Of a DNA stretch of 64,000 bases, positions 1-64,000 are shown piece after piece (within the stretch, counting starts at the first letter, position 1; each line of letters starts with the position of its first letter). Source of the DNA: Brooklawnia cerclae (GTDB taxonomy: Bacteria > Actinomycetota > Actinomycetes > Propionibacteriales > Propionibacteriaceae). The DNA lies in the NCBI RefSeq assembly GCF_011758645.1, contig NZ_JAAMOZ010000003.1, positions 62,001 through 126,000 on the forward strand. The letters run 5' to 3'. Below the pieces are notes generated by a model, which had not been told where the DNA came from, did not search any database, and saw only the letters and a program-made list of their open reading frames with translations. The translations under genes were made by a program, and so were the position numbers.

Positions 1-533
1 TGGCCGCCGACGGTCTGCGCCATCAGCTGGACGGCGTGGACGCTGGCCCCACCCGCGGGGTCGAATCCGGTCGAGGTCTTGACGAAGTCCGCGCCGGCGC
101 GCTCTGCGGCCTGGCAAGCCGAGACGATCTCGTCGTCCGACAGCTTCGCGGACTCGATGATCACCTTGAGCACCCCGGGGACCTCGGCCTTGACCCGTGC
201 GATCTCGGCTGTGAGGTCGTCGAGTCGCCCGGCGCGCAGCAGGCCGACGTCGATCACCATGTCGACCTCGTCCGCGCCGTGGGCGACTGCCTCGCGGGCC
301 TCGGCCGCCTTGACGGAAGGAGTGTGCTTGCCGGAGGGGAAGCCGCAGACGACCGCGAGCTTGACCTCGCCGAGATCGGCCGCGACGGGAAGCATGCTGG
401 GCGACACGCAGATCGACCAGGTGCCGAGCCGCACCGCCTCGGCTGCCAGGGATGCCACGTCGTCCGCCGTGGCATCGGGACGCAGCAAGGTGTGGTCGAG
501 GTACTTCGCGAGCTGCGCGGGGGTGAGGTCCAT
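1..533 (-). CDS. deoC: Deoxyribose-phosphate aldolase, 3' end beyond window
   Basis: This is the class I aldolase that splits 2-deoxyribose 5-phosphate into acetaldehyde and glyceraldehyde 3-phosphate in deoxynucleoside catabolism, in the cytoplasm. The first 177 residues are visible, and the frame stays open to the window edge. The Schiff-base lysine lies in VKTSTGF (about Lys152), and the conserved aspartate is in the [10 protein letters not shown] segment near residue 91. The N-terminus [13 protein letters not shown] is typical of the family (usual length about 220). The ATG at 533 follows a clear GAAGGAG ribosome binding site five bases upstream. The upstream neighbour is divergent and unrelated (catabolic cluster). 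The call is secure; only the C-terminal part is missing. Confidence 0.96.
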
Positions 534-667
534 GTCGCTCCTTCGGTCGGGCACTGACCAAGCCTAGTTCCCAGGGGCCCGTAAACTGGGCCGGCCAGTC
601 TTGCGTCCCACAAGCTTTCGCAGGTGCGGGTTTGCGGTTGCTGCGTGAGGGGATTGCAGACAGGGTG

Positions 668-705
668 TCGATAGCGCTAACATCTCTTTGTGTTAGCGCT
701 ATCGA
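668..705. promoter_or_regulatory. Paired LacI-type operator upstream of the MHS transporter
   Basis: This is a perfect 15-bp inverted repeat (668-682 and 691-705, 8-bp spacer). Each arm carries an AGCGCT-centred half-palindrome, ATAGCGCTAA and TTAGCGCTAT, typical of LacI-family operators. The two AGCGCT centres are 22 bp apart, the same as in the pair at 7168-7201. It sits about 40 bp before the transporter start, so a bound LacI-type repressor would probably block the transcript. The cluster's own LacI gene (9184-10224) is the obvious candidate regulator. Confidence 0.8.
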
Positions 706-746
706 CGATGTGGCGCTTACGGTCATACAGAGCAACGGAGCTAATC

Positions 747-2126
747 ATGACTGACATACAGACTTCGCTTCCGGACGATGCCGCTCAGGCGCCACTGAAG
801 AACACCAGACGAGCGGCGATCGGCGCTGCGGTCGGAAGTGCCATCGAGTGGTACGACTACAGCCTGTACGGGGCGGCCGCCGCACTTATTTTTAACCACC
901 AGTTCTTTGGCACTGGGTCTCAAGTAGGTGGCCTGCTTGCCGCCTTCGCGACGTTCGCGGTCGGATACCTCGCACGGCCGCTGGGCGGAATATTCTTCGG
1001 GCATCTCGGTGACAAGGTCGGCCGAAAGCCGGTCATGGTCCTCACGCTGGTCCTGATGGGTCTGTCAACGACGCTGGTCGGTTTCCTCCCCACGTATGCC
1101 ACGGTGGGCGCGGTGGCTCCCGTCCTGCTCATCTCGCTCCGCATTCTTCAGGGGCTAGGCGCAGGTGCCGAATATGCGGGAGCGGTGACCCTGTCGTCGG
1201 AGTCCGCGCCTGCCCGGCACAGAGGTTGGTACGCGTCGTGGTCGCCAGCAGGTGTCTGGATCGGCTCGGCCATCGGGTTGTTCGCATTCCGTGTCTCACT
1301 GTCCCTTACGGGTGACAAGTTCGAGGTCTGGGGCTGGCGCATCCCGTTCCTGGTTTCCGCGCTGCTCCTTGTTGTTGCCTTCCTCATCCGGGAGCATGTC
1401 CAGGAGACCAAGGCGTTCGAAGAGGTCAAGAAGGCTCGTGAGGAAGGAACGACGCAGGACAATGTTCCGCTCGTGAGCCTGCTCCGGTCTGAGAAGAGGC
1501 GCTTGTTCACCGCTCTGGGAACGAACTTCATCCTGACCGGCTATTCCTATATCTCCCAGACGTGGATCCTCAGCTACCTCACGAACGACATCAAGATGGC
1601 GGCGGGGATATCGCTAGTGATCCAGGCTGTACTTCTTACTGTTGGAGCGGTGACGGTGCTGTGCTTCGGACGAGTCAGCGACACGTTCGGGCGTCGGCGT
1701 CTCTTCTTGTGGGCGGCTGGTCTGGGAGTGCTGTGGCCGTTCCCAGTCTTTGCGATCATCGATCTGAAAAACCCTGTGCTGACGACTTTGGCCCTTCTGG
1801 TTTGCTTTGCTGGATCGGTCGCCGCAACATACGCGGCGCAGGCGGCCATGCTGCCGGAACTGTTCCCCTCGGCTCTGCGGTACTCGGGCATCGCCTTCGC
1901 ACGAGAGGTGTCCGGCGCCTTGCTGGGTGGCACAACTCCCCTTATCGCCACCGCTCTTCTGGCCTGGGCCGGGCACTGGTGGCCCGTCGCGACGTGGATG
2001 GTTGTCATGGCCACAGTGGCCTTCGCCTGTGCGTGGTATTCGAAGAAGTTCCGGCGCGACGATGAGCAGTGGAACGATGCGTCCTTCCTGAATGGCGGAG
2101 TCGAAGCATCGAAGGAGGTCGGCTGA
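747..2126 (+). CDS. MFS transporter, metabolite:H+ symporter (MHS) family
   Basis: This is a 459-residue, 12-helix inner-membrane proton symporter of the MHS subfamily, whose known members carry citrate, oxoglutarate, shikimate, proline/betaine and similar small acids or zwitterions. The family signatures are GSAIEWYDYSLYG near the first helix and GHLGDKVGRKPVM in the 2-3 loop. The ATG at 747 is chosen over an upstream frame extension at 690. It has an ACGGAG site six bases away, and the extension would run through the operator. It is the first gene of the LacI-regulated operon, so it probably imports the substrate that the following CoA-activating enzymes degrade. The substrate cannot be read from the sequence. 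Confidence 0.88.
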   Translation: MTDIQTSLPDDAAQAPLKNTRRAAIGAAVGSAIEWYDYSLYGAAAALIFNHQFFGTGSQVGGLLAAFATFAVGYLARPLGGIFFGHLGDKVGRKPVMVLTLVLMGLSTTLVGFLPTYATVGAVAPVLLISLRILQGLGAGAEYAGAVTLSSESAPARHRGWYASWSPAGVWIGSAIGLFAFRVSLSLTGDKFEVWGWRIPFLVSALLLVVAFLIREHVQETKAFEEVKKAREEGTTQDNVPLVSLLRSEKRRLFTALGTNFILTGYSYISQTWILSYLTNDIKMAAGISLVIQAVLLTVGAVTVLCFGRVSDTFGRRRLFLWAAGLGVLWPFPVFAIIDLKNPVLTTLALLVCFAGSVAATYAAQAAMLPELFPSALRYSGIAFAREVSGALLGGTTPLIATALLAWAGHWWPVATWMVVMATVAFACAWYSKKFRRDDEQWNDASFLNGGVEASKEVG

Positions 2127-2127
2127 C

Positions 2128-2574
2128 ATGGAGCTTCATGCACGCTACTTCGAGGACTTCGAAGTGGGGGAACGCGTCGAGTGCGGCTCCCGCACGATCG
2201 GGGAGGCCGAGGTCGCGGCGTTTGCGGGTCTGACCCAGGACTTTCACCCGGCTCACATGGACGTAGTCTTCGCCACGAAAGAATTCGGCGGACGCCTCGT
2301 TCACGGCGCGCTAACTTTTTCGGTCGTCGTCGGGCTGACGGTGGAGTACAACCCCTTGGCCTTCGCGTACGGCTATGACCGCATTCGATTCCCCAACGCC
2401 ATGAAATGTGGTGACACGATCACCGCCGTCTCGGAGGTCGTGTCGACCCGAATTCACGAGAAATCCGGTCGTGGCCTGGTGGTCAAGCGGTACACGGGAA
2501 CCAATCAGGAGGGGCTGACTGTGCTGTCGTGTGAGCACACATTGGCAGTCGCCCGCCGTGGTACATCCGCCTGA
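2128..2574 (+). CDS. MaoC-like (hot-dog fold) enoyl-CoA hydratase/dehydratase
   Basis: The product has 148 residues and a single MaoC domain. The hydratase-2 motif FAGLTQDFHPAHMD (about residues 33-46) supplies the catalytic Asp and His, and the VHGALTFSVVVGL segment follows. Such enzymes add or remove water on acyl-CoA thioesters in the cytoplasm. The ATG at 2128 starts one base after the transporter stop codon (TGA 2124-2126) and is preceded by a near-ideal AAGGAGGT at 2112-2119, so the two genes are co-transcribed. The CoA-transferase downstream suggests it acts on a CoA ester made in the same pathway. Its exact substrate is unknown. Confidence 0.86.
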   Translation: MELHARYFEDFEVGERVECGSRTIGEAEVAAFAGLTQDFHPAHMDVVFATKEFGGRLVHGALTFSVVVGLTVEYNPLAFAYGYDRIRFPNAMKCGDTITAVSEVVSTRIHEKSGRGLVVKRYTGTNQEGLTVLSCEHTLAVARRGTSA

Positions 2575-2664
2575 GAGGGTGGAGGGCTGCGCTCCTTCGT
2601 GTGCGAGGTGCGAGCCGCGCATCGCACCGGTGAAGACAACGGATCAGAAAGGACGGGTTGGGGA

Positions 2665-3882
2665 ATGTCAGTGACTATGGGTCTACCGGCCGGGGCATTG
2701 GATGGCATCAAGGTCGTGGACTGCAGCGTAGCGATGTCCGGGGCGTTCGCGACGCAGAGAATGGGCGATCTCGGCGCCGATGTCGTCAAAGTCGAACCTT
2801 TGAAGGGGGAATGGCAGCGATATGCGGCAGCCGGTGGAGCCCAAGGCAATCGTATGAATGTCTCCTTCTTGTCGCTCAATCGAAACAAGCGATCCATCGC
2901 GTTGAACCTCAAGTCGCAGAAGGGACGCGACATCGTCTACGAGATGGTGGCCGACGCCGATGTTTTCCTGCAGAACTATCGTCCGGGCGTCGCGGCGCGA
3001 CTCGGTGTGGACTATGAGACGCTCAGGCAACTCAATCCCAAACTTGTCTACGTATCGATATCGGGCTACGGGGAAGACGGTCCCTATGCACATAGGCCGG
3101 GGCAGGACATGATCCTCCAGGGAATGTCTGGGCTCATGATGTGTGCCGGCCGCAGGTCAGACCCACCCGTTCCTGCAGGGATATTCCTTGTTGACTCTCT
3201 CACCGCCAGCGCGGCTTTCGAAGGTGCCATGGCGGCACTGATCTGCCGTGGTCGAACAGGAGTCGGCCAACTGGTGAAGGTAAACATGTTGGATACGATG
3301 GTCGCTATTCAGCAGCAGGAGATTTCCGTCTTCACTGTCGGCAAGAAGCCTCAGCAGCGTACTGACGAGCCCCATGCTCACTGTTATATCCGAGCTCCCT
3401 ATGGGGTTTTTGCGACGGCAGATGGGTACATCGTCGTGGCCATGGCCCGATTGAAAGAACTGGGGGCGGTCGTGGGCGAGCCTGCGTTCGAGCAGTTCGA
3501 CGAGGAGGTCGATGGTTGGGCTCGCCGGGATGAGATCCACCGGATGCTATCCGACCGGTTGGTCACGCGTACGAGCGACGAGTGGCTTATGGATCTGGAA
3601 GCTGCCGGGGTCTGGTCGGGACCGGTGTACGGGTTCGCGGACCTACTGGAAGATCCCCAGGTCAAGCACAATGGCTCGTTCATCACCTACGACCACCCGA
3701 CCGAGGGGACTGTGACCGTTCCTGGCTACCCGTATCAGTTCTCCGCGACGCCGCCTGAGGTGCGCAGGGGAGCCCCGCTGGTCGGCCAGCACACAACGGA
3801 GGTTCTCCGGGGGCTTGGCCGGTCCGAGACGGAGATCGAGGGCCTCCTCGGCGAGGGTGTGGTGGCCCAGGAGGAACTGTGA
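2665..3882 (+). CDS. CaiB/BaiF family (class III) CoA-transferase
   Basis: The product has 405 residues. Class III CoA-transferases move CoA between carboxylic acids (formate/oxalate, carnitine, bile acid and related substrates). The N-terminal Rossmann segment LDGIKVVDCSVAMSG, the MGDLGADVVKVEP motif and the catalytic aspartate in RPGQDMILQGMSGLM are all visible, and the length is normal. The ATG at 2665 follows AAAGGA; a second ATG four codons later is possible. It overlaps the next gene by GTGA. It lies between a MaoC hydratase and a CoA ligase, so the pathway has two independent ways to form CoA esters. The substrate is not predictable. Confidence 0.9.
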   Translation: MSVTMGLPAGALDGIKVVDCSVAMSGAFATQRMGDLGADVVKVEPLKGEWQRYAAAGGAQGNRMNVSFLSLNRNKRSIALNLKSQKGRDIVYEMVADADVFLQNYRPGVAARLGVDYETLRQLNPKLVYVSISGYGEDGPYAHRPGQDMILQGMSGLMMCAGRRSDPPVPAGIFLVDSLTASAAFEGAMAALICRGRTGVGQLVKVNMLDTMVAIQQQEISVFTVGKKPQQRTDEPHAHCYIRAPYGVFATADGYIVVAMARLKELGAVVGEPAFEQFDEEVDGWARRDEIHRMLSDRLVTRTSDEWLMDLEAAGVWSGPVYGFADLLEDPQVKHNGSFITYDHPTEGTVTVPGYPYQFSATPPEVRRGAPLVGQHTTEVLRGLGRSETEIEGLLGEGVVAQEEL

Positions 3883-5069
3883 GTTCATACACGGGACTCA
3901 CCTGGGATCACCCCCGTGGTTACCAGCCGCTCGTGGCCGCCGAGGAGGTGTGGCCGGGGCTGATCACCTGGCACACGCACTCTCTCGAGGGTTTCGAGTC
4001 CAAGCCCGTCTCAGAGCTGGCCAGCGCATACGACCTGCTCATGATCGATCACCCGCACGTCGGGGAAGCGAGCGCACAGAGGGCGCTCCTCCCCATGGAC
4101 GAACTGATCGACCCGGAAACCCTGCGACGGCTTCGCGAGGACGCGGTGGGGGCCTCGTTCGATTCTTATGTGCTCGACGGGCACGTGTGGGCTCTGCCCG
4201 TGGACGCCGCTTGCCAGGTGGCGGCCCTGGCCCCAGGGCGCATGGACCCTCGCGAACTGCGCGCCTGGGCACTCCGGCCTCCCTCATGGCAGGTGTTGGC
4301 GGACGAATGCCAGCGGCCCAGCGGCCGGATGAGCCTGCCGCTGGCCGGCCCTCACGCGTTGCTCGCCTGGGCATCCGTCTGTCGATCCAGGGGGGTTCCC
4401 TTGGTGGACGCGAGGGGCTATGTGGCTCCGGAGTCGCTCGGCGTCGAGTGCCTGGAACTCCTGGCCCGGGTGGTCTCCTGCTGCGACGCGGAGGCCCTGT
4501 CGGACAATCCCATCGGGCTTCTGGATCGTGTGGCAAGGGGGTATCTGGACTACTGCCCGGCGGTCTTCGGCTATGTCACCTACGCGTGTCAGAACGACGT
4601 CGTCTTCCTCGATGCGCCGAGGTGGAGCGACCTGTCGTGCAGCGGATCCACTCTAGGAGGTGTCGGCGTGGCCATCAGCAGCCGCGTGACGGATCCTAGT
4701 GCCCTTGTCGACTATGTCTTGTGGCTCACCAGCGAGGCGGCGCAACGCACGTTCCTGCCCGACCACGGCGGTCAGCCTATGAGGGAGTCGGCCTGGGGGG
4801 ACGAGCGGGTGAACGACCTGAGCAACGACTTTTATTCAGGGACACTTCGAACGTGCCGATCTGCCTGGGTCCGTCCGCGCTGGGCTGGGTTCAGCCCCGT
4901 GCAAGAAAGAGCGTCTGCCGAAGTGAGAGCGTATTTGATGGCAGGAGGGGACGTAAGGGCGACCGTGCGTGGGGTCAGGGATCTCCTGCTTGACGGTTCC
5001 CGCACGATATCAGGCGGTCGGCGGCCCAGCGGGCGCGCCGCACAAGGGGTTCGGGAGGCGGATCGATAG
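3879..5069 (+). CDS. Solute-binding-protein-like protein without signal peptide
   Basis: The product has 396 residues and resembles ABC importer substrate-binding proteins of the sugar/iron class, with an opening LTWDHPRGYQPLV, a DLLMIDHPHVG segment and an LPVDAACQVAALAPG segment. However, the protein begins directly with mature-like sequence. It has no hydrophobic signal segment, no lipobox and no Tat motif, so it should stay in the cytoplasm. No permease or ATPase is encoded nearby. The GTG start overlaps the CoA-transferase stop (GTGA) behind an AGGAGG site. I infer a soluble ligand-binding or sensory role, or a repurposed fold with catalytic or chaperone activity. The function is not established. 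Confidence 0.7.
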   Translation: MSSYTGLTWDHPRGYQPLVAAEEVWPGLITWHTHSLEGFESKPVSELASAYDLLMIDHPHVGEASAQRALLPMDELIDPETLRRLREDAVGASFDSYVLDGHVWALPVDAACQVAALAPGRMDPRELRAWALRPPSWQVLADECQRPSGRMSLPLAGPHALLAWASVCRSRGVPLVDARGYVAPESLGVECLELLARVVSCCDAEALSDNPIGLLDRVARGYLDYCPAVFGYVTYACQNDVVFLDAPRWSDLSCSGSTLGGVGVAISSRVTDPSALVDYVLWLTSEAAQRTFLPDHGGQPMRESAWGDERVNDLSNDFYSGTLRTCRSAWVRPRWAGFSPVQERASAEVRAYLMAGGDVRATVRGVRDLLLDGSRTISGGRRPSGRAAQGVREADR

Positions 5070-7060
5070 TGCGGTTCTGTGGCTCAGGACAGGTACCACT
5101 TGACGAGTTCAGCGCGTGGCTGGGAAGTCGCGACGGCGTCCGGTTCGATTCGTACGAGCGGTTGTGGCAGTGGTCGGTGGACGATGTGGAGCGGTTCTGG
5201 GCGCGTCTCGTGGAGTTTTACGAATTGCCCCTTCGAGGGGATCTCGGAAAGGTCCGTACCGCCGGGGCCATGCCGCGATGTGTGTGGTTTCCGGATGCGT
5301 ACATCAATTGGGCGGAGGTGATTCTGACCCCGGCCGTGGATCAGCGGATGAAAGACCGGCCTGCAATCATCGGATATGACGAGAACCTGACCAACTCGGT
5401 GCTGACGTGGGCACAACTGAGCCAGCAGGTCGCGTCGTTGGCCGCTGCCCTGCGTGACCTGGGCGTGGCCAAGGGCGATGTCGTCGCAGGTGTCCTCACC
5501 AACTGCCCCGAGACGGTCGTCTCGTTGTTGGCCACCGCCTGCATCGGAGCAGTGTGGGCGGTCTGTTCACCCGAATACGGATACCAGGGTGTCGTGAACC
5601 GGATGGGACAGCTGTCCCCGAAGGTGCTGATCGGGGTCGACGCCTATGAGTACGGCGGGCATCGTTGGGACCAGCGCGGCCAACTTGAGCGTGTAGCGGA
5701 CGCGTTGCCCAGCTTGCGGACCAAGATCGTCGTTTCCCGGACGGGGAACGACACCTCATGGGAAGGGTGGTCCCGTTTCACGGATCTGGTGACGGACCTC
5801 GCGTCTCCTTGCTATGCAAACACGGCGTTCAATGATCCCCTGTGGGTCCTGTTCACCTCCGGGACCAGCGGACAGCCGAAGGGAATAGTCCACACTCATG
5901 GCGGAATGGTTCTTGAGGGACTGAAGACAAACAGCCTTCATCGTGGGCTCACGCCGGGTGATCGCTACTATGCGGCGGGGAACACGTCGTGGGTCATCTG
6001 GAACCAGTTGGTGCTCTCGATGCTGACTGGCGCGACCATTGTCACGTATGACGGATCGCCGAAATACCCCGATGTGTTGCGCCACTTCGAGGTCCTTCAC
6101 CGGGCGGAAGCAACGGCGTTCTTTGTCGGTTCCGCCTACCTTCACCTCGTGTACGAGGAGGGCGTTCACCCGGCGCGACAATACGGCAGAGGGACGCTGA
6201 GCCAGGTGTTCACCAGCGGGTCGGTGTTCCGCCCCGCAGCGTGGAGGTGGCTCCAGGCCGGGTTCGGGGATGATGTGCGAGTGACGTCCGAATCCGGTGG
6301 AACGGAAGTGGCTTCGGCGTTCATCGGGCCTAATGCCTGGACGAGGCCGAGACCGGGTGTGATCGACGGCCCGATGCTTGCCACCGACGTCCAGGTGTGG
6401 GACGACTCCGGACGCCAGATCCGGGATCGTATGGGAGAACTCGTCATCGTCCAGGCGATGCCGTCCATGCCGGTGGAACTGTGGGGCGACGAGGACGGCA
6501 CGGCCTACCTCTCGACCTATTTCTCCCGGTTTCCCGGGACATGGCTCCATGGCGACTGGGCCACGCGGTACTCCCATGGAGGTTTCGTGGTCCACGGCCG
6601 CTCGGATGCCACCTTGAACAAGAACGGCGTGCGTGTCGGAACCGCGGAGGTCTACAACGCCTTGACACGCGTCCGTGAGATTCGGGACTCCCTGATCGTC
6701 GGAATCGAGCTCGAGGACGGTGAGTACTTCATGCCACTGTTCGTGGCCTTGGCCGCCGGGTCCGAGTGGTCAGAGGGGCTATTCGAGGAGGTGACCACAA
6801 GAATCCGGGCCGATGCCTCTCATCACCATCTTCCCGACGTGGTGGTTCCCGTCCCCGCCATCCCTGTCGGCAAGACGGGCAAGAAGCTGGACATCCTGGT
6901 GAAGAGAATCCTGCTCGGTCGGGTCCACCGTGGTGACGCGGTGTGCGAGTCGGCTTCGGATCCGGATGACCTTGATTGGTTCTTCGGCTTCGCGTCGAGG
7001 CTTCGTTCCGGCTGGCGGCCTTCCGGCTGTTTCCAAGAGGTCCCATCTGCTCGGGGCTGA
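5069..7060 (+). CDS. Acetoacetate-CoA ligase-like AMP-forming synthetase
   Basis: The product has 663 residues and belongs to the ANL superfamily. It has the long N-terminal region typical of acetoacetyl-CoA synthetases. The ATP-binding motif FTSGTSGQPKGIVHTHGG is near residue 263, the aspartate loop is LHGDWATRY, and the C-terminal lysine region is GKTGKKLDILVK. The reaction is acid + ATP + CoA to acyl-CoA + AMP + PPi. The GTG start overlaps the upstream TAG by one base, with GGGAGG upstream. The family resemblance suggests a beta-keto or short-chain hydroxy/keto acid, possibly the oxidation product of the two dehydrogenases downstream. The true substrate is unproven. Confidence 0.85.
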   Translation: MRFCGSGQVPLDEFSAWLGSRDGVRFDSYERLWQWSVDDVERFWARLVEFYELPLRGDLGKVRTAGAMPRCVWFPDAYINWAEVILTPAVDQRMKDRPAIIGYDENLTNSVLTWAQLSQQVASLAAALRDLGVAKGDVVAGVLTNCPETVVSLLATACIGAVWAVCSPEYGYQGVVNRMGQLSPKVLIGVDAYEYGGHRWDQRGQLERVADALPSLRTKIVVSRTGNDTSWEGWSRFTDLVTDLASPCYANTAFNDPLWVLFTSGTSGQPKGIVHTHGGMVLEGLKTNSLHRGLTPGDRYYAAGNTSWVIWNQLVLSMLTGATIVTYDGSPKYPDVLRHFEVLHRAEATAFFVGSAYLHLVYEEGVHPARQYGRGTLSQVFTSGSVFRPAAWRWLQAGFGDDVRVTSESGGTEVASAFIGPNAWTRPRPGVIDGPMLATDVQVWDDSGRQIRDRMGELVIVQAMPSMPVELWGDEDGTAYLSTYFSRFPGTWLHGDWATRYSHGGFVVHGRSDATLNKNGVRVGTAEVYNALTRVREIRDSLIVGIELEDGEYFMPLFVALAAGSEWSEGLFEEVTTRIRADASHHHLPDVVVPVPAIPVGKTGKKLDILVKRILLGRVHRGDAVCESASDPDDLDWFFGFASRLRSGWRPSGCFQEVPSARG

Positions 7061-7167
7061 CACGGACTGCCGCTCGTTCGTGTGCCATGTCGTGGGTCGA
7101 CGCCAGACGTGATGTCGACCTGCAGGCGGTGCGGGTGCACGGCAGAACCGTAGTCCTTCGATCGATA

Positions 7168-7201
7168 GGTAGCGCTAACAATCAGGATTGTTAGCGCTAC
7201 C
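7168..7201. promoter_or_regulatory. Paired LacI-type operator upstream of the SDR gene
   Basis: This is a perfect 15-bp inverted repeat (7168-7182 and 7187-7201) around a 4-bp spacer. The arms contain GTAGCGCTAAC and GTTAGCGCTAC. The AGCGCT centres are 22 bp apart, two helical turns, as in the pair at 668-705. It lies in the 184-bp gap between the ligase and the SDR gene and defines a second, co-regulated transcription unit. The distance to the start codon and the GGAGCT-like ribosome binding site are also alike at the two loci. Confidence 0.8.
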
Positions 7202-7244
7202 GCAACATAGGCGACGCACTCCGTCGATAGCAATGGAGCTGAAC

Positions 7245-8102
7245 ATGATCAACCAACAGGCAGACCTTCCGTCCAGTGCCTCGTCGCAAACGGCCGAGAA
7301 CGGTAGGCAAGCAGCGACCGGTTCCTCGAACACGACTGCTACCACCGACCTGTTCGATCTGCGTGGGCACGTCGCGCTCGTTACCGGTGCGGGGAGCGGG
7401 ATCGGCTACGCCATCGCCGAAGGACTCGCGGCTGCTGGGGCGCGGGTGGTGATCAACGGTCGCAATGAGCGTAAAGCGCAGGCTGCCGTCGAGCGCATCG
7501 GGGCGGGCCGTGCCCGTCGCCAGTGTTTCGACGTCACTGACCCGACCGCGATCGGGTCAGCTTTCGATCTCCTGGAGAAGGAGGGCTGGCCGATCGACAT
7601 CGTGGTCAACAATGCCGGAGTCCAGCGGCGCGGTCCCATGCTGGAGTTGACCGAGGACGACTGGCATACCGTGATCGACGGCGATCTGACGTCGGTGTTC
7701 CTCGTCAGCCGGGAGGCGGTACGTCGCATGCTGGCGAGGGGATGCCGCGGCAAGATCATCAACGTCGCTTCGTTGGCCTCGCAGATCACGCGTCCGAACG
7801 TCGGGCCCTACACCGCGGCCAAGGGTGGGGTTCGGCTACTGACGCAAGCTATGACTGCGGAATGGGCACCGCTGGGGATCTGTGTCAATGCATTGGCGCC
7901 GGGCCATGTGAAAACCGAGCTGACGGCGAGTTTGGCGACGAACTCCGACTTCGATCGATGGGTGGAGAGGCGAACTCCGCTCGGCCGTTGGAGCACTCCT
8001 GACGATCTCAAGGGGCCTGTCGTCTTTCTGGCCTCTGCGGCGTCGGACTATGTGACGGGGCAGACATTGTTCGTCGACGGCGGCACGGTGGCGGTGATGT
8101 GA
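7245..8102 (+). CDS. SDR-family oxidoreductase, gluconate 5-dehydrogenase-like
   Basis: The product has 285 residues and is a classical short-chain dehydrogenase. The cofactor motif is TGAGSGIG, followed by NNAG, a catalytic Ser in INVASLASQ, and YTAAK. The segment QRRGPMLELTEDDW and the APGHVKTELTA loop are typical of the gluconate 5-dehydrogenase/polyol branch. There are about 35 extra polar residues before the Rossmann fold. The ATG at 7245 has GGAG six bases upstream; the in-frame ATG at 7233 has no comparable site. It overlaps the following dehydrogenase gene by one base. The pair probably oxidises a hydroxy or polyol substrate in two steps. Substrate and direction are inferred only. Confidence 0.85.
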   Translation: MINQQADLPSSASSQTAENGRQAATGSSNTTATTDLFDLRGHVALVTGAGSGIGYAIAEGLAAAGARVVINGRNERKAQAAVERIGAGRARRQCFDVTDPTAIGSAFDLLEKEGWPIDIVVNNAGVQRRGPMLELTEDDWHTVIDGDLTSVFLVSREAVRRMLARGCRGKIINVASLASQITRPNVGPYTAAKGGVRLLTQAMTAEWAPLGICVNALAPGHVKTELTASLATNSDFDRWVERRTPLGRWSTPDDLKGPVVFLASAASDYVTGQTLFVDGGTVAVM

Positions 8103-9103
8103 TGAAGGCAGTGGTCTATGAGGCGCCCGGGTCGGCCGCACTCGTTGAGGTCGAACGTCCCACCGCGGGGCCCGGAGAAGTGCTGGTCCGCAACGAGTAC
8201 ATGGGTATCTGCGGCTCCGACCTGACCATCGTCGCCGGCAAACATCCACGCGCTCAACCGGGGCAGATCATCGGCCACGAATCTGTGGCCACGGTCATCG
8301 GTCTCGGTCCGGGATCGAAGGGGCTCGCCCTCGGGGATGTCGTTGTTCCCGAGCCGTTGCTGCCTTGTGGAAAGTGCGAGACATGTAAGCGGGGCGAGAC
8401 CCACGTCTGTGACGATCTACGTCTCTACGGCGTCGAAGAGCCTGGCTCTCTCGCGGAAGCGACGGCGTACGAGGCTTCGCGGCTGCACCGGGTGCCGGCG
8501 GGAACCTCGCTCCGGGTGGCCGCGTTGGTGGAACCGTTGGCGGTGGCTGTGCATGCCACCGGGCGGGCGCCGCTCCGAGAGGACGATCGGGTGCTGATCG
8601 TCGGCGGCGGCCCAGTGGGAGCGCTGTGCGCGATCCTGGAACAGCGGGTCGGCGCGCGGACGCTCGTTGTCGAGCCCAACCCGGTTCGCCGCGCTTTGCT
8701 TCAGAGGCTGTCTCTGCAGGCGGTGGAATCGACGGATCGGCCGGAGGTGGCCGAGGTCGGCCGGACTGGCTTCGATGTCGTGCTCGAGTGCGCGGGGGTC
8801 GCCTCAGCCGCGCGCGATGCGCTGAAATGGACGAGGACTCACGGCACCATGATCGTCGTCGCCCTGCACAAGGACGCGGAGGTGGGATTCGATCTGCGTG
8901 GGCTCTCCAGGGCGGAAAAGACCGTGACGGGGACCCGCGTGTACAGCGGGGCGGACATCGATCGGGCGATCGCCATCGTGGCAAGCCAGTGGAAGGAACT
9001 GGAGGAGTTTCCCGTGTCGCTCTTCCCGCTGGCCGATATTGACGCGGCACTCGACGAAGCCCGCCTGGGTCAGAACTCGTTGAAGACCCTGCTGGTGCCA
9101 TGA
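8102..9103 (+). CDS. Zinc-dependent medium-chain alcohol/polyol dehydrogenase
   Basis: The product has 333 residues and belongs to the MDR superfamily, threonine/sorbitol/butanediol dehydrogenase branch. Catalytic zinc ligands are in GICGSD (Cys near residue 37) and GHE. The structural zinc lobe has four cysteines in CGKCETCKRGETHVC, and the NAD-binding motif is VGGGPVGALC. The start is ATG at 8102, overlapping the SDR stop (TGATG). A GTG three bases earlier is also possible. It is the last gene of the second unit; the convergent LacI gene follows after 80 bp. It probably acts with the SDR on a secondary alcohol. Confidence 0.86.
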   Translation: MKAVVYEAPGSAALVEVERPTAGPGEVLVRNEYMGICGSDLTIVAGKHPRAQPGQIIGHESVATVIGLGPGSKGLALGDVVVPEPLLPCGKCETCKRGETHVCDDLRLYGVEEPGSLAEATAYEASRLHRVPAGTSLRVAALVEPLAVAVHATGRAPLREDDRVLIVGGGPVGALCAILEQRVGARTLVVEPNPVRRALLQRLSLQAVESTDRPEVAEVGRTGFDVVLECAGVASAARDALKWTRTHGTMIVVALHKDAEVGFDLRGLSRAEKTVTGTRVYSGADIDRAIAIVASQWKELEEFPVSLFPLADIDAALDEARLGQNSLKTLLVP

Positions 9104-9183
9104 GGGGAGATGATCCGTGACCGGAGCATGGAGTTCTGTGGTGAACTCGAAGAGCCGTGCACCCCCGATCCGATAGGTCGAGG

Positions 9184-10224
9184 TCAGGCGCTTCCGCGGC
9201 GTACGATCTGGTAACCCACATCGACCATCGCGTGGTCAGATGTTTCGCCACGGAGACGCTTCAGCAAGAGGTCGGTCGCCTGCCGCCCTATCGCCATCCC
9301 GTCAACGCTCACGGTGGTCAATGGGGGATTGAGGTGCCGGGCTAGTTCGAAATCGCCGAAACCAGCGATGGCCAGGTCGTCTGGCACCCTGATTCCTTGT
9401 CGTTGCGCCTCGAGAAGGGCCGCGGAGGCGAACACGTCGGACGCGAAGACAAGCAGATCGGTGTCGGGATACCGCTCCAGCGCGATGCCGAGCATCTCCG
9501 TACCGGTTGACATGGCGATCGCCCGATTCTGTAGCTCCACCAAGCGAGGCGGATCGTCTGGCGAGATCTCACGCATGGCCTGCTTGAAGCCGTCCAGCCG
9601 CCGGATGGCTCGGTGATCGCCGGCGCTGATGGTGCACGCGAAGGTGATCGCGTGGTAGCCCGTGTCATGGAGTCGGTGGACCAACTCGCGCATGGCCTCC
9701 TGGTTGGAGAAACCTGCCAGTGCGTCTACCGGATCGTCGTTCCAGTCCCAGGTCTCCACGACAGGCGCGCCGTAGGCGCGCAGCAACCGAACGGTCTCGC
9801 TCGTGTGAACCGTTCCGATGATGATGAAGCCATCGGGACGACGTTGGATGAAGCTGCGGACGAGTGCCTCTTCGCGCAACTCTTCGTAGTTCGTGAAACC
9901 GACGATGAGCTGATACCCGGCCGGTGTGAGGAGACTCGCGGCCGCCCCAAGCGTGTCGGAGAAGACCGATGTGGAGATGACGGGCAGGATGGCGGCGATC
10001 GTGCGACTGCGATTCGATGCCAGGTGGCTTGCCGCCAGGTTCCCTAGATAGCCTGTCGACTTCACCGCGAGCTCGACTCGTCGTCGTGTCTCCTCGGAGA
10101 CCTCTTGGGGCCTGTTGAGCGCCCGCGAGACGGTCTGAGCGGACACTCCGGCGGCCTCGGCGACGTCGAGCATGGTCACCGATTGGGTTGCTGATCGCGT
10201 TCTCTTGCGCCGTGTCCCACTCAT
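9184..10224 (-). CDS. LacI/GalR-family transcriptional regulator of the catabolic cluster
   Basis: The product has 346 residues. The N-terminal helix-turn-helix is TMLDVAEAAGVSAQTVSRALN, the hinge helix is LGNLAASHLASNRS, and a periplasmic-binding-protein-like effector domain ends in the conserved DDLAIAGFGDFE region. Overall it resembles gluconate-type GntR repressors. It is encoded between the dehydrogenases and the crotonase, facing both. AGCGCT-centred LacI operators lie before the transporter, before the SDR and in its own upstream gap, so it very likely represses all three units and perhaps itself. A sugar-acid or hydroxy-acid effector is inferred from the family, not shown. Confidence 0.9.
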   Translation of the reverse strand: MSGTRRKRTRSATQSVTMLDVAEAAGVSAQTVSRALNRPQEVSEETRRRVELAVKSTGYLGNLAASHLASNRSRTIAAILPVISTSVFSDTLGAAASLLTPAGYQLIVGFTNYEELREEALVRSFIQRRPDGFIIIGTVHTSETVRLLRAYGAPVVETWDWNDDPVDALAGFSNQEAMRELVHRLHDTGYHAITFACTISAGDHRAIRRLDGFKQAMREISPDDPPRLVELQNRAIAMSTGTEMLGIALERYPDTDLLVFASDVFASAALLEAQRQGIRVPDDLAIAGFGDFELARHLNPPLTTVSVDGMAIGRQATDLLLKRLRGETSDHAMVDVGYQIVRRGSA

Positions 10225-10350
10225 TCAGCCTCCCAAAACCGACTGGTCGAGGTTATCAAGGCGCGAGTCCTGGTGAGAAATGCAACACAGGTGGTCAGAG
10301 ATTCTTGCGATGGGTCCGAGCCGCGAGGGATTGACCGCACGGCCCGAAAC

Positions 10351-10363
10351 GTTAGCGCTAAAC
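10351..10363. promoter_or_regulatory. Single LacI-type operator in the lacI-type/crotonase divergent gap
   Basis: TTAGCGCTAA (10352-10361) is a perfect 10-bp palindrome matching the half-operators at 668-705 and 7168-7201. Here it occurs once rather than as a 22-bp-spaced pair. It lies about 130 bp upstream of the LacI gene and 105 bp upstream of the crotonase gene, so it could serve either divergent promoter. The remainder of the 241-bp gap shows no gene. Confidence 0.72.
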
Positions 10364-10465
10364 TCGTCTGGTCGAAGTGGACGGACGCCCATGACGGGAA
10401 CCAGGGCTTGGAGTCTCCGGTCCACACCGCAGATGGTCCCCCTAACCAGCAATCGAAGGAGAGGC

Positions 10466-11251
10466 ATGTGTGACTGCCCGTCGTCGGCCGAGATTCTCGT
10501 CTCTGTCGACCGTTTCGTGGCCACGGTGACGTTCAGTCGTCCCGCCAAGCTCAACGCGTTGACGCCCGAGATGGCTGCGACGCTGATCGATGTCGTGGAC
10601 TGGTGTGACCGCAGCAATGAGGTGCGCGTGGTCGTTTTCACGGGTGCCGGGGAGAAGGCATTCAGCGCCGGTTCCGACATCAGCACCCTCGCCTCCTACG
10701 CGACACCATGGGATTTCCGCAATCGAGTCGACTATTGCGATGCCATCCGACGCTCGCGCAAACCGGCGATCGCAGCTATCAACGGATACGCACTCGGCGG
10801 AGGGTTGGAGACGGCACTCAGCTGTGACATTCGTATCGCCTCCGAGCGGGCGCATCTGGGCGCCCCCGAGATCAAGCTGGGATGGATCGGTGGAGGCGGC
10901 ATGGCGGCGCTCCTCTCCGCGGCGGCGGGCCCGTCCAACGCGGCACTCATGCTCATGACCGGCGAACCCATCACGGCCGAGAATGCTCGCGAGTGGCATC
11001 TCGTCAGCGAGGTCGTGCCCCACGAGGAGTTGCTTGACCGGGCGCGGGAGATAGCTGCCATTGTCGCGCGGCGAGCACCGATAGCCGCGGAGACGGCAAA
11101 GGTGAACCTGCGGGCACTAGCCGGTATGTCTGTGGAGCAATCGCTGCAATATGAGCGTGACCTGCAGGCCATCTGTTTCGCGACAGCAGACGCACGCGAG
11201 GGCCGACGCGCTTTCGCCGAGAAACGTGACCCGACGTTCACACGGAGCTGA
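10466..11251 (+). CDS. Enoyl-CoA hydratase/isomerase (crotonase) family protein
   Basis: The product has 261 residues. The crotonase oxyanion-hole segments are visible: AFSAGSDIS and INGYALGGGLETALSCDIRIA, followed by the APEIKLGWIGGGG region. Family members hydrate, isomerise or cleave acyl-CoA thioesters. The expected second glutamate region reads APEIKLGWIGGG, so hydratase and isomerase cannot be separated from the sequence. The ATG at 10466 follows GAAGGAGAGG; longer upstream frames would cross the operator and are rejected. The operator upstream and the CoA enzymes of the first unit place it in the same degradation pathway. Confidence 0.86.
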   Translation: MCDCPSSAEILVSVDRFVATVTFSRPAKLNALTPEMAATLIDVVDWCDRSNEVRVVVFTGAGEKAFSAGSDISTLASYATPWDFRNRVDYCDAIRRSRKPAIAAINGYALGGGLETALSCDIRIASERAHLGAPEIKLGWIGGGGMAALLSAAAGPSNAALMLMTGEPITAENAREWHLVSEVVPHEELLDRAREIAAIVARRAPIAAETAKVNLRALAGMSVEQSLQYERDLQAICFATADAREGRRAFAEKRDPTFTRS

Positions 11252-11302
11252 CCGCTGTAGCACCGGCATCGTGCTCTACGCCAGCGCGTGATTGCTGAGG
11301 CA

Positions 11303-12193
11303 CTATGCGCGTCCCGACCCGCGGACGCCGCGTCCACGGGGTGATTCCGGACGTTTGTGGACGGCGAGCCAGGTGGCCTCCAGAGCGGCCTGGGACGCAT
11401 CGAACATGCGCTGGGCAAGGCCGACGAACATGCAGTCGATCACCACCAGCTGTGCGAGCCGCGAGGCTGTGGCTCCCGAGCGGAAGACCGTCTCGCGGGC
11501 CGCGGTCACGAGCACGTGATCGGCTTCGCGGGCGATCGGTGATGTCGGGTTGTTGGTGACCGCGATGGTGACGGCACCGCCCTTTCGGGCGGCCCGGAAC
11601 ATGTCGAGGGTGTCGGTGGTGCTGCCGGAGTGCGAGATGGCGACCACCACGTCGCTCGGGCCGAGCAGGGCAGCCGAGGTGAGACCCAGGTGGGCGTCGC
11701 CGTACGAGACCGCCGTCCTGCCGATGCGGGTGAGCTTCTGCACGAAGTCGGCTCCGACGATCGCGGACGCGCCCACCCCGTACACATCGGTGCGCCGGGC
11801 GGCCTGCAGGGCGTCGATCGCGCGTTCGAGGGCGTCCAGGTCGAGCAGATCGGCGGTGTCGCGCACCGCCTGGGCGTCCAACTGGGCGATCTTGCGGACG
11901 ACGGATGCCAGGTCGTCGCCTTCGGCGATGTCGCCGGCGGGTTCCTCCGGGCCGCCGTTGGCGCCGTCCGCGGCGAGCGCGAGGCGCAACTCCGGGTAAC
12001 CGGGCAGACCGAGGGTGTGACACAGTCGGCTGACCGACGCCTGCGAGACTCCGGCGGCCGCGGCCAGGGCCGCGATCGGCAGTGATGCGCTGCCGACGGG
12101 ATCGGCCAGGATCACCTCGGCCACACGGCGCTGCGCGCCCTGGAGCCCGTCGAACAATCCGCGCAACCGCGCTGTGACCGGATCGGGGTTCAT
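11303..12193 (-). CDS. murR: MurR/RpiR-family transcriptional regulator
   Basis: The product has 296 residues. An N-terminal RpiR-type helix-turn-helix (VAEVILADPVGSASLPIAALAAAAGVS in part, residues about 20-60) is followed by a SIS sugar-phosphate-binding domain with YGVGASAIVGADF and ISHSGSTTDTLD. The position at the end of a MurNAc operon marks it as the MurNAc-6-P-responsive regulator. The ATG at 12193 overlaps the murQ stop (ATGA), so translation is coupled. It probably controls the operon through the TGAAA/GTTACA dyads at 18908-18996. The family call is firm; the effector is inferred from the neighbours. Confidence 0.88.
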   Translation of the reverse strand: MNPDPVTARLRGLFDGLQGAQRRVAEVILADPVGSASLPIAALAAAAGVSQASVSRLCHTLGLPGYPELRLALAADGANGGPEEPAGDIAEGDDLASVVRKIAQLDAQAVRDTADLLDLDALERAIDALQAARRTDVYGVGASAIVGADFVQKLTRIGRTAVSYGDAHLGLTSAALLGPSDVVVAISHSGSTTDTLDMFRAARKGGAVTIAVTNNPTSPIAREADHVLVTAARETVFRSGATASRLAQLVVIDCMFVGLAQRMFDASQAALEATWLAVHKRPESPRGRGVRGSGRA

Positions 12194-13158
12194 AGACGTA
12201 CGGTAGGCGACGCCGACCGTGCCTGGGCGGCTGCGGCGCGCAGGCCGGACGGATCGCCCGGACGACAGGGGTCGGCCGGGTGCGCCGCGACCGATTGGGC
12301 CGCCGTGTCGGCGTCCACCCCGGCGAGGAGGCTGACCAGCGCGATGCGCACCGATCCTCCGGCAGCGTTCAGGGCGGCCGCGGCCTGTTCGGCGCCCACC
12401 CCGGCTCCCTGCTCCAGCATTCGCACGGAACGTGCCTGCAGCTTCTCGTTCGACGGGATCATGTCGATCATCAGGTTGCTGTAGGTCTTGCCCAGCCGCA
12501 CCATCGCGGCCGTGGACATCGCGTTGAGCACCATCTTCTGCGCGGTGGCGGCCTTGAGCCGGGTGGAGCCGGTGAGCACCTCCGGGCCCGTGTCGGGCAG
12601 GATCGCAACATCCGACAGGTCCGCCAGGGGCGCAGCAGGGTTGGTCGAGATCAGGACGGTTCGCAGCCCGCGCCGCCGGGCCTCCGCCAGGGCACCCCGG
12701 ACGAACGGGGTGCGTCCCGACGCCGCCAGGCCGATCACGACGTCGCTGTCCCCGGCGGCCGCGGCGATCGACGCACCGGCCTCCTCGTCGTCCTCGGCGC
12801 CCTCGGTGGCCCGGGTCATCGCCTCGATTCCGCCGGCCAGATGGGCACAGACCTGACTCTCGTCGACGTGGAACGTCGGCCACAGCTCGACGGCGTCCAA
12901 CACCCCCAACCGGCCCGACGTCCCCGAGCCGACGTAGTGCACGGTTCCGCCCGCGGCGATCGCGGACACCACGAGGTCGGTCGCTGCCGCGATCCGGTCG
13001 GCCATGGCCGAGACCGCGGCGGCCACTGCTGTGTCGGCCGCGAGCAGGATACCGACGATCTCCGCGGTGGGCCTGGTGTCGAGGTCGACCGACGCCGGGT
13101 TGAGCTGTTCGGTGCTCCACTCGAGTGTGTCGTCCTGGGGTTCGATATGGGGGGTCAA
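12190..13158 (-). CDS. murQ: N-acetylmuramic acid 6-phosphate etherase
   Basis: The product has 322 residues. MurQ cleaves the D-lactyl ether of MurNAc 6-phosphate, giving GlcNAc 6-phosphate and lactate in the cytoplasm. The family hallmarks are present: an N-terminal TEQLNPASVDLDTRPTAEIV, YVGSGTSGRLGVLDAVE in the SIS fold, and the IGLAASGRTPFV and TGSTRLKAATAQKMVLNA segments. The start is a TTG at 13158, overlapping the anmK stop as TTGA. An AGGAGG lies five bases upstream, and no ATG or GTG in a sensible place competes. It is part of a run of 4-nt overlapping genes, so it is made in step with AnmK and NagZ. Confidence 0.95.
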   Translation of the reverse strand: MTPHIEPQDDTLEWSTEQLNPASVDLDTRPTAEIVGILLAADTAVAAAVSAMADRIAAATDLVVSAIAAGGTVHYVGSGTSGRLGVLDAVELWPTFHVDESQVCAHLAGGIEAMTRATEGAEDDEEAGASIAAAAGDSDVVIGLAASGRTPFVRGALAEARRRGLRTVLISTNPAAPLADLSDVAILPDTGPEVLTGSTRLKAATAQKMVLNAMSTAAMVRLGKTYSNLMIDMIPSNEKLQARSVRMLEQGAGVGAEQAAAALNAAGGSVRIALVSLLAGVDADTAAQSVAAHPADPCRPGDPSGLRAAAAQARSASPTVRL

Positions 13159-14306
13159 TGGTCCTCCTGGCCGTTGATCTCGACCCGCCGTACGGGCCGG
13201 CAGGCATGGACGAGGCGTCCCACCGGTGGGGTGAGGCTGCCGAGCACGGCGGGGTGCCGGGCCCCGGTCGCACCGGCGACCGTTCCGGGGAGCCCGTTCA
13301 CCGACAGATATCCGAGCAGCGCGAACAGATAGGCCTCCTTGGCGTCGGACGGCAGGCCCATCTCCGTGCTGCTCACGAGCGGGACGCGCAGGTGCGCGCG
13401 CAACCGGTCCACGAGTGCGGGGTTCCGCAGACCTCCTCCGGAGGCCACCACACGCTCGACCCCGCCGGCGGCGGTGATCGCGTCCGCCACAGTGACGGCG
13501 GTCAGCTCGGTGAGGGTGGCGAACAGGTCGCCGCCGCGCGGAGTGCGATCGCCGAGCAACTGTTCGACGTAGTGGGCGTGGAAGTACTCGCGTCCGGTGC
13601 TCTTCGGCCAGTCGAGTGCGTAGTAGGGATCGGTGAGCAGGGTCGTGAGGGCGGCGTCGTCCACCCGGCCCGATCGCGCCAGTGCGCCGTCGATGTCGGA
13701 CGGCAATCCGTGCCACCGCTGGGCCGCGGCGTCCAGCAGACAGTTCGCGGGCCCGGTGTCCGCACTCGTCGGGACGCGTCCGGGGCCGACGACGGTGACG
13801 TTGGCGATACCGCCCAGGTTGAGGGCGGCGCTGGGCACATCTCCCAGCCACAGGGTGTCCAACGTGGAGGCCAGGGGAGCGCCTTGGCCACCGGCGGCGA
13901 TGTCGGCGCTGCGCAGGTCGCTGACGACAGGTACGCCGGTGGCTGCATGGATCCAGGCGGGGTTGCCTATCTGCAGGCTGCCGAGCGCCCTGCCTCCTTC
14001 GACCCAGTGGTACAGGGTCTGGCCGTGGGAGCTGATGAGGTCGACCGGGCCGAACTCCTCGGTCGCCCACCGGGCCGCAGCCCCGAATGCCTTCCCGGCC
14101 TCGGTCTCGAGCCGACACCAGGTCGCGACGTTGCTGGTGGCCGGAGGAAGCGCGCCGAGCAGGTCGGAACGAAGATCCGCGGGCCACGGCCGCTCCGCGT
14201 GCCCGATCGGGCGCAGCCGCAGTACCTCTCCGTCGGCCTGAAAGTCGGCGACGGCGAGGTCGATGGCATCCATCGACGTGCCCGACAGCACTCCCAGTAC
14301 CTTCAC
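13155..14306 (-). CDS. anmK: Anhydro-N-acetylmuramic acid kinase
   Basis: The product has 383 residues. AnmK opens the 1,6-anhydro ring of anhydro-MurNAc and phosphorylates it to MurNAc 6-phosphate, the MurQ substrate. Motifs are VLGVLSGTSMDAIDLAVAD at the N-terminus, ISSHGQTLYH, the ALNLGGIANVTV phosphate-binding region, DTGPANCLLD, and VASGGGLRNP near the C-terminus. Length is normal. The GTG start at 14306 overlaps the nagZ stop (GTGA). Its presence beside a cytoplasmic NagZ suggests that anhydro-muropeptide breakdown products, or imported MurNAc species, are recycled. Confidence 0.95.
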   Translation of the reverse strand: MKVLGVLSGTSMDAIDLAVADFQADGEVLRLRPIGHAERPWPADLRSDLLGALPPATSNVATWCRLETEAGKAFGAAARWATEEFGPVDLISSHGQTLYHWVEGGRALGSLQIGNPAWIHAATGVPVVSDLRSADIAAGGQGAPLASTLDTLWLGDVPSAALNLGGIANVTVVGPGRVPTSADTGPANCLLDAAAQRWHGLPSDIDGALARSGRVDDAALTTLLTDPYYALDWPKSTGREYFHAHYVEQLLGDRTPRGGDLFATLTELTAVTVADAITAAGGVERVVASGGGLRNPALVDRLRAHLRVPLVSSTEMGLPSDAKEAYLFALLGYLSVNGLPGTVAGATGARHPAVLGSLTPPVGRLVHACRPVRRVEINGQEDH

Positions 14307-15730
14307 GACTGTGCCCCCATCAGCGCTGCCACCGCGGCACGGGCGTTCGCCGCACCGCCCCCGTGGGTGAGCACCAGCCGTTCGGACCGGGGAGCGGCCG
14401 CAGCCGTTCCCGTGTGCACGACCACGGCGTCGGGCCTGGCCTCCAGGAGCCTGGCCAGTGCCCTGCCCTCCTCGGGGTCGCCCAGCGGCTGGCGGGTGAG
14501 CGCGACCACCTGCTGAGCGTCGCCGACCGATGACAGGCCGTCGACATCGGCGGTGAGGGTGCGCGGATCTCGCGCCCTCAGGCTCGTCAGCAGCGGGTTG
14601 CCCTGGCTTCCCGAGGCGTGGTTGACGCGGCGGCGCAGGTCGACCAGCACCGGTGTCCCCCGTAGCCGTACGTCACCCTGGCTGACCAGTGCCGCGGAGG
14701 CGATCCGGTCCCCGAGCCCGTCCAGCCGCGAGAGCAGCGAGGCAGTCCCGGCGACCGAGAAGTCCGGGCGGCCGGGACGCGCGAGCGTCGCGTTCCGGGT
14801 GGCCGAAGCCCGGAGGTCTGCGGCACGCAGCCTTCCGGAGGCCACGGCCGCATCGATCGCGGCGGCGGCCTCCTCCAGGCCCGTACGGGCATCGCGATTG
14901 TGGGGGGCGTCCAGCAGCAGGAGGTCGGCGCCCGCCTCGAGCGCCCGGACGCAGGCCTCGCCCATGTCCCAGCGGTCGGAGATGGCTCGCATGCCCAGCG
15001 CATCGGTGATGATCGGGCCACCCAGCCCCAGGCCGCGTATGTCGCCCGTGGCCCAGGCCGACAGCGAGGCCGGCTCGGTTCCCCGGGCGGGGACGACGAT
15101 GTGGGCGGTCATCACGGCGTCGGGACGAGCCGTGGCGAAGGGCTGTTCGTCGCGCTCGCGCAGCGTCGTGGCGTCGACGTCCAGCACGGGCAGGCTCAGG
15201 TGGCTGTCGGCCTTCGTGTCGCCGTGCCCGGGGAAGTGCTTCCCGCAGGACGCGACCCCGGCGTCGGCGAGCCCCGCGACGAAGGCCCGGCCGTGACGTC
15301 CGACCAGTTCGGCGGACGCGCCGAACGAACGGACGCCGATGACCGGGTTCAGCGGCTCGCCGGCGACATCCAGGCATGGTGACAGGGCCAGGTCGATGCC
15401 GGCCATGGCGATCAGGTGTCCGTACGCGGCGGCCGTCTCGCGGGTGAGAGCCGGGTCGTCGAGCACACCGAGCGCGGCATTGCCCGGCAGCGACGAACCG
15501 GACGACGCCTGCAGGCGCGTGACGTCGCCGCCCTCCTCGTCGCAACTCACCACGGCCTGCGGCCGGATCGCGTGGACCGCGTCCGTGATGCGCCGGGTGG
15601 CTTCGACGGACGGTGTGTTCTCGGCGAACAGCACCACACCCGCCAGGCCCGCGTCCAGCGCCTCGGCCAGCCAACTGGGTATCGAGGTGCCGGGGAAACC
15701 GGGCATCAGCACGCCATGTGCGAGGCTCAT
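14303..15730 (-). CDS. nagZ: Beta-N-acetylhexosaminidase, GH3 (NagZ type)
   Basis: The product has 475 residues. NagZ removes GlcNAc from GlcNAc-(anhydro)MurNAc species. The GH3 catalytic loop KHFPGHGDTKADSH (His/Asp dyad) and the nucleophile aspartate region ITDALGMRA are both present. A C-terminal extension of about 130 residues beyond the TIM barrel resembles the second GH3 domain of longer Gram-positive homologues. No signal peptide is seen, so the enzyme is cytoplasmic and its disaccharide substrate must be imported, presumably by the ABC transporter encoded upstream. The ATG at 15730 overlaps the permease stop (ATGA). Confidence 0.93.
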   Translation of the reverse strand: MSLAHGVLMPGFPGTSIPSWLAEALDAGLAGVVLFAENTPSVEATRRITDAVHAIRPQAVVSCDEEGGDVTRLQASSGSSLPGNAALGVLDDPALTRETAAAYGHLIAMAGIDLALSPCLDVAGEPLNPVIGVRSFGASAELVGRHGRAFVAGLADAGVASCGKHFPGHGDTKADSHLSLPVLDVDATTLRERDEQPFATARPDAVMTAHIVVPARGTEPASLSAWATGDIRGLGLGGPIITDALGMRAISDRWDMGEACVRALEAGADLLLLDAPHNRDARTGLEEAAAAIDAAVASGRLRAADLRASATRNATLARPGRPDFSVAGTASLLSRLDGLGDRIASAALVSQGDVRLRGTPVLVDLRRRVNHASGSQGNPLLTSLRARDPRTLTADVDGLSSVGDAQQVVALTRQPLGDPEEGRALARLLEARPDAVVVHTGTAAAAPRSERLVLTHGGGAANARAAVAALMGAQS

Positions 15731-16578
15731 CCCTTCACCGCCCCCGCGGACAGGCCGGAGACCATGTTGCGCTGCACGGCGACGAAGAAGATGATCACCG
15801 GGATCGTGATGAGCGTGGACGCGGCCATGATCGGCCCCCAGTCGGCGGTGTTCTGGCCGAAGAAGCGCTGCAACCCGATGGCGACGGTGTACTTCGAGTC
15901 GTTCTGCAGGAAGGTCAGGGCGAAGATGAACTCGTTCCACGCGGTGATGAACGAGAAGACGCTGGTGGCGACCAGGCCGGGCGCGACCAGTGGGAACAGG
16001 ATCGACCAGAACATCCGGCCCCAGCTGGCGCCGTCGACGTAGGCGGCCTCCTCGACCTCCACGGGCACGGCGGCGACGAACCCCCGCAGCATCCACACGG
16101 CGAACGGCAGGCTGAACGCCAGATAGACGATGGACAGTCCCAGCAGGCTGTTCAGCATGCCCAGCGACCGGGCCTGCAGGAACAGCGGGATCACCAGGGC
16201 TTCCTGGGGAATCATCTGTGCGATCAGCACCATCACGAGGATGGCGGTGCGGCCCCGGAACTTGAACCGGGCGACGGCGACGGCCGCCAGCAGGGCGATC
16301 AGGCTCGATATCACCACCGTGACGACGGCGACCAGTGCGGAGTTGAGCAGGTAGCGCCCGAAGCCGGCGCGGCCGAGCACGGTGTGGAAGTGCGCGAGGG
16401 TGAACTCGGAGGGGATCAGCTCCGCACCGCGGGTGGCGGCGTCGGCGTCCACCGACGTCGAGATCATCCAGTAGGCGGGGAACAGGAAGAAGACGACACA
16501 GACGATCACTCCCACGCCCTGGGCGATCGCGGTGGCGAGCTTGCGTGGGGTGAGGCGGGTGGCATCCGGGCGGCTCAC
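15727..16578 (-). CDS. Carbohydrate ABC transporter permease (MalG type)
   Basis: The product has 283 residues with six predicted helices. The EAA loop AAYVDGASWGRMFWSILFPLVAPG contacts the ATPase. The family is MalG-like (CUT1) sugar permeases. The GTG start at 16578 overlaps the stop of the partner permease, and the 3' end overlaps nagZ. No ATPase gene is present in the operon. CUT1 importers of actinobacteria commonly share one MsiK-type ATPase encoded elsewhere, which is the likely explanation. The substrate is inferred to be MurNAc or a GlcNAc-MurNAc disaccharide. Confidence 0.9.
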   Translation of the reverse strand: MSRPDATRLTPRKLATAIAQGVGVIVCVVFFLFPAYWMISTSVDADAATRGAELIPSEFTLAHFHTVLGRAGFGRYLLNSALVAVVTVVISSLIALLAAVAVARFKFRGRTAILVMVLIAQMIPQEALVIPLFLQARSLGMLNSLLGLSIVYLAFSLPFAVWMLRGFVAAVPVEVEEAAYVDGASWGRMFWSILFPLVAPGLVATSVFSFITAWNEFIFALTFLQNDSKYTVAIGLQRFFGQNTADWGPIMAASTLITIPVIIFFVAVQRNMVSGLSAGAVKG

Positions 16579-17570
16579 AGCTCGTCCTCCTTGAACAGGG
16601 TGCGCAGATAGACCAGCGTGATCGCCATCAGCACGAGCGTCAGCACCACGGCGATGGCCGATCCCATGCCGTACTCGCTCTGTGCGAACGACTGGACGTA
16701 GGCCCAGACGCTGAGGTTGAAGACCTGCGGGTTCGTGCCGCCCCCGCCGGGCATCAGCCACATCTGGGTGAAGACCTTGAAGTCCCAGATGGTCGAGAGA
16801 ATGGTGACGACGGCGAACACCGGCCGCAGGTTGGGCGCGGTCACGTTCCAGAACCGCTGCCAGGCTCCGGCGCCGTCGATCTTCGCCGCCTCGTAGAGAT
16901 CGTCGGGCACCGTGAGCAGCCCGGCCAGCACGGTGACGGCGACGAACGGGATCGAGTGCTGCACCACGTTCAGCGTGACGATGGAGTAGAAGCTCCAGCG
17001 TTCCAGGAACCAGTTGACCGTGCCCGGCTCGATGACGCCGAGGCTGCCCAGCAGGTTGGTGGCCAGACCGTTGGAGGGGTCGAAGACGAAGACCCAGACG
17101 TAGGTGCCGGTGACCGCGGGCACCGCCCAGGCGATCATGAGCGCCGTCGACACGACGTAGCGCCAGAAAGTGGGCAGGCCCTTCAGGAAGAGCGCGACCA
17201 GCGTCCCCAGACCAACGGTCAGGACGACGCAGGCCACCGCCAGGCCGATCGTGTTCGGCAGCACCACGCTGTACAGGTATTCGTCGCCGAAGATCGCGGC
17301 GTAGTTGTCGAACCCGACGAAGTTCGTGGTGCCGCGGTTGAGCTCGCGCAGGCCGTAGTTCTGGAACGACAGCCAGATCACCCGGCCGAGTGGCCAGACG
17401 AGCAGGATGGCCAGCACGATCAGCATCGGTGCGAGCAGGAGCCAGGGACGCCGCCTCAGTGCGGCGCGACGGCTGCTGAAGCGGCGTCCCCGGCTCGCGG
17501 GCACGCCGGCAGGGGCCCCCGGGGTGGCCGGGGTCCCCTGCTCGGTGTGCGGTGATGCCATCGCGGTCAC
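16575..17570 (-). CDS. Carbohydrate ABC transporter permease (MalF type)
   Basis: The product has 331 residues. A basic, proline-rich cytoplasmic tail of about 40 residues precedes six helices. The EAA loop reads YEAAKIDGAGAWQRFWNVTAPNL, and the arrangement is the MalF-like CUT1 permease type. The GTG start at 17570 overlaps the stop of the solute-binding protein gene (GTGA); an ATG three codons inside is a weaker alternative. It forms the membrane channel with the downstream permease. Confidence 0.9.
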   Translation of the reverse strand: MTAMASPHTEQGTPATPGAPAGVPASRGRRFSSRRAALRRRPWLLLAPMLIVLAILLVWPLGRVIWLSFQNYGLRELNRGTTNFVGFDNYAAIFGDEYLYSVVLPNTIGLAVACVVLTVGLGTLVALFLKGLPTFWRYVVSTALMIAWAVPAVTGTYVWVFVFDPSNGLATNLLGSLGVIEPGTVNWFLERWSFYSIVTLNVVQHSIPFVAVTVLAGLLTVPDDLYEAAKIDGAGAWQRFWNVTAPNLRPVFAVVTILSTIWDFKVFTQMWLMPGGGGTNPQVFNLSVWAYVQSFAQSEYGMGSAIAVVLTLVLMAITLVYLRTLFKEDEL

Positions 17571-18865
17571 GCCTCGGCGAAGGTCTCGTCCATGGACGCC
17601 GCTGCGGTGTCCGCGGCGGTCTGGGCGTCCGCACTACCCGACAGGATCGACTGGAGCATGGTCGTGGTCACCTGCTTGCCCTGCACCTTGCCCCAAAGCG
17701 GGGTGACGGGCACCGAGGCGCCGCCTTCGACCATCTGGCGGGCGAACACCTGGGTGAGCTCGTCGCCCGACTCCATCTGCTCATTGAGCATCGACTTCAG
17801 GCCGGGGAAGTAGTTGCTCTGCTCCGCCCACTCCTGAGCGAGGTCGCCGGTGGTCATGAGCTTGACGAACTCCCATGCCAGATCCTGGTTCTCCGAGTTC
17901 TCGAAGATGCTCAGGTGCGAGCCGCCGACGAACGAGGGGGCGATGCCGCCGTCCTTGGCCGGAATGACGAAGGCGCCGATCTTGCCGGCGAGGTCGGGCG
18001 CGTCGGCCGCGATGCGGGCCGGGGTCCAGGAGCCCTGGATCACCATTCCGGTGTTGCCCTGCTCGAATGCCTTGAGCAGGTCGGTTTCCTTCCAGGTGGC
18101 CGCCGCGGCCTCGGAGGAGTTGTGGTCGAGCGCGAGTCCGGTGTAGTACTCGATGCCCTCCACGGCGTCGGCGGAGTTGATCTGCGAGGTCCACTGGCCG
18201 TCCGACTCGGTGGCGATCTCGCCGTCATTGCCCCAGATCCAGGGGTAGACGCCGTACTCGCTGCCGCCCGCGATCGGGAACGGGGTGACGTCGGGCTGGG
18301 TCTCCTTGATCTTCGTCACGGCCTCGGTGAGCTCGTCCCAGTTGGTGGGCTCGCTGACGCCGGCCTTCTCGAAGATCTCCTTGTTGTAGAGGAACGCCCG
18401 GACTCCGGCGTACCACGGCATGCCGTAGAGGCTGCCGTCCACCGTGCCCGCGTCCACCAGGCTGTCGACCAGGTCGTCGGTGAGCCCGTCGGCCTCGACC
18501 CGGTCGGTGAGGTCGACCAGGGCGCCCGCGTCGGCGAACTCCGGGGTCCAGGTGGTTCCGACCTCGGCGACGTCGGGAGTGGTGCCGCCGGCGATCGCGG
18601 TGGCGAACTTGTCCTTGGCCGAGGCCCAGGGGACCATCTCGATGTCGACGTCGGCACCGGTGGAATCCTTGAAGGACGTCTTCACCTGGTCGAAGAACGC
18701 GGTGGCGTCGGGGTTGGTGCCCTCCATGATCCAGACCGTGAGGGTCTTGCCCTCGCCGATCTTGCCTCCGGAGCTGGATGCGTCGGTGCCCGGCGTCCCG
18801 CCGCTACAGGCGGCGAGGCCGAAGGCCATGACGCCCGCTGTCAGGCCCAACAGGAGCTTTTTCAT
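17567..18865 (-). CDS. Sugar ABC transporter substrate-binding lipoprotein
   Basis: The product has 432 residues and belongs to the SBP_bac_1-type (CUT1) family. The signal MKKLLLGLTAGVMAFG is followed by a lipobox LAAC, so it is anchored outside the membrane by a lipidated cysteine near residue 22. The mature part starts LTVWIMEGTNPDAT and includes YGMPWYAGVRAFLYNKEIF, typical of sugar binders. The ATG at 18865 has an AGGAG site; longer upstream frames would run into the operator. It is the first gene of the recycling operon. The ligand is inferred from the neighbours to be a MurNAc- or GlcNAc-containing sugar. Confidence 0.92.
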   Translation of the reverse strand: MKKLLLGLTAGVMAFGLAACSGGTPGTDASSSGGKIGEGKTLTVWIMEGTNPDATAFFDQVKTSFKDSTGADVDIEMVPWASAKDKFATAIAGGTTPDVAEVGTTWTPEFADAGALVDLTDRVEADGLTDDLVDSLVDAGTVDGSLYGMPWYAGVRAFLYNKEIFEKAGVSEPTNWDELTEAVTKIKETQPDVTPFPIAGGSEYGVYPWIWGNDGEIATESDGQWTSQINSADAVEGIEYYTGLALDHNSSEAAAATWKETDLLKAFEQGNTGMVIQGSWTPARIAADAPDLAGKIGAFVIPAKDGGIAPSFVGGSHLSIFENSENQDLAWEFVKLMTTGDLAQEWAEQSNYFPGLKSMLNEQMESGDELTQVFARQMVEGGASVPVTPLWGKVQGKQVTTTMLQSILSGSADAQTAADTAAASMDETFAEA

Positions 18866-18907
18866 GATTCCTCCTTGTAACTGTCCGGGTGGCTCCGGAC
18901 AGTGGCG

Positions 18908-18928
18908 CTGTGAAAGAATGTTACACAG
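18908..18928. promoter_or_regulatory. Putative MurR operator 1
   Basis: This is an imperfect palindrome with CTGTG at 18908-18912 and CACAG at 18924-18928. Inside it the sequence TGAAAGAATGTTACA repeats the pattern TGAAA..GAAT..GTTACA seen again at 18978-18995. It lies 43 bp upstream of the binding-protein gene, in the divergent gap to the sugar kinase. RpiR-type regulators bind such dyads, and MurR is encoded in this operon. Binding is inferred. Confidence 0.55.
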
Positions 18929-18976
18929 TTTGCTGTAGTGCTGAAACATAGCATCGCGGATCGTCGGCGGGGCGAC

Positions 18977-18996
18977 CTGAAACGGAATCGTTACAG
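18977..18996. promoter_or_regulatory. Putative MurR operator 2
   Basis: This 20-bp dyad (CTGAAACG, GAAT, CGTTACAG) has arms that match except for one central A/A pair. It shares TGAAA..GAAT..GTTACA with the site at 18908-18928. It ends 12 bp before the divergent kinase start and so could repress that gene directly. Confidence 0.55.
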
Positions 18997-19008
18997 TGGG
19001 GTTGGTCT

Positions 19009-19956
19009 ATGTATCTGCTGGGGATGGACATCGGTGGAACCAGCGTCCGTGCGGTCGTCACCGACGAGGCCGGGACGCTGGTGGGGCGCGGACGCTCCGG
19101 GGGGGCCAACTTCCGTTCGTCCGACGGAGATCCGGTCTCCCACCTGGACGATGCACTGGGTCAGGCGTTGGGCTCGGCCGGCCTGGACGGCTCACAGGTC
19201 CACGCCGCGGCCGTCGGAGCCGCCGGTGCAGCGCAAGGCGGGCGCGCGACCGTGTCGGCGATGCTCGAGGAGACCTTCCGGCCTCGGGGAATCCCCACGC
19301 CCGTGCTCGTGGACGACACCGACATCGCGTTCCGCTCGGCGGCGCCGGCCTCCGACGGGGTGCTGCTGCTGGCGGGCACCGGCTCGGGAGCGGCGCGGTA
19401 CAGCCGGTGGCGACAGGTCGCGCGGTGCGACGGCATGGGGTGGCTGCTGGGCGACGAGGGGTCGGGGGTCTGGCTCGGACGCGAGGTGCTGCGTGCCGCG
19501 GCCGCCGACCTCGACCGGCGGGGCCCCGCCACCGCGCTGACCGGGGAGGTCCTGCGGAAACTCGGTGTGCCGGACGCGGGCGACCCGCGCCAGCCGTTGA
19601 TCGCCGCTGCTGCAAGCCTGCCGGCGGCAGCCTGGGGACGGTTCGCCGCGCCGGCTCTGGAACTCGACGGGCGGGACGCGGTCGCCGACGCCCTGCTCGA
19701 CGAGGCAGCCGCGCGGCTGACGGCGATCGCCGAGGCGGTCTCCGCGAAGGACGAGGTGGTCTTCGCCGGGGGTCTGCTGGCGGCGGGCCCGCTCCGCGCG
19801 CGACTGCTGCGCCGCTTCACCGGCCCCTATGCGGCTCACCCGGTGGTGGGGGCCTGCGCACTGGCCGCCGACTCGGCCGGCGCTCCCCTCGACAGGGCGG
19901 CGTTGCTCGCGGCGCTCGACCGCAAGGATGCCGAGCGAGGCGGCGCCGGCGGGTGA
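19009..19956 (+). CDS. BadF/BadG/BcrA/BcrD-family sugar kinase, probably N-acetylglucosamine kinase
   Basis: The product has 315 residues with an ASKHA ATPase fold. The first phosphate motif is LLGMDIGGTSVRAVVTDE, the adenosine/phosphate-2 segment is LLLAGTGSGAAR, and GWLLGDEGSGVWLG matches the GlcNAc-kinase branch. It is divergent from the MurNAc operon and close to two shared dyads. It would phosphorylate the GlcNAc that NagZ releases. The ATG at 19009 is chosen as the first in-frame start with the motif immediately after it. A glucosamine or MurNAc substrate cannot be excluded. Confidence 0.85.
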   Translation: MYLLGMDIGGTSVRAVVTDEAGTLVGRGRSGGANFRSSDGDPVSHLDDALGQALGSAGLDGSQVHAAAVGAAGAAQGGRATVSAMLEETFRPRGIPTPVLVDDTDIAFRSAAPASDGVLLLAGTGSGAARYSRWRQVARCDGMGWLLGDEGSGVWLGREVLRAAAADLDRRGPATALTGEVLRKLGVPDAGDPRQPLIAAAASLPAAAWGRFAAPALELDGRDAVADALLDEAAARLTAIAEAVSAKDEVVFAGGLLAAGPLRARLLRRFTGPYAAHPVVGACALAADSAGAPLDRAALLAALDRKDAERGGAGG

Positions 19957-19976
19957 TCCCGCAGCGTGGTGTGGCT

Positions 19977-20145
19977 CCCTGAGCCTGTCGAAGGGGTGGT
20001 GTGGTTCCCTGAGCCTGTCGAAGGGACGCAGGCGTGTAGGGATGGCTCCCTGAGCCTGTCGAAGGGACGCAGGCGCGTAGGTGGCTCCCTGAGCCTGTCG
20101 AAGGGACGCAGGCATGTGGAGTAGGTCCCTGAGCCTGTCGAAGGG
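19977..20145. repeat. Five copies of a 19-bp direct repeat
   Basis: CCCTGAGCCTGTCGAAGGG occurs at 19977, 20007, 20048, 20087 and 20127. All copies have the same orientation, with irregular spacers that partly repeat GACGCAGGC. The array fills the gap between the convergent kinase and histidine kinase genes. The core TGAGCCTGTCG recurs in the unrelated tandem array at 45599-46107. Its position suggests a bidirectional terminator or a neutral landing place for a spreading repeat. Confidence 0.85.
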
Positions 20146-20186
20146 ACGTGCTGGTCTAGACAGCCTCGACGAGCACCTCGGAGGAT

Positions 20187-21704
20187 TCACCGATCACCCG
20201 GCGTGCCCGCCCTCGGCGTCGACGCGGCAGGCGCATGGGCCTGCGGCAGCGGGAGCCGCACGACGAACCGGGAGAAGCCCGGCTGCCCGGCAGCCGCGGC
20301 ACGGCTGTCGAGGGTGACCGATCCGCCGTGAGCCTTTGCCACTGCGGCGACGATCGCCAGCCCCAACCCGGTCGACCCCTCGCGGTCGTGGGTGCGGGCC
20401 TCGTCCGCCTTGGTGAACCGCTCGAAGATGGTGGCTCGTAGCGCTTCGGGGATTCCCGGCCCGTTGTCGGTGACGGCGATGGTGGCGTACTGGCCGTCGA
20501 TGGCCAGACTGGTGTCGACCCGGGTGCCCTCGGGGGTGTGCTTGCGTGCGTTGCTGAGCAGGTTCGAGACCACCTGGAGCAACTGGTTCGCGTCCCCCCG
20601 GACGACCACGGGATCGTCCGGCATGGTGATCGTCCAGGCATGGCCGGGGCCGGCCGCCCGCGCGTCGCTCACCGCGTTGAGCACGGTCTCGGTGAGGTCG
20701 ACGTCGGTGACCTCGTGGTTGGGCCCGTTGTCGAGCCGGGCGAGCAGGAGCATCTGTTCCACGAGGCGGCTCATCCGCTCGGATTCCGACTCGATGCGTC
20801 CGAGTGCGAACACCGTGTCGCTCGGCAGCGGCTCCCGGCTGCGGCGGGTGAGTTCGGCGTATCCGCGGATCGAGGCCAGGGGATTGCGCAATTCGTGGCT
20901 GGCGTCGGCGACGAACTCCCGGACGCGGGTCTCGGATGCCTGTCGGGCCTGCAGGGACGATTCCACGTTGTCGAGCATCGAATTGAAGGCCGACCCGACG
21001 CGTCCGACCTCGCTCGTGGGGTCGAGCCCACTGGTCGGCACACGGATGCCGAGGTCGACCTCCCCCGATTCGAGCGGCAGGGTGGCGACCTCGGAGGCGG
21101 TGTCGGCGAGTCTGGTCAGGGGACGCAGCGAAGCCCTCACGATCACGTTCGAGACCACCGCGGCCACTCCGAGGGCGAGTACCGCCAGCAGGGCTTCGAT
21201 GGCGATCATCTGGTGGATCACGCTCTCGGTGACTTCGAGGGGCGCCGCCACAGCCAGGGCGTACCCCTGGTAGGTGACGGCGACCGCACGGAAGCTGCCC
21301 AGGTCGTCGATGTGGATCGTGCGAACCTGACCGTCGCGGGCGAGCCCGGCGAGGGCCTGGATCTGATCGAGTTCCGCGGTGGTCGATCCCGAGGCGGCGA
21401 CCACGGTCGCCGTGACCTGGCCACCCGGGGAGACCGTCAGCGAGATGCTGCCCTGCGGCATGCCACCGAGCCTGAGCTTGTCAGGCTGCAGATCGGGAGT
21501 CTCGTCGGACACGTGCCCGCGGGGTCCCTCGTCGGAGGCGTGTACGGCGTAGTTGAGCTGCTGGTCGAGGTTGCTCACGAGGATCGTGTGGACGACGAAC
21601 GTCGACAGCGCGCTGATGACGATCGTCACCGCGGCCACGATCAGGCAGATGCGGACGACGAGCTGGCGCCGTAGCGTCGGGCTACGAGACCGGCTTGAGG
21701 ACAT
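20187..21704 (-). CDS. Two-component sensor histidine kinase
   Basis: The product has 505 residues. Transmembrane helices at about 17-40 and 163-187 flank an extracytoplasmic sensor of about 120 residues. A HAMP linker follows, then the dimerisation domain with the phospho-acceptor in FVADASHELRNPLAS (His270), and the ATPase domain with DNGPGIPEA and STGLGLAIV. The gene starts inside the response regulator gene (23-bp overlap), so the two are translationally coupled. The signal is unknown. It resembles the TrcS-like OmpR-partner kinases of actinobacteria. Confidence 0.92.
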   Translation of the reverse strand: MSSSRSRSPTLRRQLVVRICLIVAAVTIVISALSTFVVHTILVSNLDQQLNYAVHASDEGPRGHVSDETPDLQPDKLRLGGMPQGSISLTVSPGGQVTATVVAASGSTTAELDQIQALAGLARDGQVRTIHIDDLGSFRAVAVTYQGYALAVAAPLEVTESVIHQMIAIEALLAVLALGVAAVVSNVIVRASLRPLTRLADTASEVATLPLESGEVDLGIRVPTSGLDPTSEVGRVGSAFNSMLDNVESSLQARQASETRVREFVADASHELRNPLASIRGYAELTRRSREPLPSDTVFALGRIESESERMSRLVEQMLLLARLDNGPNHEVTDVDLTETVLNAVSDARAAGPGHAWTITMPDDPVVVRGDANQLLQVVSNLLSNARKHTPEGTRVDTSLAIDGQYATIAVTDNGPGIPEALRATIFERFTKADEARTHDREGSTGLGLAIVAAVAKAHGGSVTLDSRAAAAGQPGFSRFVVRLPLPQAHAPAASTPRAGTPGDR

Positions 21705-22410
21705 ACCCCGCTCCGCGCATGGTGTGGATCATCGGCTTGCGCCCGGCGTCGATCTTCTTGCGCAGGTAGCTGATGTAGAGCTCGACGACGTTCGCCTGGC
21801 CGCCGAAGTCGTAGTTCCACACCCGGTCGAGGATCTGGGCCTTCGACAGGACGCGCCGCGGGTTGCGCATCAGGTACCTCAGCAACTCGAACTCGGTCGC
21901 CGTGAGGTGCACGGGCTCGCCGCTGCGGGTGACCTCGTGCGAGTCCTCGTCCAGGGTCAGATCGCCGACGACGAGCAGCGCGTCGGGCTTGCGGCTGGCC
22001 GCGCCACTGCGGCGTAGCAGCGCGCGGAGCCGGGCGATCAGCTCTTCGAGGCTGAACGGCTTGGTGACGTAGTCGTCGCCGCCGGCGGTGAGGCCGGCGA
22101 TGCGGTCGGCCACCGCGTCCCGTGCGGTGAGGAAGATCACCGGCATGTCCGGCTGATCGGTGCGGACGCGGCGCATCACCTCCAGGCCGTCGAAGTCGGG
22201 CAGCATCATGTCGAGGACGATGGCATCGGGCTTCGTGTCACGGGCCACGCGTACGGCCTCGTTGCCCGACGCCGCGGTGTAGGGCTGCCAGCCCTCGTAG
22301 CGCAGCGCCATGCTCAGCAACTCGGTGAGGCTGGGCTCGTCGTCGACGGCCAGGACGCGAATCGGTGAGCCGTCGGGCCGGGTGAGTTCGTCAATGTCTT
22401 CGCTGGGCAT
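21682..22410 (-). CDS. OmpR-family response regulator
   Basis: The product has 242 residues. The receiver domain has VDDE, the phospho-acceptor Asp67 in IVLDMMLPD, and TKPF. The C-terminal winged helix has LTATEFELLRYLMRNPRRVLSK and the recognition region NVVELYISYLRKKI. It partners the overlapping histidine kinase. The target genes are not evident. The adjacent DoxX gene, separated by only 49 bp in the same direction, is a candidate member of the same transcript. Confidence 0.93.
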   Translation of the reverse strand: MPSEDIDELTRPDGSPIRVLAVDDEPSLTELLSMALRYEGWQPYTAASGNEAVRVARDTKPDAIVLDMMLPDFDGLEVMRRVRTDQPDMPVIFLTARDAVADRIAGLTAGGDDYVTKPFSLEELIARLRALLRRSGAASRKPDALLVVGDLTLDEDSHEVTRSGEPVHLTATEFELLRYLMRNPRRVLSKAQILDRVWNYDFGGQANVVELYISYLRKKIDAGRKPMIHTMRGAGYVLKPVS

Positions 22411-22459
22411 GTGTCAAGCCTTCCACTGTGACCGCAGGAACCGCTGTGGGTTTGCTGTG

Positions 22460-22963
22460 TCACAGCTGTGAAGAACCGAGGGCGGGCTGGTAGAGCTCAT
22501 CGTCGTCCCGATCGGCACGCCGGCCGCGGGCGAACAGCGCGTCGAGCCCCACGTGGTGTGCACCGACCGCGAGGAAGACCACCCCGAGCGTGGCGAGCGC
22601 GGCGTTGTACTCGAAGCCGCCGTCGGCGAGGTAGACGCCCGACGGCAGTTTGATCAGCGCGATGACCAGCGCCTGCTCGATGACGACGACCGCCGAGACG
22701 AAGCGCGTGAGCAGCCCCAGGACGAGCAGTGCGCCCGCCATGGCCTCGAAGACGATGGTGGCGTAGGCGAGCACCTCGGCCTGGGGGATCTGGTGGTCAC
22801 GCAGCATGGCGGTCTGTGCGTCGATGCCGGCGACGCTCCAGCGCCACCAGGCGTGGGCCAGCAGGATCGCGGCGAACGCCAGCCGGGCTATGAACAGCAG
22901 CAGGCTGCGGACGACGGTCCCCGCCCGGTTGGGGGCAGTGACAGCGGATGCGGTATAGGCCAT
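22460..22963 (-). CDS. DoxX-family membrane protein
   Basis: The product has 167 residues with four predicted helices. The N-terminal block FIARLAFAAILLAHAWWRW and the later FEAMAGALLVLGLLTRFVSAVVVIEQ block fit DoxX/DoxD-like proteins, which are linked to membrane redox chemistry. The C-terminal 25 residues are charged and cytoplasmic. The ATG at 22963 follows a GGGAGG-like site. It lies upstream of the two-component genes in the same direction. A biochemical role cannot be assigned. Confidence 0.8.
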   Translation of the reverse strand: MAYTASAVTAPNRAGTVVRSLLLFIARLAFAAILLAHAWWRWSVAGIDAQTAMLRDHQIPQAEVLAYATIVFEAMAGALLVLGLLTRFVSAVVVIEQALVIALIKLPSGVYLADGGFEYNAALATLGVVFLAVGAHHVGLDALFARGRRADRDDDELYQPALGSSQL

Positions 22964-23015
22964 GGGGCACCTCCCGGCTCAACGTTAGCCCAGGCCTGCG
23001 ACAACGAGGTTGACC

Positions 23016-23105
23016 TCAGGGCATGTCCTCGCCGTCCACGTCGGAACCCGCCACGCGGACGGTGATCACTTGGTGCTCGTCGGTTCGCTCGATCATCAGG
23101 TTCAT
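23016..23105 (-). CDS. Possible 29-residue small protein
   Basis: A short frame on the minus strand encodes an acidic peptide starting MNLMIERTDEHQVITVRV and ending GEDMP. AAGGA lies directly before the first ATG, and about nine bases before the second ATG (residue 4). It sits in the 179-bp gap between the lipoprotein and the DoxX gene, in their direction. No homologue is recognised, and coding is uncertain. Confidence 0.3.
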   Translation of the reverse strand: MNLMIERTDEHQVITVRVAGSDVDGEDMP

Positions 23106-23142
23106 TCCTTGTCGGTTGGGGGTTCGTCCGGCGTCGGGAGCA

Positions 23143-23988
23143 TCAGCCGCCCACGGGCAGGGTGGCCGTCTGCGCGCCTTTGCTCACGGTGACGGCCGGT
23201 CCCTCGCCCGTGTCGGCGATGTACACGGACAGCCCGTCGGCCTCCGCGATGCCCGCGGCGCGCTGCCCGGCGGTCACCAGGCCCGCGACGGTCTGCGGTG
23301 TGACGGCCGTCAGGTCGATCGGCGTGCCGCCGTCGGCGGCCTGGCGCAGGACGACGGCCGAGTCGGACGGGCTCGCCAGGCTGCGCGACCACGCGGGCGC
23401 CCAGCCCTCGGGGGTGGTGGCGTCGGCGGCCAGCAGTACGTACGCCTGCTCGGGGCCGAGCTGGACGCTGAGGACGCTCATCTCGGGCGCGAGGAGCTCC
23501 AGCTCCGACCACAGGGTGGTCAGGGTCGCGTCGTCCCACTCGGCTGCCAGCGCGGGCAGCGCGGTGTCGTTCAGCTGCGTGGACGTGGGGTTCCCGTCGC
23601 AGGCCGACCGGCTGAGCAGCGCGGCCTCGGAGGCTGTGCTGACGTCCAGCTGCCACGAGCCCTCGCACACGTCGTCCAGTGCGCTGGCCCGCGACACCGT
23701 CTCGGCCACGGGAAACTCCGCCGACGGTCTCGCGGCGACGGGCTGGCTCGCCGTGGTGGTCTCGGATCGCTCGGGCAGCAGCGTCACGAGCGTCACCCCG
23801 CCGTCGTCCGACCGCAGGTTGAGCTGCAGCTCGGACGAGCGGACGACGATCGCGGCGACCGGCCGACCGTGCTCCGCGATGGCCTCGTCCAGCAGAGCGG
23901 CAGCCTGGTCCAGCAGAGGAGTGACCGGAGCCGTGCAGCCCGCCAGCACCAGCGCCATCGCCGCGGCGAGCGTCCCTCGTCTCCTCAT
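23143..23988 (-). CDS. Lipoprotein of unknown function
   Basis: The product has 281 residues. The N-terminus MRRRGTLAAAMALVLAGC has a short basic region, a hydrophobic core and a lipobox LAGC, so the mature protein starts at Cys18 and sits on the outer face of the membrane. The rest is Ala/Thr-rich, with no recognised domain. Two internal cysteines (in DVCEGSW and SACDGNP) could form a disulfide. It is the last normal-composition gene before the AT-richer island at 24195. Function unknown. Confidence 0.75.
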   Translation of the reverse strand: MRRRGTLAAAMALVLAGCTAPVTPLLDQAAALLDEAIAEHGRPVAAIVVRSSELQLNLRSDDGGVTLVTLLPERSETTTASQPVAARPSAEFPVAETVSRASALDDVCEGSWQLDVSTASEAALLSRSACDGNPTSTQLNDTALPALAAEWDDATLTTLWSELELLAPEMSVLSVQLGPEQAYVLLAADATTPEGWAPAWSRSLASPSDSAVVLRQAADGGTPIDLTAVTPQTVAGLVTAGQRAAGIAEADGLSVYIADTGEGPAVTVSKGAQTATLPVGG

Positions 23989-24194
23989 GGCGCGATCCTA
24001 TTCGCGCACGAAGTCACCGGCCTTCGCGCTCTTGCGGCCCTGCGCCTTCCCGGTTCTGAATCTTTCGCTGGCGGACGAGCCCGAGGACGTTAACGACCTT
24101 ATCGAGCAAGCAGAAGAACCAGGTTGTGGGTGACGGGCACCCAGGCCAGAAAGAGTTCCTCCGCCTCCATGACAAAGGAACAAAACACTGAATG
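23989..24194. other. Boundary segment between lipoprotein gene and the AT-richer island
   Basis: No convincing gene is seen. Short frames exist on both strands, including a plus-strand stretch ending EDVNDLIEQAEEPGCG and a minus-strand stretch ending KSAKAGDFVRE, but none has a supported start. Composition changes from GC-rich to AT-richer within this segment, so it may hold the remnant of a gene interrupted when the island arrived. Confidence 0.4.
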
Positions 24195-25370
24195 CTACAG
24201 GCGACCGGCAGCGAGCTGCCACTCAAGTACGTTTACTGCTACGCGGTCGAACAATTCCTCTAAATCTTCAGATGAGAAATTAGTTTGGTCGAAACCACAC
24301 GAAACCCAACGGTTTCGAAGAAGTTCGTCCGGTAGATATCCCGTATCGACGTCGCCAACATCCCAGCCGACTCTTCCTGCAGTCTCCCAGCAACTGTATA
24401 GTTTCCCGTCGGCGTTTACTACCGCACCGTTCAAACCTCGAGCTTCTGCACAATAGACACACCCTTTGGAGGAAGGCGGAGGCGCCAGCGTGAATCCATG
24501 TTCGAGGAGTTTGACGCTACAGGAGGTTAGAAGCGAGATCAAATCAGAATTCGAAAAGCTCTCATCTTGCAAGTCGAGGCCGACCGAGTATCCATTACCT
24601 ATGTCGTAAACGGGGGCAAAGTCGACAGCGCAACGCCTGCCATCCAATCTTTCGATCAAATCGGTCGTCAACTCGTCTATCGAGTCGATGTTCTGCTTTG
24701 AGATGTTGATCCGGATGTCCCAATCGATCACGGTCTTGTCAGTGCACCGCTGGAGGTTTGTGAGAATCTGTTCATACGTAGGACGGCCGGAACGTGTGGT
24801 GCGAATTGTGTCGTGCGCCCGACGGGCGCCATCGAATGTGACCTTAACTCGCTTCAGCCCGTAGTGCGCCAACTCGTTGGCCAATTCATCGCCTAGGAGA
24901 TAACCATTTGAGACCATGATTGCGCCTACTAAACCAAGCGGGCGTGCGCGTTTCAGCAAATCCAAACATCCTTCAGGGTTGAGCAGCGGTTCGCCTCCGA
25001 ATAGCAGTATGTGGAGACCTGTCTTGGACGCAAACCGCATCTGCTGCTGAGTGAACCTCAGGATTTTGGCGGTTGTGTCAACGTCGAGTCTCAAAGACTT
25101 CAGTCGAGGCGGATTCTGGACACCATGAGAAGCGGCTCCCGTATTCTGAAAGCAGTAGTTACAACCGCAGTTGCAGCTCGTCGACGTTAGGACAGTCAAA
25201 TAGTAAGTGGCGTCGTCCCCGTCGCTCGACTGAAAAAAGCCGCCATTTTCGAGATCCAGCATGACATGATCGGCGATGATTCCCTGCTCGTTTACTGCGG
25301 TAGTGGGTAGGAGTGCTATGGTTTCGCTCCCAAAGACCCACCAGCCTTCGGACCCTTTTAGAATCTTCAT
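24195..25370 (-). CDS. Radical SAM peptide maturase with partial SPASM domain
   Basis: The product has 391 residues. After a 60-residue N-terminal region, the [4Fe-4S] motif CX3CX2C is Cys66, Cys70 and Cys73 (SCNCGCNYC). The SAM-binding GGEP is at 125-128. The C-terminus has Cys304, Cys307 and GX4C ending at Cys327 (GKLYSC), the opening of a SPASM/Twitch auxiliary cluster. The later CX2CX5CX3C block of full SPASM proteins is missing; only Cys358 follows. This architecture is typical of enzymes that modify ribosomal peptides. A peptide gene lies directly upstream behind a strong hairpin. The start has AAAGGTGA six bases away. The reaction (thioether, C-C bond or decarboxylation) is unknown. 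Confidence 0.88.
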   Translation of the reverse strand: MKILKGSEGWWVFGSETIALLPTTAVNEQGIIADHVMLDLENGGFFQSSDGDDATYYLTVLTSTSCNCGCNYCFQNTGAASHGVQNPPRLKSLRLDVDTTAKILRFTQQQMRFASKTGLHILLFGGEPLLNPEGCLDLLKRARPLGLVGAIMVSNGYLLGDELANELAHYGLKRVKVTFDGARRAHDTIRTTRSGRPTYEQILTNLQRCTDKTVIDWDIRINISKQNIDSIDELTTDLIERLDGRRCAVDFAPVYDIGNGYSVGLDLQDESFSNSDLISLLTSCSVKLLEHGFTLAPPPSSKGCVYCAEARGLNGAVVNADGKLYSCWETAGRVGWDVGDVDTGYLPDELLRNRWVSCGFDQTNFSSEDLEELFDRVAVNVLEWQLAAGRL

Positions 25371-25386
25371 GAGGTCACCTTTCTTT

Positions 25387-25424
25387 GAACCGGGTTGCCG
25401 ACCTTAAGGTCGGCAACCCGGTTC
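25387..25424. terminator. Perfect 38-bp palindrome between peptide gene and radical SAM gene
   Basis: Arms of 17 bp (25387-25403 and 25408-25424) flank TTAA; the whole 38 bp is self-complementary. On the minus strand it lies 20 bp after the peptide stop codon and 16 bp before the radical SAM start codon. No T-run follows directly. Hairpins in this place often give partial termination or mRNA protection, so that far more precursor than enzyme is made. That role is inferred here. Confidence 0.8.
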
Positions 25425-25444
25425 ATGGAGAACTTTCCTATTGA

Positions 25445-25543
25445 TCAAAAGATGCCGCAGACCCCGCGCCGTGAGCGCTTGATAAGCTTAATCATTCTCG
25501 TCACCTCCTCCGTAAACATTTCTTGGAAAAACTGTGCCCTCAT
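25445..25543 (-). CDS. Putative RiPP precursor peptide (16 or 32 residues)
   Basis: One reading frame offers two good starts. The 32-residue form begins at 25543 with MRAQFFQEMFTEEVTR, and its ATG overlaps the methyltransferase stop as ATGA. The 16-residue form, MIKLIKRSRRGVCGIF, begins at 25495 behind an ideal GGAGG eight bases upstream. Both end in a basic stretch followed by GVCGIF with a single cysteine. Mycofactocin precursors are of similar length (about 30) and end GMCGVY or close variants, so a C-terminal core is plausible. The radical SAM gene follows 74 bp downstream. No known family is confirmed, and a product has not been shown. Confidence 0.68.
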   Translation of the reverse strand: MRAQFFQEMFTEEVTRMIKLIKRSRRGVCGIF

Positions 25544-26340
25544 GGGAGACGAAGCGCCGAATATACAATCTTGCGAAAGTCCTGCTCGCCGTCGGCCCGA
25601 AACAGATTTCGGGATCGAATCCCTCGTTTCTGGACCCTAGTGAATCCCGCATCCTTGAGGACTCTCGTGACTTCGGAGACTCTATAGTGACGCTGGGTAT
25701 GAATCGAGTTGTGTTCGGTATCACCACGCCACATGCCCGTTCCGTATTCCTGGCCTAGAGTGTATTGGAAAAGTCTACCAGCCTGAATTTCGTTATACTT
25801 AGGGCGCAGAGTAAACGATCCGGCAGCCGTCTCATAGACAACCGCTCCTTCTGCAATAGCTCTGTAAGTATTGAGCGTGTTTAGATCGAACACGAGAACA
25901 GCTCCACTGCGCATCCTTGCGTAAAACCCTTGTATTGCCTGACGAAAGTCGTGAAGGGTTAGCAGGTAATTCATAGAATCATTCCAGCATGTCACCAAAT
26001 CGAATGATTCAGCAAAAATCGGTAGATGGCGCATGTCTGCGTTGAATATGGTGGCTCGCGAAAGTGAAGGCTTCTTTCTGGCCACGTCTAACATTTCGTC
26101 GCAGTAATCAAATGCCCATACGCTCATGCCATGGCGCGCGAACTGCTCTGCTAGGTTCCCGGTTCCTGTCGCGGCGTCGAGAACATCGACGGGACGGCAC
26201 CCGTCCAGTGCGGCGATCTCAAGTATGAGCTCAGCGGCCCGCCCGTAGTCGTCAACGCTCTTGTAGAGGTCGTATATGGGGGCGAACTGACTGTACGTGG
26301 CGTCGGCGGTGCTTATGGGTGGGAGGTTGTCGAGCGGCAT
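25540..26340 (-). CDS. Class I SAM-dependent methyltransferase
   Basis: The product has 266 residues with a Rossmann-type fold. Motif I is VLDAATGTGNLAEQFARHG, an acidic residue closes strand 2 in AFDYCDEML, and the segment MRHLPIFAESFDLVTCWNDSMNYLL carries the later motifs. It has the general form of small-molecule or peptide methyltransferases. It is the first gene of the minus-strand operon, joined to the precursor peptide by a 4-nt overlap, so it probably modifies the peptide product. No ribosome binding site precedes the ATG. A TTGTAC/TAGTAT promoter placed immediately upstream suggests a leaderless transcript. Confidence 0.85.
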   Translation of the reverse strand: MPLDNLPPISTADATYSQFAPIYDLYKSVDDYGRAAELILEIAALDGCRPVDVLDAATGTGNLAEQFARHGMSVWAFDYCDEMLDVARKKPSLSRATIFNADMRHLPIFAESFDLVTCWNDSMNYLLTLHDFRQAIQGFYARMRSGAVLVFDLNTLNTYRAIAEGAVVYETAAGSFTLRPKYNEIQAGRLFQYTLGQEYGTGMWRGDTEHNSIHTQRHYRVSEVTRVLKDAGFTRVQKRGIRSRNLFRADGEQDFRKIVYSALRLP

Positions 26341-26347
26341 GGCCTAG

Positions 26348-26412
26348 ATACTAGTCGTACAAGCACAGTTGTACAAGAGGTGTTGTACATTGAAGTTGGT
26401 AGATGTTACGCT
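26348..26412. promoter_or_regulatory. Divergent leaderless promoters with GTACAA operator repeats
   Basis: Minus strand: -35 TTGTAC (26376-26371), 17-bp spacer, -10 TAGTAT (26353-26348), placing the start of transcription at or next to the methyltransferase ATG at 26340. Plus strand: TTGTAC (26383-26388), 18-bp spacer, TACGCT (26407-26412), placing it near the ArsR-type ATG at 26419. GTACAA and its complement occur three times, including the dyad GTACAA-N6-TTGTAC (26357-26374) and TTGTACAA. They overlap both promoters, so the ArsR-type protein probably represses both units. Confidence 0.6.
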
Positions 26413-26418
26413 CGTTTC

Positions 26419-27015
26419 ATGGATCAACCTGAGGCCTCGAACGGGCAACGGACTCCTCTCATCCGTGATGCCGCTACTCTCCGGCGAGTCGCCACGCCAG
26501 ATCGGATCAGAATCTATGAGTTTCTGGTCCGCACAGGCTCGTCCCGGGTTAGCGCGATCGCAGGGGCGCTTGGGCTAGCGGTCGGCTCGGTCAGCCATCA
26601 CCTTCGGGTCATGTATCAAGACGGCTTTGTCGTCAGGGCGGACGAGCTAGCGCCTGATCGGCGTTCGCGCTTCTGGCGGGCAGTCCCGGGAGGGATCCGA
26701 TGGGAGTCACCTTCTGATCCCGGCGAACTGCAGTACTTGTCGGCTGTAGACGAAGCCCAGACGGTCATCCAGAGTCGACGCGACGATGCTGTCCGTGCTT
26801 GGCGGCAGTCGCTCGCATCGTGGCCGTCGGCTTGGCGCGAGGCAGCCATGGACACTGACTCTGTACTGAAGTTGACGCCCGACCAGGCGGAGAACTTCCG
26901 CGATGAGATCCTCGAGGTCATCGCGCGGTGGCGGCAATGCACGCCAGCTTCAGGAATTGCCCGTGATGTGTTCGTATCGTTCATGTCAATACCGATGGGA
27001 CAGCCGCGAGCGTGA
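26419..27015 (+). CDS. ArsR-family winged-helix transcriptional regulator
   Basis: The product has 198 residues. The winged helix-turn-helix is in the first half, ATPDRIRIYEFLVRTGSS then VSAIAGALGLAVGSVSHHLRVMYQDGFV, with a wing rich in arginine. The C-terminal half is helical with no cysteine or histidine cluster, so it is not an obvious metal sensor and may sense a small molecule or the peptide product. The ATG at 26419 has no Shine-Dalgarno sequence, consistent with a leaderless mRNA. It overlaps the exporter gene by GTGA. It is divergent from the peptide operon across a shared operator region. Confidence 0.85.
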   Translation: MDQPEASNGQRTPLIRDAATLRRVATPDRIRIYEFLVRTGSSRVSAIAGALGLAVGSVSHHLRVMYQDGFVVRADELAPDRRSRFWRAVPGGIRWESPSDPGELQYLSAVDEAQTVIQSRRDDAVRAWRQSLASWPSAWREAAMDTDSVLKLTPDQAENFRDEILEVIARWRQCTPASGIARDVFVSFMSIPMGQPRA

Positions 27016-28283
27016 ACTCATCTTTCCGGCGGGCTGGGCCAGCCAGCATCTGGTTGAGCGGCGATAAGGCTTTCGTGAGGTACTTTGGCGCGCGCGCGAT
27101 ATCGCTGCTGGCCGTCAGCATGGCCCCGCTGGTCGTGACGTTTGCAGTACTTTCGATCAGCACCAGCGCACACGAGTTGGCTGTAGTCACAATCGCTCGA
27201 ACTCTGGCTATGCTTGTGCTCTTGCCGGTCGCCGGAGTAGCGGCAGATCGAGTTCGTCCTGGCACGATCCTTGTGACTGCACACGCCATCGCGGCTCTGA
27301 GCCAATCCTGTGCGGCTCTCCTACTGCATGCTTCACTGCCAAAGATTCCGTTGTTGACCGTAATGGAGGCCATCAACGGCGGGGCCAGCGCGTTGGCTCT
27401 TCCGGTGTTCATGGCGATCGTTCCGGCCGTCGTCGAGGATAGACATCTTGTCCAGGCTAACTCCGCTATCACCATGGTTCGTAGTGCCGCAACGATCGTT
27501 GGACCACTATTGGCCAGCTTATTGATCTCTTCAGGTCCGAGTGCTGGTCTCGCGCTTAATGCGGCGCTGTTTGCTCTGTCTGCATGCCTTTGCGGTCAAT
27601 TGAGACTTGGGGCGCCTGCGACCGATCTGTCTGCTGGACGAAGGCTTATCGACGATATCCGGGAAGGATGGGTTGACTTTGTGTCCCGCTCTTGGATCTG
27701 GTCGGTCGTATTCGCTTTCACACTTGTCAACGCGGTCTTTGCCGGCGTTCAGAGCGTAATTGGCCCCATAGTGGCGGTATCCCATCGAGGTCTTGGGCAA
27801 TCAGGCTGGGGTTTGGCTATCGCTGCGATGGGCGCTGGTATGTTCATTGCCGGTATCGTTATGTACCGCATGCGCCCACGCCACCCGTTAGTCTCCGGAC
27901 TTGTCAGTGCCACCACCATTGCGCTGCCCCCGTTGTGCCTCTGGGCCGTCCCAAGTGCTCTGCCAGTGGCTTGCGCCTTTCTGGTTGCCGGCATCGGTAT
28001 GGAAGTGTTCAGCATCTGCTGGCTCAGTGTGCTGCAATTCAACGTACCGCAGGATCGACTCGGCCGCGTCTCTACTTTCGACGCGCTCGGTTCTTACGTG
28101 GCTGTGCCCATTGGGACCAGTCTCGCTGGAGTTCTTCAGCCGATTCACGGGGATCTACTACTTCCGCTCGCCGCATTGGTGATCCTTGTTTCTGCCGCAG
28201 CCCCGCTAATTGTTCCGAGTGTGAGGTCGATCACGGCTAATACGTGGAGCGACTCCATCGCGGACTGCCCGGAGAAGGATTGA
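27012..28283 (+). CDS. MFS exporter (EntS/MFS_3-like)
   Basis: The product has 423 residues with about 12 helices. It resembles drug and siderophore exporters of the MFS_3 group. The loop PVAGVAADRVRPGTILV is the 2-3 motif, and VQANSAITMVRSAATIVGPLLA is typical of this group. The GTG start overlaps the ArsR stop (GTGA). Co-transcription with the regulator and position in the island suggest that it exports the modified peptide or a derived small molecule, or gives self-resistance. The gene ends 19 bp from the convergent hydrolase, which marks the right side of the island. Confidence 0.87.
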   Translation: MNSSFRRAGPASIWLSGDKAFVRYFGARAISLLAVSMAPLVVTFAVLSISTSAHELAVVTIARTLAMLVLLPVAGVAADRVRPGTILVTAHAIAALSQSCAALLLHASLPKIPLLTVMEAINGGASALALPVFMAIVPAVVEDRHLVQANSAITMVRSAATIVGPLLASLLISSGPSAGLALNAALFALSACLCGQLRLGAPATDLSAGRRLIDDIREGWVDFVSRSWIWSVVFAFTLVNAVFAGVQSVIGPIVAVSHRGLGQSGWGLAIAAMGAGMFIAGIVMYRMRPRHPLVSGLVSATTIALPPLCLWAVPSALPVACAFLVAGIGMEVFSICWLSVLQFNVPQDRLGRVSTFDALGSYVAVPIGTSLAGVLQPIHGDLLLPLAALVILVSAAAPLIVPSVRSITANTWSDSIADCPEKD

Positions 28284-28302
28284 CCCTTGACCCGGCAAGG
28301 CC

Positions 28303-30099
28303 TCAGGGTGCGACCGGCGGGACGTCGGTGTTGAGCGCGTCCAGCAGCGGGGTCCAGTCTGTGGCCGGGTCGAGGCCGAGGACGCCGGCCCATGCGGGCA
28401 CGCACTGCTCCGCGGCGTACTTGTGCCCGTACCCCGCGCCGATGCTGCGGCATACGGGCATGTCGGCCGCGATCTGCCAGAAGGTGATGACCGGAACCCA
28501 GGTCATGCGTCCCATGGGGGTGTTCGTCCCCCGCATCTCGTCCATCCATTCGGGCTTGCGCCACAGCAGCTTCGGCGCCCACCACACCACGGGATCGGTG
28601 TCGTTCTGCAGGTAGACGAAGCGGGGTTCGTCCCACGGCCCGAACGGCACGTCGCACGGATCGGTGACGAGGTGGTCGCCGGTGGTGGCGAACCGCACGT
28701 GGCGGCCGTCGTCCACCACCGGCCAGACCTGCGTCGAGTCCGGGCTGCGGCGTCTGGTGAACGCCGACTGCAAGGGGGTGAAGCCGGGGCAGCCCGTCCA
28801 CACACCACCGGCGGCGCGGCTGAACAGGTCGTCGGGGCTCTCGAAGATCCCGTTCGATCCGAACGCCCCCAGCGACTCGCCCGCGACGTACAGCTTGGGG
28901 CGCCGTGATTCGGGCAGGGACGCTACGCGCTCCTCGATCGCGGCGAACAGCATCTGGGAGGCGTTCACGGGCACGGCCTTCGAGCTGATCATGGTGACCG
29001 CCGAGGGCAGCCCCGAGTACTGCATGGCAGCGACGGCACTGTCGCCCCTCATCAGGTACTCGAACGCCGATGTGCTCCATTCGTTGACGTTCCCGCGTCC
29101 GGTCGTGGTCACCACGAGGATCGCCTTGCGCTCCCATGCCCCCGTCCGGTCGAGTTCGGCGAGTACCGCGTCGACGACCTCGGGCAGCGTCCGGCCGTTC
29201 ATCGACGCATAGGCACGGATCGGCTGCAGCGGCTCCTCGGAGGCCGCAGGGAGACCGGCCATGACCTCGGCGACGCGCGCGAGCGTGGGACCCGCGCAGG
29301 TGAAACGCTTGCCCTGCAGGCCCAGGCTGTCCCAGGGCTCGAGCGACTCGCCGCTGCCCGAGTGCAGCGGCGTGGTCGGCTGGAACACGTTCGGTGGCGT
29401 GCGCAGGTCGACCTGCGCGGACGCGGTGGTGGCCACTCCGACGACGCCACGCAGGATCACCTGATCGAGGAGCACCAGGATCGTGGCGAGCACGACGAGC
29501 GTCGACACCGCTCGCGCGACCAGGTCGCGTGCGAACCGGTTGTGCAGATGTGTGGAGAGGATGTTGATGGACGCGAGGGTGAGGCGCCACTGGGCCAGGA
29601 ACAGCCAGAAGACACCGGACGCCGCCCCGGCCGAGGCGACCGCCCAGAACGCGTCCGGGCCCGGGTGACGCACATAGGCGGCGGTCTGCCGGTGCCAGCG
29701 GATGGATCGCAACGGAATGGCGACCATGCCGAGACCGGCCACGGCCGCACCCGCGGCGATGCCACCGCGGCGCACGCCCGGCTTGATGCGGACGCCGAAT
29801 CGTCCGGCCACCGTCTCCGCCAGCCAGGTGGCCAGCAAGCCGAGCTGATAGCCGCTCATCGCGCCTATCCCCGCGACCAGACCCTGGAAATACCACGGGC
29901 GGGGAAGCAGGCTGGGGGTGTAGGACGCCGCGTAGCCGGCGATGCCGGTCGCCACCTCGGGGACGGTGAGCGCCGTGACCTGCGCGGCCAGCGTCTTCCC
30001 CGTTCGTCCCACCCGGCCGGGCCTCAACCGGCCGCCGTGCAGGATGACCCCGTTCCTGCCGATCAGCCGACTTCCGCTGAACGGGTTGTGCAGGCGCAT
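28303..30099 (-). CDS. Membrane-anchored alpha/beta-hydrolase (DUF2319 type)
   Basis: The product has 598 residues. The N-terminal half carries about five hydrophobic helices (between residues 45 and 240); the C-terminal half is an alpha/beta-hydrolase-like catalytic domain. The nucleophile elbow is VAGESLGAFGS, and FATTGDHLVTDPCDV and WMDEMRGTNTPMGR belong to the same family. Related proteins occur across actinobacteria, including mycobacteria, and have no settled substrate. The ATG at 30099 opens MRLHNPFSGSRL. It stands alone between the island exporter and the FMN reductase, and its composition is normal for the chromosome. Confidence 0.82.
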   Translation of the reverse strand: MRLHNPFSGSRLIGRNGVILHGGRLRPGRVGRTGKTLAAQVTALTVPEVATGIAGYAASYTPSLLPRPWYFQGLVAGIGAMSGYQLGLLATWLAETVAGRFGVRIKPGVRRGGIAAGAAVAGLGMVAIPLRSIRWHRQTAAYVRHPGPDAFWAVASAGAASGVFWLFLAQWRLTLASINILSTHLHNRFARDLVARAVSTLVVLATILVLLDQVILRGVVGVATTASAQVDLRTPPNVFQPTTPLHSGSGESLEPWDSLGLQGKRFTCAGPTLARVAEVMAGLPAASEEPLQPIRAYASMNGRTLPEVVDAVLAELDRTGAWERKAILVVTTTGRGNVNEWSTSAFEYLMRGDSAVAAMQYSGLPSAVTMISSKAVPVNASQMLFAAIEERVASLPESRRPKLYVAGESLGAFGSNGIFESPDDLFSRAAGGVWTGCPGFTPLQSAFTRRRSPDSTQVWPVVDDGRHVRFATTGDHLVTDPCDVPFGPWDEPRFVYLQNDTDPVVWWAPKLLWRKPEWMDEMRGTNTPMGRMTWVPVITFWQIAADMPVCRSIGAGYGHKYAAEQCVPAWAGVLGLDPATDWTPLLDALNTDVPPVAP

Positions 30100-30140
30100 G
30101 GGCTCAGCTTAGGGGCATCGGCTGGTGAGCAACCATTCAG

Positions 30141-30173
30141 CGTGCGGGCCGGTCTGCTGCACCGGCCCGCACG
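30141..30173 (-). terminator. Hairpin downstream of the FMN reductase gene
   Basis: A perfect 13-bp GC-rich stem (30141-30153 with 30161-30173) and 7-base loop lie 10 bp past the FMN reductase stop, and upstream of the hydrolase gene on the same strand. No strong T-run is present. It is a likely transcription terminator. Confidence 0.65.
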
Positions 30174-30182
30174 CGGGGCCGT

Positions 30183-30746
30183 TCACTGCGCTGCGGGACG
30201 CAGCAGGTCGGTCATGCGCTGCAGTTCGGCCAGCATCGCCGGCCCTGCGGAGGCCACGGCATCGGGGAGTGTGGCCACGCCGTCCTTGACGTACTGCATG
30301 GCGAACGGCACGGAGATGGCGGGCTGCACGGAGATGATGCCGAGGCATGCCAGAACGCTGTCGAGGGCGTTGGTGGCCCGCAGACCCGCCGAGGCGCCGC
30401 CGTAGGAGAAGAAGGCGGCGGGCTTGCCGCGCCATTCCGGGCCGAGGTAGTCGAGGGCGTTCTTGAGTGCCGCGTTGAAGGAGTGGTTGTACTCGTTCGT
30501 CACGAAGACGAAGGCGTCCGCGCCGCCGACGATCTTCGCCCAGGCCTTGGTGTGCTCGTGCTGGTAGTTGCCGAACCGGGGGTGCTCGGGCTCGTCGTAG
30601 AGAGGCAGGTCGATCTCCGCCAGGTCGGCGAGTTGGACGTCGAAGTCGCTGTGTGACTGTGCGAAGTCGACCGTCCAATCGCCGAAGGCGCGGCCGATGC
30701 GGCCGGGGCGGGTGCTGGCCACGATGACGAGCAGTGTGTGAGACAT
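30183..30746 (-). CDS. NADPH-dependent FMN reductase family protein
   Basis: The product has 187 residues with a flavodoxin-like fold. The phosphate-binding loop is VASTRPGRIG, followed by FVTNEYNHSFNAALKNALDYL and the FSYGGASAGLRA loop. These proteins reduce FMN or quinones with NAD(P)H. The ATG at 30746 has AGGAGGAT directly upstream; a longer frame starting at 30944 crosses a strong hairpin region and is rejected. It follows ahpF in the same direction but is separated from it by a 23-bp-stem hairpin, so it is probably a separate unit. It fits an oxidative-stress neighbourhood. Confidence 0.87.
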   Translation of the reverse strand: MSHTLLVIVASTRPGRIGRAFGDWTVDFAQSHSDFDVQLADLAEIDLPLYDEPEHPRFGNYQHEHTKAWAKIVGGADAFVFVTNEYNHSFNAALKNALDYLGPEWRGKPAAFFSYGGASAGLRATNALDSVLACLGIISVQPAISVPFAMQYVKDGVATLPDAVASAGPAMLAELQRMTDLLRPAAQ

Positions 30747-30903
30747 GATCCTCCTGATCACGATGGTGGGGGCGTGGAAACCGTCGGCGCCCTGTGGGGT
30801 GGTTCGTTTCTCAATCATCACTCCGGGTGGGCGGGAGTGGGCGGCCGATGTTCGCGGCGAGACGGGCGCCGATCCCGTTCCTCCGGGCGGAGATCGGCAC
30901 TGC

Positions 30904-30961
30904 GCAAACAGTGTGGAAAGTTGTGGCGCGAAGTCGGACCACAACTTTCCACACTGTTTGC
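30904..30961. terminator. Very long hairpin downstream of ahpF
   Basis: A perfect 23-bp stem (30904-30926 with 30939-30961) has a 12-base loop, eight bases past the ahpF stop region. Such a long stem is unusual for a simple terminator. It may also be a small palindromic repeat element. The 222-bp gap 30747-30968 holds nothing else recognisable. Confidence 0.75.
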
Positions 30962-30968
30962 CCGACCG

Positions 30969-32561
30969 TCAGGCGAGAGCGGGAGCTTTCGTCCGGATGA
31001 GGTAGTCCCAGGCGCTCAGGCCGGCGGCCGCCCCGCTGCCCTGAGCGACGACGATCTGCTTGTAGGGGGTGCTGGAGCAGTCGCCGGCGGCGAGCACGCC
31101 CTCGACCGAGGTCGCGCCGCGGGGGTCGGAGACGATGTCGCCGCGCGGCGTGAGGTCGAGGGTGCCCTTCAGCCACTCGGTGTTGGGCAGCAGGCCGATC
31201 TGGACGAAGACTCCCGCGATCTCGACGGTCCTCGCCTCGTCGGTGGCTCGGTCCACATAGCCGAGCCCGGTCACCCGGGAGCCGTCCCCGAGCACCTCGG
31301 TGGTCCGGGCGTTGGTGATGATCGTCACGTTCGGCAGCGAGCGCACCTTGTCGAGCAGGATGTCGTCCGCCTTGCACTCGGGCATGAACTCCAGGACGGT
31401 GACATGCCGGGTGATGCCGGCCAGATCGATCGCCGCCTCGATGCCCGAGTTGCCGCCGCCGATGACGGCGACGTCCTTGCCCTTGAACAACGGGCCGTCG
31501 CAGTGCGGGCAGTAGGTCACGCCCTTGTTGCGGTACTCCTGCTCGCCGGGGACGCCCATGTTGCGCCACCGGGCGCCGGTGGCGACGACGACCGAGCGCG
31601 CCCTCAGGGAGGCGTCGTCGCCGAAGTTCACCGTGAACAGGCCGCCCGGCTCGGAGGGGGGAACCAGCGCGGTGGCCACCTGTGAGGTGATCACGTCGAT
31701 CTCGTACGCGTTGACGTGCTCTTCCAGGGCGGCCGCGAAGCGCGGGCCCTCGGTGTAGGGGATCGAGACGATGTTCTCGATGCCGAGGGTGTCGAGCACC
31801 TGGCCACCGAACCGTTCGCCCACCAGTCCGGTGTTGATGCCCTTGCGGGCGAGGTAGATGGCCGCCGCGCACCCGGCCGGTCCCTGTCCTACCACCAGCA
31901 CCTCGTACGGCTTCTTCTCGTTGAGCGCCTCGGCCTGCCGTGCCGCCGACCCGGAGTCGAGGCGCTTGACGAACTCCTCGATGGTGGTGCGGCCCTGGCC
32001 GAACAGTTCCCCGTTGAGATAGATCGTGGGCACGGCCAGCACGTCCTTGGCAGCGACCTCGTCGCCGAACAGTGAGCCCTCGACCGCGGTGTGCTTGATG
32101 TTCGGGTTGAGCACGGCCATCGTGTTCAGCGACTGGACGACGGTGGGGCAGTTCTGGCACGACAGCGACATGTAGGTGACGAACTCGAGGGGCCCGTCGA
32201 GTTGCTTCACCTGGTCGATGAGGTCCTGCGACTCCTTGATCGGGTTGCCGCCGACCTGGAGCAGTGCGAGGACCAGGGAGCTGAACTCGTGGCCCATCGG
32301 GATCCCCGCGAAGCGGACGGAGATGTCGGTGCCCGGGCTCGTGATCGCGAAGGCCGGCTTCCGATCCGAGGCGTCGTCGTCCCTGCGTACGGTCACCTTG
32401 TCTGACAGGGCCGCGATGTCGGTGAGCAGTTGTTCGAGTTCTTCGGACTGCGGGCGGTCGTCCAGCGATGCCACGAGTTCGACTTCGCGTGTGATGCGGG
32501 GCATCAGTGCGGTGAGTTGCGCGGTCAGGTTGTCGTCCAGCAGGCGGGCACGAGTGGGCAT
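30969..32561 (-). CDS. ahpF: Alkyl hydroperoxide reductase subunit F
   Basis: The product has 530 residues. AhpF transfers electrons from NADH through FAD and two disulfides to AhpC. The N-terminal tandem thioredoxin-like domain has the CXXC SCQNC near residue 130. The FAD motif [14 protein letters not shown] follows, and the redox CPHC lies in [13 protein letters not shown], then the NADH motif [12 protein letters not shown] and [11 protein letters not shown]. The length matches the family. The ATG at 32561 follows AAGGAGAA. It is just downstream of ahpC in the same direction, 113 bp apart. Confidence 0.96.
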
Positions 32562-32674
32562 GGTTCTCCTTCGGATGCTGTGGATCGGGGGCAAAAGGGG
32601 GTGGGGGTGGGACGAAGCGGTGGCGGGCGGCGGTCCGTCCGCCACCGCGATGTGGCTTGGGGGTACGGAGCCGA

Positions 32675-33238
32675 TCAGATCTTGCCGACGAGGTCGATCC
32701 CGGGGGTGAGGGTCTTGGCGCCCTCTTCCCACTTGGCGGGGCACACCTCACCCGGGTGGGCCGCGATGTACTGGGCGGCCTTCACCTTGCGCAGCAGCTC
32801 AGAGGCGCTGCGGCCGATGCCCTCGGCGGTCTGCTCGATGTACTGGACGACGCCCTGGGGGTCGACGAGGAAGGTGGCGCGGTCGGCCTGCCCCAGGCCC
32901 TCACGCATGTTGTCGAAGTTGGTCGTGACCTGCCCGTTGCTGTCACCGAGCATGAAGTAGCGAACCTTGCCGACCTCGTCACTGTCGTCGTGCCATGCCT
33001 TGTGGACGAAGTGCGAGTCGGTGGAGACGGAGTAGACCTCGACGCCCAGCTCCTGGAGTTCGGCGTAGTAGTCGGCCAGATCGCCGAGTTCGGTGGGGCA
33101 GACGAAGGTGAAGTCGCCGGGGTAGAAGAAGAAGATGGCCCACTTGCCGAGTACGTCGGTGTCGGAGACCTCGACGAACTCGCCGTTGTGGTACGCCTGC
33201 GCGGTGAACGGCAGGATCTTGGTGTTGATCAGTGACAT
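32675..33238 (-). CDS. ahpC: Alkyl hydroperoxide reductase subunit C (peroxiredoxin)
   Basis: The product has 187 residues and is a typical 2-Cys peroxiredoxin of the enterobacterial AhpC class. The peroxidatic cysteine is in DFTFVCPTE (about Cys47), the resolving cysteine in GEVCPAKW (about Cys166). It reduces peroxides in the cytoplasm with AhpF as electron donor. The ATG at 33238 opens [11 protein letters not shown]. The pair is the AhpC-AhpF system rather than the AhpC-AhpD system of mycobacteria. No peroxide regulator gene is adjacent. Confidence 0.97.
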
Positions 33239-33855
33239 GGCTCGATCGCTCCTTGGTGTCTGGGCTGTACAGGGGATCCATTGGCTGCAACGTGTGCTCG
33301 TCCGGGGTTCATTCCCCGGGTCGGCCGAATCCCGCATCGTGGAAGAAACCATTTCCCCGGTGAACTATGAGAGATAGTAGTTATTTTGACTTGATCCAAT
33401 TTGGGACGACGCCCGCGGCTCGCCGCCGTGGGAGTTCCGGCGGCCTCAGTTGCCGCTTCGGCGCGGGATCGCGCTCGTGCCGTCGTCCGTGTTGTCGTCC
33501 TGACATCCGGGTGGACGCCCGAGTTGACCTCCTCGGTGCTGCGGTTGGTGCGGTGGGCCGCGGCTTCGGTGCGGCTCACGCGGGCCGCGTACAAGGACGG
33601 CACCCCGGCCAAACGCCACAGCCGCTGCGGTGTGGCTCACGCGGGCCGCGTGTGCTTCCCGAGGACGCCCGGTTCTCCCGCGGGTGCTGTACCGCCCGCG
33701 GGAAGATGGGGCACCCGCGCGAGGTCAGGCGGCCCGCGTGAAGCACGCTGTTGGTGCAAGAGCGACCCGTCGGGTCGCGGAGCGCCCTGCGATGCGTTGC
33801 AAGCTTTATTGCATACAATTTTGCTCGACGCGTGTGTATGTAGGAGGTGTCGGCG
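33239..33855. other. Gene-free 617-bp region with repeats and ahpC/GntR promoters
   Basis: No supported gene is seen. Features are a dyad ACTAT-GAGAG-ATAGT (33364-33378), upstream of ahpC and possibly a regulator site; a direct repeat GGCTCACGCGGGCCGCGT at 33573 and 33634; a 107-bp palindromic element at 33636-33742; and ATTGCATACAAT (33808-33819) near the GntR start, which looks like an FCD-type GntR operator. Open frames through it follow the repeat and appear non-coding. Confidence 0.6.
33636..33742 (+). repeat. 107-bp palindromic repeat, copy A
   Basis: The ends CTCACGCGGGCCGC and GCGGCCCGCGTGAA form an inverted repeat with one mismatch, and inner arms CCCGCGGG form a second stem. It is about 88% identical (13 differences in 107 by eye) to copy B at 39205-39311, in the same orientation and of exactly the same length. 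The two copies bracket the GntR-PdxA-Tct cassette. It encodes nothing and behaves like a miniature repeat. Confidence 0.85.
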
Positions 33856-34578
33856 ATGCTCGATGAGGAACTCGAGTCGTTTTCGGATCAGACGGCGGAC
33901 GATCATCCGCTGGGTCTGGCGGGGCAGGTCTACGACAGCCTGGTGGGGCTGATCCTCCAGGGTCAGCTGACCCCCCGGCAGCCCCTGCGCATCCACGCTC
34001 TGGCCCGTCGGCTCGGGGTGTCGGCGACCCCGGTGCGCGAGGCTCTCGTCCGGGCGAGCGCCATAGGCATCGTCACCCGAGAGAACAACAAAGGCTTCCG
34101 GGTCGCTCCGCGACCCAGCGCGGCGGAACTGGACGATCTGTTCGTGGCGCGCATCGCCCTTGAGGCACAGACTGCGCGCCTGGCATCGACGCGGGTGGAC
34201 GATTCGCTCATCGAGCATCTTGAAGAGGCGCTTGATTACCAGAGACGATGCGGCGAAGAGTCGACGTTCGAGAGCTTCACGGGCTTTCTCAACGGCGACC
34301 GGGTGTTTCATGCCCATATTGCCGAGGCGGCACGCAACAGGTTCTTGTCGACCGCGCTCGACATGCTCGGCAGTCATGTGCAGAGGTACCGGTCGTTCAA
34401 CGAGACCGTGGTGACCGACCGGGACGAGACCCTGGCCGAGCATCGCGCGATCATCGACGCGATCCGTGACCAGAACCCGCTCGCCGCCGAGGCCGCGATG
34501 ACGCTGCATCTGGCGAACCTCCGCATGCGTGTCCGCCGCGAGCGGATCGGTGAGGAGCCGGAGCAGCCCTCCCGGTGA
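33856..34578 (+). CDS. GntR-family (FCD domain) transcriptional regulator
   Basis: The product has 240 residues. An N-terminal winged helix is in YDSLVGLILQGQLTP then LARRLGVSATPVREALVRASAIG. The all-helical FCD effector domain follows, with metal/ligand residues in the DRVFHAHIAEAA segment and EHRAIIDAI. FadR-type FCD regulators usually respond to organic acids. The ATG at 33856 has AGGAGG eight bases upstream; a GTG three codons earlier overlaps that site. It is the first gene of the cassette and probably controls the pdxA-like and tct genes. Its effector is likely the imported carboxylate. Confidence 0.9.
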   Translation: MLDEELESFSDQTADDHPLGLAGQVYDSLVGLILQGQLTPRQPLRIHALARRLGVSATPVREALVRASAIGIVTRENNKGFRVAPRPSAAELDDLFVARIALEAQTARLASTRVDDSLIEHLEEALDYQRRCGEESTFESFTGFLNGDRVFHAHIAEAARNRFLSTALDMLGSHVQRYRSFNETVVTDRDETLAEHRAIIDAIRDQNPLAAEAAMTLHLANLRMRVRRERIGEEPEQPSR

Positions 34579-34602
34579 TCGGCCAGCAATTTTCTGCGAA
34601 GG

Positions 34603-34631
34603 TTGACTGACTCCAAAATATATACGATATT
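34603..34631 (+). promoter_or_regulatory. Possible promoter of the pdxA-like/tct operon
   Basis: TTGACT (34603-34608) and GATATT (34626-34631) are 17 bp apart in an AT-rich patch that stands out in the 254-bp gap 34579-34832. The patch includes ATATATACGATAT, which could bind the GntR-type regulator. The gap holds no recognisable gene. Confidence 0.4.
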
Positions 34632-34832
34632 AGTAAGTGCGTCATCAAGGCATCGCTGGCAAAGGAGACAGCACGAGGTGAACGGCGTCGTTCCGCGCAA
34701 GGCGCCGATCCGAGGGTGAGTCGCACGGGCGAAGACCCGGATGGAGCGCTGGGGGCCATGGTGGCCGACACGGCGTCAGCTGCCGATGCTGGCGGTGACG
34801 AGCGCGGATCGACGGGAAAGAGAGGACCCCGA

Positions 34833-35852
34833 ATGGGTACAACCACGACCGAAACCACCCGCCCACGACTGGCAATGACGCTCGGCGATCTGTCGGGCAT
34901 AGGCCCGGAGTTGGCTGTCAGGCTGCTTGCCTCCGCGCTCAATCGAGACAAGGCCGACGTACTTCTGCTTGCCTCCGCAGATGAACTGGAGCGTTTCGCT
35001 AACGAAGTCGGTGAGGCCGTTCCCGTATCGGCGCATGGGGAACCCGGCCATGTGACCCTGGTGGGCTCAAGGTTGGCCGATCAACCGGTGGAACGGGGCG
35101 TCGCATCAATGGCTGGCGGCAGGCGCTCGATGAGCGATCTGCTCGATTGCCTTGATCTGTTCAAGAAGGGCCGCGTCGACTCGATCATGTTCCTGCCGCT
35201 CAACAAGTCGGCCCTCCATGACGCCGGGATGCACGAGGAAGACGAACTGCGTTGGTTCGCGAAGGAACTCGGCTACAAGGGCGTGACCTCCGAACTCAAC
35301 TTTGCCGGAGGCCTCACAACTTCACGGGTGACGTCCCATTGCGCGATCAAGGAGGTTCCGGAACGCGTCAATGCCCGATCGGTCTTCGATGCCATCCGCT
35401 TGCTCCACGAGGTGATCAGCGCGAATGGAATCGACAAGCCGCGGCTGGCGGTGTGTGCCCTGAATCCGCACGCGGGCGAGTCTGGCCGGTTCGGGCGCGA
35501 GGAAATCGATCACATCGTGCCGGGGATCCGGTTGGCGCGGGACTCGGGCATCGATGCATCGGGGCCTTTCCCCTGTGACACGGTCTTCATCGCGGCCCGT
35601 GACGGCGCCTACGACGGCGTCGTGACGATGTATCACGATCAGGGACAGATCGCCATGAAACTCATGGGCTTCGACGCCGGGGTCACCGTTCAGGGCGGAC
35701 TCCCAGTGCCCATCGCCACACCGGCGCACGGCACTGCCTACGGCATCGTCGGGCAGAACAAAGCCAATGTCGGGGCGGCGCAGCAGGCATTCGACATAGC
35801 GGTCGCGCTCGGGCATCGCACCGTTGCCAACCGAGTGGGGGCCGGACGATGA
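34833..35852 (+). CDS. PdxA-family 4-phospho-hydroxyacid dehydrogenase
   Basis: The product has 339 residues, close to the usual 330. It has the PdxA fold with MTLGDLSGIGPELA at the N-terminus, the metal-ligand histidine in TSHCAIKEVPERV, the CALNPHAGESGRFG segment and MYHDQGQIAMKLMGF. PdxA makes the pyridoxal precursor; PdxA2 paralogues oxidise 4-phospho-threonate or erythronate. Clustering with a carboxylate transporter and a GntR regulator favours the catabolic PdxA2 type over vitamin B6 synthesis, but the DUF1537 kinase normally paired with PdxA2 is not present here. The ATG at 34833 follows AGAGAGGA. It overlaps tctB by ATGA. Confidence 0.86.
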   Translation: MGTTTTETTRPRLAMTLGDLSGIGPELAVRLLASALNRDKADVLLLASADELERFANEVGEAVPVSAHGEPGHVTLVGSRLADQPVERGVASMAGGRRSMSDLLDCLDLFKKGRVDSIMFLPLNKSALHDAGMHEEDELRWFAKELGYKGVTSELNFAGGLTTSRVTSHCAIKEVPERVNARSVFDAIRLLHEVISANGIDKPRLAVCALNPHAGESGRFGREEIDHIVPGIRLARDSGIDASGPFPCDTVFIAARDGAYDGVVTMYHDQGQIAMKLMGFDAGVTVQGGLPVPIATPAHGTAYGIVGQNKANVGAAQQAFDIAVALGHRTVANRVGAGR

Positions 35853-36421
35853 GCACGCCGATCGCGGGGCCGGCGCGCGCAGACGGCATTGCCGTCGACA
35901 AAGGTGCCTGGGCGACGAGGTTGGTCTTTCTCGTGGTCGGTGTCGCGGTTCTGGTCGCGGGAGTCGGGTACGGCCTCGAGACGGACGCGGGACTCGTCGG
36001 CCCAGGCCTGGTGCCGTTCGCGGCGGGCCTGGTGACCGTGGTGGCGTCCCTGTGGGAGTGCGTGCGGACGTTCCTGCTGGAGCGTCGTAGCGCGGGCCCG
36101 GACGCTACCGCGTCCCGGATTGCGAATACCGTCGAGGCGTCTGCTCCAGAGGACCTGGACAATTTCGGGCGCAGCACGCTTCAGCGCAATCGGGCAGTCG
36201 TTCTCGTGTTCCTCGTCCTGGCGGTGACGGTCGTGTTGACCTACGTCATCGGGCTGCTGCTGGCGCTGAGTCTCATGGTCATCGCCCTGTTGGTGCTCAT
36301 AGAGAAAAAGCGCTGGTGGGTCGGCCTTCTTGGCGGGGTGGCGGCGTTCCTGTTCGGCTACTTGGTGTTCGGCCTTGCACTCAAGGTTCCGCTGCCGACC
36401 GGGATGCTCGGTCTGATCTGA
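35849..36421 (+). CDS. tctB: Tripartite tricarboxylate transporter, small membrane subunit
   Basis: The product has 190 residues with four predicted helices, at about 24-42, 52-70, 118-150 and 158-180. This matches TctB proteins, the poorly conserved small subunit. It lies between the PdxA-like gene (ATGA overlap) and tctA, which supports the call more than sequence alone. With TctA it forms the membrane part of a secondary, binding-protein-dependent carboxylate importer. Confidence 0.85.
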   Translation: MSTPIAGPARADGIAVDKGAWATRLVFLVVGVAVLVAGVGYGLETDAGLVGPGLVPFAAGLVTVVASLWECVRTFLLERRSAGPDATASRIANTVEASAPEDLDNFGRSTLQRNRAVVLVFLVLAVTVVLTYVIGLLLALSLMVIALLVLIEKKRWWVGLLGGVAAFLFGYLVFGLALKVPLPTGMLGLI

Positions 36422-36434
36422 GGAAGTGGAGACA

Positions 36435-38075
36435 ATGCTCGAGAACATCCTTCTGGGATTTCAAACCTCCCTTACCCCTGAGAACCTGCTGTGGTGCCTC
36501 ATCGGCGTGGTCCTAGGTACGGTCATCGGCATGTTGCCGGGGCTCGGAGCGACTACCGGTGTGGCGATTCTCCTTCCGTTGACTCTCTCGATGGATCCGG
36601 TGACGGCGCTCATCATGCTGGCGGGCATCTACTACGGCTGTCAGTACGGCGGAACGATCGCGGCGGTCCTGATCGCGACGCCCGGTGACGCGAACGCAGT
36701 GGCGACGGTCATCGACGGCTACGCCCTGGCCAGAAAAGGACAAGCTGGCAAGGCGCTGGCCATCGCCGCCATCGGCTCGTTCGTGGCGGCCATCATCTCG
36801 TTGGTCCTGTTGTGCCTGGTGGCTGCCCCGATCGCGACGTTCGCTCTCAAGTTCGGGCCAGCCGAGATGCTGGCCATCATGATCATGGGATTGTTGACGA
36901 TCATCTCCTTCTCCGGTGAGAACCTGGCCAAGGGGCTCATGATGGCGGGGGTCGGCCTGTTCCTGTCGACGGTCGGCATGTCGTCGGGTTTCGCGAAGTC
37001 CCGGTTCACTTTCGGCAGCGTCAATCTGCTCGGCGGCATCGATTTCGTCGTCGTCATGATCGGAGTCTTTGCGATCGGCGAGGTCGTCAGTCAGATCGGG
37101 GCGGGTGGAGTGCAACCGATCCGGACGAGGATGCGCGACATGGTGATCCGCAGGAAGGACATCCAAGAGTCGCTGCCTTCCATCCTCCGGGGAACAGGGG
37201 TCGGGTTCCTGCTCGGTTGCCTGCCCGGGGCGGGCTCCACGCTGGCGGCGTTGGTGAGCTACGGAGTGGAGAAGCAGGTCAGCCCGTTCAAGGCGAATTT
37301 CGGCCATGGCGCCATTCAGGGCGTGGCGGCTGCGGAGTCGGCCAACAACGCTGCGGCCAACGCCAACTTCGTCCCGACCCTGGCCCTCGGCGTCCCGGGC
37401 GGCACAACGACGGCGGTGCTGCTCGGAGCATTCGTCATGTACGGCGTGCAGCCTGGCCCTCTGCTGTTTCAGAACCAGCCAGCTCTCGTCTGGGGGTTAC
37501 TGACGTCGTTCTTCATCGGCAACGTGATCCTGCTCGTACTGAATCTGCCGTTGGCTCCGGCCTTTGCACAGGTCTTGAGGCTGAACTACGCGTTCCTCTA
37601 TCCGGCGATTCTGTTCTTCAGCTTGATCGGCGCATTCGCGGTCGGCAACAACTCGTTTGCTCTGATCGTGGTGCTGGCTGCGGGGGTTGCGGGTTTCTTC
37701 CTGAAGAAGTACGACTACCCGACAGCGCCGCTGATCCTCGGACTCGTGCTCGGCCCGATGGCGGAAAAGGCGCTGGTCCAAACCTCCTCGTATGCCAACG
37801 GTGACCTGAGCGTCATCTTCACCGAGCCGATCGCACTCGCGATTCTCGTTCTCACCGTCGCGATCATGGCCGTGCCGAGCCTGGTCAAGCGGATTGCGTC
37901 GGCCGGCAAGAAGCGGGGTGATGCCGGAATCGGCGCGAGCAGCGGTACCCCGGACGCTCCAGTGGCTGAGAGCGATGCCGCGGCTCCTGATCCCGAGGCG
38001 GGTATCAGTTCTGCGACAGCTGGTGGCAGCGAGCGCGCCACGAGTACGGCGTCATCGCGCGCCATGCCCGACTGA
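36435..38075 (+). CDS. tctA: Tripartite tricarboxylate transporter, large permease subunit
   Basis: The product has 546 residues with about 12 helices. The TctA signatures are VLGTVIGMLPGLGATTGVAILLP near the N-terminus, YYGCQYGGTIAAVLI, and GFLLGCLPGAGSTLAALVSYG. A polar Ala/Ser/Asp-rich tail of about 50 residues follows the last helix. The start is taken as ATG 36435 (MLENILLGF, the usual family opening) rather than GTG 36426. It works with TctB and the lipoprotein TctC encoded on either side to import a carboxylate using an ion gradient. Confidence 0.94.
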   Translation: MLENILLGFQTSLTPENLLWCLIGVVLGTVIGMLPGLGATTGVAILLPLTLSMDPVTALIMLAGIYYGCQYGGTIAAVLIATPGDANAVATVIDGYALARKGQAGKALAIAAIGSFVAAIISLVLLCLVAAPIATFALKFGPAEMLAIMIMGLLTIISFSGENLAKGLMMAGVGLFLSTVGMSSGFAKSRFTFGSVNLLGGIDFVVVMIGVFAIGEVVSQIGAGGVQPIRTRMRDMVIRRKDIQESLPSILRGTGVGFLLGCLPGAGSTLAALVSYGVEKQVSPFKANFGHGAIQGVAAAESANNAAANANFVPTLALGVPGGTTTAVLLGAFVMYGVQPGPLLFQNQPALVWGLLTSFFIGNVILLVLNLPLAPAFAQVLRLNYAFLYPAILFFSLIGAFAVGNNSFALIVVLAAGVAGFFLKKYDYPTAPLILGLVLGPMAEKALVQTSSYANGDLSVIFTEPIALAILVLTVAIMAVPSLVKRIASAGKKRGDAGIGASSGTPDAPVAESDAAAPDPEAGISSATAGGSERATSTASSRAMPD

Positions 38076-38161
38076 GTGACTCATGCGTCCGATTCCCGGT
38101 GGCGGCCGGGACGAAGCAGACCGATTTCGTGCAACGAATAGTGATCAGGAGAACCACATCA

Positions 38162-39133
38162 ATGAACACTCGCAAAGCAGCAAGATTCATTGCCTGCGCC
38201 ACCGTCGCGGTGTCGCTCACAGCATGCTCCGGTGGTAGCACCCCTAGTGGTGACGGGAGCTTCAACCCGGGGAATCGCCTCACCATGATCGTCCCCATGG
38301 CCGCCGGCGGCGGCTCGGATCTTTCGGGACGTGCCATCGCGTCAGGTTTGGAGTCCGTGGTCGGGCAGACGATCTCCGTCGAAAACTTGGAAGGTGGGGG
38401 TGGTGCCGTGGGATACGCGGCGTTCATGGGTGATGAAGGGGACGCCTCGTACCTACTCGCCACTGAGACCGCACTGGTCAACCTGCCGTTGACCGAGGAT
38501 GTGCCGTTCACATGGCGTTCTTTCACCCCGATCATGAAAGTCGGCCAGGACTCCACAATCATGGTGGTTCCCACGAGCGCCAGTTTCGAGACGTGCGCGG
38601 ATGTCGTGGATGCAGCAAGGTCGGGGCAGGTGCGCGTGGCGGTCTCCGGAGGAGTCACGGGAAACGATGCCATCCAGTTCGGGCTTATCGAGCAGGACCA
38701 GGACGTCGAGTTCCAGCGTGTCCCCTACGAATCGGGCGGTGAGGTCATCGCCGCCCTCCTCGGTGGGCATGTCGACGTGTCGCTCACCAACCCCAGCGAA
38801 GTGATGGGGCAATTGGAAGCCGGCGATCTGAAGCCGCTGTGCGTGATCGCGGAAGAGCGCTATGAATACCCCGAACTTGCCGACATACCGACAACTGTTG
38901 AGCAAGGGATCAATGTCACCTTCTCGCAGTTCCGGGGCATCATCGCCCCCGGTGGTATCTCGGACGAGGCCAAGGCCTACTGGATCGATGCCTCCAGGAC
39001 CTATGTCGAGTCGGATGCCTTCAAGGAGTACATGTCGACGAACTACATGCAGACAGACCCGCTCTTCGGGGACGATTTCGCGTCCTATCTCGAGACCTAC
39101 GAGGCTGATCTGAAGGCCGGGTTGGAGAGCTGA
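38162..39133 (+). CDS. tctC: Tripartite tricarboxylate transporter substrate-binding lipoprotein
   Basis: The product has 323 residues. The signal MNTRKAARFIACATVAVSLT ends in a lipobox (TAC), anchoring the mature protein at Cys22. The Bug/TctC fold is shown by MIVPMAAGGGSDLSGRAIA, the ligand-binding loop, and GGHVDVSLTNPSEVMGQLEAG. An AGGAG lies ten bases before the ATG. It captures the substrate outside the cell for TctAB. The family binds many carboxylates, so citrate should not be assumed. Confidence 0.92.
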   Translation: MNTRKAARFIACATVAVSLTACSGGSTPSGDGSFNPGNRLTMIVPMAAGGGSDLSGRAIASGLESVVGQTISVENLEGGGGAVGYAAFMGDEGDASYLLATETALVNLPLTEDVPFTWRSFTPIMKVGQDSTIMVVPTSASFETCADVVDAARSGQVRVAVSGGVTGNDAIQFGLIEQDQDVEFQRVPYESGGEVIAALLGGHVDVSLTNPSEVMGQLEAGDLKPLCVIAEERYEYPELADIPTTVEQGINVTFSQFRGIIAPGGISDEAKAYWIDASRTYVESDAFKEYMSTNYMQTDPLFGDDFASYLETYEADLKAGLES

Positions 39134-39151
39134 TCGTCCTCTCCGCCCACT

Positions 39152-39188
39152 GGAGGTGCCATTCTCGCCCCGAGGGGATGGCACCTCC
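39152..39188 (+). terminator. Terminator of the tct operon
   Basis: GGAGGTGCCAT (39152-39162) pairs with ATGGCACCTCC (39178-39188), an 11-bp perfect stem with a 15-base loop. It begins 19 bp after the tctC stop and is followed by TT. It marks the right end of the cassette, just before repeat copy B. Confidence 0.78.
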
Positions 39189-39204
39189 TTCATGTCCGCC
39201 TCAG

Positions 39205-39311
39205 TTCACGCGGGCCGCGTGTCTTTCCCGAGGACGCCCGGTTCTCCCGCGGGCGCTGTACCACCCGCGGGAGAACACAACACCCGCGTGAGGTCAGGCG
39301 GCCCGCGTGAA
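39205..39311 (+). repeat. 107-bp palindromic repeat, copy B
   Basis: Perfect 14-bp terminal inverted repeats, TTCACGCGGGCCGC and GCGGCCCGCGTGAA, with inner CCCGCGGG arms. It has the same length and orientation as copy A at 33636-33742. It lies between the tct terminator and the dnaK promoter, in the 405-bp gap 39134-39538. No other gene is seen in that gap. Confidence 0.87.
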
Positions 39312-39406
39312 GCACGCATGATGGACCCGCGTGGAGCAGATGCAGACCCGCGTGACCCAAGTACCGACCCGGATGGCAGCCCGGGAATAACCCTGATCGG
39401 CACACG

Positions 39407-39427
39407 GTTGAGTCGAGTGGACTCAAC
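39407..39427. promoter_or_regulatory. HAIR operator (HspR-binding) upstream of dnaK
   Basis: GTTGAGT-N7-ACTCAAC matches the HspR-associated inverted repeat (consensus CTTGAGT-N7-ACTCAAG) at 12 of 14 positions. A further half-site ACTCAACTT is at 39449-39457. HspR, encoded last in this operon, would repress dnaK expression here together with DnaK. The same sequence occurs before clpB. Confidence 0.88.
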
Positions 39428-39448
39428 TTGGTCGGATGAGTGCGTTAG

Positions 39449-41389
<1,941 letters not shown>

Positions 41390-41400
41390 GCACGAGTCTG

Positions 41401-41427
41401 GCGGCGCCCGGGACAACCGGGCGCCGC
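41401..41427 (+). other. Hairpin between dnaK and grpE
   Basis: An 11-bp perfect GC-rich stem (41401-41411 with 41417-41427) with a 5-base loop begins 11 bp after the dnaK stop. No T-run follows, so transcription can continue. It may reduce downstream expression or stabilise the dnaK message, giving more DnaK than GrpE. Confidence 0.65.
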
Positions 41428-41455
41428 AGGCGCGCTCTCGTAGGAGGACAACACA

Positions 41456-42082
41456 ATGACTGAACCCGTGGACAGGCCGGCCGAGCAGGCCCAGGACGAG
41501 CGTCCGGACGTGGTGGACGACGATCGGGCCACAGCGGCGGCGACCGAGTCCCCGGAGGATGCCTCCCGGCGTCTCCAGGCCTTGGTGGACGAGCGCACCG
41601 AGGACCTGAAACGTGTGCAGGCCGAGTACATCAACTACAAGAAGCGTGTGGACCGTGATCGGTCGCTGGCCCGGCAGGCCGGGGCGGAGTCGGTGCTGCG
41701 CGATCTCATGCCGGTCTTCGACTCGATCGTGGCCGCCGGTCGGCACGACGAACTCGCCGGTGGGTTCAAGCTGACCGCCGACGAGCTCACGAGGGTGGCA
41801 CACGCCCATGGCCTGGAGTCGTTCGGCGAGCCGGGCGACGAGTTCGACCCGCGGTTGCACGAGGCGCTCATGCAGGTCGCCGTCCCCGGCACCGGCGAGA
41901 TGACCGTCAAGGACGTCATGCAGGTCGGCTACCGGATCGGCGACCAGGTGGTTCGTCCCGCCCGGGTGGTCGTGGCGGTGCCCGACGGCACGGACGACGG
42001 CTCGGAGGCGGCCAGGGCTGCGGAGGACGCGGGAAGCGGCGACGCGGATCAGGCGCGACCGGAGGCCGACGAGGCTCGGTGA
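41456..42082 (+). CDS. grpE: Nucleotide exchange factor GrpE
   Basis: The product has 208 residues. An acidic disordered N-terminus precedes the long dimerising helix ([23 protein letters not shown] region), then the beta-wing domain with [10 protein letters not shown]-like [12 protein letters not shown] and [16 protein letters not shown]. It ejects ADP from DnaK. An unusually long charged C-terminal tail of about 35 residues follows the wing. The ATG follows TAGGAGGA. Confidence 0.96.
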
Positions 42083-42118
42083 CGGCGACCCGGTGACGAT
42101 GGGAAGGGGGATCCAACG

Positions 42119-43294
42119 GTGAGCTCGAGAGACTGGCTGGAGAAGGACTACTACAAGGTCCTCGGTGTGTCGAAGGACGCCAAGCCCGAGCAGATCAAGA
42201 AGGCGTTCCGCAAGATCGCGCGCGAGAACCACCCCGACCAGCATCCCGGCGACAAGGCCGCCGAGCAGCGGTTCAAGGAGGCCTCCGAGGCCCACGACAT
42301 CCTCTCCGACCCGCAGAAGCGGCGCGAGTACGACGATCAGCGCAGTCTGTTCGGCGGGGGCTCGAGCTTCCACTTCCCTCGCGGGGGTCAGGCGAGCACC
42401 GCTCACGCGTCGGGTGAGGACGTCTTCCGTACGGTGAGCGACACGGGTCTGGGCGATCTGTTCAGCAACCTGTTCGGACAGGCGACCTCGCCGACCAGAC
42501 GCGCGTCCGGCCGTGGCCCGCGTCGTGGGGCTGACGTCGAGGGCGAGGTCACCATCGGCTTCAACGAATCGGTCGAGGGTGCGACCGTCGGCGTCCAGAT
42601 GATCAGTGAGGACGCCTGCCCCGCCTGTCACGGCACCGGGGCAAAGGCGGGAACGTCACCGCGCGTCTGCCCGACCTGCCAGGGATCGGGCATGCAGCAG
42701 TCGACCTCGGGGGGCGTCTTCCAGGTCGCCGAGCCATGCCGCGAATGCCACGGCCGCGGCCTGATCGTCGACGATCCCTGTGAGGTCTGCCACGGTTCCG
42801 GGCGTTCCCAGAGCCGGCACACGATGCAGGTGCGCATTCCCGCCGGCGTGATCGACGGGCAGAAGATCCGCATCAAGGGCAAGGGCAGCGCGGGCGAGAA
42901 CGGTGGAGCGGCCGGCGACCTGTACGTGGTCGTCCATGTGCGTCCGCACCCGGTGTTCGGACGCCAGGGGGACAACCTGACGGTCACGGTTCCCGTGACG
43001 TTCGCCGAGGCCGCGCTCGGGGCGGAGATCGAGGTGCCCACGATCGAGGGCTCGACGGTCAAGCTGCGGGTTCCGGCGGGGACACCCAACGGGCGGACGT
43101 TCCGTGTCCGGGGCCGTGGCGTCGCCAGATCGGCCGGAGCCCAGTCGTCGGGGACCAGGGGTGACCTGCTCGTCACCATCGAGGTGCAGGTACCGGGATC
43201 GCTGTCGAACGCCGCTCGCGAGGCCCTCGAGGCCTATGCCGGCGCCGCCGGTGAGCCGAATCCGCGGGCCGGGCTGCTGGCGCGGGCGCGATGA
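42119..43294 (+). CDS. dnaJ: Chaperone DnaJ (Hsp40)
   Basis: The product has 391 residues. The J domain (about residues 10-75) carries the HPD motif in ENHPDQHPG, which stimulates DnaK ATPase. A Gly/Phe-poor linker follows. Four zinc repeats of CXXCXGXG type are present: CPACHGTG, CPTCQGSG, CRECHGRG and CEVCHGSG. The C-terminal substrate domains follow. The GTG start at 42119 has AAGGGGG upstream. It overlaps hspR by ATGA. This is the classical DnaJ1 of the HspR operon. Confidence 0.96.
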   Translation: MSSRDWLEKDYYKVLGVSKDAKPEQIKKAFRKIARENHPDQHPGDKAAEQRFKEASEAHDILSDPQKRREYDDQRSLFGGGSSFHFPRGGQASTAHASGEDVFRTVSDTGLGDLFSNLFGQATSPTRRASGRGPRRGADVEGEVTIGFNESVEGATVGVQMISEDACPACHGTGAKAGTSPRVCPTCQGSGMQQSTSGGVFQVAEPCRECHGRGLIVDDPCEVCHGSGRSQSRHTMQVRIPAGVIDGQKIRIKGKGSAGENGGAAGDLYVVVHVRPHPVFGRQGDNLTVTVPVTFAEAALGAEIEVPTIEGSTVKLRVPAGTPNGRTFRVRGRGVARSAGAQSSGTRGDLLVTIEVQVPGSLSNAAREALEAYAGAAGEPNPRAGLLARAR

Positions 43295-43719
43295 ACACCT
43301 CCGAGCGGCTCCCTCAGCTGATGGACCCGGACGCCCCGGCGTTCAGCATCTCCGTCGCGGCGGCGCTGGCCGACATGCATCCCCAGACGTTGCGCACCTA
43401 CGACCGGCTGGGGCTCGTCGTCCCCAGCCGGGCACGAGGCGGAGGACGACGCTATTCCCCGCGTGACGTCGGCAAGCTGCGACTGATCCAGCATCTGTCG
43501 CACGAGGAGGGCATCAACCTCAACGGCATCCGGCGGATCATCGACCTCCAGTCCGAGTTGGACGAGACCCGCCATCGTCTGGACGAGTTGGCCTCGCTCG
43601 TCCGGCAGTTCGCCGAACAACGGGAGACGATGGCCCCGCGCGTGTTCGCCGCGGGATCATCGGGATACGTGGCGCAGGGGCGTCGTCCCCGTCGGCCGTT
43701 GGCCCTACCCGGGAGTTGA
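43291..43719 (+). CDS. hspR: Heat-shock repressor HspR (MerR family)
   Basis: The product has 142 residues. The MerR-type helix-turn-helix is ISVAAALADMHPQTLRTYDRLGLV, then the wing RARGGGRRYSPRDVGKLRLIQHL, and a coiled-coil region. HspR binds HAIR sequences, found here upstream of dnaK (39407) and clpB (46750), so both are likely members of its regulon and the operon is autoregulated. The start overlaps the dnaJ stop (ATGA). Confidence 0.95.
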   Translation: MNTSERLPQLMDPDAPAFSISVAAALADMHPQTLRTYDRLGLVVPSRARGGGRRYSPRDVGKLRLIQHLSHEEGINLNGIRRIIDLQSELDETRHRLDELASLVRQFAEQRETMAPRVFAAGSSGYVAQGRRPRRPLALPGS

Positions 43720-43732
43720 GGGTCCTCCCGGG
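43708..43732 (+). terminator. Hairpin over the hspR stop codon
   Basis: CCCGGGAG (43708-43715) and CTCCCGGG (43725-43732) form an 8-bp stem whose 9-base loop contains the hspR stop codon. It is the probable end of the dnaK operon, without a T-run. Confidence 0.55.
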
Positions 43733-43794
43733 GTCGCGCATGGTGGCGCGGGACCGCGAAACGTCCTAACCTGAAAGGCGTCGTTGCTGCAGTG

Positions 43795-43813
43795 ATACAT
43801 CGGCACGATATAT
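43795..43813. promoter_or_regulatory. Putative PadR operator
   Basis: ATACATCG-GCA-CGATATAT, with arms matching at seven of eight positions, lies 38 bp upstream of the PadR-type gene in the 132-bp gap after hspR. PadR proteins often autoregulate through such AT-rich dyads. This is inferred from sequence only. Confidence 0.5.
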
Positions 43814-43851
43814 TGAACGCGTCGTAAGTCGTCCCGAGTGTGAGGATTCCC

Positions 43852-44439
43852 ATGTCACTGCGCCAGCAGACCCTGGATCTGGCGATCCTCGGTCGCTTGA
43901 TGCGCGGGCCTTCGCACGGGTACGAACTGCGCAAGCACGTCAACGTGGTCATGGGATACCTGCACAAGGTCTCCTTCGGATCCCTCTACCCGGCGCTGCG
44001 GCGCCTGCTGGACAGCGGATTCATCTGTGACTGCGGAGCGGGCCGGACGACCCTCATCGTCGGCAACCGTTCGCGACGTGTGTACCACCTCACCACCTCC
44101 GGCCAGGAGCACCTCACGCGTGAACTGGCCGCTGCCGAGCGCCAGGCGGTGTCGGACGACGACTTCGGCGTCCGCTTCAGCCTGTTCGGGATCACCGATC
44201 CCCGCACCCGGCTGTTCGTCCTGCGTGGACGACGTGACCACATCTGGTCCCGGCTGGTGGCGCTCGACGAGTGCGTCCAGCCCGACCAGGACGCCTATAC
44301 CCAGGAGCTTGTGCGGCACCAGCGCGAGAGCGTCGCGCAGGAAGTGGCCTGGCTCGACCAGGTCATCGCCGCAGAAGAAAACGCGTCCGTGAACGGGACT
44401 GTCCCGTCAGGCGCCTACTCAACCAAGGAGAACAGATGA
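43852..44439 (+). CDS. PadR-family transcriptional regulator
   Basis: The product has 195 residues. The PadR winged helix covers [28 protein letters not shown] to [17 protein letters not shown], with a long helical C-terminal dimerisation region. The ATG at 43852 has GAGGA six bases upstream; a GTG four codons earlier is less likely. Its stop overlaps the ino1 start (ATGA), so the regulator and the inositol gene are translated together. A PadR-type gene also adjoins ino1 in mycobacteria, which suggests a conserved regulator of inositol synthesis. Confidence 0.88.
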
Positions 44440-45515
44440 GCACGATTCGCGTCGCGATTGTCGGCGTGGGCAACTGCGCGTCATCCCTCGTCCAGGGGGT
44501 GACGTACTACCGGGACGCCCCTGTGGATGAGACTGTGCCCGGCTTGATGCACGTCCAGTTCGGCGACTACCACATCCGTGACATCGAGTTCGTGGCCGCG
44601 TTCGACGTCGATGCCCTCAAGGTCGGCCTCGACCTTGCCGATGCCATCAATGCGAGTGACAACTGCACCATCAAGATCAGCGACGTCGCGCCCACGGGCG
44701 TCATCGTCCAGCGTGGTGTCACCCTCGACGGCCTGGGCAAGTACTACCGCGAGACCATCGAGGAATCGCCCGCGGAGCCGGTGGACGTCGTTCAGGCGCT
44801 CAAGGACGCCAAGGTCGATGTTCTCGTCAGCTACCTGCCGGTGGGTTCCGACGAGGCGGACAAGTACTACGCGCAGTGCGCCATCGACGCCGGGTGCGCG
44901 TTCGTCAACTGCCTCCCGGTCTTCATCGCCTCCAACCCGGAGTGGGCACAGAAGTTCGTCGACGCCGGTCTGCCGATCGTCGGGGACGACATCAAGAGCC
45001 AGATCGGTGCCACCATCACGCACCGCGTGCTGGCCAGGCTGTTCGAGGAGCGCGGCATTCAGATCGAGCGCACCTACCAGCTGAACGTCGGCGGCAACAT
45101 GGACTTCAAGAACATGCTGGAGCGCGAGCGCCTCGTGTCGAAGAAGATCTCCAAGACCCAAGCCGTCACCAGCAACGTCGAGCATCACTTCGAGGATCGC
45201 GACATCCACGTCGGCCCGTCCGACTACGTCGATTGGCTGGACGATCGCAAGTGGGCGTTCGTCCGCCTCGAGGGGCGCAACTTCGGCGGCGCACCGGTGA
45301 GCCTGGAGTACAAGCTCGAGGTGTGGGATTCCCCCAACTCCGCCGGCGTGGTGATCGACGCGATCCGTGCGGCCAAGATCGGCCTGGACCGGGGCATCAG
45401 CGGCCCGCTGCTGTCTCCCGCGAGCTTCTTCATGAAGTCCCCGCCGGAGCAGCGTCACGACGAGGACGCTCTCGAGTCGGTCGAGGCGTTCATCCGCGGA
45501 GAGGTCGAGCGCTGA
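44436..45515 (+). CDS. ino1: Inositol-3-phosphate synthase (actinobacterial type)
   Basis: The product has 359 residues. It turns glucose 6-phosphate into myo-inositol phosphate using NAD in a closed oxidation-reduction cycle, feeding phosphatidylinositol and mycothiol synthesis. The NAD motif is [14 protein letters not shown], followed by the family blocks [28 protein letters not shown] and SKTQAVTSN with the conserved active-site lysines. It is the short bacterial/archaeal form. The ATG follows AAGGAGAA. A strong hairpin terminator follows. Confidence 0.95.
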
Positions 45516-45541
45516 TCGGCACGGCGAGCACGTCGTCTCTC

Positions 45542-45575
45542 GCACGGGGCGGGTCCTTCGGGGCCCGCCCCGTGC
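45542..45575 (+). terminator. Terminator after ino1
   Basis: A perfect 12-bp stem (GCACGGGGCGGG at 45542 with CCCGCCCCGTGC at 45564) and 10-base loop lie 26 bp past the ino1 stop. It is the likely end of the PadR-ino1 transcript. Confidence 0.75.
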
Positions 45576-45598
45576 CGTTCCGCCGCTCTTCCGCTCGC

Positions 45599-46107
45599 TG
45601 AGCCTGTCGGAACGAGGTGGTCCTTTCGACGGGTTCAAGGATCGTGGGTCTGTGCTCGTTGAGCCTGTCGGAACGAGGTGGTCCTTTCGACGGGTTCAAG
45701 GATCGTGGGTCTGTGCTCGTTGAGCCTGCCGGAACGAGGTGGTCCTTTCGACGGGTTCAAGGATCGTGGGTCTGTGCTCGTTGAGCCTGCCGGAACGAGG
45801 TGGTCCTTTCGACGGGCTCAAGGATCGTGGGTCTGTGCTCGTTGAGCCTGCCGGAACGAGGTGGTCCTTTCGACGGGCTCAAGGATCGTGGGTCTGTGCT
45901 CGTTGAGCCTGCCGGAACGAGGTGGTCCTTTCGACGGGCTCAAGGATCGTGGGTCTGTGCTCGTTGAGCCTGCCGGAACGAGGTGGTCCTTTCGACGGGC
46001 TCAAGGATCGTGGGTCTGTGCTCGTTGAGCCTGCCGGAACGAGGTGGTCCTTTCGACAGGCTCAAGGATCGTGGGTCTGTGGTCGTTGAGCTTGTCGAAA
46101 CGACGCC
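45599..46107. repeat. Tandem array of a 61-bp repeat, eight full copies plus a partial
   Basis: Unit starts (TGAGCC) are at 45599, 45660, 45721, 45782, 45843, 45904, 45965, 46026 and 46087 (partial), exactly 61 bp apart. Units differ at a few positions only (CCTGTCGG/CCTGCCGG, GGGTTC/GGGCTC), and the outer copies are the most divergent. Each unit holds an imperfect dyad: TTGAGCCTGTCGG and, inverted, TTTCGACGGGCTCAA. There are no unique spacers. It fills the gap between ino1 and the next gene, which is otherwise empty. Confidence 0.92.
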
Positions 46108-46137
46108 GAGAAGGGGCACGCAACCCACCTCACTAGG

Positions 46138-46722
46138 ATGAGCCGCATGGACGCTGCCGAGAACCCTCCGGCGAGGATCGACCTGGGGCCGACCCGATAC
46201 CAGCTGTTCGATGCCTTCGTCTGGGTGGGACTGGGGCTGGTGGTCGGTGTCTTCCTCGCGCTCAGTACGGCTCTGACCGGTGAGGTGAACGAGGGCACCG
46301 TGATTCTCGGGGTGGGAGTGGTCGTGCTGGCACTGGCGTCGCTGGTGCTCGAGTTCAGGGCACTTCCCGGGGCAGTCGTCACCGTCGGGGACGACGAGGT
46401 GGCGCTCGTCCCACGGCGCGGCGACGAGGTCCGGTTTCCGCGAGGCCAGATCGGCGGCATCCGTCTTGATCCGCCCGTCCGTGACGGCGGTCTCGCCTCC
46501 GGTCGTGGCCCGGGGGTGGTCGATCACCCCGGGAGCCTGCGCTCCACGCGGGCGGCACGGCGTCGCCGAGGGCTGCAGCGTCCGACCTGGCGGTTGACGG
46601 TGCTGTCCGCCACCGGGTCCGCGATGCTGGCCGACGTGGGTGTGGGTGGCAATGCCGAGCGCGTCGAACAACTCCGGAGAGCCTGCGAGGCGACCGGAAT
46701 CCGGTTCGCATCCGGGGAATGA
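46138..46722 (+). CDS. Small membrane protein of unknown function
   Basis: The product has 194 residues. Two adjacent helices (about residues 28-48 and 54-72) are followed by a cytoplasmic PH-like region with VVTVGDDEVALVPRRGDEVRFPRGQIGGIRL. The middle is very rich in Arg and Gly. The first ATG at 46138 lacks a ribosome binding site, and an ATG three codons later is equally possible. It precedes clpB but has its own region. No function can be given; the layout recalls bacterial PH-domain membrane proteins. Confidence 0.65.
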   Translation: MSRMDAAENPPARIDLGPTRYQLFDAFVWVGLGLVVGVFLALSTALTGEVNEGTVILGVGVVVLALASLVLEFRALPGAVVTVGDDEVALVPRRGDEVRFPRGQIGGIRLDPPVRDGGLASGRGPGVVDHPGSLRSTRAARRRRGLQRPTWRLTVLSATGSAMLADVGVGGNAERVEQLRRACEATGIRFASGE

Positions 46723-46749
46723 CTGGGGAATATCAGCCTTCGTTCCAGG

Positions 46750-46770
46750 GTTGAGTGACATAGACTCAAC
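46750..46770. promoter_or_regulatory. HAIR operator upstream of clpB
   Basis: GTTGAGT-N7-ACTCAAC has arms identical to the dnaK site at 39407-39427. It lies 31 bp before the clpB start, which puts clpB under HspR control, as known in Streptomyces and mycobacteria. Confidence 0.9.
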
Positions 46771-46801
46771 TTTGTCCTGATTCACCGAACGCGGAGACCC
46801 C

Positions 46802-49390
46802 ATGGATACGGAGAAACTCACAACCATGAGCCGCGACGCGGTATCGACTGCGCTGCGACTCGCCCTCACCAACGGCAACCCCTCGGCCGAGCCGGTGCAC
46901 CTGCTGCACGCGCTGCTGCTCGTCCCCGAGAACTCGGTAGCCCCCTTGCTCGCCAAGGTCGGCGCCGACGCCGGCCAGATCGACCAGCAGGCGCTCGCTG
47001 CCGTCAAGCGGTTACCCAGCACCTCGGGCGCCTCGGTCACCCAACCTCAGCTGTCCGGCCCGCTCGCCCGCGTCATGGCGGACGCGGAGACCCGCGCCGA
47101 GGAACTCGGTGACCAGTTCGTCGCCACAGAGCATCTGCTCATCTCGCTGGCGGCGGTGACCTCCGAGGCCGCGACCATCCTCAACCGTGCGGGCGCGCTG
47201 CCCGACAAGCTCGCCCAGGCCTTCAGCGAGGCCCGGGGCAGCAAACGCGTCACGAGTGCGGAGGCCGAGGGCGGGCAATCCGCTCTCGACAAGTACTCGG
47301 TCGACCTGACCGCGCGTGCCCGCGAGGGCCACCTCGACCCGGTCATCGGGCGCGACGCCGAGATCCGGCGCGTTGTCCAGGTGCTGTCGCGCCGTACGAA
47401 GAACAACCCCGTGCTCATCGGTGAGCCCGGCGTCGGCAAGACCGCCGTCGTCGAGGGCCTGGCCCAGCGCGTCATCGCGGGCGATGTGCCCGATTCGCTA
47501 CGCGGACGCCGCGTCGTGTCGCTCGACCTGGCGTCCATGGTCGCTGGTGCCAAGTACCGCGGTGAGTTCGAGGAGCGCCTGAAGGCCGTCCTCAACGAGA
47601 TCAAGGAGGCCCAGGGGCAGATCATCACCTTCATCGACGAACTGCACACGGTCGTCGGAGCGGGTGCCGCCGAGGGCGCGATGGACGCGTCCAACATGCT
47701 GAAGCCCTTGTTGGCCCGCGGTGAGTTGCGCATGATCGGCGCGACGACGCTCGACGAGTACCGCGAGCACATCGAGAAGGATCCCGCCCTGGAACGCCGG
47801 TTCCAGCAGGTCTACGTCGGCGAGCCGAGCGTCGAGGACTCCATCGCGATCCTCCGCGGCATCCGCGAGCGCTACGAGGCACACCACAAGGTGCGCATCA
47901 CCGACGGAGCCCTGGTCGCCGCAGCCACGCTGTCGCACCGCTACATCACCAACCGTTATCTTCCCGACAAGGCGATCGACCTCGTGGACGAGGCTGCGTC
48001 CCGGTTGAGGATGGAGATCGACTCCTCCCCCGAGGAGATCGATCAGCTGCGGCGCCAGGTCGACCGCCTGACGATGGAGCAGTTCGCGCTCGGCAACGAG
48101 AGCGATCCCGCGTCGCGTGCGCGCCTGGACGCGTTGAACGCGGAACTGGCGGACGCACAGGAGAAACTGCGTGCCCTGGAGGCACAGTGGGAGGCCGAGA
48201 AGGCCGGGCTGAACCGCGTCGGCGAGCTGAAGACGCAGATCGACGCCCTGCGCACCGACGCCGAGAAGTACCAGCGCGAGGGCAACCTCGAGAAGTCGGC
48301 GCAGATCATCTACGGCGAGATCCCAGCCCTGGAACGGCAGATGGAGGCCGCGGCGAAGGCCGACGAGGAGGCCCAAGCTCGGTCGATGGTGCGCGAGGAG
48401 GTCACCTCCACCGATATCGCCGAGGTCGTCAGCGCGTGGACCGGCATCCCGGTCGGCAAGATGCTCGAGGGTGAGACCCAGAAGCTGCTCGAGATGGAGC
48501 AGCGCATCGGCGACCGCCTGATCGGCCAGAAGCAGGCCGTCAAAGCCGTGTCGGACGCGGTGCGCCGCGCCCGCGCGGGCATCTCCGACCCCAACCGGCC
48601 CACCGGAAGCTTCCTGTTCCTGGGCCCGACCGGCGTCGGCAAGACCGAGTTGGCCAAAGCCCTGGCCGAGTTCCTCTTCGATGACGAGCAGGCCATGGTG
48701 CGCATCGACATGAGCGAGTACATGGAGAAGCACTCCGTCTCGCGGCTCGTCGGAGCCCCTCCCGGCTACGTCGGATACGAGGAGGGCGGTCAGCTCACCG
48801 AAGCGGTGCGGCGTCGTCCGTACTCGGTGGTGCTGCTGGACGAGGTCGAGAAAGCACACCCCGACGTCTTCAACATCCTGTTGCAGGTGCTGGACGACGG
48901 CCGTCTGACCGACGGGCAGGGGCGCACGATCGACTTCCGCAACGTCATCCTCATCATGACCTCCAACCTCGGCAGCAACTTCCTGGCCGACCCCGGGCTC
49001 GACGAGCAGGCCAAGTACAACGCCGTCATGGGCGTCGTGCGCAAGGCGTTCCGTCCGGAGTTCCTCAACCGGCTGGACGAGGTCGTCATGTTCACACCGT
49101 TGAGCCGCGAGGATCTGGCGCGCATCGTCGACATCAACCTGGGCCGCATCAACAAGCGGCTCGCCGACCGCCGGATCAACATCGTGGTCACCGACGCCGG
49201 TCACGAGTGGCTGGCCGAGACCGGTTACGACCCCGTCTACGGCGCGCGGCCGTTGCGCCGGCTGCTGCAGACCACGATCGAGGACGAACTCGCCCGCCGC
49301 CTGCTCGCCGGCGAGGTGACCGACGGTGCCACGGTGACATTCGATGTCACCAGCGACCGGTCGGGGCTGCGGGTCATCCCGACGATGTGA
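46802..49390 (+). CDS. clpB: ATP-dependent disaggregase ClpB (Hsp100)
   Basis: The product has 862 residues. It has the N-terminal Clp repeat domain, first AAA+ module with Walker [14 protein letters not shown], the long coiled-coil middle domain (about residues 400-530), and second AAA+ module with Walker [14 protein letters not shown] and the pore loop [13 protein letters not shown]. It extracts proteins from aggregates with DnaK. The ATG at 46802 opens [24 protein letters not shown] site directly upstream indicates HspR control. Confidence 0.98.
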
Positions 49391-49394
49391 CCAG

Positions 49395-49486
49395 GTTCCT
49401 TCAAATTGCGTCGAGCGCTGGGCCTGAGTGGCGTTTGCGGTAGTCACACGCCATCGCTGGTCGGGCTGCTGGCGAATTGAAGGAAC
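49395..49486. repeat. Palindromic element with GTTCCTTCAA ends, copy 1
   Basis: GTTCCTTCAA at 49395 and TTGAAGGAAC ending at 49486 enclose about 70 bp. The same ends, with only partly similar interior and the same 91-92-bp length, recur at 62556-62646. Both copies begin directly after a gene (here four bases past the clpB stop). The rest of the 299-bp gap 49391-49689 holds no gene. Confidence 0.75.
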
Positions 49487-49689
49487 TGAGTCACGCTGCG
49501 TGCCCCGTTTGTCCTGCTGGGTGTGGTCGTCCACCGGGCAGGACGGACGGGGCATCCCTGACTCGCCCCTGGGGTTCGGTTGTGGGGGCTCCTCCCGGCG
49601 TCCGGATCGGGGAGAATTCGTGCGACGCAATGTTCCACCGAAGCTCACGCGATATCCCATTCCGTCGTCATCGACCGAGAGGAACCCCG

Positions 49690-50163
49690 ATGTCGTCCCT
49701 GGTCATTTACGAATCCCTGTTCGGCAACACAGCTCAGGTGGCCCAGCGGGTCGCCGAGTCCCTGGGCGTGGAGGCCACACCGGTCGCCGATGCCCCGACC
49801 GAACTGCCCGAAGAGGTCTCCCTGCTCGTCGTGGGCGCCCCGACCCACGTGTTGGGCCTGTCGTCCGAGAACACCCGCAAGTCTGCCGCCGAGAACGGCG
49901 CGCCCGAGATGCACACGGGCGTCCGCGAATGGGCCGCCACGGTGAGGGGACGCCCGGGTGTGCACGTGGTGACGTTCGACACGTCGAGTTCCACATTCCT
50001 CGGAACCGCCGCGAAGGCCGCGTCCAAGGCGCTGAAGAAAGCCGGGTTCACCGATGTCGAGCGCGGCGAGGTGTTCAAGGTGCTGGGCAATGCGGGCCCA
50101 CTGGCCGAGGGCGAACTCGATCGTGCGAGCGAGTGGGGCCGGGCGCTTTCCGTGCGACCATAG
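49690..50163 (+). CDS. Flavodoxin-like protein
   Basis: The product has 157 residues. The FMN phosphate loop is YESLFGNTAQVAQRVAES, and VVGAPTHVLGLSSENTRKSA is a typical second loop. The fold predicts FMN binding and single-electron transfer, or use as a protoporphyrinogen-oxidase or menaquinone-linked domain. The ATG at 49690 has GAGAGGAA upstream. It is probably co-transcribed with the next gene (5-bp gap). A partner is not evident. Confidence 0.82.
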   Translation: MSSLVIYESLFGNTAQVAQRVAESLGVEATPVADAPTELPEEVSLLVVGAPTHVLGLSSENTRKSAAENGAPEMHTGVREWAATVRGRPGVHVVTFDTSSSTFLGTAAKAASKALKKAGFTDVERGEVFKVLGNAGPLAEGELDRASEWGRALSVRP

Positions 50164-50168
50164 CCTGC

Positions 50169-50975
50169 ATGGCATCCGAGTCGTTTCGTCTCGTCCGTGA
50201 CGGCGAAGGCGTTCAAGTGGTCATGGACGGGGTCGCCCAGTCGTGGGTGCACCCGGACGACCCCACCCGGCTCGAGTTCGGGTACATGCTGCGCATGGCC
50301 GACTACCTGGATGCCGTCGCCCCCCCGAGGGAGCGCATGCGCGTGGTCCACATCGGCGGGGCGGGCATGGCGATGGCCCGCTACGTCGCTGCGCGGCGTC
50401 CGACATCACCGCAGATCGTTCTCGAACCCAACGTCGCACTGACCGACGAGGTACGCCGGGAGATGCCGCTGCCTGCCCATTCCGGCATCAAGGTGCGGGC
50501 GACCGACGGCCGCAGCGGGCTGGCGGCGATGCCCGACGACTACGCGCGTGTGATCATCCTGGATGCCTTCGACGACGCATGTGTGCCCGCCGACCTTGTC
50601 AGCGAGGAGTTCTTCGCTGATGTGGCGCGCGTCCTGACCGACCAGGGGCTGTTGCTCGTCAACGCGATCGATCGACACCCGTTCGGGTGGACGAAACGCG
50701 TTCTCGCCGGCTTGGCCGAGCGCTTCCGTGAGGTGGCGATGAGCGCCGAGTCGGCCACGCTGAAGGGCAGACGTCACGGGAACCTGGTGATCGCCGCCAG
50801 TGATGCTCGGCTCCCGATCGATGTCGTGACCCGGCGGGCGGCCGCCTCGGTGTTCGGCTACCGGGTGTTGCACGGGCTCGTCCTGGGACGCTTCGTGGGG
50901 AGCGCCGAGCCGTTCGCGGACGCGGACTCGCTGCCCTCACCGGCCGTGGAGCGGGGGCTGCTCCACTTCGAGTGA
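50169..50975 (+). CDS. Spermidine synthase-like methyltransferase-fold protein
   Basis: The product has 268 residues. The SAM/decarboxy-SAM-binding fold of polyamine aminopropyltransferases is visible in MRVVHIGGAGMAMARYVAARRP, VLEPNVALTDEVR, DGRSGLAAMPDDYARVIILDAFDD and the ADLVSEEFF segment. The N-terminal tetramerisation domain of true spermidine synthases is reduced, and the loop AMPDDYARVIILDAF carries an Asp-Ala-Phe close to the family active-site Asp. Actinobacteria have many such proteins with no shown polyamine activity, so the substrate is uncertain. Confidence 0.75.
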   Translation: MASESFRLVRDGEGVQVVMDGVAQSWVHPDDPTRLEFGYMLRMADYLDAVAPPRERMRVVHIGGAGMAMARYVAARRPTSPQIVLEPNVALTDEVRREMPLPAHSGIKVRATDGRSGLAAMPDDYARVIILDAFDDACVPADLVSEEFFADVARVLTDQGLLLVNAIDRHPFGWTKRVLAGLAERFREVAMSAESATLKGRRHGNLVIAASDARLPIDVVTRRAAASVFGYRVLHGLVLGRFVGSAEPFADADSLPSPAVERGLLHFE

Positions 50976-50989
50976 AGAGCGTTTGGATT

Positions 50990-51035
50990 ATCGGGGTTGA
51001 TCGTGGGTCGACTATGACCCGCGATCAACCCCGAT
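50990..51035 (+). terminator. Long hairpin after the spermidine-synthase-like gene
   Basis: A 20-bp stem with one mismatch (50990-51009 with 51016-51035) and 6-base loop lies 14 bp past the stop codon. It separates this gene pair from the kinase/ABC operon downstream. Confidence 0.75.
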
Positions 51036-51178
51036 GTTCGTGACGGGAGGCGCGAAGTCACGATCGTGAGGTCGCCGTGCCCGCGACCGCCGCACCCTTA
51101 ACGACCCTTGCCGGGCGTCGGAGGCGGTGTATATCGTGTGTGCTACTGCACCATTGGAGAGTACAAGGGAGTACATCC

Positions 51179-52882
51179 ATGCGGAAGATCATCAACCAGC
51201 CCGGCGATTTCGTGGACGAGGTTGTCGACGGAATCCTGCGGGCGCATCCCGATCAGTTGAAGGCCGCGGACCCTGCTCGTCGTGCACTCGTGCGTGCCGA
51301 CGCGGGGACGAACGGGCGGGTCGGCATCGTCACCGGTGGCGGTTCGGGGCATCTGCCGCTGTTCCTGGGTTACGTCGGCCGGGGGCTGGCCTCGGGATGC
51401 GCGGTCGGGAACGTGTTCAGCTCTCCGTCACCCCAGCAGATCCATGCGGCGACGGTGGCCTCCGACGACGGGGCTGGCGTCCTGTACCTGTACGGCAACT
51501 ACGGCGGTGACGTCTTCAACTTCGACATCGCCGCGGACCTGTCCGCCGCCGACGGCATCCGTACCACCACTGTGCTGGGCCGCGACGACATCCTGTCGGC
51601 GCCCGCCGAGAAGGCGGACACCCGGCGTGGGGTCGCGGGCCTGTTCTTCGCCTACAAGACCGCCGGCGCAGCCGCCGAGCGAGGCTACGACCTCGACCGC
51701 GTGACCGAGATCGCCCAGCGCACCTGCGACAACACGCGGACGATGGGGGTCGGCCTGTCCCCGACGATCCTCCCGGCGGCGGGCGAGCCGACCTTCGAGC
51801 TCGGCGAGGGCGAGATGGAGATCGGCATCGGCATCCATGGTGAGCCGGGTCAGTTCCGTGGGCCACTGGAGACCGCCGACCAGATCACCGATCGTTTCCT
51901 GGCCGAACTGGGCACCGAGATCGACCTGCGCCCGGGGACACGGCTAGCCGTCCTCGTCAACGGCCTGGGCGCCACTCCCCTGGAGGAGCTCTACGTCGTG
52001 TACCGCCGCGCCCACCAGGCGATCACCGGGCGAGGCGCAGAGGTCTGTTCCCTGTTCATCGGTGAGTACGCCACGTCACTCGAGATGGCCGGCGCCTCAC
52101 TGTCGCTGTGTGTCCTGGACGACGAACTCGCCGAGCTCATCGACGCGCCCGCGCGCTCGCCGTTCTTCCAGCACGGGTCGGTGGCCCCGGCCGATGCCGC
52201 TCGCAGGACCGCCGAGCACCGGACGACCGGTGCCGAGCCGGGGACCGTGACCGTGCGGACCGTCGAGGCCCCCGGGGTGCTGCGTGACATCGTCCTGGCG
52301 GTCACGCTGGCTCTGCCGTCGCACAGCGACGAGTTGCGGGCCCTGGACGCGGCGCTGGGCGACGGCGACCTGGGCATCACCGTCGGCGCGGGCGCGCGGG
52401 CCCAGCACGCCGCCGTCGAGGCGCTGCCCGGCGACGCGGCACCCGGAGAGGTGCTCAAGGCTGCGGGCGTCGCGTTCTCGTCCGCCAATCCGTCGACCTT
52501 CGCCGCACTGCTGGGTGGCGCGCTGATCGGCGCGTCGGGTGTGTTCGCCGACGACACGGTCGACCGCCGCTCGCTGGCGCTGGCGGCGCACACCATGGTC
52601 AACCGCATCAAGGCCCGTGGCGGGGCCGAGGTGGGTGACAAGACCGTGATCGACGTCATCGACGCGGTGGCGAACTATCTCGACGAGGCTCAGACCGACG
52701 AGGCCACCGAGCTCGCCGATGGCGCCGTACGCGTGGCCGGCGAGGTGGTCGAGCGTCAGGCCGGCCAGATCTCGCAGCGGGGACGCGCCGCCTGGGTCGG
52801 GGAACGCTCCGTCGGCCACCGTGACCCCGGGTCGGTCGCCTTCCTGCGGCTGCTGGAGGAGATCCGCGCCGCCGTCCGTTGA
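51179..52882 (+). CDS. Dihydroxyacetone-type kinase, DhaK-DhaL fusion
   Basis: The product has 567 residues. The DhaK half holds IVTGGGSGHLPLFLGYVG and a covalent substrate-binding histidine in EIGIGIHGEPG (His220). The ATP-binding DhaL half, starting near residue 365, has ALGDGDLGITVGAGA for magnesium and nucleotide. It is therefore an ATP-dependent two-domain kinase. Such fusions phosphorylate dihydroxyacetone or tetruloses such as erythrulose. The location directly before a sugar ABC importer favours the latter type for an imported polyol or ketose, but this is inference. The ATG at 51179 follows AAGGGAG. Confidence 0.88.
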   Translation: MRKIINQPGDFVDEVVDGILRAHPDQLKAADPARRALVRADAGTNGRVGIVTGGGSGHLPLFLGYVGRGLASGCAVGNVFSSPSPQQIHAATVASDDGAGVLYLYGNYGGDVFNFDIAADLSAADGIRTTTVLGRDDILSAPAEKADTRRGVAGLFFAYKTAGAAAERGYDLDRVTEIAQRTCDNTRTMGVGLSPTILPAAGEPTFELGEGEMEIGIGIHGEPGQFRGPLETADQITDRFLAELGTEIDLRPGTRLAVLVNGLGATPLEELYVVYRRAHQAITGRGAEVCSLFIGEYATSLEMAGASLSLCVLDDELAELIDAPARSPFFQHGSVAPADAARRTAEHRTTGAEPGTVTVRTVEAPGVLRDIVLAVTLALPSHSDELRALDAALGDGDLGITVGAGARAQHAAVEALPGDAAPGEVLKAAGVAFSSANPSTFAALLGGALIGASGVFADDTVDRRSLALAAHTMVNRIKARGGAEVGDKTVIDVIDAVANYLDEAQTDEATELADGAVRVAGEVVERQAGQISQRGRAAWVGERSVGHRDPGSVAFLRLLEEIRAAVR

Positions 52883-52971
52883 CGGTCGCCGGTCGTCGAG
52901 CATCGGCATCACCCACCCCCGGAAGCACATCCGCGGGTCCGTCGGACCCATCTTCGGGAAGGAAGCAGCAC

Positions 52972-54018
52972 ATGTCCATTCAGTTCAGCCGACGCCAGTT
53001 CATCTACGTGGGCGCGGGCGTCGCCGCGGTGGGGGCACTGGGTGCCTGCGGCACCACCTCCGACACCGGCAGCTCGGCGTCGAGCGCAGGGGGCGCGTCG
53101 AGCGGCGGGAGCGGGGCCATGGTGACGGTGCCGAAGCTCACCGGCATCGCGTGGTTCAACCGCATGGAACAGGGCGTCAAGATGTATGCGGACGACACCG
53201 GCAACAACGCCTACTACCAGGGCTCCAGCCAGGCCGACGCGAACGCCCAGGTCAAGGTGCTCCAGGACCTCATCGCGTCCAAGGTGGCCGCGCTCCTGGT
53301 GACCCCGTTCCAGCCCGACGCGGTGGAGCAGGTGCTGAAACAGGCCATGGACGCGGGCATCGTCGTCATCACCCATGAGGCGCCCAACATCGAGAACGCC
53401 GACTACGACGTCGAGGCGTTCCAGAACAAGGACTACGGCGTCAACCTGATGAAGGAACTCGCCTCGCGCATGGGTGAGCAGGGTGAATACGTCCAGATGG
53501 TCGGCTCGCTGAGTTCCACGACCCACATGGAGTGGGTCGACGCGGCCGAGGAGTATCAGAAGGCGAACTACCCGAACATGACGCGCGTCGGTGACCGGAT
53601 CGAGACCTCGGACGACTCCCAGGAGGCCTACGCGAAGATGCAGGAGGCCCTGACGGCGTTCCCCAACCTGGCGGGCGTCCAGGGCTCGGCGTCCACCGAT
53701 GTCGTCGGCGTCGGGCAGGCCGTGGAGGAAGCCGGCCTGCAGGACAGGATCGTCGTCTGCGGGACGTCGACGCCGAAGGACACCAAGGCGCTGCTGGAGA
53801 GCGGCGCGATCGACCTCATCCAGTTCTGGGATCCGGGCATGGCCGCCTACGCCCAGAACGTGGCGGCGAAGATGCTGCTCGACGGCGAGAAGATCACCGA
53901 GGGCATCTCGCTGGAGGCCGACGGCTATTCCGGCATCACCATCGACGGGAAGGTCATCTACGGCGACAACGCCTGGATCAACGTCACCAAAGACAATGCA
54001 GACGCCTACGACTTCTGA
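52972..54018 (+). CDS. Sugar ABC transporter substrate-binding protein (RbsB type, Tat lipoprotein)
   Basis: The product has 348 residues. The N-terminus SRRQFIYVGAGVAAVGALGAC combines a twin-arginine motif and a lipobox, so it is probably exported folded by Tat and lipidated at Cys26. The mature part is a Peripla_BP_4 domain with VKVLQDLIASKVAALLVTPF and a hinge near residues 190-200. CUT2 sugar binders carry ribose, AI-2, rhamnose or tetritols. It lies 89 bp after the kinase gene with GGAAGGA before the ATG. Confidence 0.9.
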   Translation: MSIQFSRRQFIYVGAGVAAVGALGACGTTSDTGSSASSAGGASSGGSGAMVTVPKLTGIAWFNRMEQGVKMYADDTGNNAYYQGSSQADANAQVKVLQDLIASKVAALLVTPFQPDAVEQVLKQAMDAGIVVITHEAPNIENADYDVEAFQNKDYGVNLMKELASRMGEQGEYVQMVGSLSSTTHMEWVDAAEEYQKANYPNMTRVGDRIETSDDSQEAYAKMQEALTAFPNLAGVQGSASTDVVGVGQAVEEAGLQDRIVVCGTSTPKDTKALLESGAIDLIQFWDPGMAAYAQNVAAKMLLDGEKITEGISLEADGYSGITIDGKVIYGDNAWINVTKDNADAYDF

Positions 54019-55552
54019 CGAGTTCGAGGACGCGGGAGGGGCGCTCCCGGCCTCCGTGGCCGGGGGCGCCGCACCGGCTGTGCGCTGCGTGAACGTCTCG
54101 AAACGGTTCGGCAGCGTCCAGGCCCTCGACGGGGTCGATCTGGAACTGCGGCGCGGGCAGGTGCACGCGCTGGTGGGGGAGAACGGGTCGGGCAAGTCCA
54201 CCCTGACGAAGATCATCGCCGGGGCCTACGAGCCGGACTCGGGTGAGGTGTGGATCGATGGTGATCTGCTGCCCCGCGTCACCCCCAGGGAGGCCCTCAC
54301 CCGCGGGGTCCGCGTGATCTACCAGGACTTCGCGCTGTTCCCGAACATGACGGTCGCCGAGAACATCGGCTTCGAGGGCGACCGGCCAGGCCTGGGCCGT
54401 GTGCCGCGCGCGCGTGCGCGTCAGGCGGCGACCGAATCCCTGGCCCGCCTGGGGCTGGTCATCGACCCCGACACCCGCCTGGGCGACCTGTCGACCGCAG
54501 AACGGCAGCTGGTCGCGATAGCGCGTGCCGTCTCCGGAGAAGGCGACATCATTCTCATGGACGAGCCGACCGCCGCCCTCACCCAGGACGAGATCGACCG
54601 CCTGCTGCGGTCGGTGCGCGCGCTGGCCGCGACCGGGGTGTCGTTCGTCTTCATCAGTCACAAGCTGCGGGAGGTCGTCGAGATCGCCGATCACGTGACG
54701 GTCATCCGCGACGGCCGCCTGATCGCGTCCGGCCCGGCCGACGAGTTCGACCAGGAGCGCATCGGGTTCCTGATGACCGGCGGCCATGTGGTGAACGAGC
54801 GCCGGGCCGTCGTCCCCGACAAGGCCGGTGTGCCCGTGCTGGCCACTCACTCCCTCGGTCTGGGGACCACCTTCACCGACGTCTCGCTCGAACTGCATGC
54901 CGGACGCGTGCTCGGCCTGGCGGGCCTGGTCGGCTGCGGGAAGGGTTCGATAGGCCTGGCCATCGCGGGGTTGATCCCCACCGATGCCGGCACGGTGGAG
55001 TTCCGTGGCCGGCGGATCGCCTCCATGCGGGGCCGCCCCGACCTGCAGTACGTGCCGGATGACCGCCTCACCGAGGGCCTCTACCTCGACTGGTCGATCG
55101 CCGAGAACATCATTCCCAACGACCTGGACGAGGTGCGCGGCCGGATCGGTCTGCTGTCCGGCGCCAGGCAGTTCGCGCTGGCCGAGAAGTGGCGCGACCG
55201 GCTCGCCATCAAGACACCGACGGTCGAGGCGCCCGTGTCGTCCCTGTCGGGGGGCAACCAGCAGCGGGTGCTGCTCGCCCGGTCGTTCGCGCCGGGCCCG
55301 GCCGTGGTCGTCTTCAACAACCCGACCGTCGGTGTCGATGTGGGTTCGCGTGCCGCCATCCACGACCTGATCCGGGCCGTGGCCGATCAGGGGGCCGCGG
55401 TCCTCCTGATCTCGGACGAGCCCGCCGAGGTCGTCTCTCTCAGCGACGAGGTGGCCTTCGTGGTGAAGGGGCACGTGGTGACCATGCGCGACGCCCGGGG
55501 CCTCACCGAGGAGCAGGTCATCGACATCATCTCGACCGGGGCAGCGGCATGA
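53996..55552 (+). CDS. Sugar ABC transporter ATP-binding protein (two NBDs)
   Basis: The product has 518 residues and is a CUT2-type ATPase with two nucleotide-binding domains. The first has Walker A GENGSGKST and Walker B ILMDEPTAAL, but its signature reads LSTAERQ. The second has a degenerate Walker A (GLVGCGKGS) and a canonical LSGGNQQRVLLARS, as usual in this family. The ATG at 53996 lies inside the binding-protein gene (23-bp overlap); the site is weak, and an internal GTG cannot be excluded. It energises the two permeases encoded next. Confidence 0.88.
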   Translation: MQTPTTSDEFEDAGGALPASVAGGAAPAVRCVNVSKRFGSVQALDGVDLELRRGQVHALVGENGSGKSTLTKIIAGAYEPDSGEVWIDGDLLPRVTPREALTRGVRVIYQDFALFPNMTVAENIGFEGDRPGLGRVPRARARQAATESLARLGLVIDPDTRLGDLSTAERQLVAIARAVSGEGDIILMDEPTAALTQDEIDRLLRSVRALAATGVSFVFISHKLREVVEIADHVTVIRDGRLIASGPADEFDQERIGFLMTGGHVVNERRAVVPDKAGVPVLATHSLGLGTTFTDVSLELHAGRVLGLAGLVGCGKGSIGLAIAGLIPTDAGTVEFRGRRIASMRGRPDLQYVPDDRLTEGLYLDWSIAENIIPNDLDEVRGRIGLLSGARQFALAEKWRDRLAIKTPTVEAPVSSLSGGNQQRVLLARSFAPGPAVVVFNNPTVGVDVGSRAAIHDLIRAVADQGAAVLLISDEPAEVVSLSDEVAFVVKGHVVTMRDARGLTEEQVIDIISTGAAA

Positions 55553-56559
55553 ACGCGTCCCTGAAATGGTTCACCGGCCACCGCGAGATGCTGCTCGTGG
55601 TCGTGCTGCTGGTGATCTCTGTGCTGTTCGGGCTTCTCAACCCGAGTTTCTTCTCGGCCGCGCATCTCTTCGGCATCCTGCGCAGCTCGGTGGTGCTCGG
55701 CATCATGGCGCTCGGGGTCATGACGGTGCTCATCACCAACGGCATCGACATCTCCGTGTCGGCCACGGCTGTGGTCGCCATGTACGTGACCACGGTGACG
55801 TTGAATGCGGTTGGCTTCCACGGCACCGTGCTGGTGGCCATACTGCTGGGCTGCCTGATCGGGGCGGTGCTCGGGCTCGTCAATGGCATCCTGGTGGCCT
55901 GGCTCAAGCTGCCTGCCATGATCGTCACCATCGGCACGCTGACCCTCTACCGCGGGGGCCTGCTCGCCTTCGTCGGCACCGAGCGCATCCGGGAGCTGCC
56001 GGCGCAGATGGCCGAGTTCGGCCAGCTCCAGCTGATCCAGGTCTCGTCGGGTGGACGACTGGCGTCCCTGCACGTGTCGGTGCTCGTCTGGATCGTGCTG
56101 GCGATCGGCCTGGCGGTGGTGCTGCGCGACACCTGGTGGGGGCGCTACCTGTACGCGATCGGCGACAACCAGGAGGCGGCGAGCCGCATGGGCGTCAAGC
56201 CCGACCGCATCCGCATCTCGGCGTTCGTGCTGTCGGGGACGATGGCCGGTCTGGCCGGCATCTTCTACGCGTCCATGAACCGGGCTGCCGATCCGTCGAC
56301 CCTCGTCGGATTCGAGATGTCGGTGCTCGCCGCCGTCGTGCTGGGTGGTGCCAACGTCACCGGCGGACGCGGAACCGTGCTGGGCACGGTGCTCGGCGTC
56401 CTGCTGATCACCCTGGTGGGCAACTCGCTGGTGCTGGTCGGCATCCCGTCGGCCTGGCAGCAGCTGTTCGTCGGCGTCTTCCTGCTGTTCGGCGTCGTGA
56501 TGCCCGCCATCCGTGACCGGCGTAACCGGATCAGGCGTGGAGTGGTGGTGGCGGACTGA
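55549..56559 (+). CDS. Sugar ABC transporter permease 1 (RbsC type)
   Basis: The product has 336 residues with about ten helices. The CUT2 permease core ITNGIDISVSATAVVAMYV, the LVNGILVAWLKLPAMIVTIGTLTLYRGG block and the ATPase-contact loop IGDNQEAASRMGVKPDRIR are present. The ATG overlaps the ATPase stop (ATGA). It pairs with permease 2. Confidence 0.92.
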   Translation: MNASLKWFTGHREMLLVVVLLVISVLFGLLNPSFFSAAHLFGILRSSVVLGIMALGVMTVLITNGIDISVSATAVVAMYVTTVTLNAVGFHGTVLVAILLGCLIGAVLGLVNGILVAWLKLPAMIVTIGTLTLYRGGLLAFVGTERIRELPAQMAEFGQLQLIQVSSGGRLASLHVSVLVWIVLAIGLAVVLRDTWWGRYLYAIGDNQEAASRMGVKPDRIRISAFVLSGTMAGLAGIFYASMNRAADPSTLVGFEMSVLAAVVLGGANVTGGRGTVLGTVLGVLLITLVGNSLVLVGIPSAWQQLFVGVFLLFGVVMPAIRDRRNRIRRGVVVAD

Positions 56560-57590
56560 TGCAATCGAGATTCGGCCCCCGTGCCCACACCTGGTCGCTG
56601 ATCGGCCTCGTGCTGGGCCTCACCGTACTGTTGAGCGCGCTCGCGCCGCAGACCTTCCCGACGGTCGGCAACCTGCAGTCGATGGCCGTGCAGATCGCGC
56701 CGCTGGGTCTGCTGGCCCTGTGTATCGCGATCACCTTCCTCATCGGCGGCATCGACCTGTCGTGCGTCAACGTGGCCAACGGGTCGGCGGTGATCGCCGC
56801 GCTCGTGATGAACGCCCTGGCCCCGTCGACAGGGGCAGGCCCGGCCACCGCGATCGGGCTCGTCGCGGCCTTGTGCACCGGGCTGCTGGCCGGGCTGGTC
56901 AACGGGCTGGTCATCGCGATGCTGCGGGTGCATCCGATCCCGACCACCCTGGGAACCTCTGCGGTGTTCCTGGGCATCTTCACCGGCATCACCAACGGCA
57001 GCACGGTCTTCGGCCAGGGGACGCTGGGCTCGCTCAGCACGAGCACGGTGGCGCTGCTGCCACTGTCGTTCTGGGTATTCCTGCTCGCCGTGGCCGCGTT
57101 GATGGTGGTGACGCAGCGCACCCGGCTCGGATTCCGGCTGTACGCGATCGGGGAATCGACCAGGGTCTCACGGTTCGCCCGTATGCGGGTCGAGCGCGAC
57201 CAGGTGATCGCCTACATGATCTCGGGGCTGTTCGCCTCGCTGGCAGGGATACTGCTGTTCGCGGGGCTGAACGCGGCCAACGTCTCGTTCGGCTCGTCCT
57301 ACCTCACGCAGGCACTGCTCATCGCGGTCATCGCCGGCATGGACCCCTACGGTGGCTCGGGGCGCGTCGGCATGGTCGCGCTCGCGGCGATCGCGGCCCA
57401 GGAACTCCAGACCGGTCTCAACATGGTGCTCGGAGGATGGAGCGGCTCGGCCTTCGCGTCCGACTTCGCCTGGGGCGTCCTGCTCATCGCCATCCTCGGT
57501 TTCTCGCGGTGGCTGGGTCGGCGCACGGCTCGCAGGCGTCGGGAGCAGGCCACGGCGGCCCTTGTCGCCGACGGAGCGCAGGGCTCCTGA
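56559..57590 (+). CDS. Sugar ABC transporter permease 2 (RbsC type)
   Basis: The product has 343 residues with about ten helices. It has the CUT2 permease core FLIGGIDLSCVNVANGSAVIA and VNGLVIAMLRVHPIPTTLGTSAVF, and the coupling loop AIGESTRVSRFARMRVER. The ATG overlaps the previous stop by one base (TGATG). Two different permease genes in tandem indicate a heterodimeric channel, as in AI-2, rhamnose and erythritol-type importers. Confidence 0.92.
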   Translation: MQSRFGPRAHTWSLIGLVLGLTVLLSALAPQTFPTVGNLQSMAVQIAPLGLLALCIAITFLIGGIDLSCVNVANGSAVIAALVMNALAPSTGAGPATAIGLVAALCTGLLAGLVNGLVIAMLRVHPIPTTLGTSAVFLGIFTGITNGSTVFGQGTLGSLSTSTVALLPLSFWVFLLAVAALMVVTQRTRLGFRLYAIGESTRVSRFARMRVERDQVIAYMISGLFASLAGILLFAGLNAANVSFGSSYLTQALLIAVIAGMDPYGGSGRVGMVALAAIAAQELQTGLNMVLGGWSGSAFASDFAWGVLLIAILGFSRWLGRRTARRRREQATAALVADGAQGS

Positions 57591-57674
57591 GCAACATGCC
57601 GCTTTCGTCTGTTTCGAATGCCATGGTGGATGAAGGAGATTCATCACGGGGTTCTTTCTGGAAGGACGATGACA

Positions 57675-58442
57675 ATGGCCAGTGTCAGCCGCATCGAGTA
57701 CGGACCCGGGGCCGACCAATACGTAGAGATGTCTCGGGTCGACGACCCTCGCGCGACGGTCATGCTCGTCCATGGCGGGTACTGGCGCGAGTCGGTGACC
57801 CTCACCGGTCTACGGCCGTTGGCCGAGCACCTGGTGGGGAGGGGGTTCGACGTCGCGAACGTGGAGTATCGGCGCGGCCCGGTCGCGGGGGCATGGCCGA
57901 TCGTCCGGGACGACGTGCGGGCCGCGACAGCGGCGTTGCGCTCGTGGGTACGAGGGCCCCGGCTCATCGGTGTCGGCCACTCCGTCGGTGGGGAACTCGT
58001 GCTGTTGGCAGCCGACCTGCTGGACGCCGTCGTCGGGCTGGCACCTGTCACCGACACCGCTCGTGTGCACGACGAGGCACTGGGGGACGATGCCACGCTC
58101 GGCTACTTCGGTGTGCCCCCGCGGGAGGCGCCGAGGGCCTATCGGGAGTCGTCCCCATTGCACTGCCCCCCACCGCGCGTGCCCACCCTGCTCGTCCACG
58201 GGGCGCCGGACGACCGTGTGCCGCTGACACACACACTTGACTACCTGAACGCCCATCGGAAGGCCCCGATCGACCTGGTCGTCGATCACGGCGCCGACCA
58301 CTTCGACGTCATCGACCCGACGCACCCGCTGTGGCGCCAGGTCGACGCCTGGCTCGACGGGATCGCGGCCCCCCGATCGGGCTCCGCCCGTGTCGCGGAC
58401 GCCGCTCTCGGCTGGCCCGAGAAGGTGCTATGGGGCTCGTGA
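57675..58442 (+). CDS. Alpha/beta-hydrolase, kynurenine formamidase-like
   Basis: The product has 255 residues. The oxyanion motif HGGYW (in VMLVHGGYWRESV) and the nucleophile elbow GVGHSVGGEL (Ser about 108) match the arylformamidase group, with Asp in HGAPDDRVP and His in GADHFDVIDP completing the triad. The family hydrolyses N-formylkynurenine, but no other kynurenine gene is present here. The start is taken as the ATG at 57675 with AAGGA about eight bases away; an ATG two codons upstream is closer to that site. It is cytoplasmic. Confidence 0.8.
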   Translation: MASVSRIEYGPGADQYVEMSRVDDPRATVMLVHGGYWRESVTLTGLRPLAEHLVGRGFDVANVEYRRGPVAGAWPIVRDDVRAATAALRSWVRGPRLIGVGHSVGGELVLLAADLLDAVVGLAPVTDTARVHDEALGDDATLGYFGVPPREAPRAYRESSPLHCPPPRVPTLLVHGAPDDRVPLTHTLDYLNAHRKAPIDLVVDHGADHFDVIDPTHPLWRQVDAWLDGIAAPRSGSARVADAALGWPEKVLWGS

Positions 58443-58467
58443 CAGTGCCCGGCGCTAGGGTTGGGAC

Positions 58468-59982
58468 ATGAACGCGACACAGTCGACCCCGCTGGTTGTC
58501 CAGACGGTCTCCGAGCCGCAGCGCAAGGATGTCGAGGACTCGCTCGTGACCACGCGTCACACGATCGAGACGACCGATGGGACGCTTTCGTATACCGCGC
58601 GCACCGGACGCGTCGTCGTGGGCGAGGAGGAGTCGACCGACGGCGTGTTCGGCGGGCTCGCCCAGCGGGCCCAGCTCGGCGTCACCGCCTACACGCTGGA
58701 CGACGCCGATGTGGCGACCCGCCCGATCACGTTCTGTTTCAACGGCGGGCCGGGATCGGCCTCCCTGTGGCTGCACCTGGGGCTCGTCGGCCCGAGGATC
58801 GTCGACGTGGGCGACGTCGGTGCCCTCGTGCCGCCGCCGTACCGGCTGGCCGACAACCCGCACACCCTGCTGCGCGACACCGATCTGGTCGTGATAGACG
58901 CGATGAGCACGGGCTACAGCCGCGTGGTCGAGGGGCGCAAGGCCAAGGACTGGCACGGGTGGAAAGCTGACGTGGCGCAGTTCAGTGAACTCATCCGCCT
59001 GTGGATCACGCGCGAGGACCGCTGGATGAGCCCCAAGTTCCTGCTCGGCGAGAGCTATGGCACGGTGCGCGCGGTCTCGGTGGCACAGAAACTGCAGGAC
59101 GACTTCGGCTGCTACCTCAACGGCATCATCCTGCTGTCGAGCGTCGTGGACTTCGGGTCACAGGATTTCGACAACCCCCGTTGGGACGAGGCCTGCGTCA
59201 ACTTCCTGCCGACCTATGCCTCGATCGCCTGGTACCACGGCAAGCATCCCTACCGAAGCCTGGGAGAGGTGCGCGCGGAGGCCGAGGCGTTCGCCGATGA
59301 GCCCTACCGCCTGGCGCTGGCCAAGGGGCGCAGGCTTCCCGCGGACGAGCGCAAGGCCGTCGTGGCGAAGCTCGCGGCGCTGACGGGGCTGGACGAGGCA
59401 TATGTCGAGCGCACGAACCTGCGGATCGAGCATGCGCGGTTCTGTGAGGAACTGTTGCGCGACCAGGGGCTGATCGTCGGGCGCATCGACGGCCGGTTCA
59501 CCGGCCCGGCCCGGTCGGCCACGGAAGAAGCGATGGACACCGATCCGAGCAGCGATCAGACGCTCGGCCCCTTCACTGCGGCACTGCACCACTATCTGCG
59601 TTCGGAACTGGGCAGCACCGAGGAGATGAACTACCAGGTGGCCGCCGAGCTGTGGAAGGACTGGAGCTACAAGGAGTTCGAGGGTCGGCCGGTGAACGTG
59701 GCCGACAAGCTGGAACGCGTCATGCGGGCCAACGCCGCCTGCCGCGTGCGGATCGAGTACGGCTACTACGATCTCGCGACACCGTACTGTGCCGCCCGCG
59801 ACATGGTTGACCACCTTCACCTGCCGGACGAGGCCTTCGACCGGATCGAGCACGCCTGGTTCGAGACGGGGCACATGCCCTACCTGCACGGCCCCTCCCG
59901 GGAGCGCGAGGCGGACGAGCAGTGTGCCTTCATCCGGTCCGCCTCCGGGCGCTTCGCCCGTTCGGCATCCGGGCCGCGATAG
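58468..59982 (+). CDS. S10-family serine carboxypeptidase-like protein
   Basis: The product has 504 residues. S10 hallmarks are FNGGPGSASLWLHLGLVGPR, the nucleophile in LLGESYGTVRA, and the Asp/His region YGYYDLATPYC and WFETGHMPYLHG. Fungal and plant S10 enzymes are secreted or vacuolar, whereas this protein has no signal peptide and should act in the cytoplasm. It would remove C-terminal residues from peptides, perhaps at low pH optimum. Leaderless S10 proteins occur in many bacteria without a known role. It begins at the first ATG behind TTGGG. Confidence 0.85.
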   Translation: MNATQSTPLVVQTVSEPQRKDVEDSLVTTRHTIETTDGTLSYTARTGRVVVGEEESTDGVFGGLAQRAQLGVTAYTLDDADVATRPITFCFNGGPGSASLWLHLGLVGPRIVDVGDVGALVPPPYRLADNPHTLLRDTDLVVIDAMSTGYSRVVEGRKAKDWHGWKADVAQFSELIRLWITREDRWMSPKFLLGESYGTVRAVSVAQKLQDDFGCYLNGIILLSSVVDFGSQDFDNPRWDEACVNFLPTYASIAWYHGKHPYRSLGEVRAEAEAFADEPYRLALAKGRRLPADERKAVVAKLAALTGLDEAYVERTNLRIEHARFCEELLRDQGLIVGRIDGRFTGPARSATEEAMDTDPSSDQTLGPFTAALHHYLRSELGSTEEMNYQVAAELWKDWSYKEFEGRPVNVADKLERVMRANAACRVRIEYGYYDLATPYCAARDMVDHLHLPDEAFDRIEHAWFETGHMPYLHGPSREREADEQCAFIRSASGRFARSASGPR

Positions 59983-59991
59983 GACTGGCGG

Positions 59992-61182
59992 GTGTTGTCG
60001 TCCGAGCAGGAGGCAGGCGAACCGGGGGAGCCGCAAGCGGACGCCCCGACGCCTGATCGGGTGGAAGGCTGGAACGCGGAGCTCGAAGGCCCGCCCACCC
60101 AGGTACTCCCGGCCGTCGTCGGCCCCTTCGACGCACCTGTCGTGATGCCCGATCCCGTGGCGGCGCCCGGTCCCGCGGGGGAGCCGGAGACTGTGGTGGC
60201 GCCGAACTCCGCAGCCGACCCGTACGAGATCGTGGCGGCGCCACCGGCCGAGAAATCCCCGGTCGAGGAGCCCCCGGTCGAGGTGGACGACGATGTCACG
60301 GAGGTGGCATTGCCCCGGGTGACCGAGGACGCCGCCGTGACTGCCACGATCGACGAGGAGGTCGTCGAGGCGGCGGCATCCCCGACGGGTGAGCCCGCTG
60401 CCGAGTCGCCGGCGGCCGTGATCCACGAGCCTGTGACCGTCGTCCCCGAGACGAGGCCGGCACCGGTCGCGGCCGTCTTGTCGGCGCCTGTCACGCCGCC
60501 GTCACGGGAGGTGGATGACGAGGCGACCGCGATGTCCGACCTCCTCGCCGACGAGCGGCCACCGGCTTCCGGGAGAGGCGCGCGGCGCGCATTGCGAACG
60601 GCATGGATCGTCCTGCTCGTGGTCGTGCTCGCGGCCGGTGCCTGGGCCGCCTGGTTGCTCGTCGGCACGAATCAGCTGGCCAGGAACACCGCGAATCACC
60701 TGATCGACGACTACTTCGCGTCCTGCGACAGTGGTGGGGACGCGCAGGTCGTGGGCGTCCTCAGCCTGCCCGACCTCGATGGGGAGTCCTGGCCGATCGT
60801 CACCGGATCCGATGACGACGCGCTGTCGGCAGGAGTCGCCTGGTATCCCTCGACGGCCGAACCCGGCGAGGTGGGCAACACGGTCGTGGCGGGTTATCGG
60901 CTCGCCCACGGTGAACCGTTCCGCCACTTGCTCGACCTCGACGCCGGTGATCGCGTGCAGATCGAGACCTGTGATCAGGTGCTCACCTACGTGATCGAGG
61001 TCGCGCCGCGCGATCTCACCGTCGGCGACCACGACGACTGGGTGATGGATGCGGTGCCCGGCGACCCAGGGCGGCTGCCCACTGCGTCCATGGTCACCCT
61101 GGTCACCAGCCAGGACCTGCTGCCCACGAGCGACCGCTCGGTCGGCTTCGCGCGCCTCGACGAGGCCCAGCCCCGTTCATAG
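59992..61182 (+). CDS. Sortase-like membrane protein lacking catalytic residues
   Basis: The product has 396 residues. A 200-residue Pro/Ala/Glu-rich cytoplasmic region precedes one membrane helix (about 204-224). The outer part resembles class E-type sortases: GVLSLPDLDGESWPI, PGEVGNTVVAGYRLAHGEPFRHLLDLDAGDRV in part, and VTLVTSQDLLPTSDR. The usual catalytic His (AGHR) is Tyr302, and the usual Cys (TLXTC) is Ser373; only an Arg (Arg382) remains in place. It is therefore unlikely to be an active transpeptidase. The GTG at 59992 follows the peptidase stop by nine bases. A structural or binding role is inferred. Confidence 0.75.
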   Translation: MLSSEQEAGEPGEPQADAPTPDRVEGWNAELEGPPTQVLPAVVGPFDAPVVMPDPVAAPGPAGEPETVVAPNSAADPYEIVAAPPAEKSPVEEPPVEVDDDVTEVALPRVTEDAAVTATIDEEVVEAAASPTGEPAAESPAAVIHEPVTVVPETRPAPVAAVLSAPVTPPSREVDDEATAMSDLLADERPPASGRGARRALRTAWIVLLVVVLAAGAWAAWLLVGTNQLARNTANHLIDDYFASCDSGGDAQVVGVLSLPDLDGESWPIVTGSDDDALSAGVAWYPSTAEPGEVGNTVVAGYRLAHGEPFRHLLDLDAGDRVQIETCDQVLTYVIEVAPRDLTVGDHDDWVMDAVPGDPGRLPTASMVTLVTSQDLLPTSDRSVGFARLDEAQPRS

Positions 61183-61228
61183 ACCACGAGGAGCGGTCGG
61201 AAGGACGCGGCCGCTAGGCTCGGATCCT

Positions 61229-61768
61229 ATGAGCGATCGCAAGCAGCTGCTGGACCTGATCAACGACCTGGCCATCGTGCGTGGCCGCGTGACGCTGGCG
61301 TCCGGTAAAGAGGCCGACTACTACATCGACATGCGGCGTATCACCCTCGACGGTGTGGCCTCCCCTCTTGTCGGGCGTGTCATGCGCGAGCTGGTCGCCG
61401 ATTGGGACTTCGTCGCCGTCGGTGGGCTGACGATGGGTGCGGACCCGGTCGCCACAGCGATGCTGCATGCTGCCTCAGCCGCGGGGGAGCGGTTGGACGC
61501 GTTCGTCGTGCGCAAGGAGACCAAGGCCCACGGCCTCAACAAGCGGATCGAGGGCCCGAACGTCGTCGGCCGCCGGGTGCTCGTGCTGGAGGACACCTCG
61601 ACCACTGGCGGGTCGGCGCTCACGGCCGCCGAGGCGCTGCGCGCGGTGGGGGCCGAGGTCGTCGGCGTGGCCGGCATCGTCGATCGTGCCACCGGTGCCG
61701 CCGAAGCGATCGAGGCGGCCGGAATGCCCTACCGCTACGCGTTCGGTTTGGATGACCTACGGCTGTGA
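61229..61768 (+). CDS. pyrE: Orotate phosphoribosyltransferase
   Basis: The product has 179 residues. It joins orotate and PRPP to make orotidine 5-phosphate in pyrimidine synthesis. The PRPP-binding motif is VLVLEDTSTTGGSALTAAEA, and the flexible loop RKETKAHGLNKRIEG carries the catalytic lysines. The ATG at 61229 opens MSDRKQLLDLIND. Its end overlaps the methyltransferase gene by GTGA. It stands apart from other pyr genes, as often seen in actinobacteria. Confidence 0.95.
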   Translation: MSDRKQLLDLINDLAIVRGRVTLASGKEADYYIDMRRITLDGVASPLVGRVMRELVADWDFVAVGGLTMGADPVATAMLHAASAAGERLDAFVVRKETKAHGLNKRIEGPNVVGRRVLVLEDTSTTGGSALTAAEALRAVGAEVVGVAGIVDRATGAAEAIEAAGMPYRYAFGLDDLRL

Positions 61769-62469
61769 GCCGGGACGACGACCCCGGCGTGACGAAGGAC
61801 GAGCCGCAGCTCCACGGGGATGACAACGACCCCCACGACCCCACCGTGCCCGATGTCGGCGTGGGCCCGCACCCTCTGCCCTGGCCGACCGACCCGCGCC
61901 TCGACCCCGAGTTGCTCGCCGCCGGCGATCGCCGCAACGTGGTCGACGGATATCGGTACTGGACGATGGACGCGATCCGCGCCGACCTGGCAGCGCGGCG
62001 GGGGGCATGGCGTCCGGCACGGTTGCAGGTGGCCATCCAGAACTGGCAGCACGACTTCAACATCGGGTCGATCATCCGGACGGCCAACGCCTTCGACGTG
62101 GAGACCGTGCACATCGTCGGACGTCGCCGCTGGAACCGCCGCGGAGCCATGGTGACCGATCGCTACCTCGATGTCGTCCACCAGCCCGACGAACGGGCAC
62201 TGGCCGATCACTGCCGGGCGGAGGGCCTCGTCCTGGTCGGCGTAGACAACCTGCCGGGTTCGCGGCCCCTCGAGACTTTCGTCCTGCCCGAGGCGTGCTG
62301 CCTGGTGTTCGGGTCGGAGGGCCCCGGGCTCACCGAAGCCATGGTCGCCGAGTGCGAATCCCTGGTGGCGATAAGCCAGTACGGGTCGACGCGCTCGCTC
62401 AATGCCGGGGCCGCGGCGGCCATCGCGATGCACCACTGGATGGTTCAGCACGTGCCGCACGAGGGCTGA
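61765..62469 (+). CDS. TrmH/SpoU-family RNA 2'-O-methyltransferase
   Basis: The product has 234 residues and belongs to the SPOUT class. Motif 1 is FNIGSIIRTANAF, motif 2 is LVFGSEGPGLTE, and motif 3 is STRSLNAGAAAAIAMHHW, which forms the knotted SAM site. The acidic 60-residue N-terminal extension is unusual. The GTG start overlaps pyrE (GTGA). The tRNA or rRNA target is unknown. Confidence 0.88.
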   Translation: MSRDDDPGVTKDEPQLHGDDNDPHDPTVPDVGVGPHPLPWPTDPRLDPELLAAGDRRNVVDGYRYWTMDAIRADLAARRGAWRPARLQVAIQNWQHDFNIGSIIRTANAFDVETVHIVGRRRWNRRGAMVTDRYLDVVHQPDERALADHCRAEGLVLVGVDNLPGSRPLETFVLPEACCLVFGSEGPGLTEAMVAECESLVAISQYGSTRSLNAGAAAAIAMHHWMVQHVPHEG

Positions 62470-62555
62470 TCCCGTCGGTTCCGCCTCGTTTCGTGCCCGA
62501 TCCCGCTCCCTCGGACCCCAGCTGTGGCGTGTTCAGCCCGACCGCCCGTGACTGA

Positions 62556-62646
62556 GTTCCTTCAAACTTGTGCGGTCGCTCGGTTCGTGCTGCATCACAC
62601 GTAGTCGGAGCGATTCGGTCGGCTGACGGCGAAGAATTGAAGGAAC
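62556..62646. repeat. Palindromic element with GTTCCTTCAA ends, copy 2
   Basis: GTTCCTTCAA at 62556 and TTGAAGGAAC ending at 62646 match the copy at 49395-49486, while the interiors are only partly similar. It lies in the gap between the convergent methyltransferase and MATE genes, where it could terminate both. Both copies are followed by a GTCACG sequence. Confidence 0.75.
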
Positions 62647-62689
62647 GTGGTCACGCCGGGACGAGCAGACCTCGCTCAAGAGGCCGGGG

Positions 62690-64000
62690 TTACGCTCGCA
62701 GCCAGGTGGTCCCGCGGATGCGCAGCGTGAGCATGACGGCCCGCATGCCGATGAACACGAAGCCATAGGACGCCCAGATGAGCAACATGCCCGCGACCCC
62801 TGTCGTGCCCGTTGCCGCGACACCCAGCAGGACGGGCAGCAACACGGCGATCGTGGCGACGCTCGCGATGGCGAGGTAGGGGTAGTCCTCCGCGGCGATG
62901 AGGATGCCGTCGAGGACGAACACGTATCCGGCGAGCGGAAGCCCTGAGGCCATGAGCAGGAACGTCCATGGCAGTGGCCCGAGCACGGTCGGGTCGGAGG
63001 TGAACACGCGTCCCAGCACGGGCGAGGCGGCGGCGATCACCAGCGCGCCGGCCGCTCCGCAACGCCATCCCCAGGTGATGAGCCGTCGCGTCGTGGTGGT
63101 CACGGCCTCGCGGTCGCCTGCCCCGATCGCCCTGGCCAGCAGGGCTTGAGCGGCGATGGCCAGGGCATCCAGGCCGAACGCGAACGCCGAGAACACGGTG
63201 GACAGCACTTGGTATCCGGCGGTCTCCGCGGGCCCGAGACGGGCCGCGACCCATACGGTGGCGACGACGCCGATACGTAGCCCGACGGTGCGAACGAACA
63301 GCCACCACGACGAGGTCGCGACCCCGCCGATGAGCGCCGGATCGGGCATGAGCGACGCACCGGAGCCCCGGGCCGCCCGGACCACGATGGCCACGTATGC
63401 GGCGGCCATCGCCCACTGTGCGATGACGGTGCCGAGCGCCGATCCGGCGATGCCCATCCGCAACCCGTAGATGAGTATGGCGTTGAGCGCGATGTTGGCG
63501 AGAAATCCCGCTCCTGAGACGACCAGCGTGGTGCGGGTGTCCTGGAGGCCGCGCAGCACTCCCGTACCGGCCAGGACGAGCAGCATCGCGGGGATGCCGG
63601 CCAGCGAGACGCGCAGATAGGTGGCGGCCTCGGCGGCGACCCCGGCGTCCGAGGAGAACCAGCCGATGATGGGACGCGCGGCCGGCAACGCCGCCAGTGA
63701 CAGCACCACTCCGATGAGCAGCGCGAGCCACATGCCGCTCGCGCCGGCCGTCAGGGCCCCGGTTCGGTCTCCGGCCCCGACCCTCCGGGCGACGCTCGGT
63801 GTCGTCGCGTAGGCGAGGAAGATCATGAGGCCGACCGCGGTCTGCAGCAGCGTCGAGGCGACGGCGAGCCCGGCGAGCTGCGTGCTGCCGAGGTGGCCGA
63901 CCATCGCCGAATCGGCCAGCAGGAACAGGGGCTCGGCCATGAGCGCACCCAGCGCGGGTACGGCGAGGCCCCGGATGTCGTGGTCGATCGCGCGCAACTG
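62690..64000 (-). CDS. MATE-family efflux transporter, 5' end may lie beyond window
   Basis: At least 436 residues with 12 helices. MATE signatures are ALMAEPLFLLADSAMVGHLGSTQLAGLAVA near the start and GTGVLRGLQDTRTTLVVSG after helix 4. The family (DinF-like branch) exports cations, drugs or metabolites using a sodium or proton gradient. The frame is open to the window edge; a TTG at 63997 is the only in-window start near it, so the true start may be outside. It is convergent with the RNA methyltransferase. The substrate is unknown. Confidence 0.9.
   Translation of the reverse strand, partial: QLRAIDHDIRGLAVPALGALMAEPLFLLADSAMVGHLGSTQLAGLAVASTLLQTAVGLMIFLAYATTPSVARRVGAGDRTGALTAGASGMWLALLIGVVLSLAALPAARPIIGWFSSDAGVAAEAATYLRVSLAGIPAMLLVLAGTGVLRGLQDTRTTLVVSGAGFLANIALNAILIYGLRMGIAGSALGTVIAQWAMAAAYVAIVVRAARGSGASLMPDPALIGGVATSSWWLFVRTVGLRIGVVATVWVAARLGPAETAGYQVLSTVFSAFAFGLDALAIAAQALLARAIGAGDREAVTTTTRRLITWGWRCGAAGALVIAAASPVLGRVFTSDPTVLGPLPWTFLLMASGLPLAGYVFVLDGILIAAEDYPYLAIASVATIAVLLPVLLGVAATGTTGVAGMLLIWASYGFVFIGMRAVMLTLRIRGTTWLRA

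Follow-up and report, generated by a model that had tools for sequence, protein, structure and literature searches.

A five-gene cassette in an AT-richer island

A radical SAM (rSAM) enzyme gene beside a tiny peptide frame raises the question of whether positions 24195–28283 of the window, i.e., the whole 64,000-nucleotide stretch of DNA analysed here, encode the biosynthesis of a RiPP and, if so, of which kind. Judged from its sequence, the cassette is very probably a compact RiPP biosynthetic cluster of a minimal-precursor variety, working by the steps proposed below: an encoded precursor adjoins a peptide-modifying enzyme, and the pair is conserved together. The two divergent operons described in an earlier note are borne out with all five genes as placed, a class I SAM-dependent methyltransferase (MT), a tiny peptide, a hairpin and the rSAM enzyme on the minus strand, and an ArsR-type regulator and an MFS transporter on the plus strand. 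The tight overlap claimed for each operon holds for the regulator and transporter genes, which share 4 nt, but not for the other operon, in which the 16-aa peptide gene lies 44 nt from the MT gene and 74 nt from the rSAM gene, the latter gap including the hairpin.

The cassette is also more AT-rich than both flanks, as had been judged by eye. Its G+C content ranges from 52.5 to 62.1% (52.5–52.9% for rSAM, peptide and MT, 62.1% for ArsR and 58.4% for MFS); the genes on either side have 74.3% and 70.3%. In five of the six congeners examined, these flanking genes are spaced by 96–176 nt, indicating that the cassette is an insertion between nearly adjoining genes, apparently acquired by the host actinobacterium. 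A mobile-element scar was considered and rejected, as the window holds no tRNA and only 9-bp repeats occur between both ends. A blastn search (distant setting) with 24195–28283 found no match in 72,556 plasmid records; tblastn of the rSAM enzyme against the same collection matched 52 records, all below 60% identity and at 23–29% among the 20 listed.

The rSAM enzyme resembles peptide maturases

The rSAM gene (24195–25370, minus strand) encodes 391 aa (Pfam PF04055, 54.8 bits), with the CxxxCxxC motif at C66/C70/C73 and auxiliary-cluster cysteines at C304, C307, C327 and C358. All of these cysteines, the auxiliary ones included, are kept in the 23 sequences compared (the window and 22 relatives), although in another alignment C327 is replaced by Ser in one relative, L021. 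Of the radical SAM/SPASM assignment made earlier, the rSAM part stands, but the auxiliary part, judging by its Cys count, looks like a one-cluster (twitch-type) domain and not a full SPASM domain. The top-scoring sequence models are all peptide maturases (TIGR04463, CefB NF038107 and Clo7bot), yet the enzyme falls below every NCBIfam cut-off shown, the best being the rSAM_vs_C_rich maturase model TIGR04463 at 130.4 versus 525 bits. The predicted model (pLDDT 90.8) finds its best PDB match in CteB (5why/5wgg, TMq 0.65–0.66), so that both the predicted fold and the auxiliary Fe-S ligand cysteines that mark sactipeptide and ranthipeptide maturases are present. Leader-binding RRE domains are common in RiPP systems, but not found in all. 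Ahead of the rSAM core, the predicted model has short strands at residues 2–5, 10–13 and 18–21 and one helix of at least four residues (34–42); an RRE, as described in a 2021 review, comprises a three-stranded sheet and three helices (PMC8326336).

A probable 16-residue precursor followed by a hairpin

A tiny peptide frame is indeed present on the minus strand between the MT and rSAM genes. The frame is open from 25543 to 25445 and at its longest encodes 32 aa, the length first given to the peptide; however, an internal ATG at 25495 is preceded by the near-perfect Shine-Dalgarno sequence GGAGGAGGTGA (25501–25511, minus strand), and this start is probably the one used. The precursor gene would then span 25445–25495 (minus strand) and encode the 16-aa peptide MIKLIKRSRRGVCGIF, whose size class and Cys position recur in the related loci L022, L023 and L026. 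The upstream ATG overlaps the MT stop codon as ATGA (25540–25543), and longer precursors are frequent among related enzymes, as would suit a 32-aa precursor, MRAQFFQEMFTEEVTRMIKLIKRSRRGVCGIF, that is translationally coupled to the MT stop and carries a conventional leader. We regard this longer form as unlikely: its TEEVTR segment is the translation of the Shine-Dalgarno stretch itself, its ATG failed a six-base Shine-Dalgarno filter, and relatives' peptides with a stop just upstream measure 18–28 aa. Either way, the peptide ends in R-G-V-C-G-I-F, with Cys at position –4.

Behind the peptide gene lies a perfect hairpin with an 18-bp stem and a 4-nt loop (25386–25425, minus strand). The surrounding 141-nt stretch folds at –62.1 kcal/mol (z = –6.2), a stability reached in none of 200 shuffles. 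No T-run follows the hairpin, which is also absent from the terminator-type list, and it is therefore not a textbook terminator; a partial terminator/attenuator or an mRNA-stabilising element is the probable role. Perfect hairpins of at least 11 bp occur within 130 nt after 12 of the 22 precursors located close to the gene, as against 1.4% of 4400 control pieces; this count leaves aside L018, L020 (same contig as L043), L048, L076 and loci whose precursor is distant or was not located.

Methyltransferase, regulator and probable exporter

The MT gene (25540–26340, minus strand; 266 aa; PF13649, 63.2 bits) has relatives that share 28–29% identity with it and lie close to the rSAM genes of L029, L042 and L043. 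The ArsR-type winged-helix regulator (26419–27015, plus strand; 198 aa; PF01022, 29.2 bits) is 29% identical to the ArsR protein of L043 (1e-24). Its closest solved chain is NmtR, but a metal-sensing role was rejected: the NmtR match is confined to the helix-turn-helix, and NF033788 scores 38.8 against a cut-off of 55. The MFS transporter (27012–28283, plus strand; 423 aa; PF07690, 88.7 bits) reaches 150 bits with TIGR00900, under the cut-off of 319.6, is 34–36% identical to the MFS proteins of L022 and L025, and is a probable exporter of the product. As stated earlier, there is no peptidase among the four cassette proteins (rSAM, MT, ArsR and MFS), nor do profile matches name a mycofactocin companion among the genes other than rSAM. 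Two overlapping copies of GTACAA-N6-TTGTAC at 26357–26388, in the divergent promoter region, form a possible regulator binding site; four GTACAA/TTGTAC half-sites fall within 78 bp, a number reached in 0 of 10000 mononucleotide shuffles, for a motif that was picked after sighting. No comparable repeat was found in L043.

Related loci and competing functions

The conserved co-occurrence anticipated by the earlier note was found: at least two further loci, L043 and L022, combine a tiny peptide with rSAM, class I MT, ArsR and MFS genes. Their rSAM enzymes are 38–39% and 36% identical to that of the window, respectively, and the genes are arranged as ArsR-MFS-MT divergent from peptide-hairpin-rSAM in L043 and as ArsR-MFS divergent from rSAM-MT-peptide in L022. 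Neither the MFS of L043 (E 1.6) nor the ArsR of L022 (E about 1) shows a detectable relation to its window counterpart; what is shared is therefore the kinds of gene, not all of them orthologues. Moreover, L043, L025 and L026 come from one metagenome bin (G100) and are thus not fully independent. This recurrence suggests a family of very small modified peptides that has not been described before; no description was found among the matches listed in open-licence literature, and one may exist in print.

Partial sets are seen elsewhere: L029 has MT-peptide-rSAM and an MFS match, L042 has an MT and a 23-aa peptide without ArsR and MFS matches, and L045 is without MT and ArsR matches. Tandem 17–18-aa peptides with strong Shine-Dalgarno sequences stand behind the MT gene in L023 (three) and L026 (two). 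In the rSAM tree the window groups, with moderate support, with L022 (a long branch), L029, L042, L043 and L045, all five of which carry 18–29-aa peptides with one or two Cys; the forks joining tiny-precursor loci have supports of 84/88, 81/73 and 82/55, and no starred fork holds the window. By plain rSAM identity the window is nearer to a long-precursor sister clade (40–45%) than to L042, L043 and L045 (39, 38 and 35%). With E 1e-8 over the fetched flanks, window-type MT was detected in three of the five other tree-group members (L029, L042 and L043), in 0 of 18 sister-set loci and in 1 of 56 distant loci; L022 has a different class I MT and L045 none. At 1e-5 with 1.5-kb flanks, nine further loci gave no window-type MT.

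The relatives, collected by a contig scan, are a minimum set, and their genes come from a home-made ORF caller that missed, for example, the ArsR, MFS and MT genes of L043 until later searches. Sampled whole-genome searches matched in 1/96 relatives, in 2/198 genomes in the family, and in 1/166, 1/1, 1/3 and 12/240 of the other samples; class draws at 1e-12 matched in 12/394, several weakly and distantly, and phylum draws with a profile at 1e-40 in 2/396, the first four candidates per genome being scored.

The tiny frame, standing directly before a strong hairpin, could also be read as a leader or attenuator peptide that regulates expression of an rSAM enzyme acting on a small molecule. We rate this as very improbable, because the tiny peptides of L022, L023 and L026 lie behind the MT gene and not before rSAM, and L023 and L026 each have more than one copy, the copies having diverged in sequence; in addition, related rSAM loci have longer precursors with repeated Cys cores. 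An in-frame stop 4–13 codons upstream of the peptides in L022, L023b, L042, L043 and L027 means that these cannot start much earlier. The shortness of the peptides rules out a homology statistic, and their resemblance is one of size, Shine-Dalgarno sequence, position and Cys motif. Of 10 pairs among the 18-aa peptides, 8 have more nonsynonymous than synonymous codons and one is tied; a clear synonymous excess, which would have lent support, is not seen. The expectation of an invariant tail holds for the Cys, which is at –4 in all seven peptides of the window, L022, L023 and L026, but not for the letters around it, which vary; in L043 the Cys is at –5, and in L029 and L045 it is elsewhere. Across the wider family, 30 of the 40 cores that were selected and entered manually show C-x-[V/I/T].

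The mycofactocin precursor MftA ends in D-G-M-C-G-V-Y, and the window's CGIF resembles its CGVY; in both, position –4 is Cys and position –2 is beta-branched. The rSAM enzyme might accordingly act on the C-terminal residues in a mycofactocin-like manner, without forming a thioether, by oxidation/decarboxylation or by forming an Ile15-Phe16 C-C bond, with the Cys as a recognition or cluster-binding residue. The V, I or T at C+2 in the hand-picked cores is compatible with this, and single-Cys cores without a fixed acceptor leave a thioether unproven. On the other side, the enzyme scores 29.5 bits against MftC (TIGR03962, cut-off 265), as against 130.4 bits for TIGR04463, and no rSAM of the genome exceeds the mycofactocin cut-off, results on which a mycofactocin identity was rejected; furthermore, tiny-precursor relatives end in H, R, K or G and not in an aromatic residue, and the Cys is distant from the end in most long precursors. 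Such chemistry is doubtful, and Cys cross-linking remains our preferred reading.

A proposed pathway and its significance

Taken together, the 16-aa peptide would be made in excess, since many transcripts would stop at the hairpin behind its gene. The rSAM enzyme would abstract hydrogen within the C-terminal Cys-Gly-Ile-Phe and, in all likelihood, cross-link the sulfur of this Cys to a residue close by, and the MT would methylate the peptide, most likely at its amino end. The MFS pump would then export it, perhaps with the leader wholly or largely left in place, as the cassette has no peptidase. The ArsR-type regulator may bind the overlapping palindrome at 26357–26388, repress both operons and leave the DNA in response to the product or to a related signal. 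That this amounts to a new RiPP class, of near-leaderless 16–21-aa peptides whose C-terminal C-x-[V/I/T]-x is recognised and cross-linked by an rSAM enzyme, with methylation, MFS export and no proteolysis, long leader or full RRE, we suggest tentatively, short of an even chance.

If the 16–18-aa frames are true substrates, they should fall below the usual annotation size of gene callers, and the peptide family would therefore be invisible to ordinary genome mining. They would also offer a minimal rSAM substrate for studying peptide recognition without a long leader, in a self-contained five-gene cassette readily moved into a laboratory host. To our knowledge, a 16-codon gene would be among the smallest for an rSAM substrate, and would yield the whole modified peptide.

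Comparison with known systems

Microcin C (mccA-mccB-mccC) offers a works-like analogy only. According to PMC6495379, it likewise has a tiny precursor gene, a hairpin before the enzyme gene and an export pump, and termination at the precursor-enzyme hairpin leaves precursor mRNA in excess; its enzyme, however, adenylates the peptide, and no MccB-type adenylating enzyme is among the four cassette proteins. Biarylitides, as described in PMC12951456, share a very small precursor and a cross-link (proposed for the window), and the N-terminus of myxarylin is the target of a class I methyltransferase; there, a P450 makes the cross-link and a prolyl oligopeptidase likely removes the leader, whereas no P450 is found among the cassette proteins.

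Closer are the sactipeptide and ranthipeptide maturases (CteB, PapB, SCIFF, Clo7bot and TIGR04463), which also join an rSAM core and an auxiliary cluster to an adjoining Cys peptide, thioether-forming CteB having the closest fold; the window enzyme differs by its missed cut-offs and by having four auxiliary Cys only. Sactipeptide leaders of 8–29 aa and cores of 26–44 aa, the sizes given in the 2021 review (PMC8326336), contrast with a window precursor of about 16 aa with one Cys. The sister clade (Streptomyces, Micromonospora, Amycolatopsis and others) has longer, often multi-core precursors with the leader motif EVVAH, of which four tested had no NCBIfam match; its set, including L031 and L041, in which no precursor was located, lacks window-type MT and ArsR in 18/18 loci and has one MFS match. 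Its cores, such as PWCGVNTG and CIINNSS, nevertheless mostly follow C-x-[V/I] where they hold Cys, as in the window.

Organization and origin of the cassette

The cassette (24195-28283) comprises two divergent operons. On the minus strand, a class I SAM-dependent methyltransferase gene (MT, 26340-25540) comes first, followed by the tiny peptide, a hairpin (25386-25425) and, last, the radical SAM enzyme gene (rSAM, 25370-24195). On the plus strand, the ArsR-type regulator gene (ArsR, 26419-27015) precedes the transporter gene (MFS, 27012-28283), whose start overlaps the ArsR end by 4 nt. The five genes claimed in the earlier note were all found where it had placed them, and its AT-richer island is borne out by composition: G+C is 52.5-52.9% on the rSAM side, 62.1% in ArsR and 58.4% in MFS, against 74.3% and 70.3% in the flanking genes.

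Among seven other genomes of the genus, the six with a syntenic right flank were compared, the remaining one, G004, giving only a 32% match. The flank genes, alpha/beta-hydrolase-like and DoxX-like (named by eye), lie 96-176 nt apart in five of the six congeners and 1,076 nt apart in the other; G006 and G007, both among these six, look almost identical. The cassette has no match at 1e-8 in any of the six stretches, and within the genus the rSAM occurs in the window's own genome only. These comparisons show the cassette to be an insertion in the strain's lineage. There is no tRNA within the window, nor are there clear end repeats at the cassette. A lipoprotein-like gene (by eye; 23143-23988, 74% G+C) beside the island also has no match in the six congeners' syntenic stretches at 1e-8.

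The peptide, a candidate regulatory site and the hairpin

The longest peptide frame, of 32 aa, starts at 25543; an internal ATG at 25495, preceded by the Shine-Dalgarno sequence GGAGGAGGTGA, yields the 16-aa product MIKLIKRSRRGVCGIF. When the surrounding 2.5 kb of this strand was scanned for 8-60-aa frames preceded by six or more Shine-Dalgarno-matching bases, three hits emerged, of which two represent a single frame within the MT gene; judged by eye, the 25495 peptide has the strongest site. The start at 25543 overlaps the MT stop. The TEEVTR codons of the 32-aa form are the Shine-Dalgarno stretch of the shorter peptide itself. The 16-aa product from ATG 25495 is favoured, with the 32-aa form as a less likely rival. 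The peptide is very probably the rSAM substrate.

Within the 78 bp that separate the two operons' starts are four TTGTAC/GTACAA half-sites, which make up two overlapping palindromes (26357-26388), a motif picked after inspection. The divergent region of the related rSAM locus L043 has no comparable repeat, so this comparison does not support conservation of the candidate site.

A perfect stem of at least 11 bp lies within 130 nt past the stop of 12 of the 22 located precursors, versus 1.4% of 4400 random same-locus pieces; the ten without one include L029 and L027. Hairpin sequences vary from locus to locus. In nine loci (window, L019, L039, L042-L045, L047, L050) the hairpin precedes the rSAM gene. 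In L022, L023 and L026 it stands after the last peptide, behind MT, and may therefore be an ordinary terminator. The window hairpin has no T-run and is absent among the terminator-like sites predicted. By analogy with microcin C, as described in PMC6495379, the hairpin could serve to keep the precursor in excess.

The rSAM enzyme and its possible chemistry

Seven cysteines (C66, C70, C73, C304, C307, C327 and C358) are kept in all 23 sequences aligned (window and 22 relatives); in a second alignment of eight sequences, C327 is Ser in L021. Their pattern fits a SAM-binding cluster plus one auxiliary cluster, a putative assignment. AlphaFold2 gives a high-confidence model (pLDDT 90.8, pTM 0.89), whose best PDB matches are CteB 5why and 5wgg (fold-match score TMq 0.65-0.66), then anSME, SkfB and ChlB. 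In this model the N-terminal 50 residues fold into short strands, three in number, and a single helix of at least 4 residues, apparently falling short of the RRE fold as described in PMC8326336. The closest folds and models belong to maturases that form thioethers or act on Cys peptides, which makes a Cys thioether our leading, still tentative, guess for the product. Methylation might fall on the peptide N-terminus, a guess based on the analogy of myxarylin (PMC12951456) and on N-methyltransferases among the solved relatives. Candidate roles for the product are antimicrobial, signal or metallophore. Elsewhere in the host genome, G000, three more places (C1:172981-173598, C1:308943-309443 and C2:54144-54746) give weak matches to the MftC model, all below its cut-off; they are probably other radical SAM proteins.

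A group of loci with tiny precursors

Maximum-likelihood analysis of 33 rSAM sequences, not including L023 and L026, whose rSAM genes are cut by contig ends, gave a tree that grouped the window with L043, L022, L029, L042 and L045 (fork supports 84/88, 81/73 and 82/55), the L043-L022 fork having 99/97. A separate group of 16 loci is better supported (97/96), with a longer precursor located in 15 (all except L031). Against the window's placement, it lies in no starred fork, L022 is a long branch, and plain rSAM identity is higher to the longer-precursor sister group (40-45%) than to L042 (39%), L043 (38%) or L045 (35%).

The grouped peptides are short: 18 aa in L022 (MVKAILIQSEPIIVCVVH), 21 aa from a GTG start in L043 (MTRVRIEVLDVEDRVICNVYG), 23 aa with two Cys in L042 (MLAVTEAIEIVELADCDLVCSNK), 23-25 aa with two Cys in L045 and 29 aa in L029 (MEHTEETIVVFDTEEAADTCGVRTGTPAR). 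Tandem 17-18-aa peptides such as MVKAIVRRTEPVLICGVH, whose genes have strong Shine-Dalgarno sequences, number three in L023 (reverse strand, 1581-1982) and two in L026 (1311-1497), which suggests diversified tiny precursors for a single rSAM/MT pair; the MTs of these loci are 55% and 50% identical, respectively, to that of L022. First-Ile-to-Cys spacing is equal in the window and L043 peptides. Cys stands fourth from the C-terminal end (-4) in all seven peptides of the window, L022, L023 and L026, and the last Cys at -4 in L042, -5 in L043, -6 in L045 and -10 in L029; since L043, L045 and L029 depart from -4, this is a trend and no rule.

The five components together

In L043, ArsR-MFS-MT form one overlapping operon divergent from peptide-hairpin-rSAM, with ArsR 29% (1e-24) and MT 28% (9e-22) identical to the window's; in L022, ArsR and MFS are divergent from rSAM-MT-peptide, and MFS is 34% identical. 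MT therefore switches operon and the order varies, the set staying constant. Counting against full orthology, neither the L043 MFS nor the L022 ArsR shows significant similarity to the window's, nor does the L022 MT in direct comparison. L029 combines MT, peptide and rSAM with a match to MFS (31.6%, 5e-25); in L042 there is an MT, with neither ArsR nor MFS matched; L045 has an adjoining MFS gene by Pfam and no MT or ArsR match. Three contigs of one bin, G100, carry L043, L025 (3969-5529; ArsR, MFS and the rSAM start at the contig end) and L026 (1-1497; the rSAM end at the contig start, MT and two peptides). L025 and L026, front and back of L022-like clusters, may be two ends of one further cluster. 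As a control at E 1e-8, any of the window's MT, ArsR or MFS matched in one of 18 sister-set loci (one MFS) and one of 56 distant loci (one MT); no window-type MT occurs within the 1.5-kb flanks of nine further loci.

Relatives and comparison with known systems

At E 1e-12, the rSAM matched in two of 198 genomes of the family, its own counted, and in 12 of 394 class-drawn genomes, its own and weak distant matches counted. An alignment scan of an 84,980-species collection gave at least 80 rSAM loci; among the matches listed, 24 are actinobacterial (L028-L050, L076; 35-44% identity), many with longer precursors bearing a [DE]VVAH leader motif or variant and either a single Cys core or several (for example PWCGVNTG, CGIQIG and CIINNSS). 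Of 40 cores collected by hand across the whole family, 30 have V, I or T at C+2.

A wider actinobacterial rSAM RiPP family (L028, L030, L032-L040, L044, L046, L048, L049, L076) has mostly EVVAH-type leaders and in some loci multi-core precursors (e.g., repeated EDTPWCGVNTG); precursors sit at about 3300-5900, in L034 also near 9500, and the neighbourhood of several loci includes MFS, prolyl-oligopeptidase-like and glycosyltransferase-like genes (by eye). L027, in genome G612 of the window's own family, encodes a 28-aa Cys peptide (109-195), an rSAM (262-1434; 34-38% identity) and, behind it, an MFS-like frame (by eye). A separate pair, L047 (Lentzea) and L050 (Actinokineospora), has precursors around 5780-5935 ending in RCVGTGGYHDLGDYYGI and RCIGRGGFHNLGDYDGI, with zinc-peptidase-like genes (by eye) downstream, and may have a different chemistry.

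None of ten precursors tested, four EVVAH precursors without any match included, reached an NCBIfam cut-off; one of two weak matches was the StsA sactipeptide model on the L045 peptide (14.8 bits, cut-off 42). No NCBIfam name covers the cassette's combination among the parts tested, and it was not found in searches of open-licence papers. Radical SAM RiPPs are a known kind; what appears new is the combination of a near-leaderless tiny precursor with rSAM, MT, ArsR and MFS.
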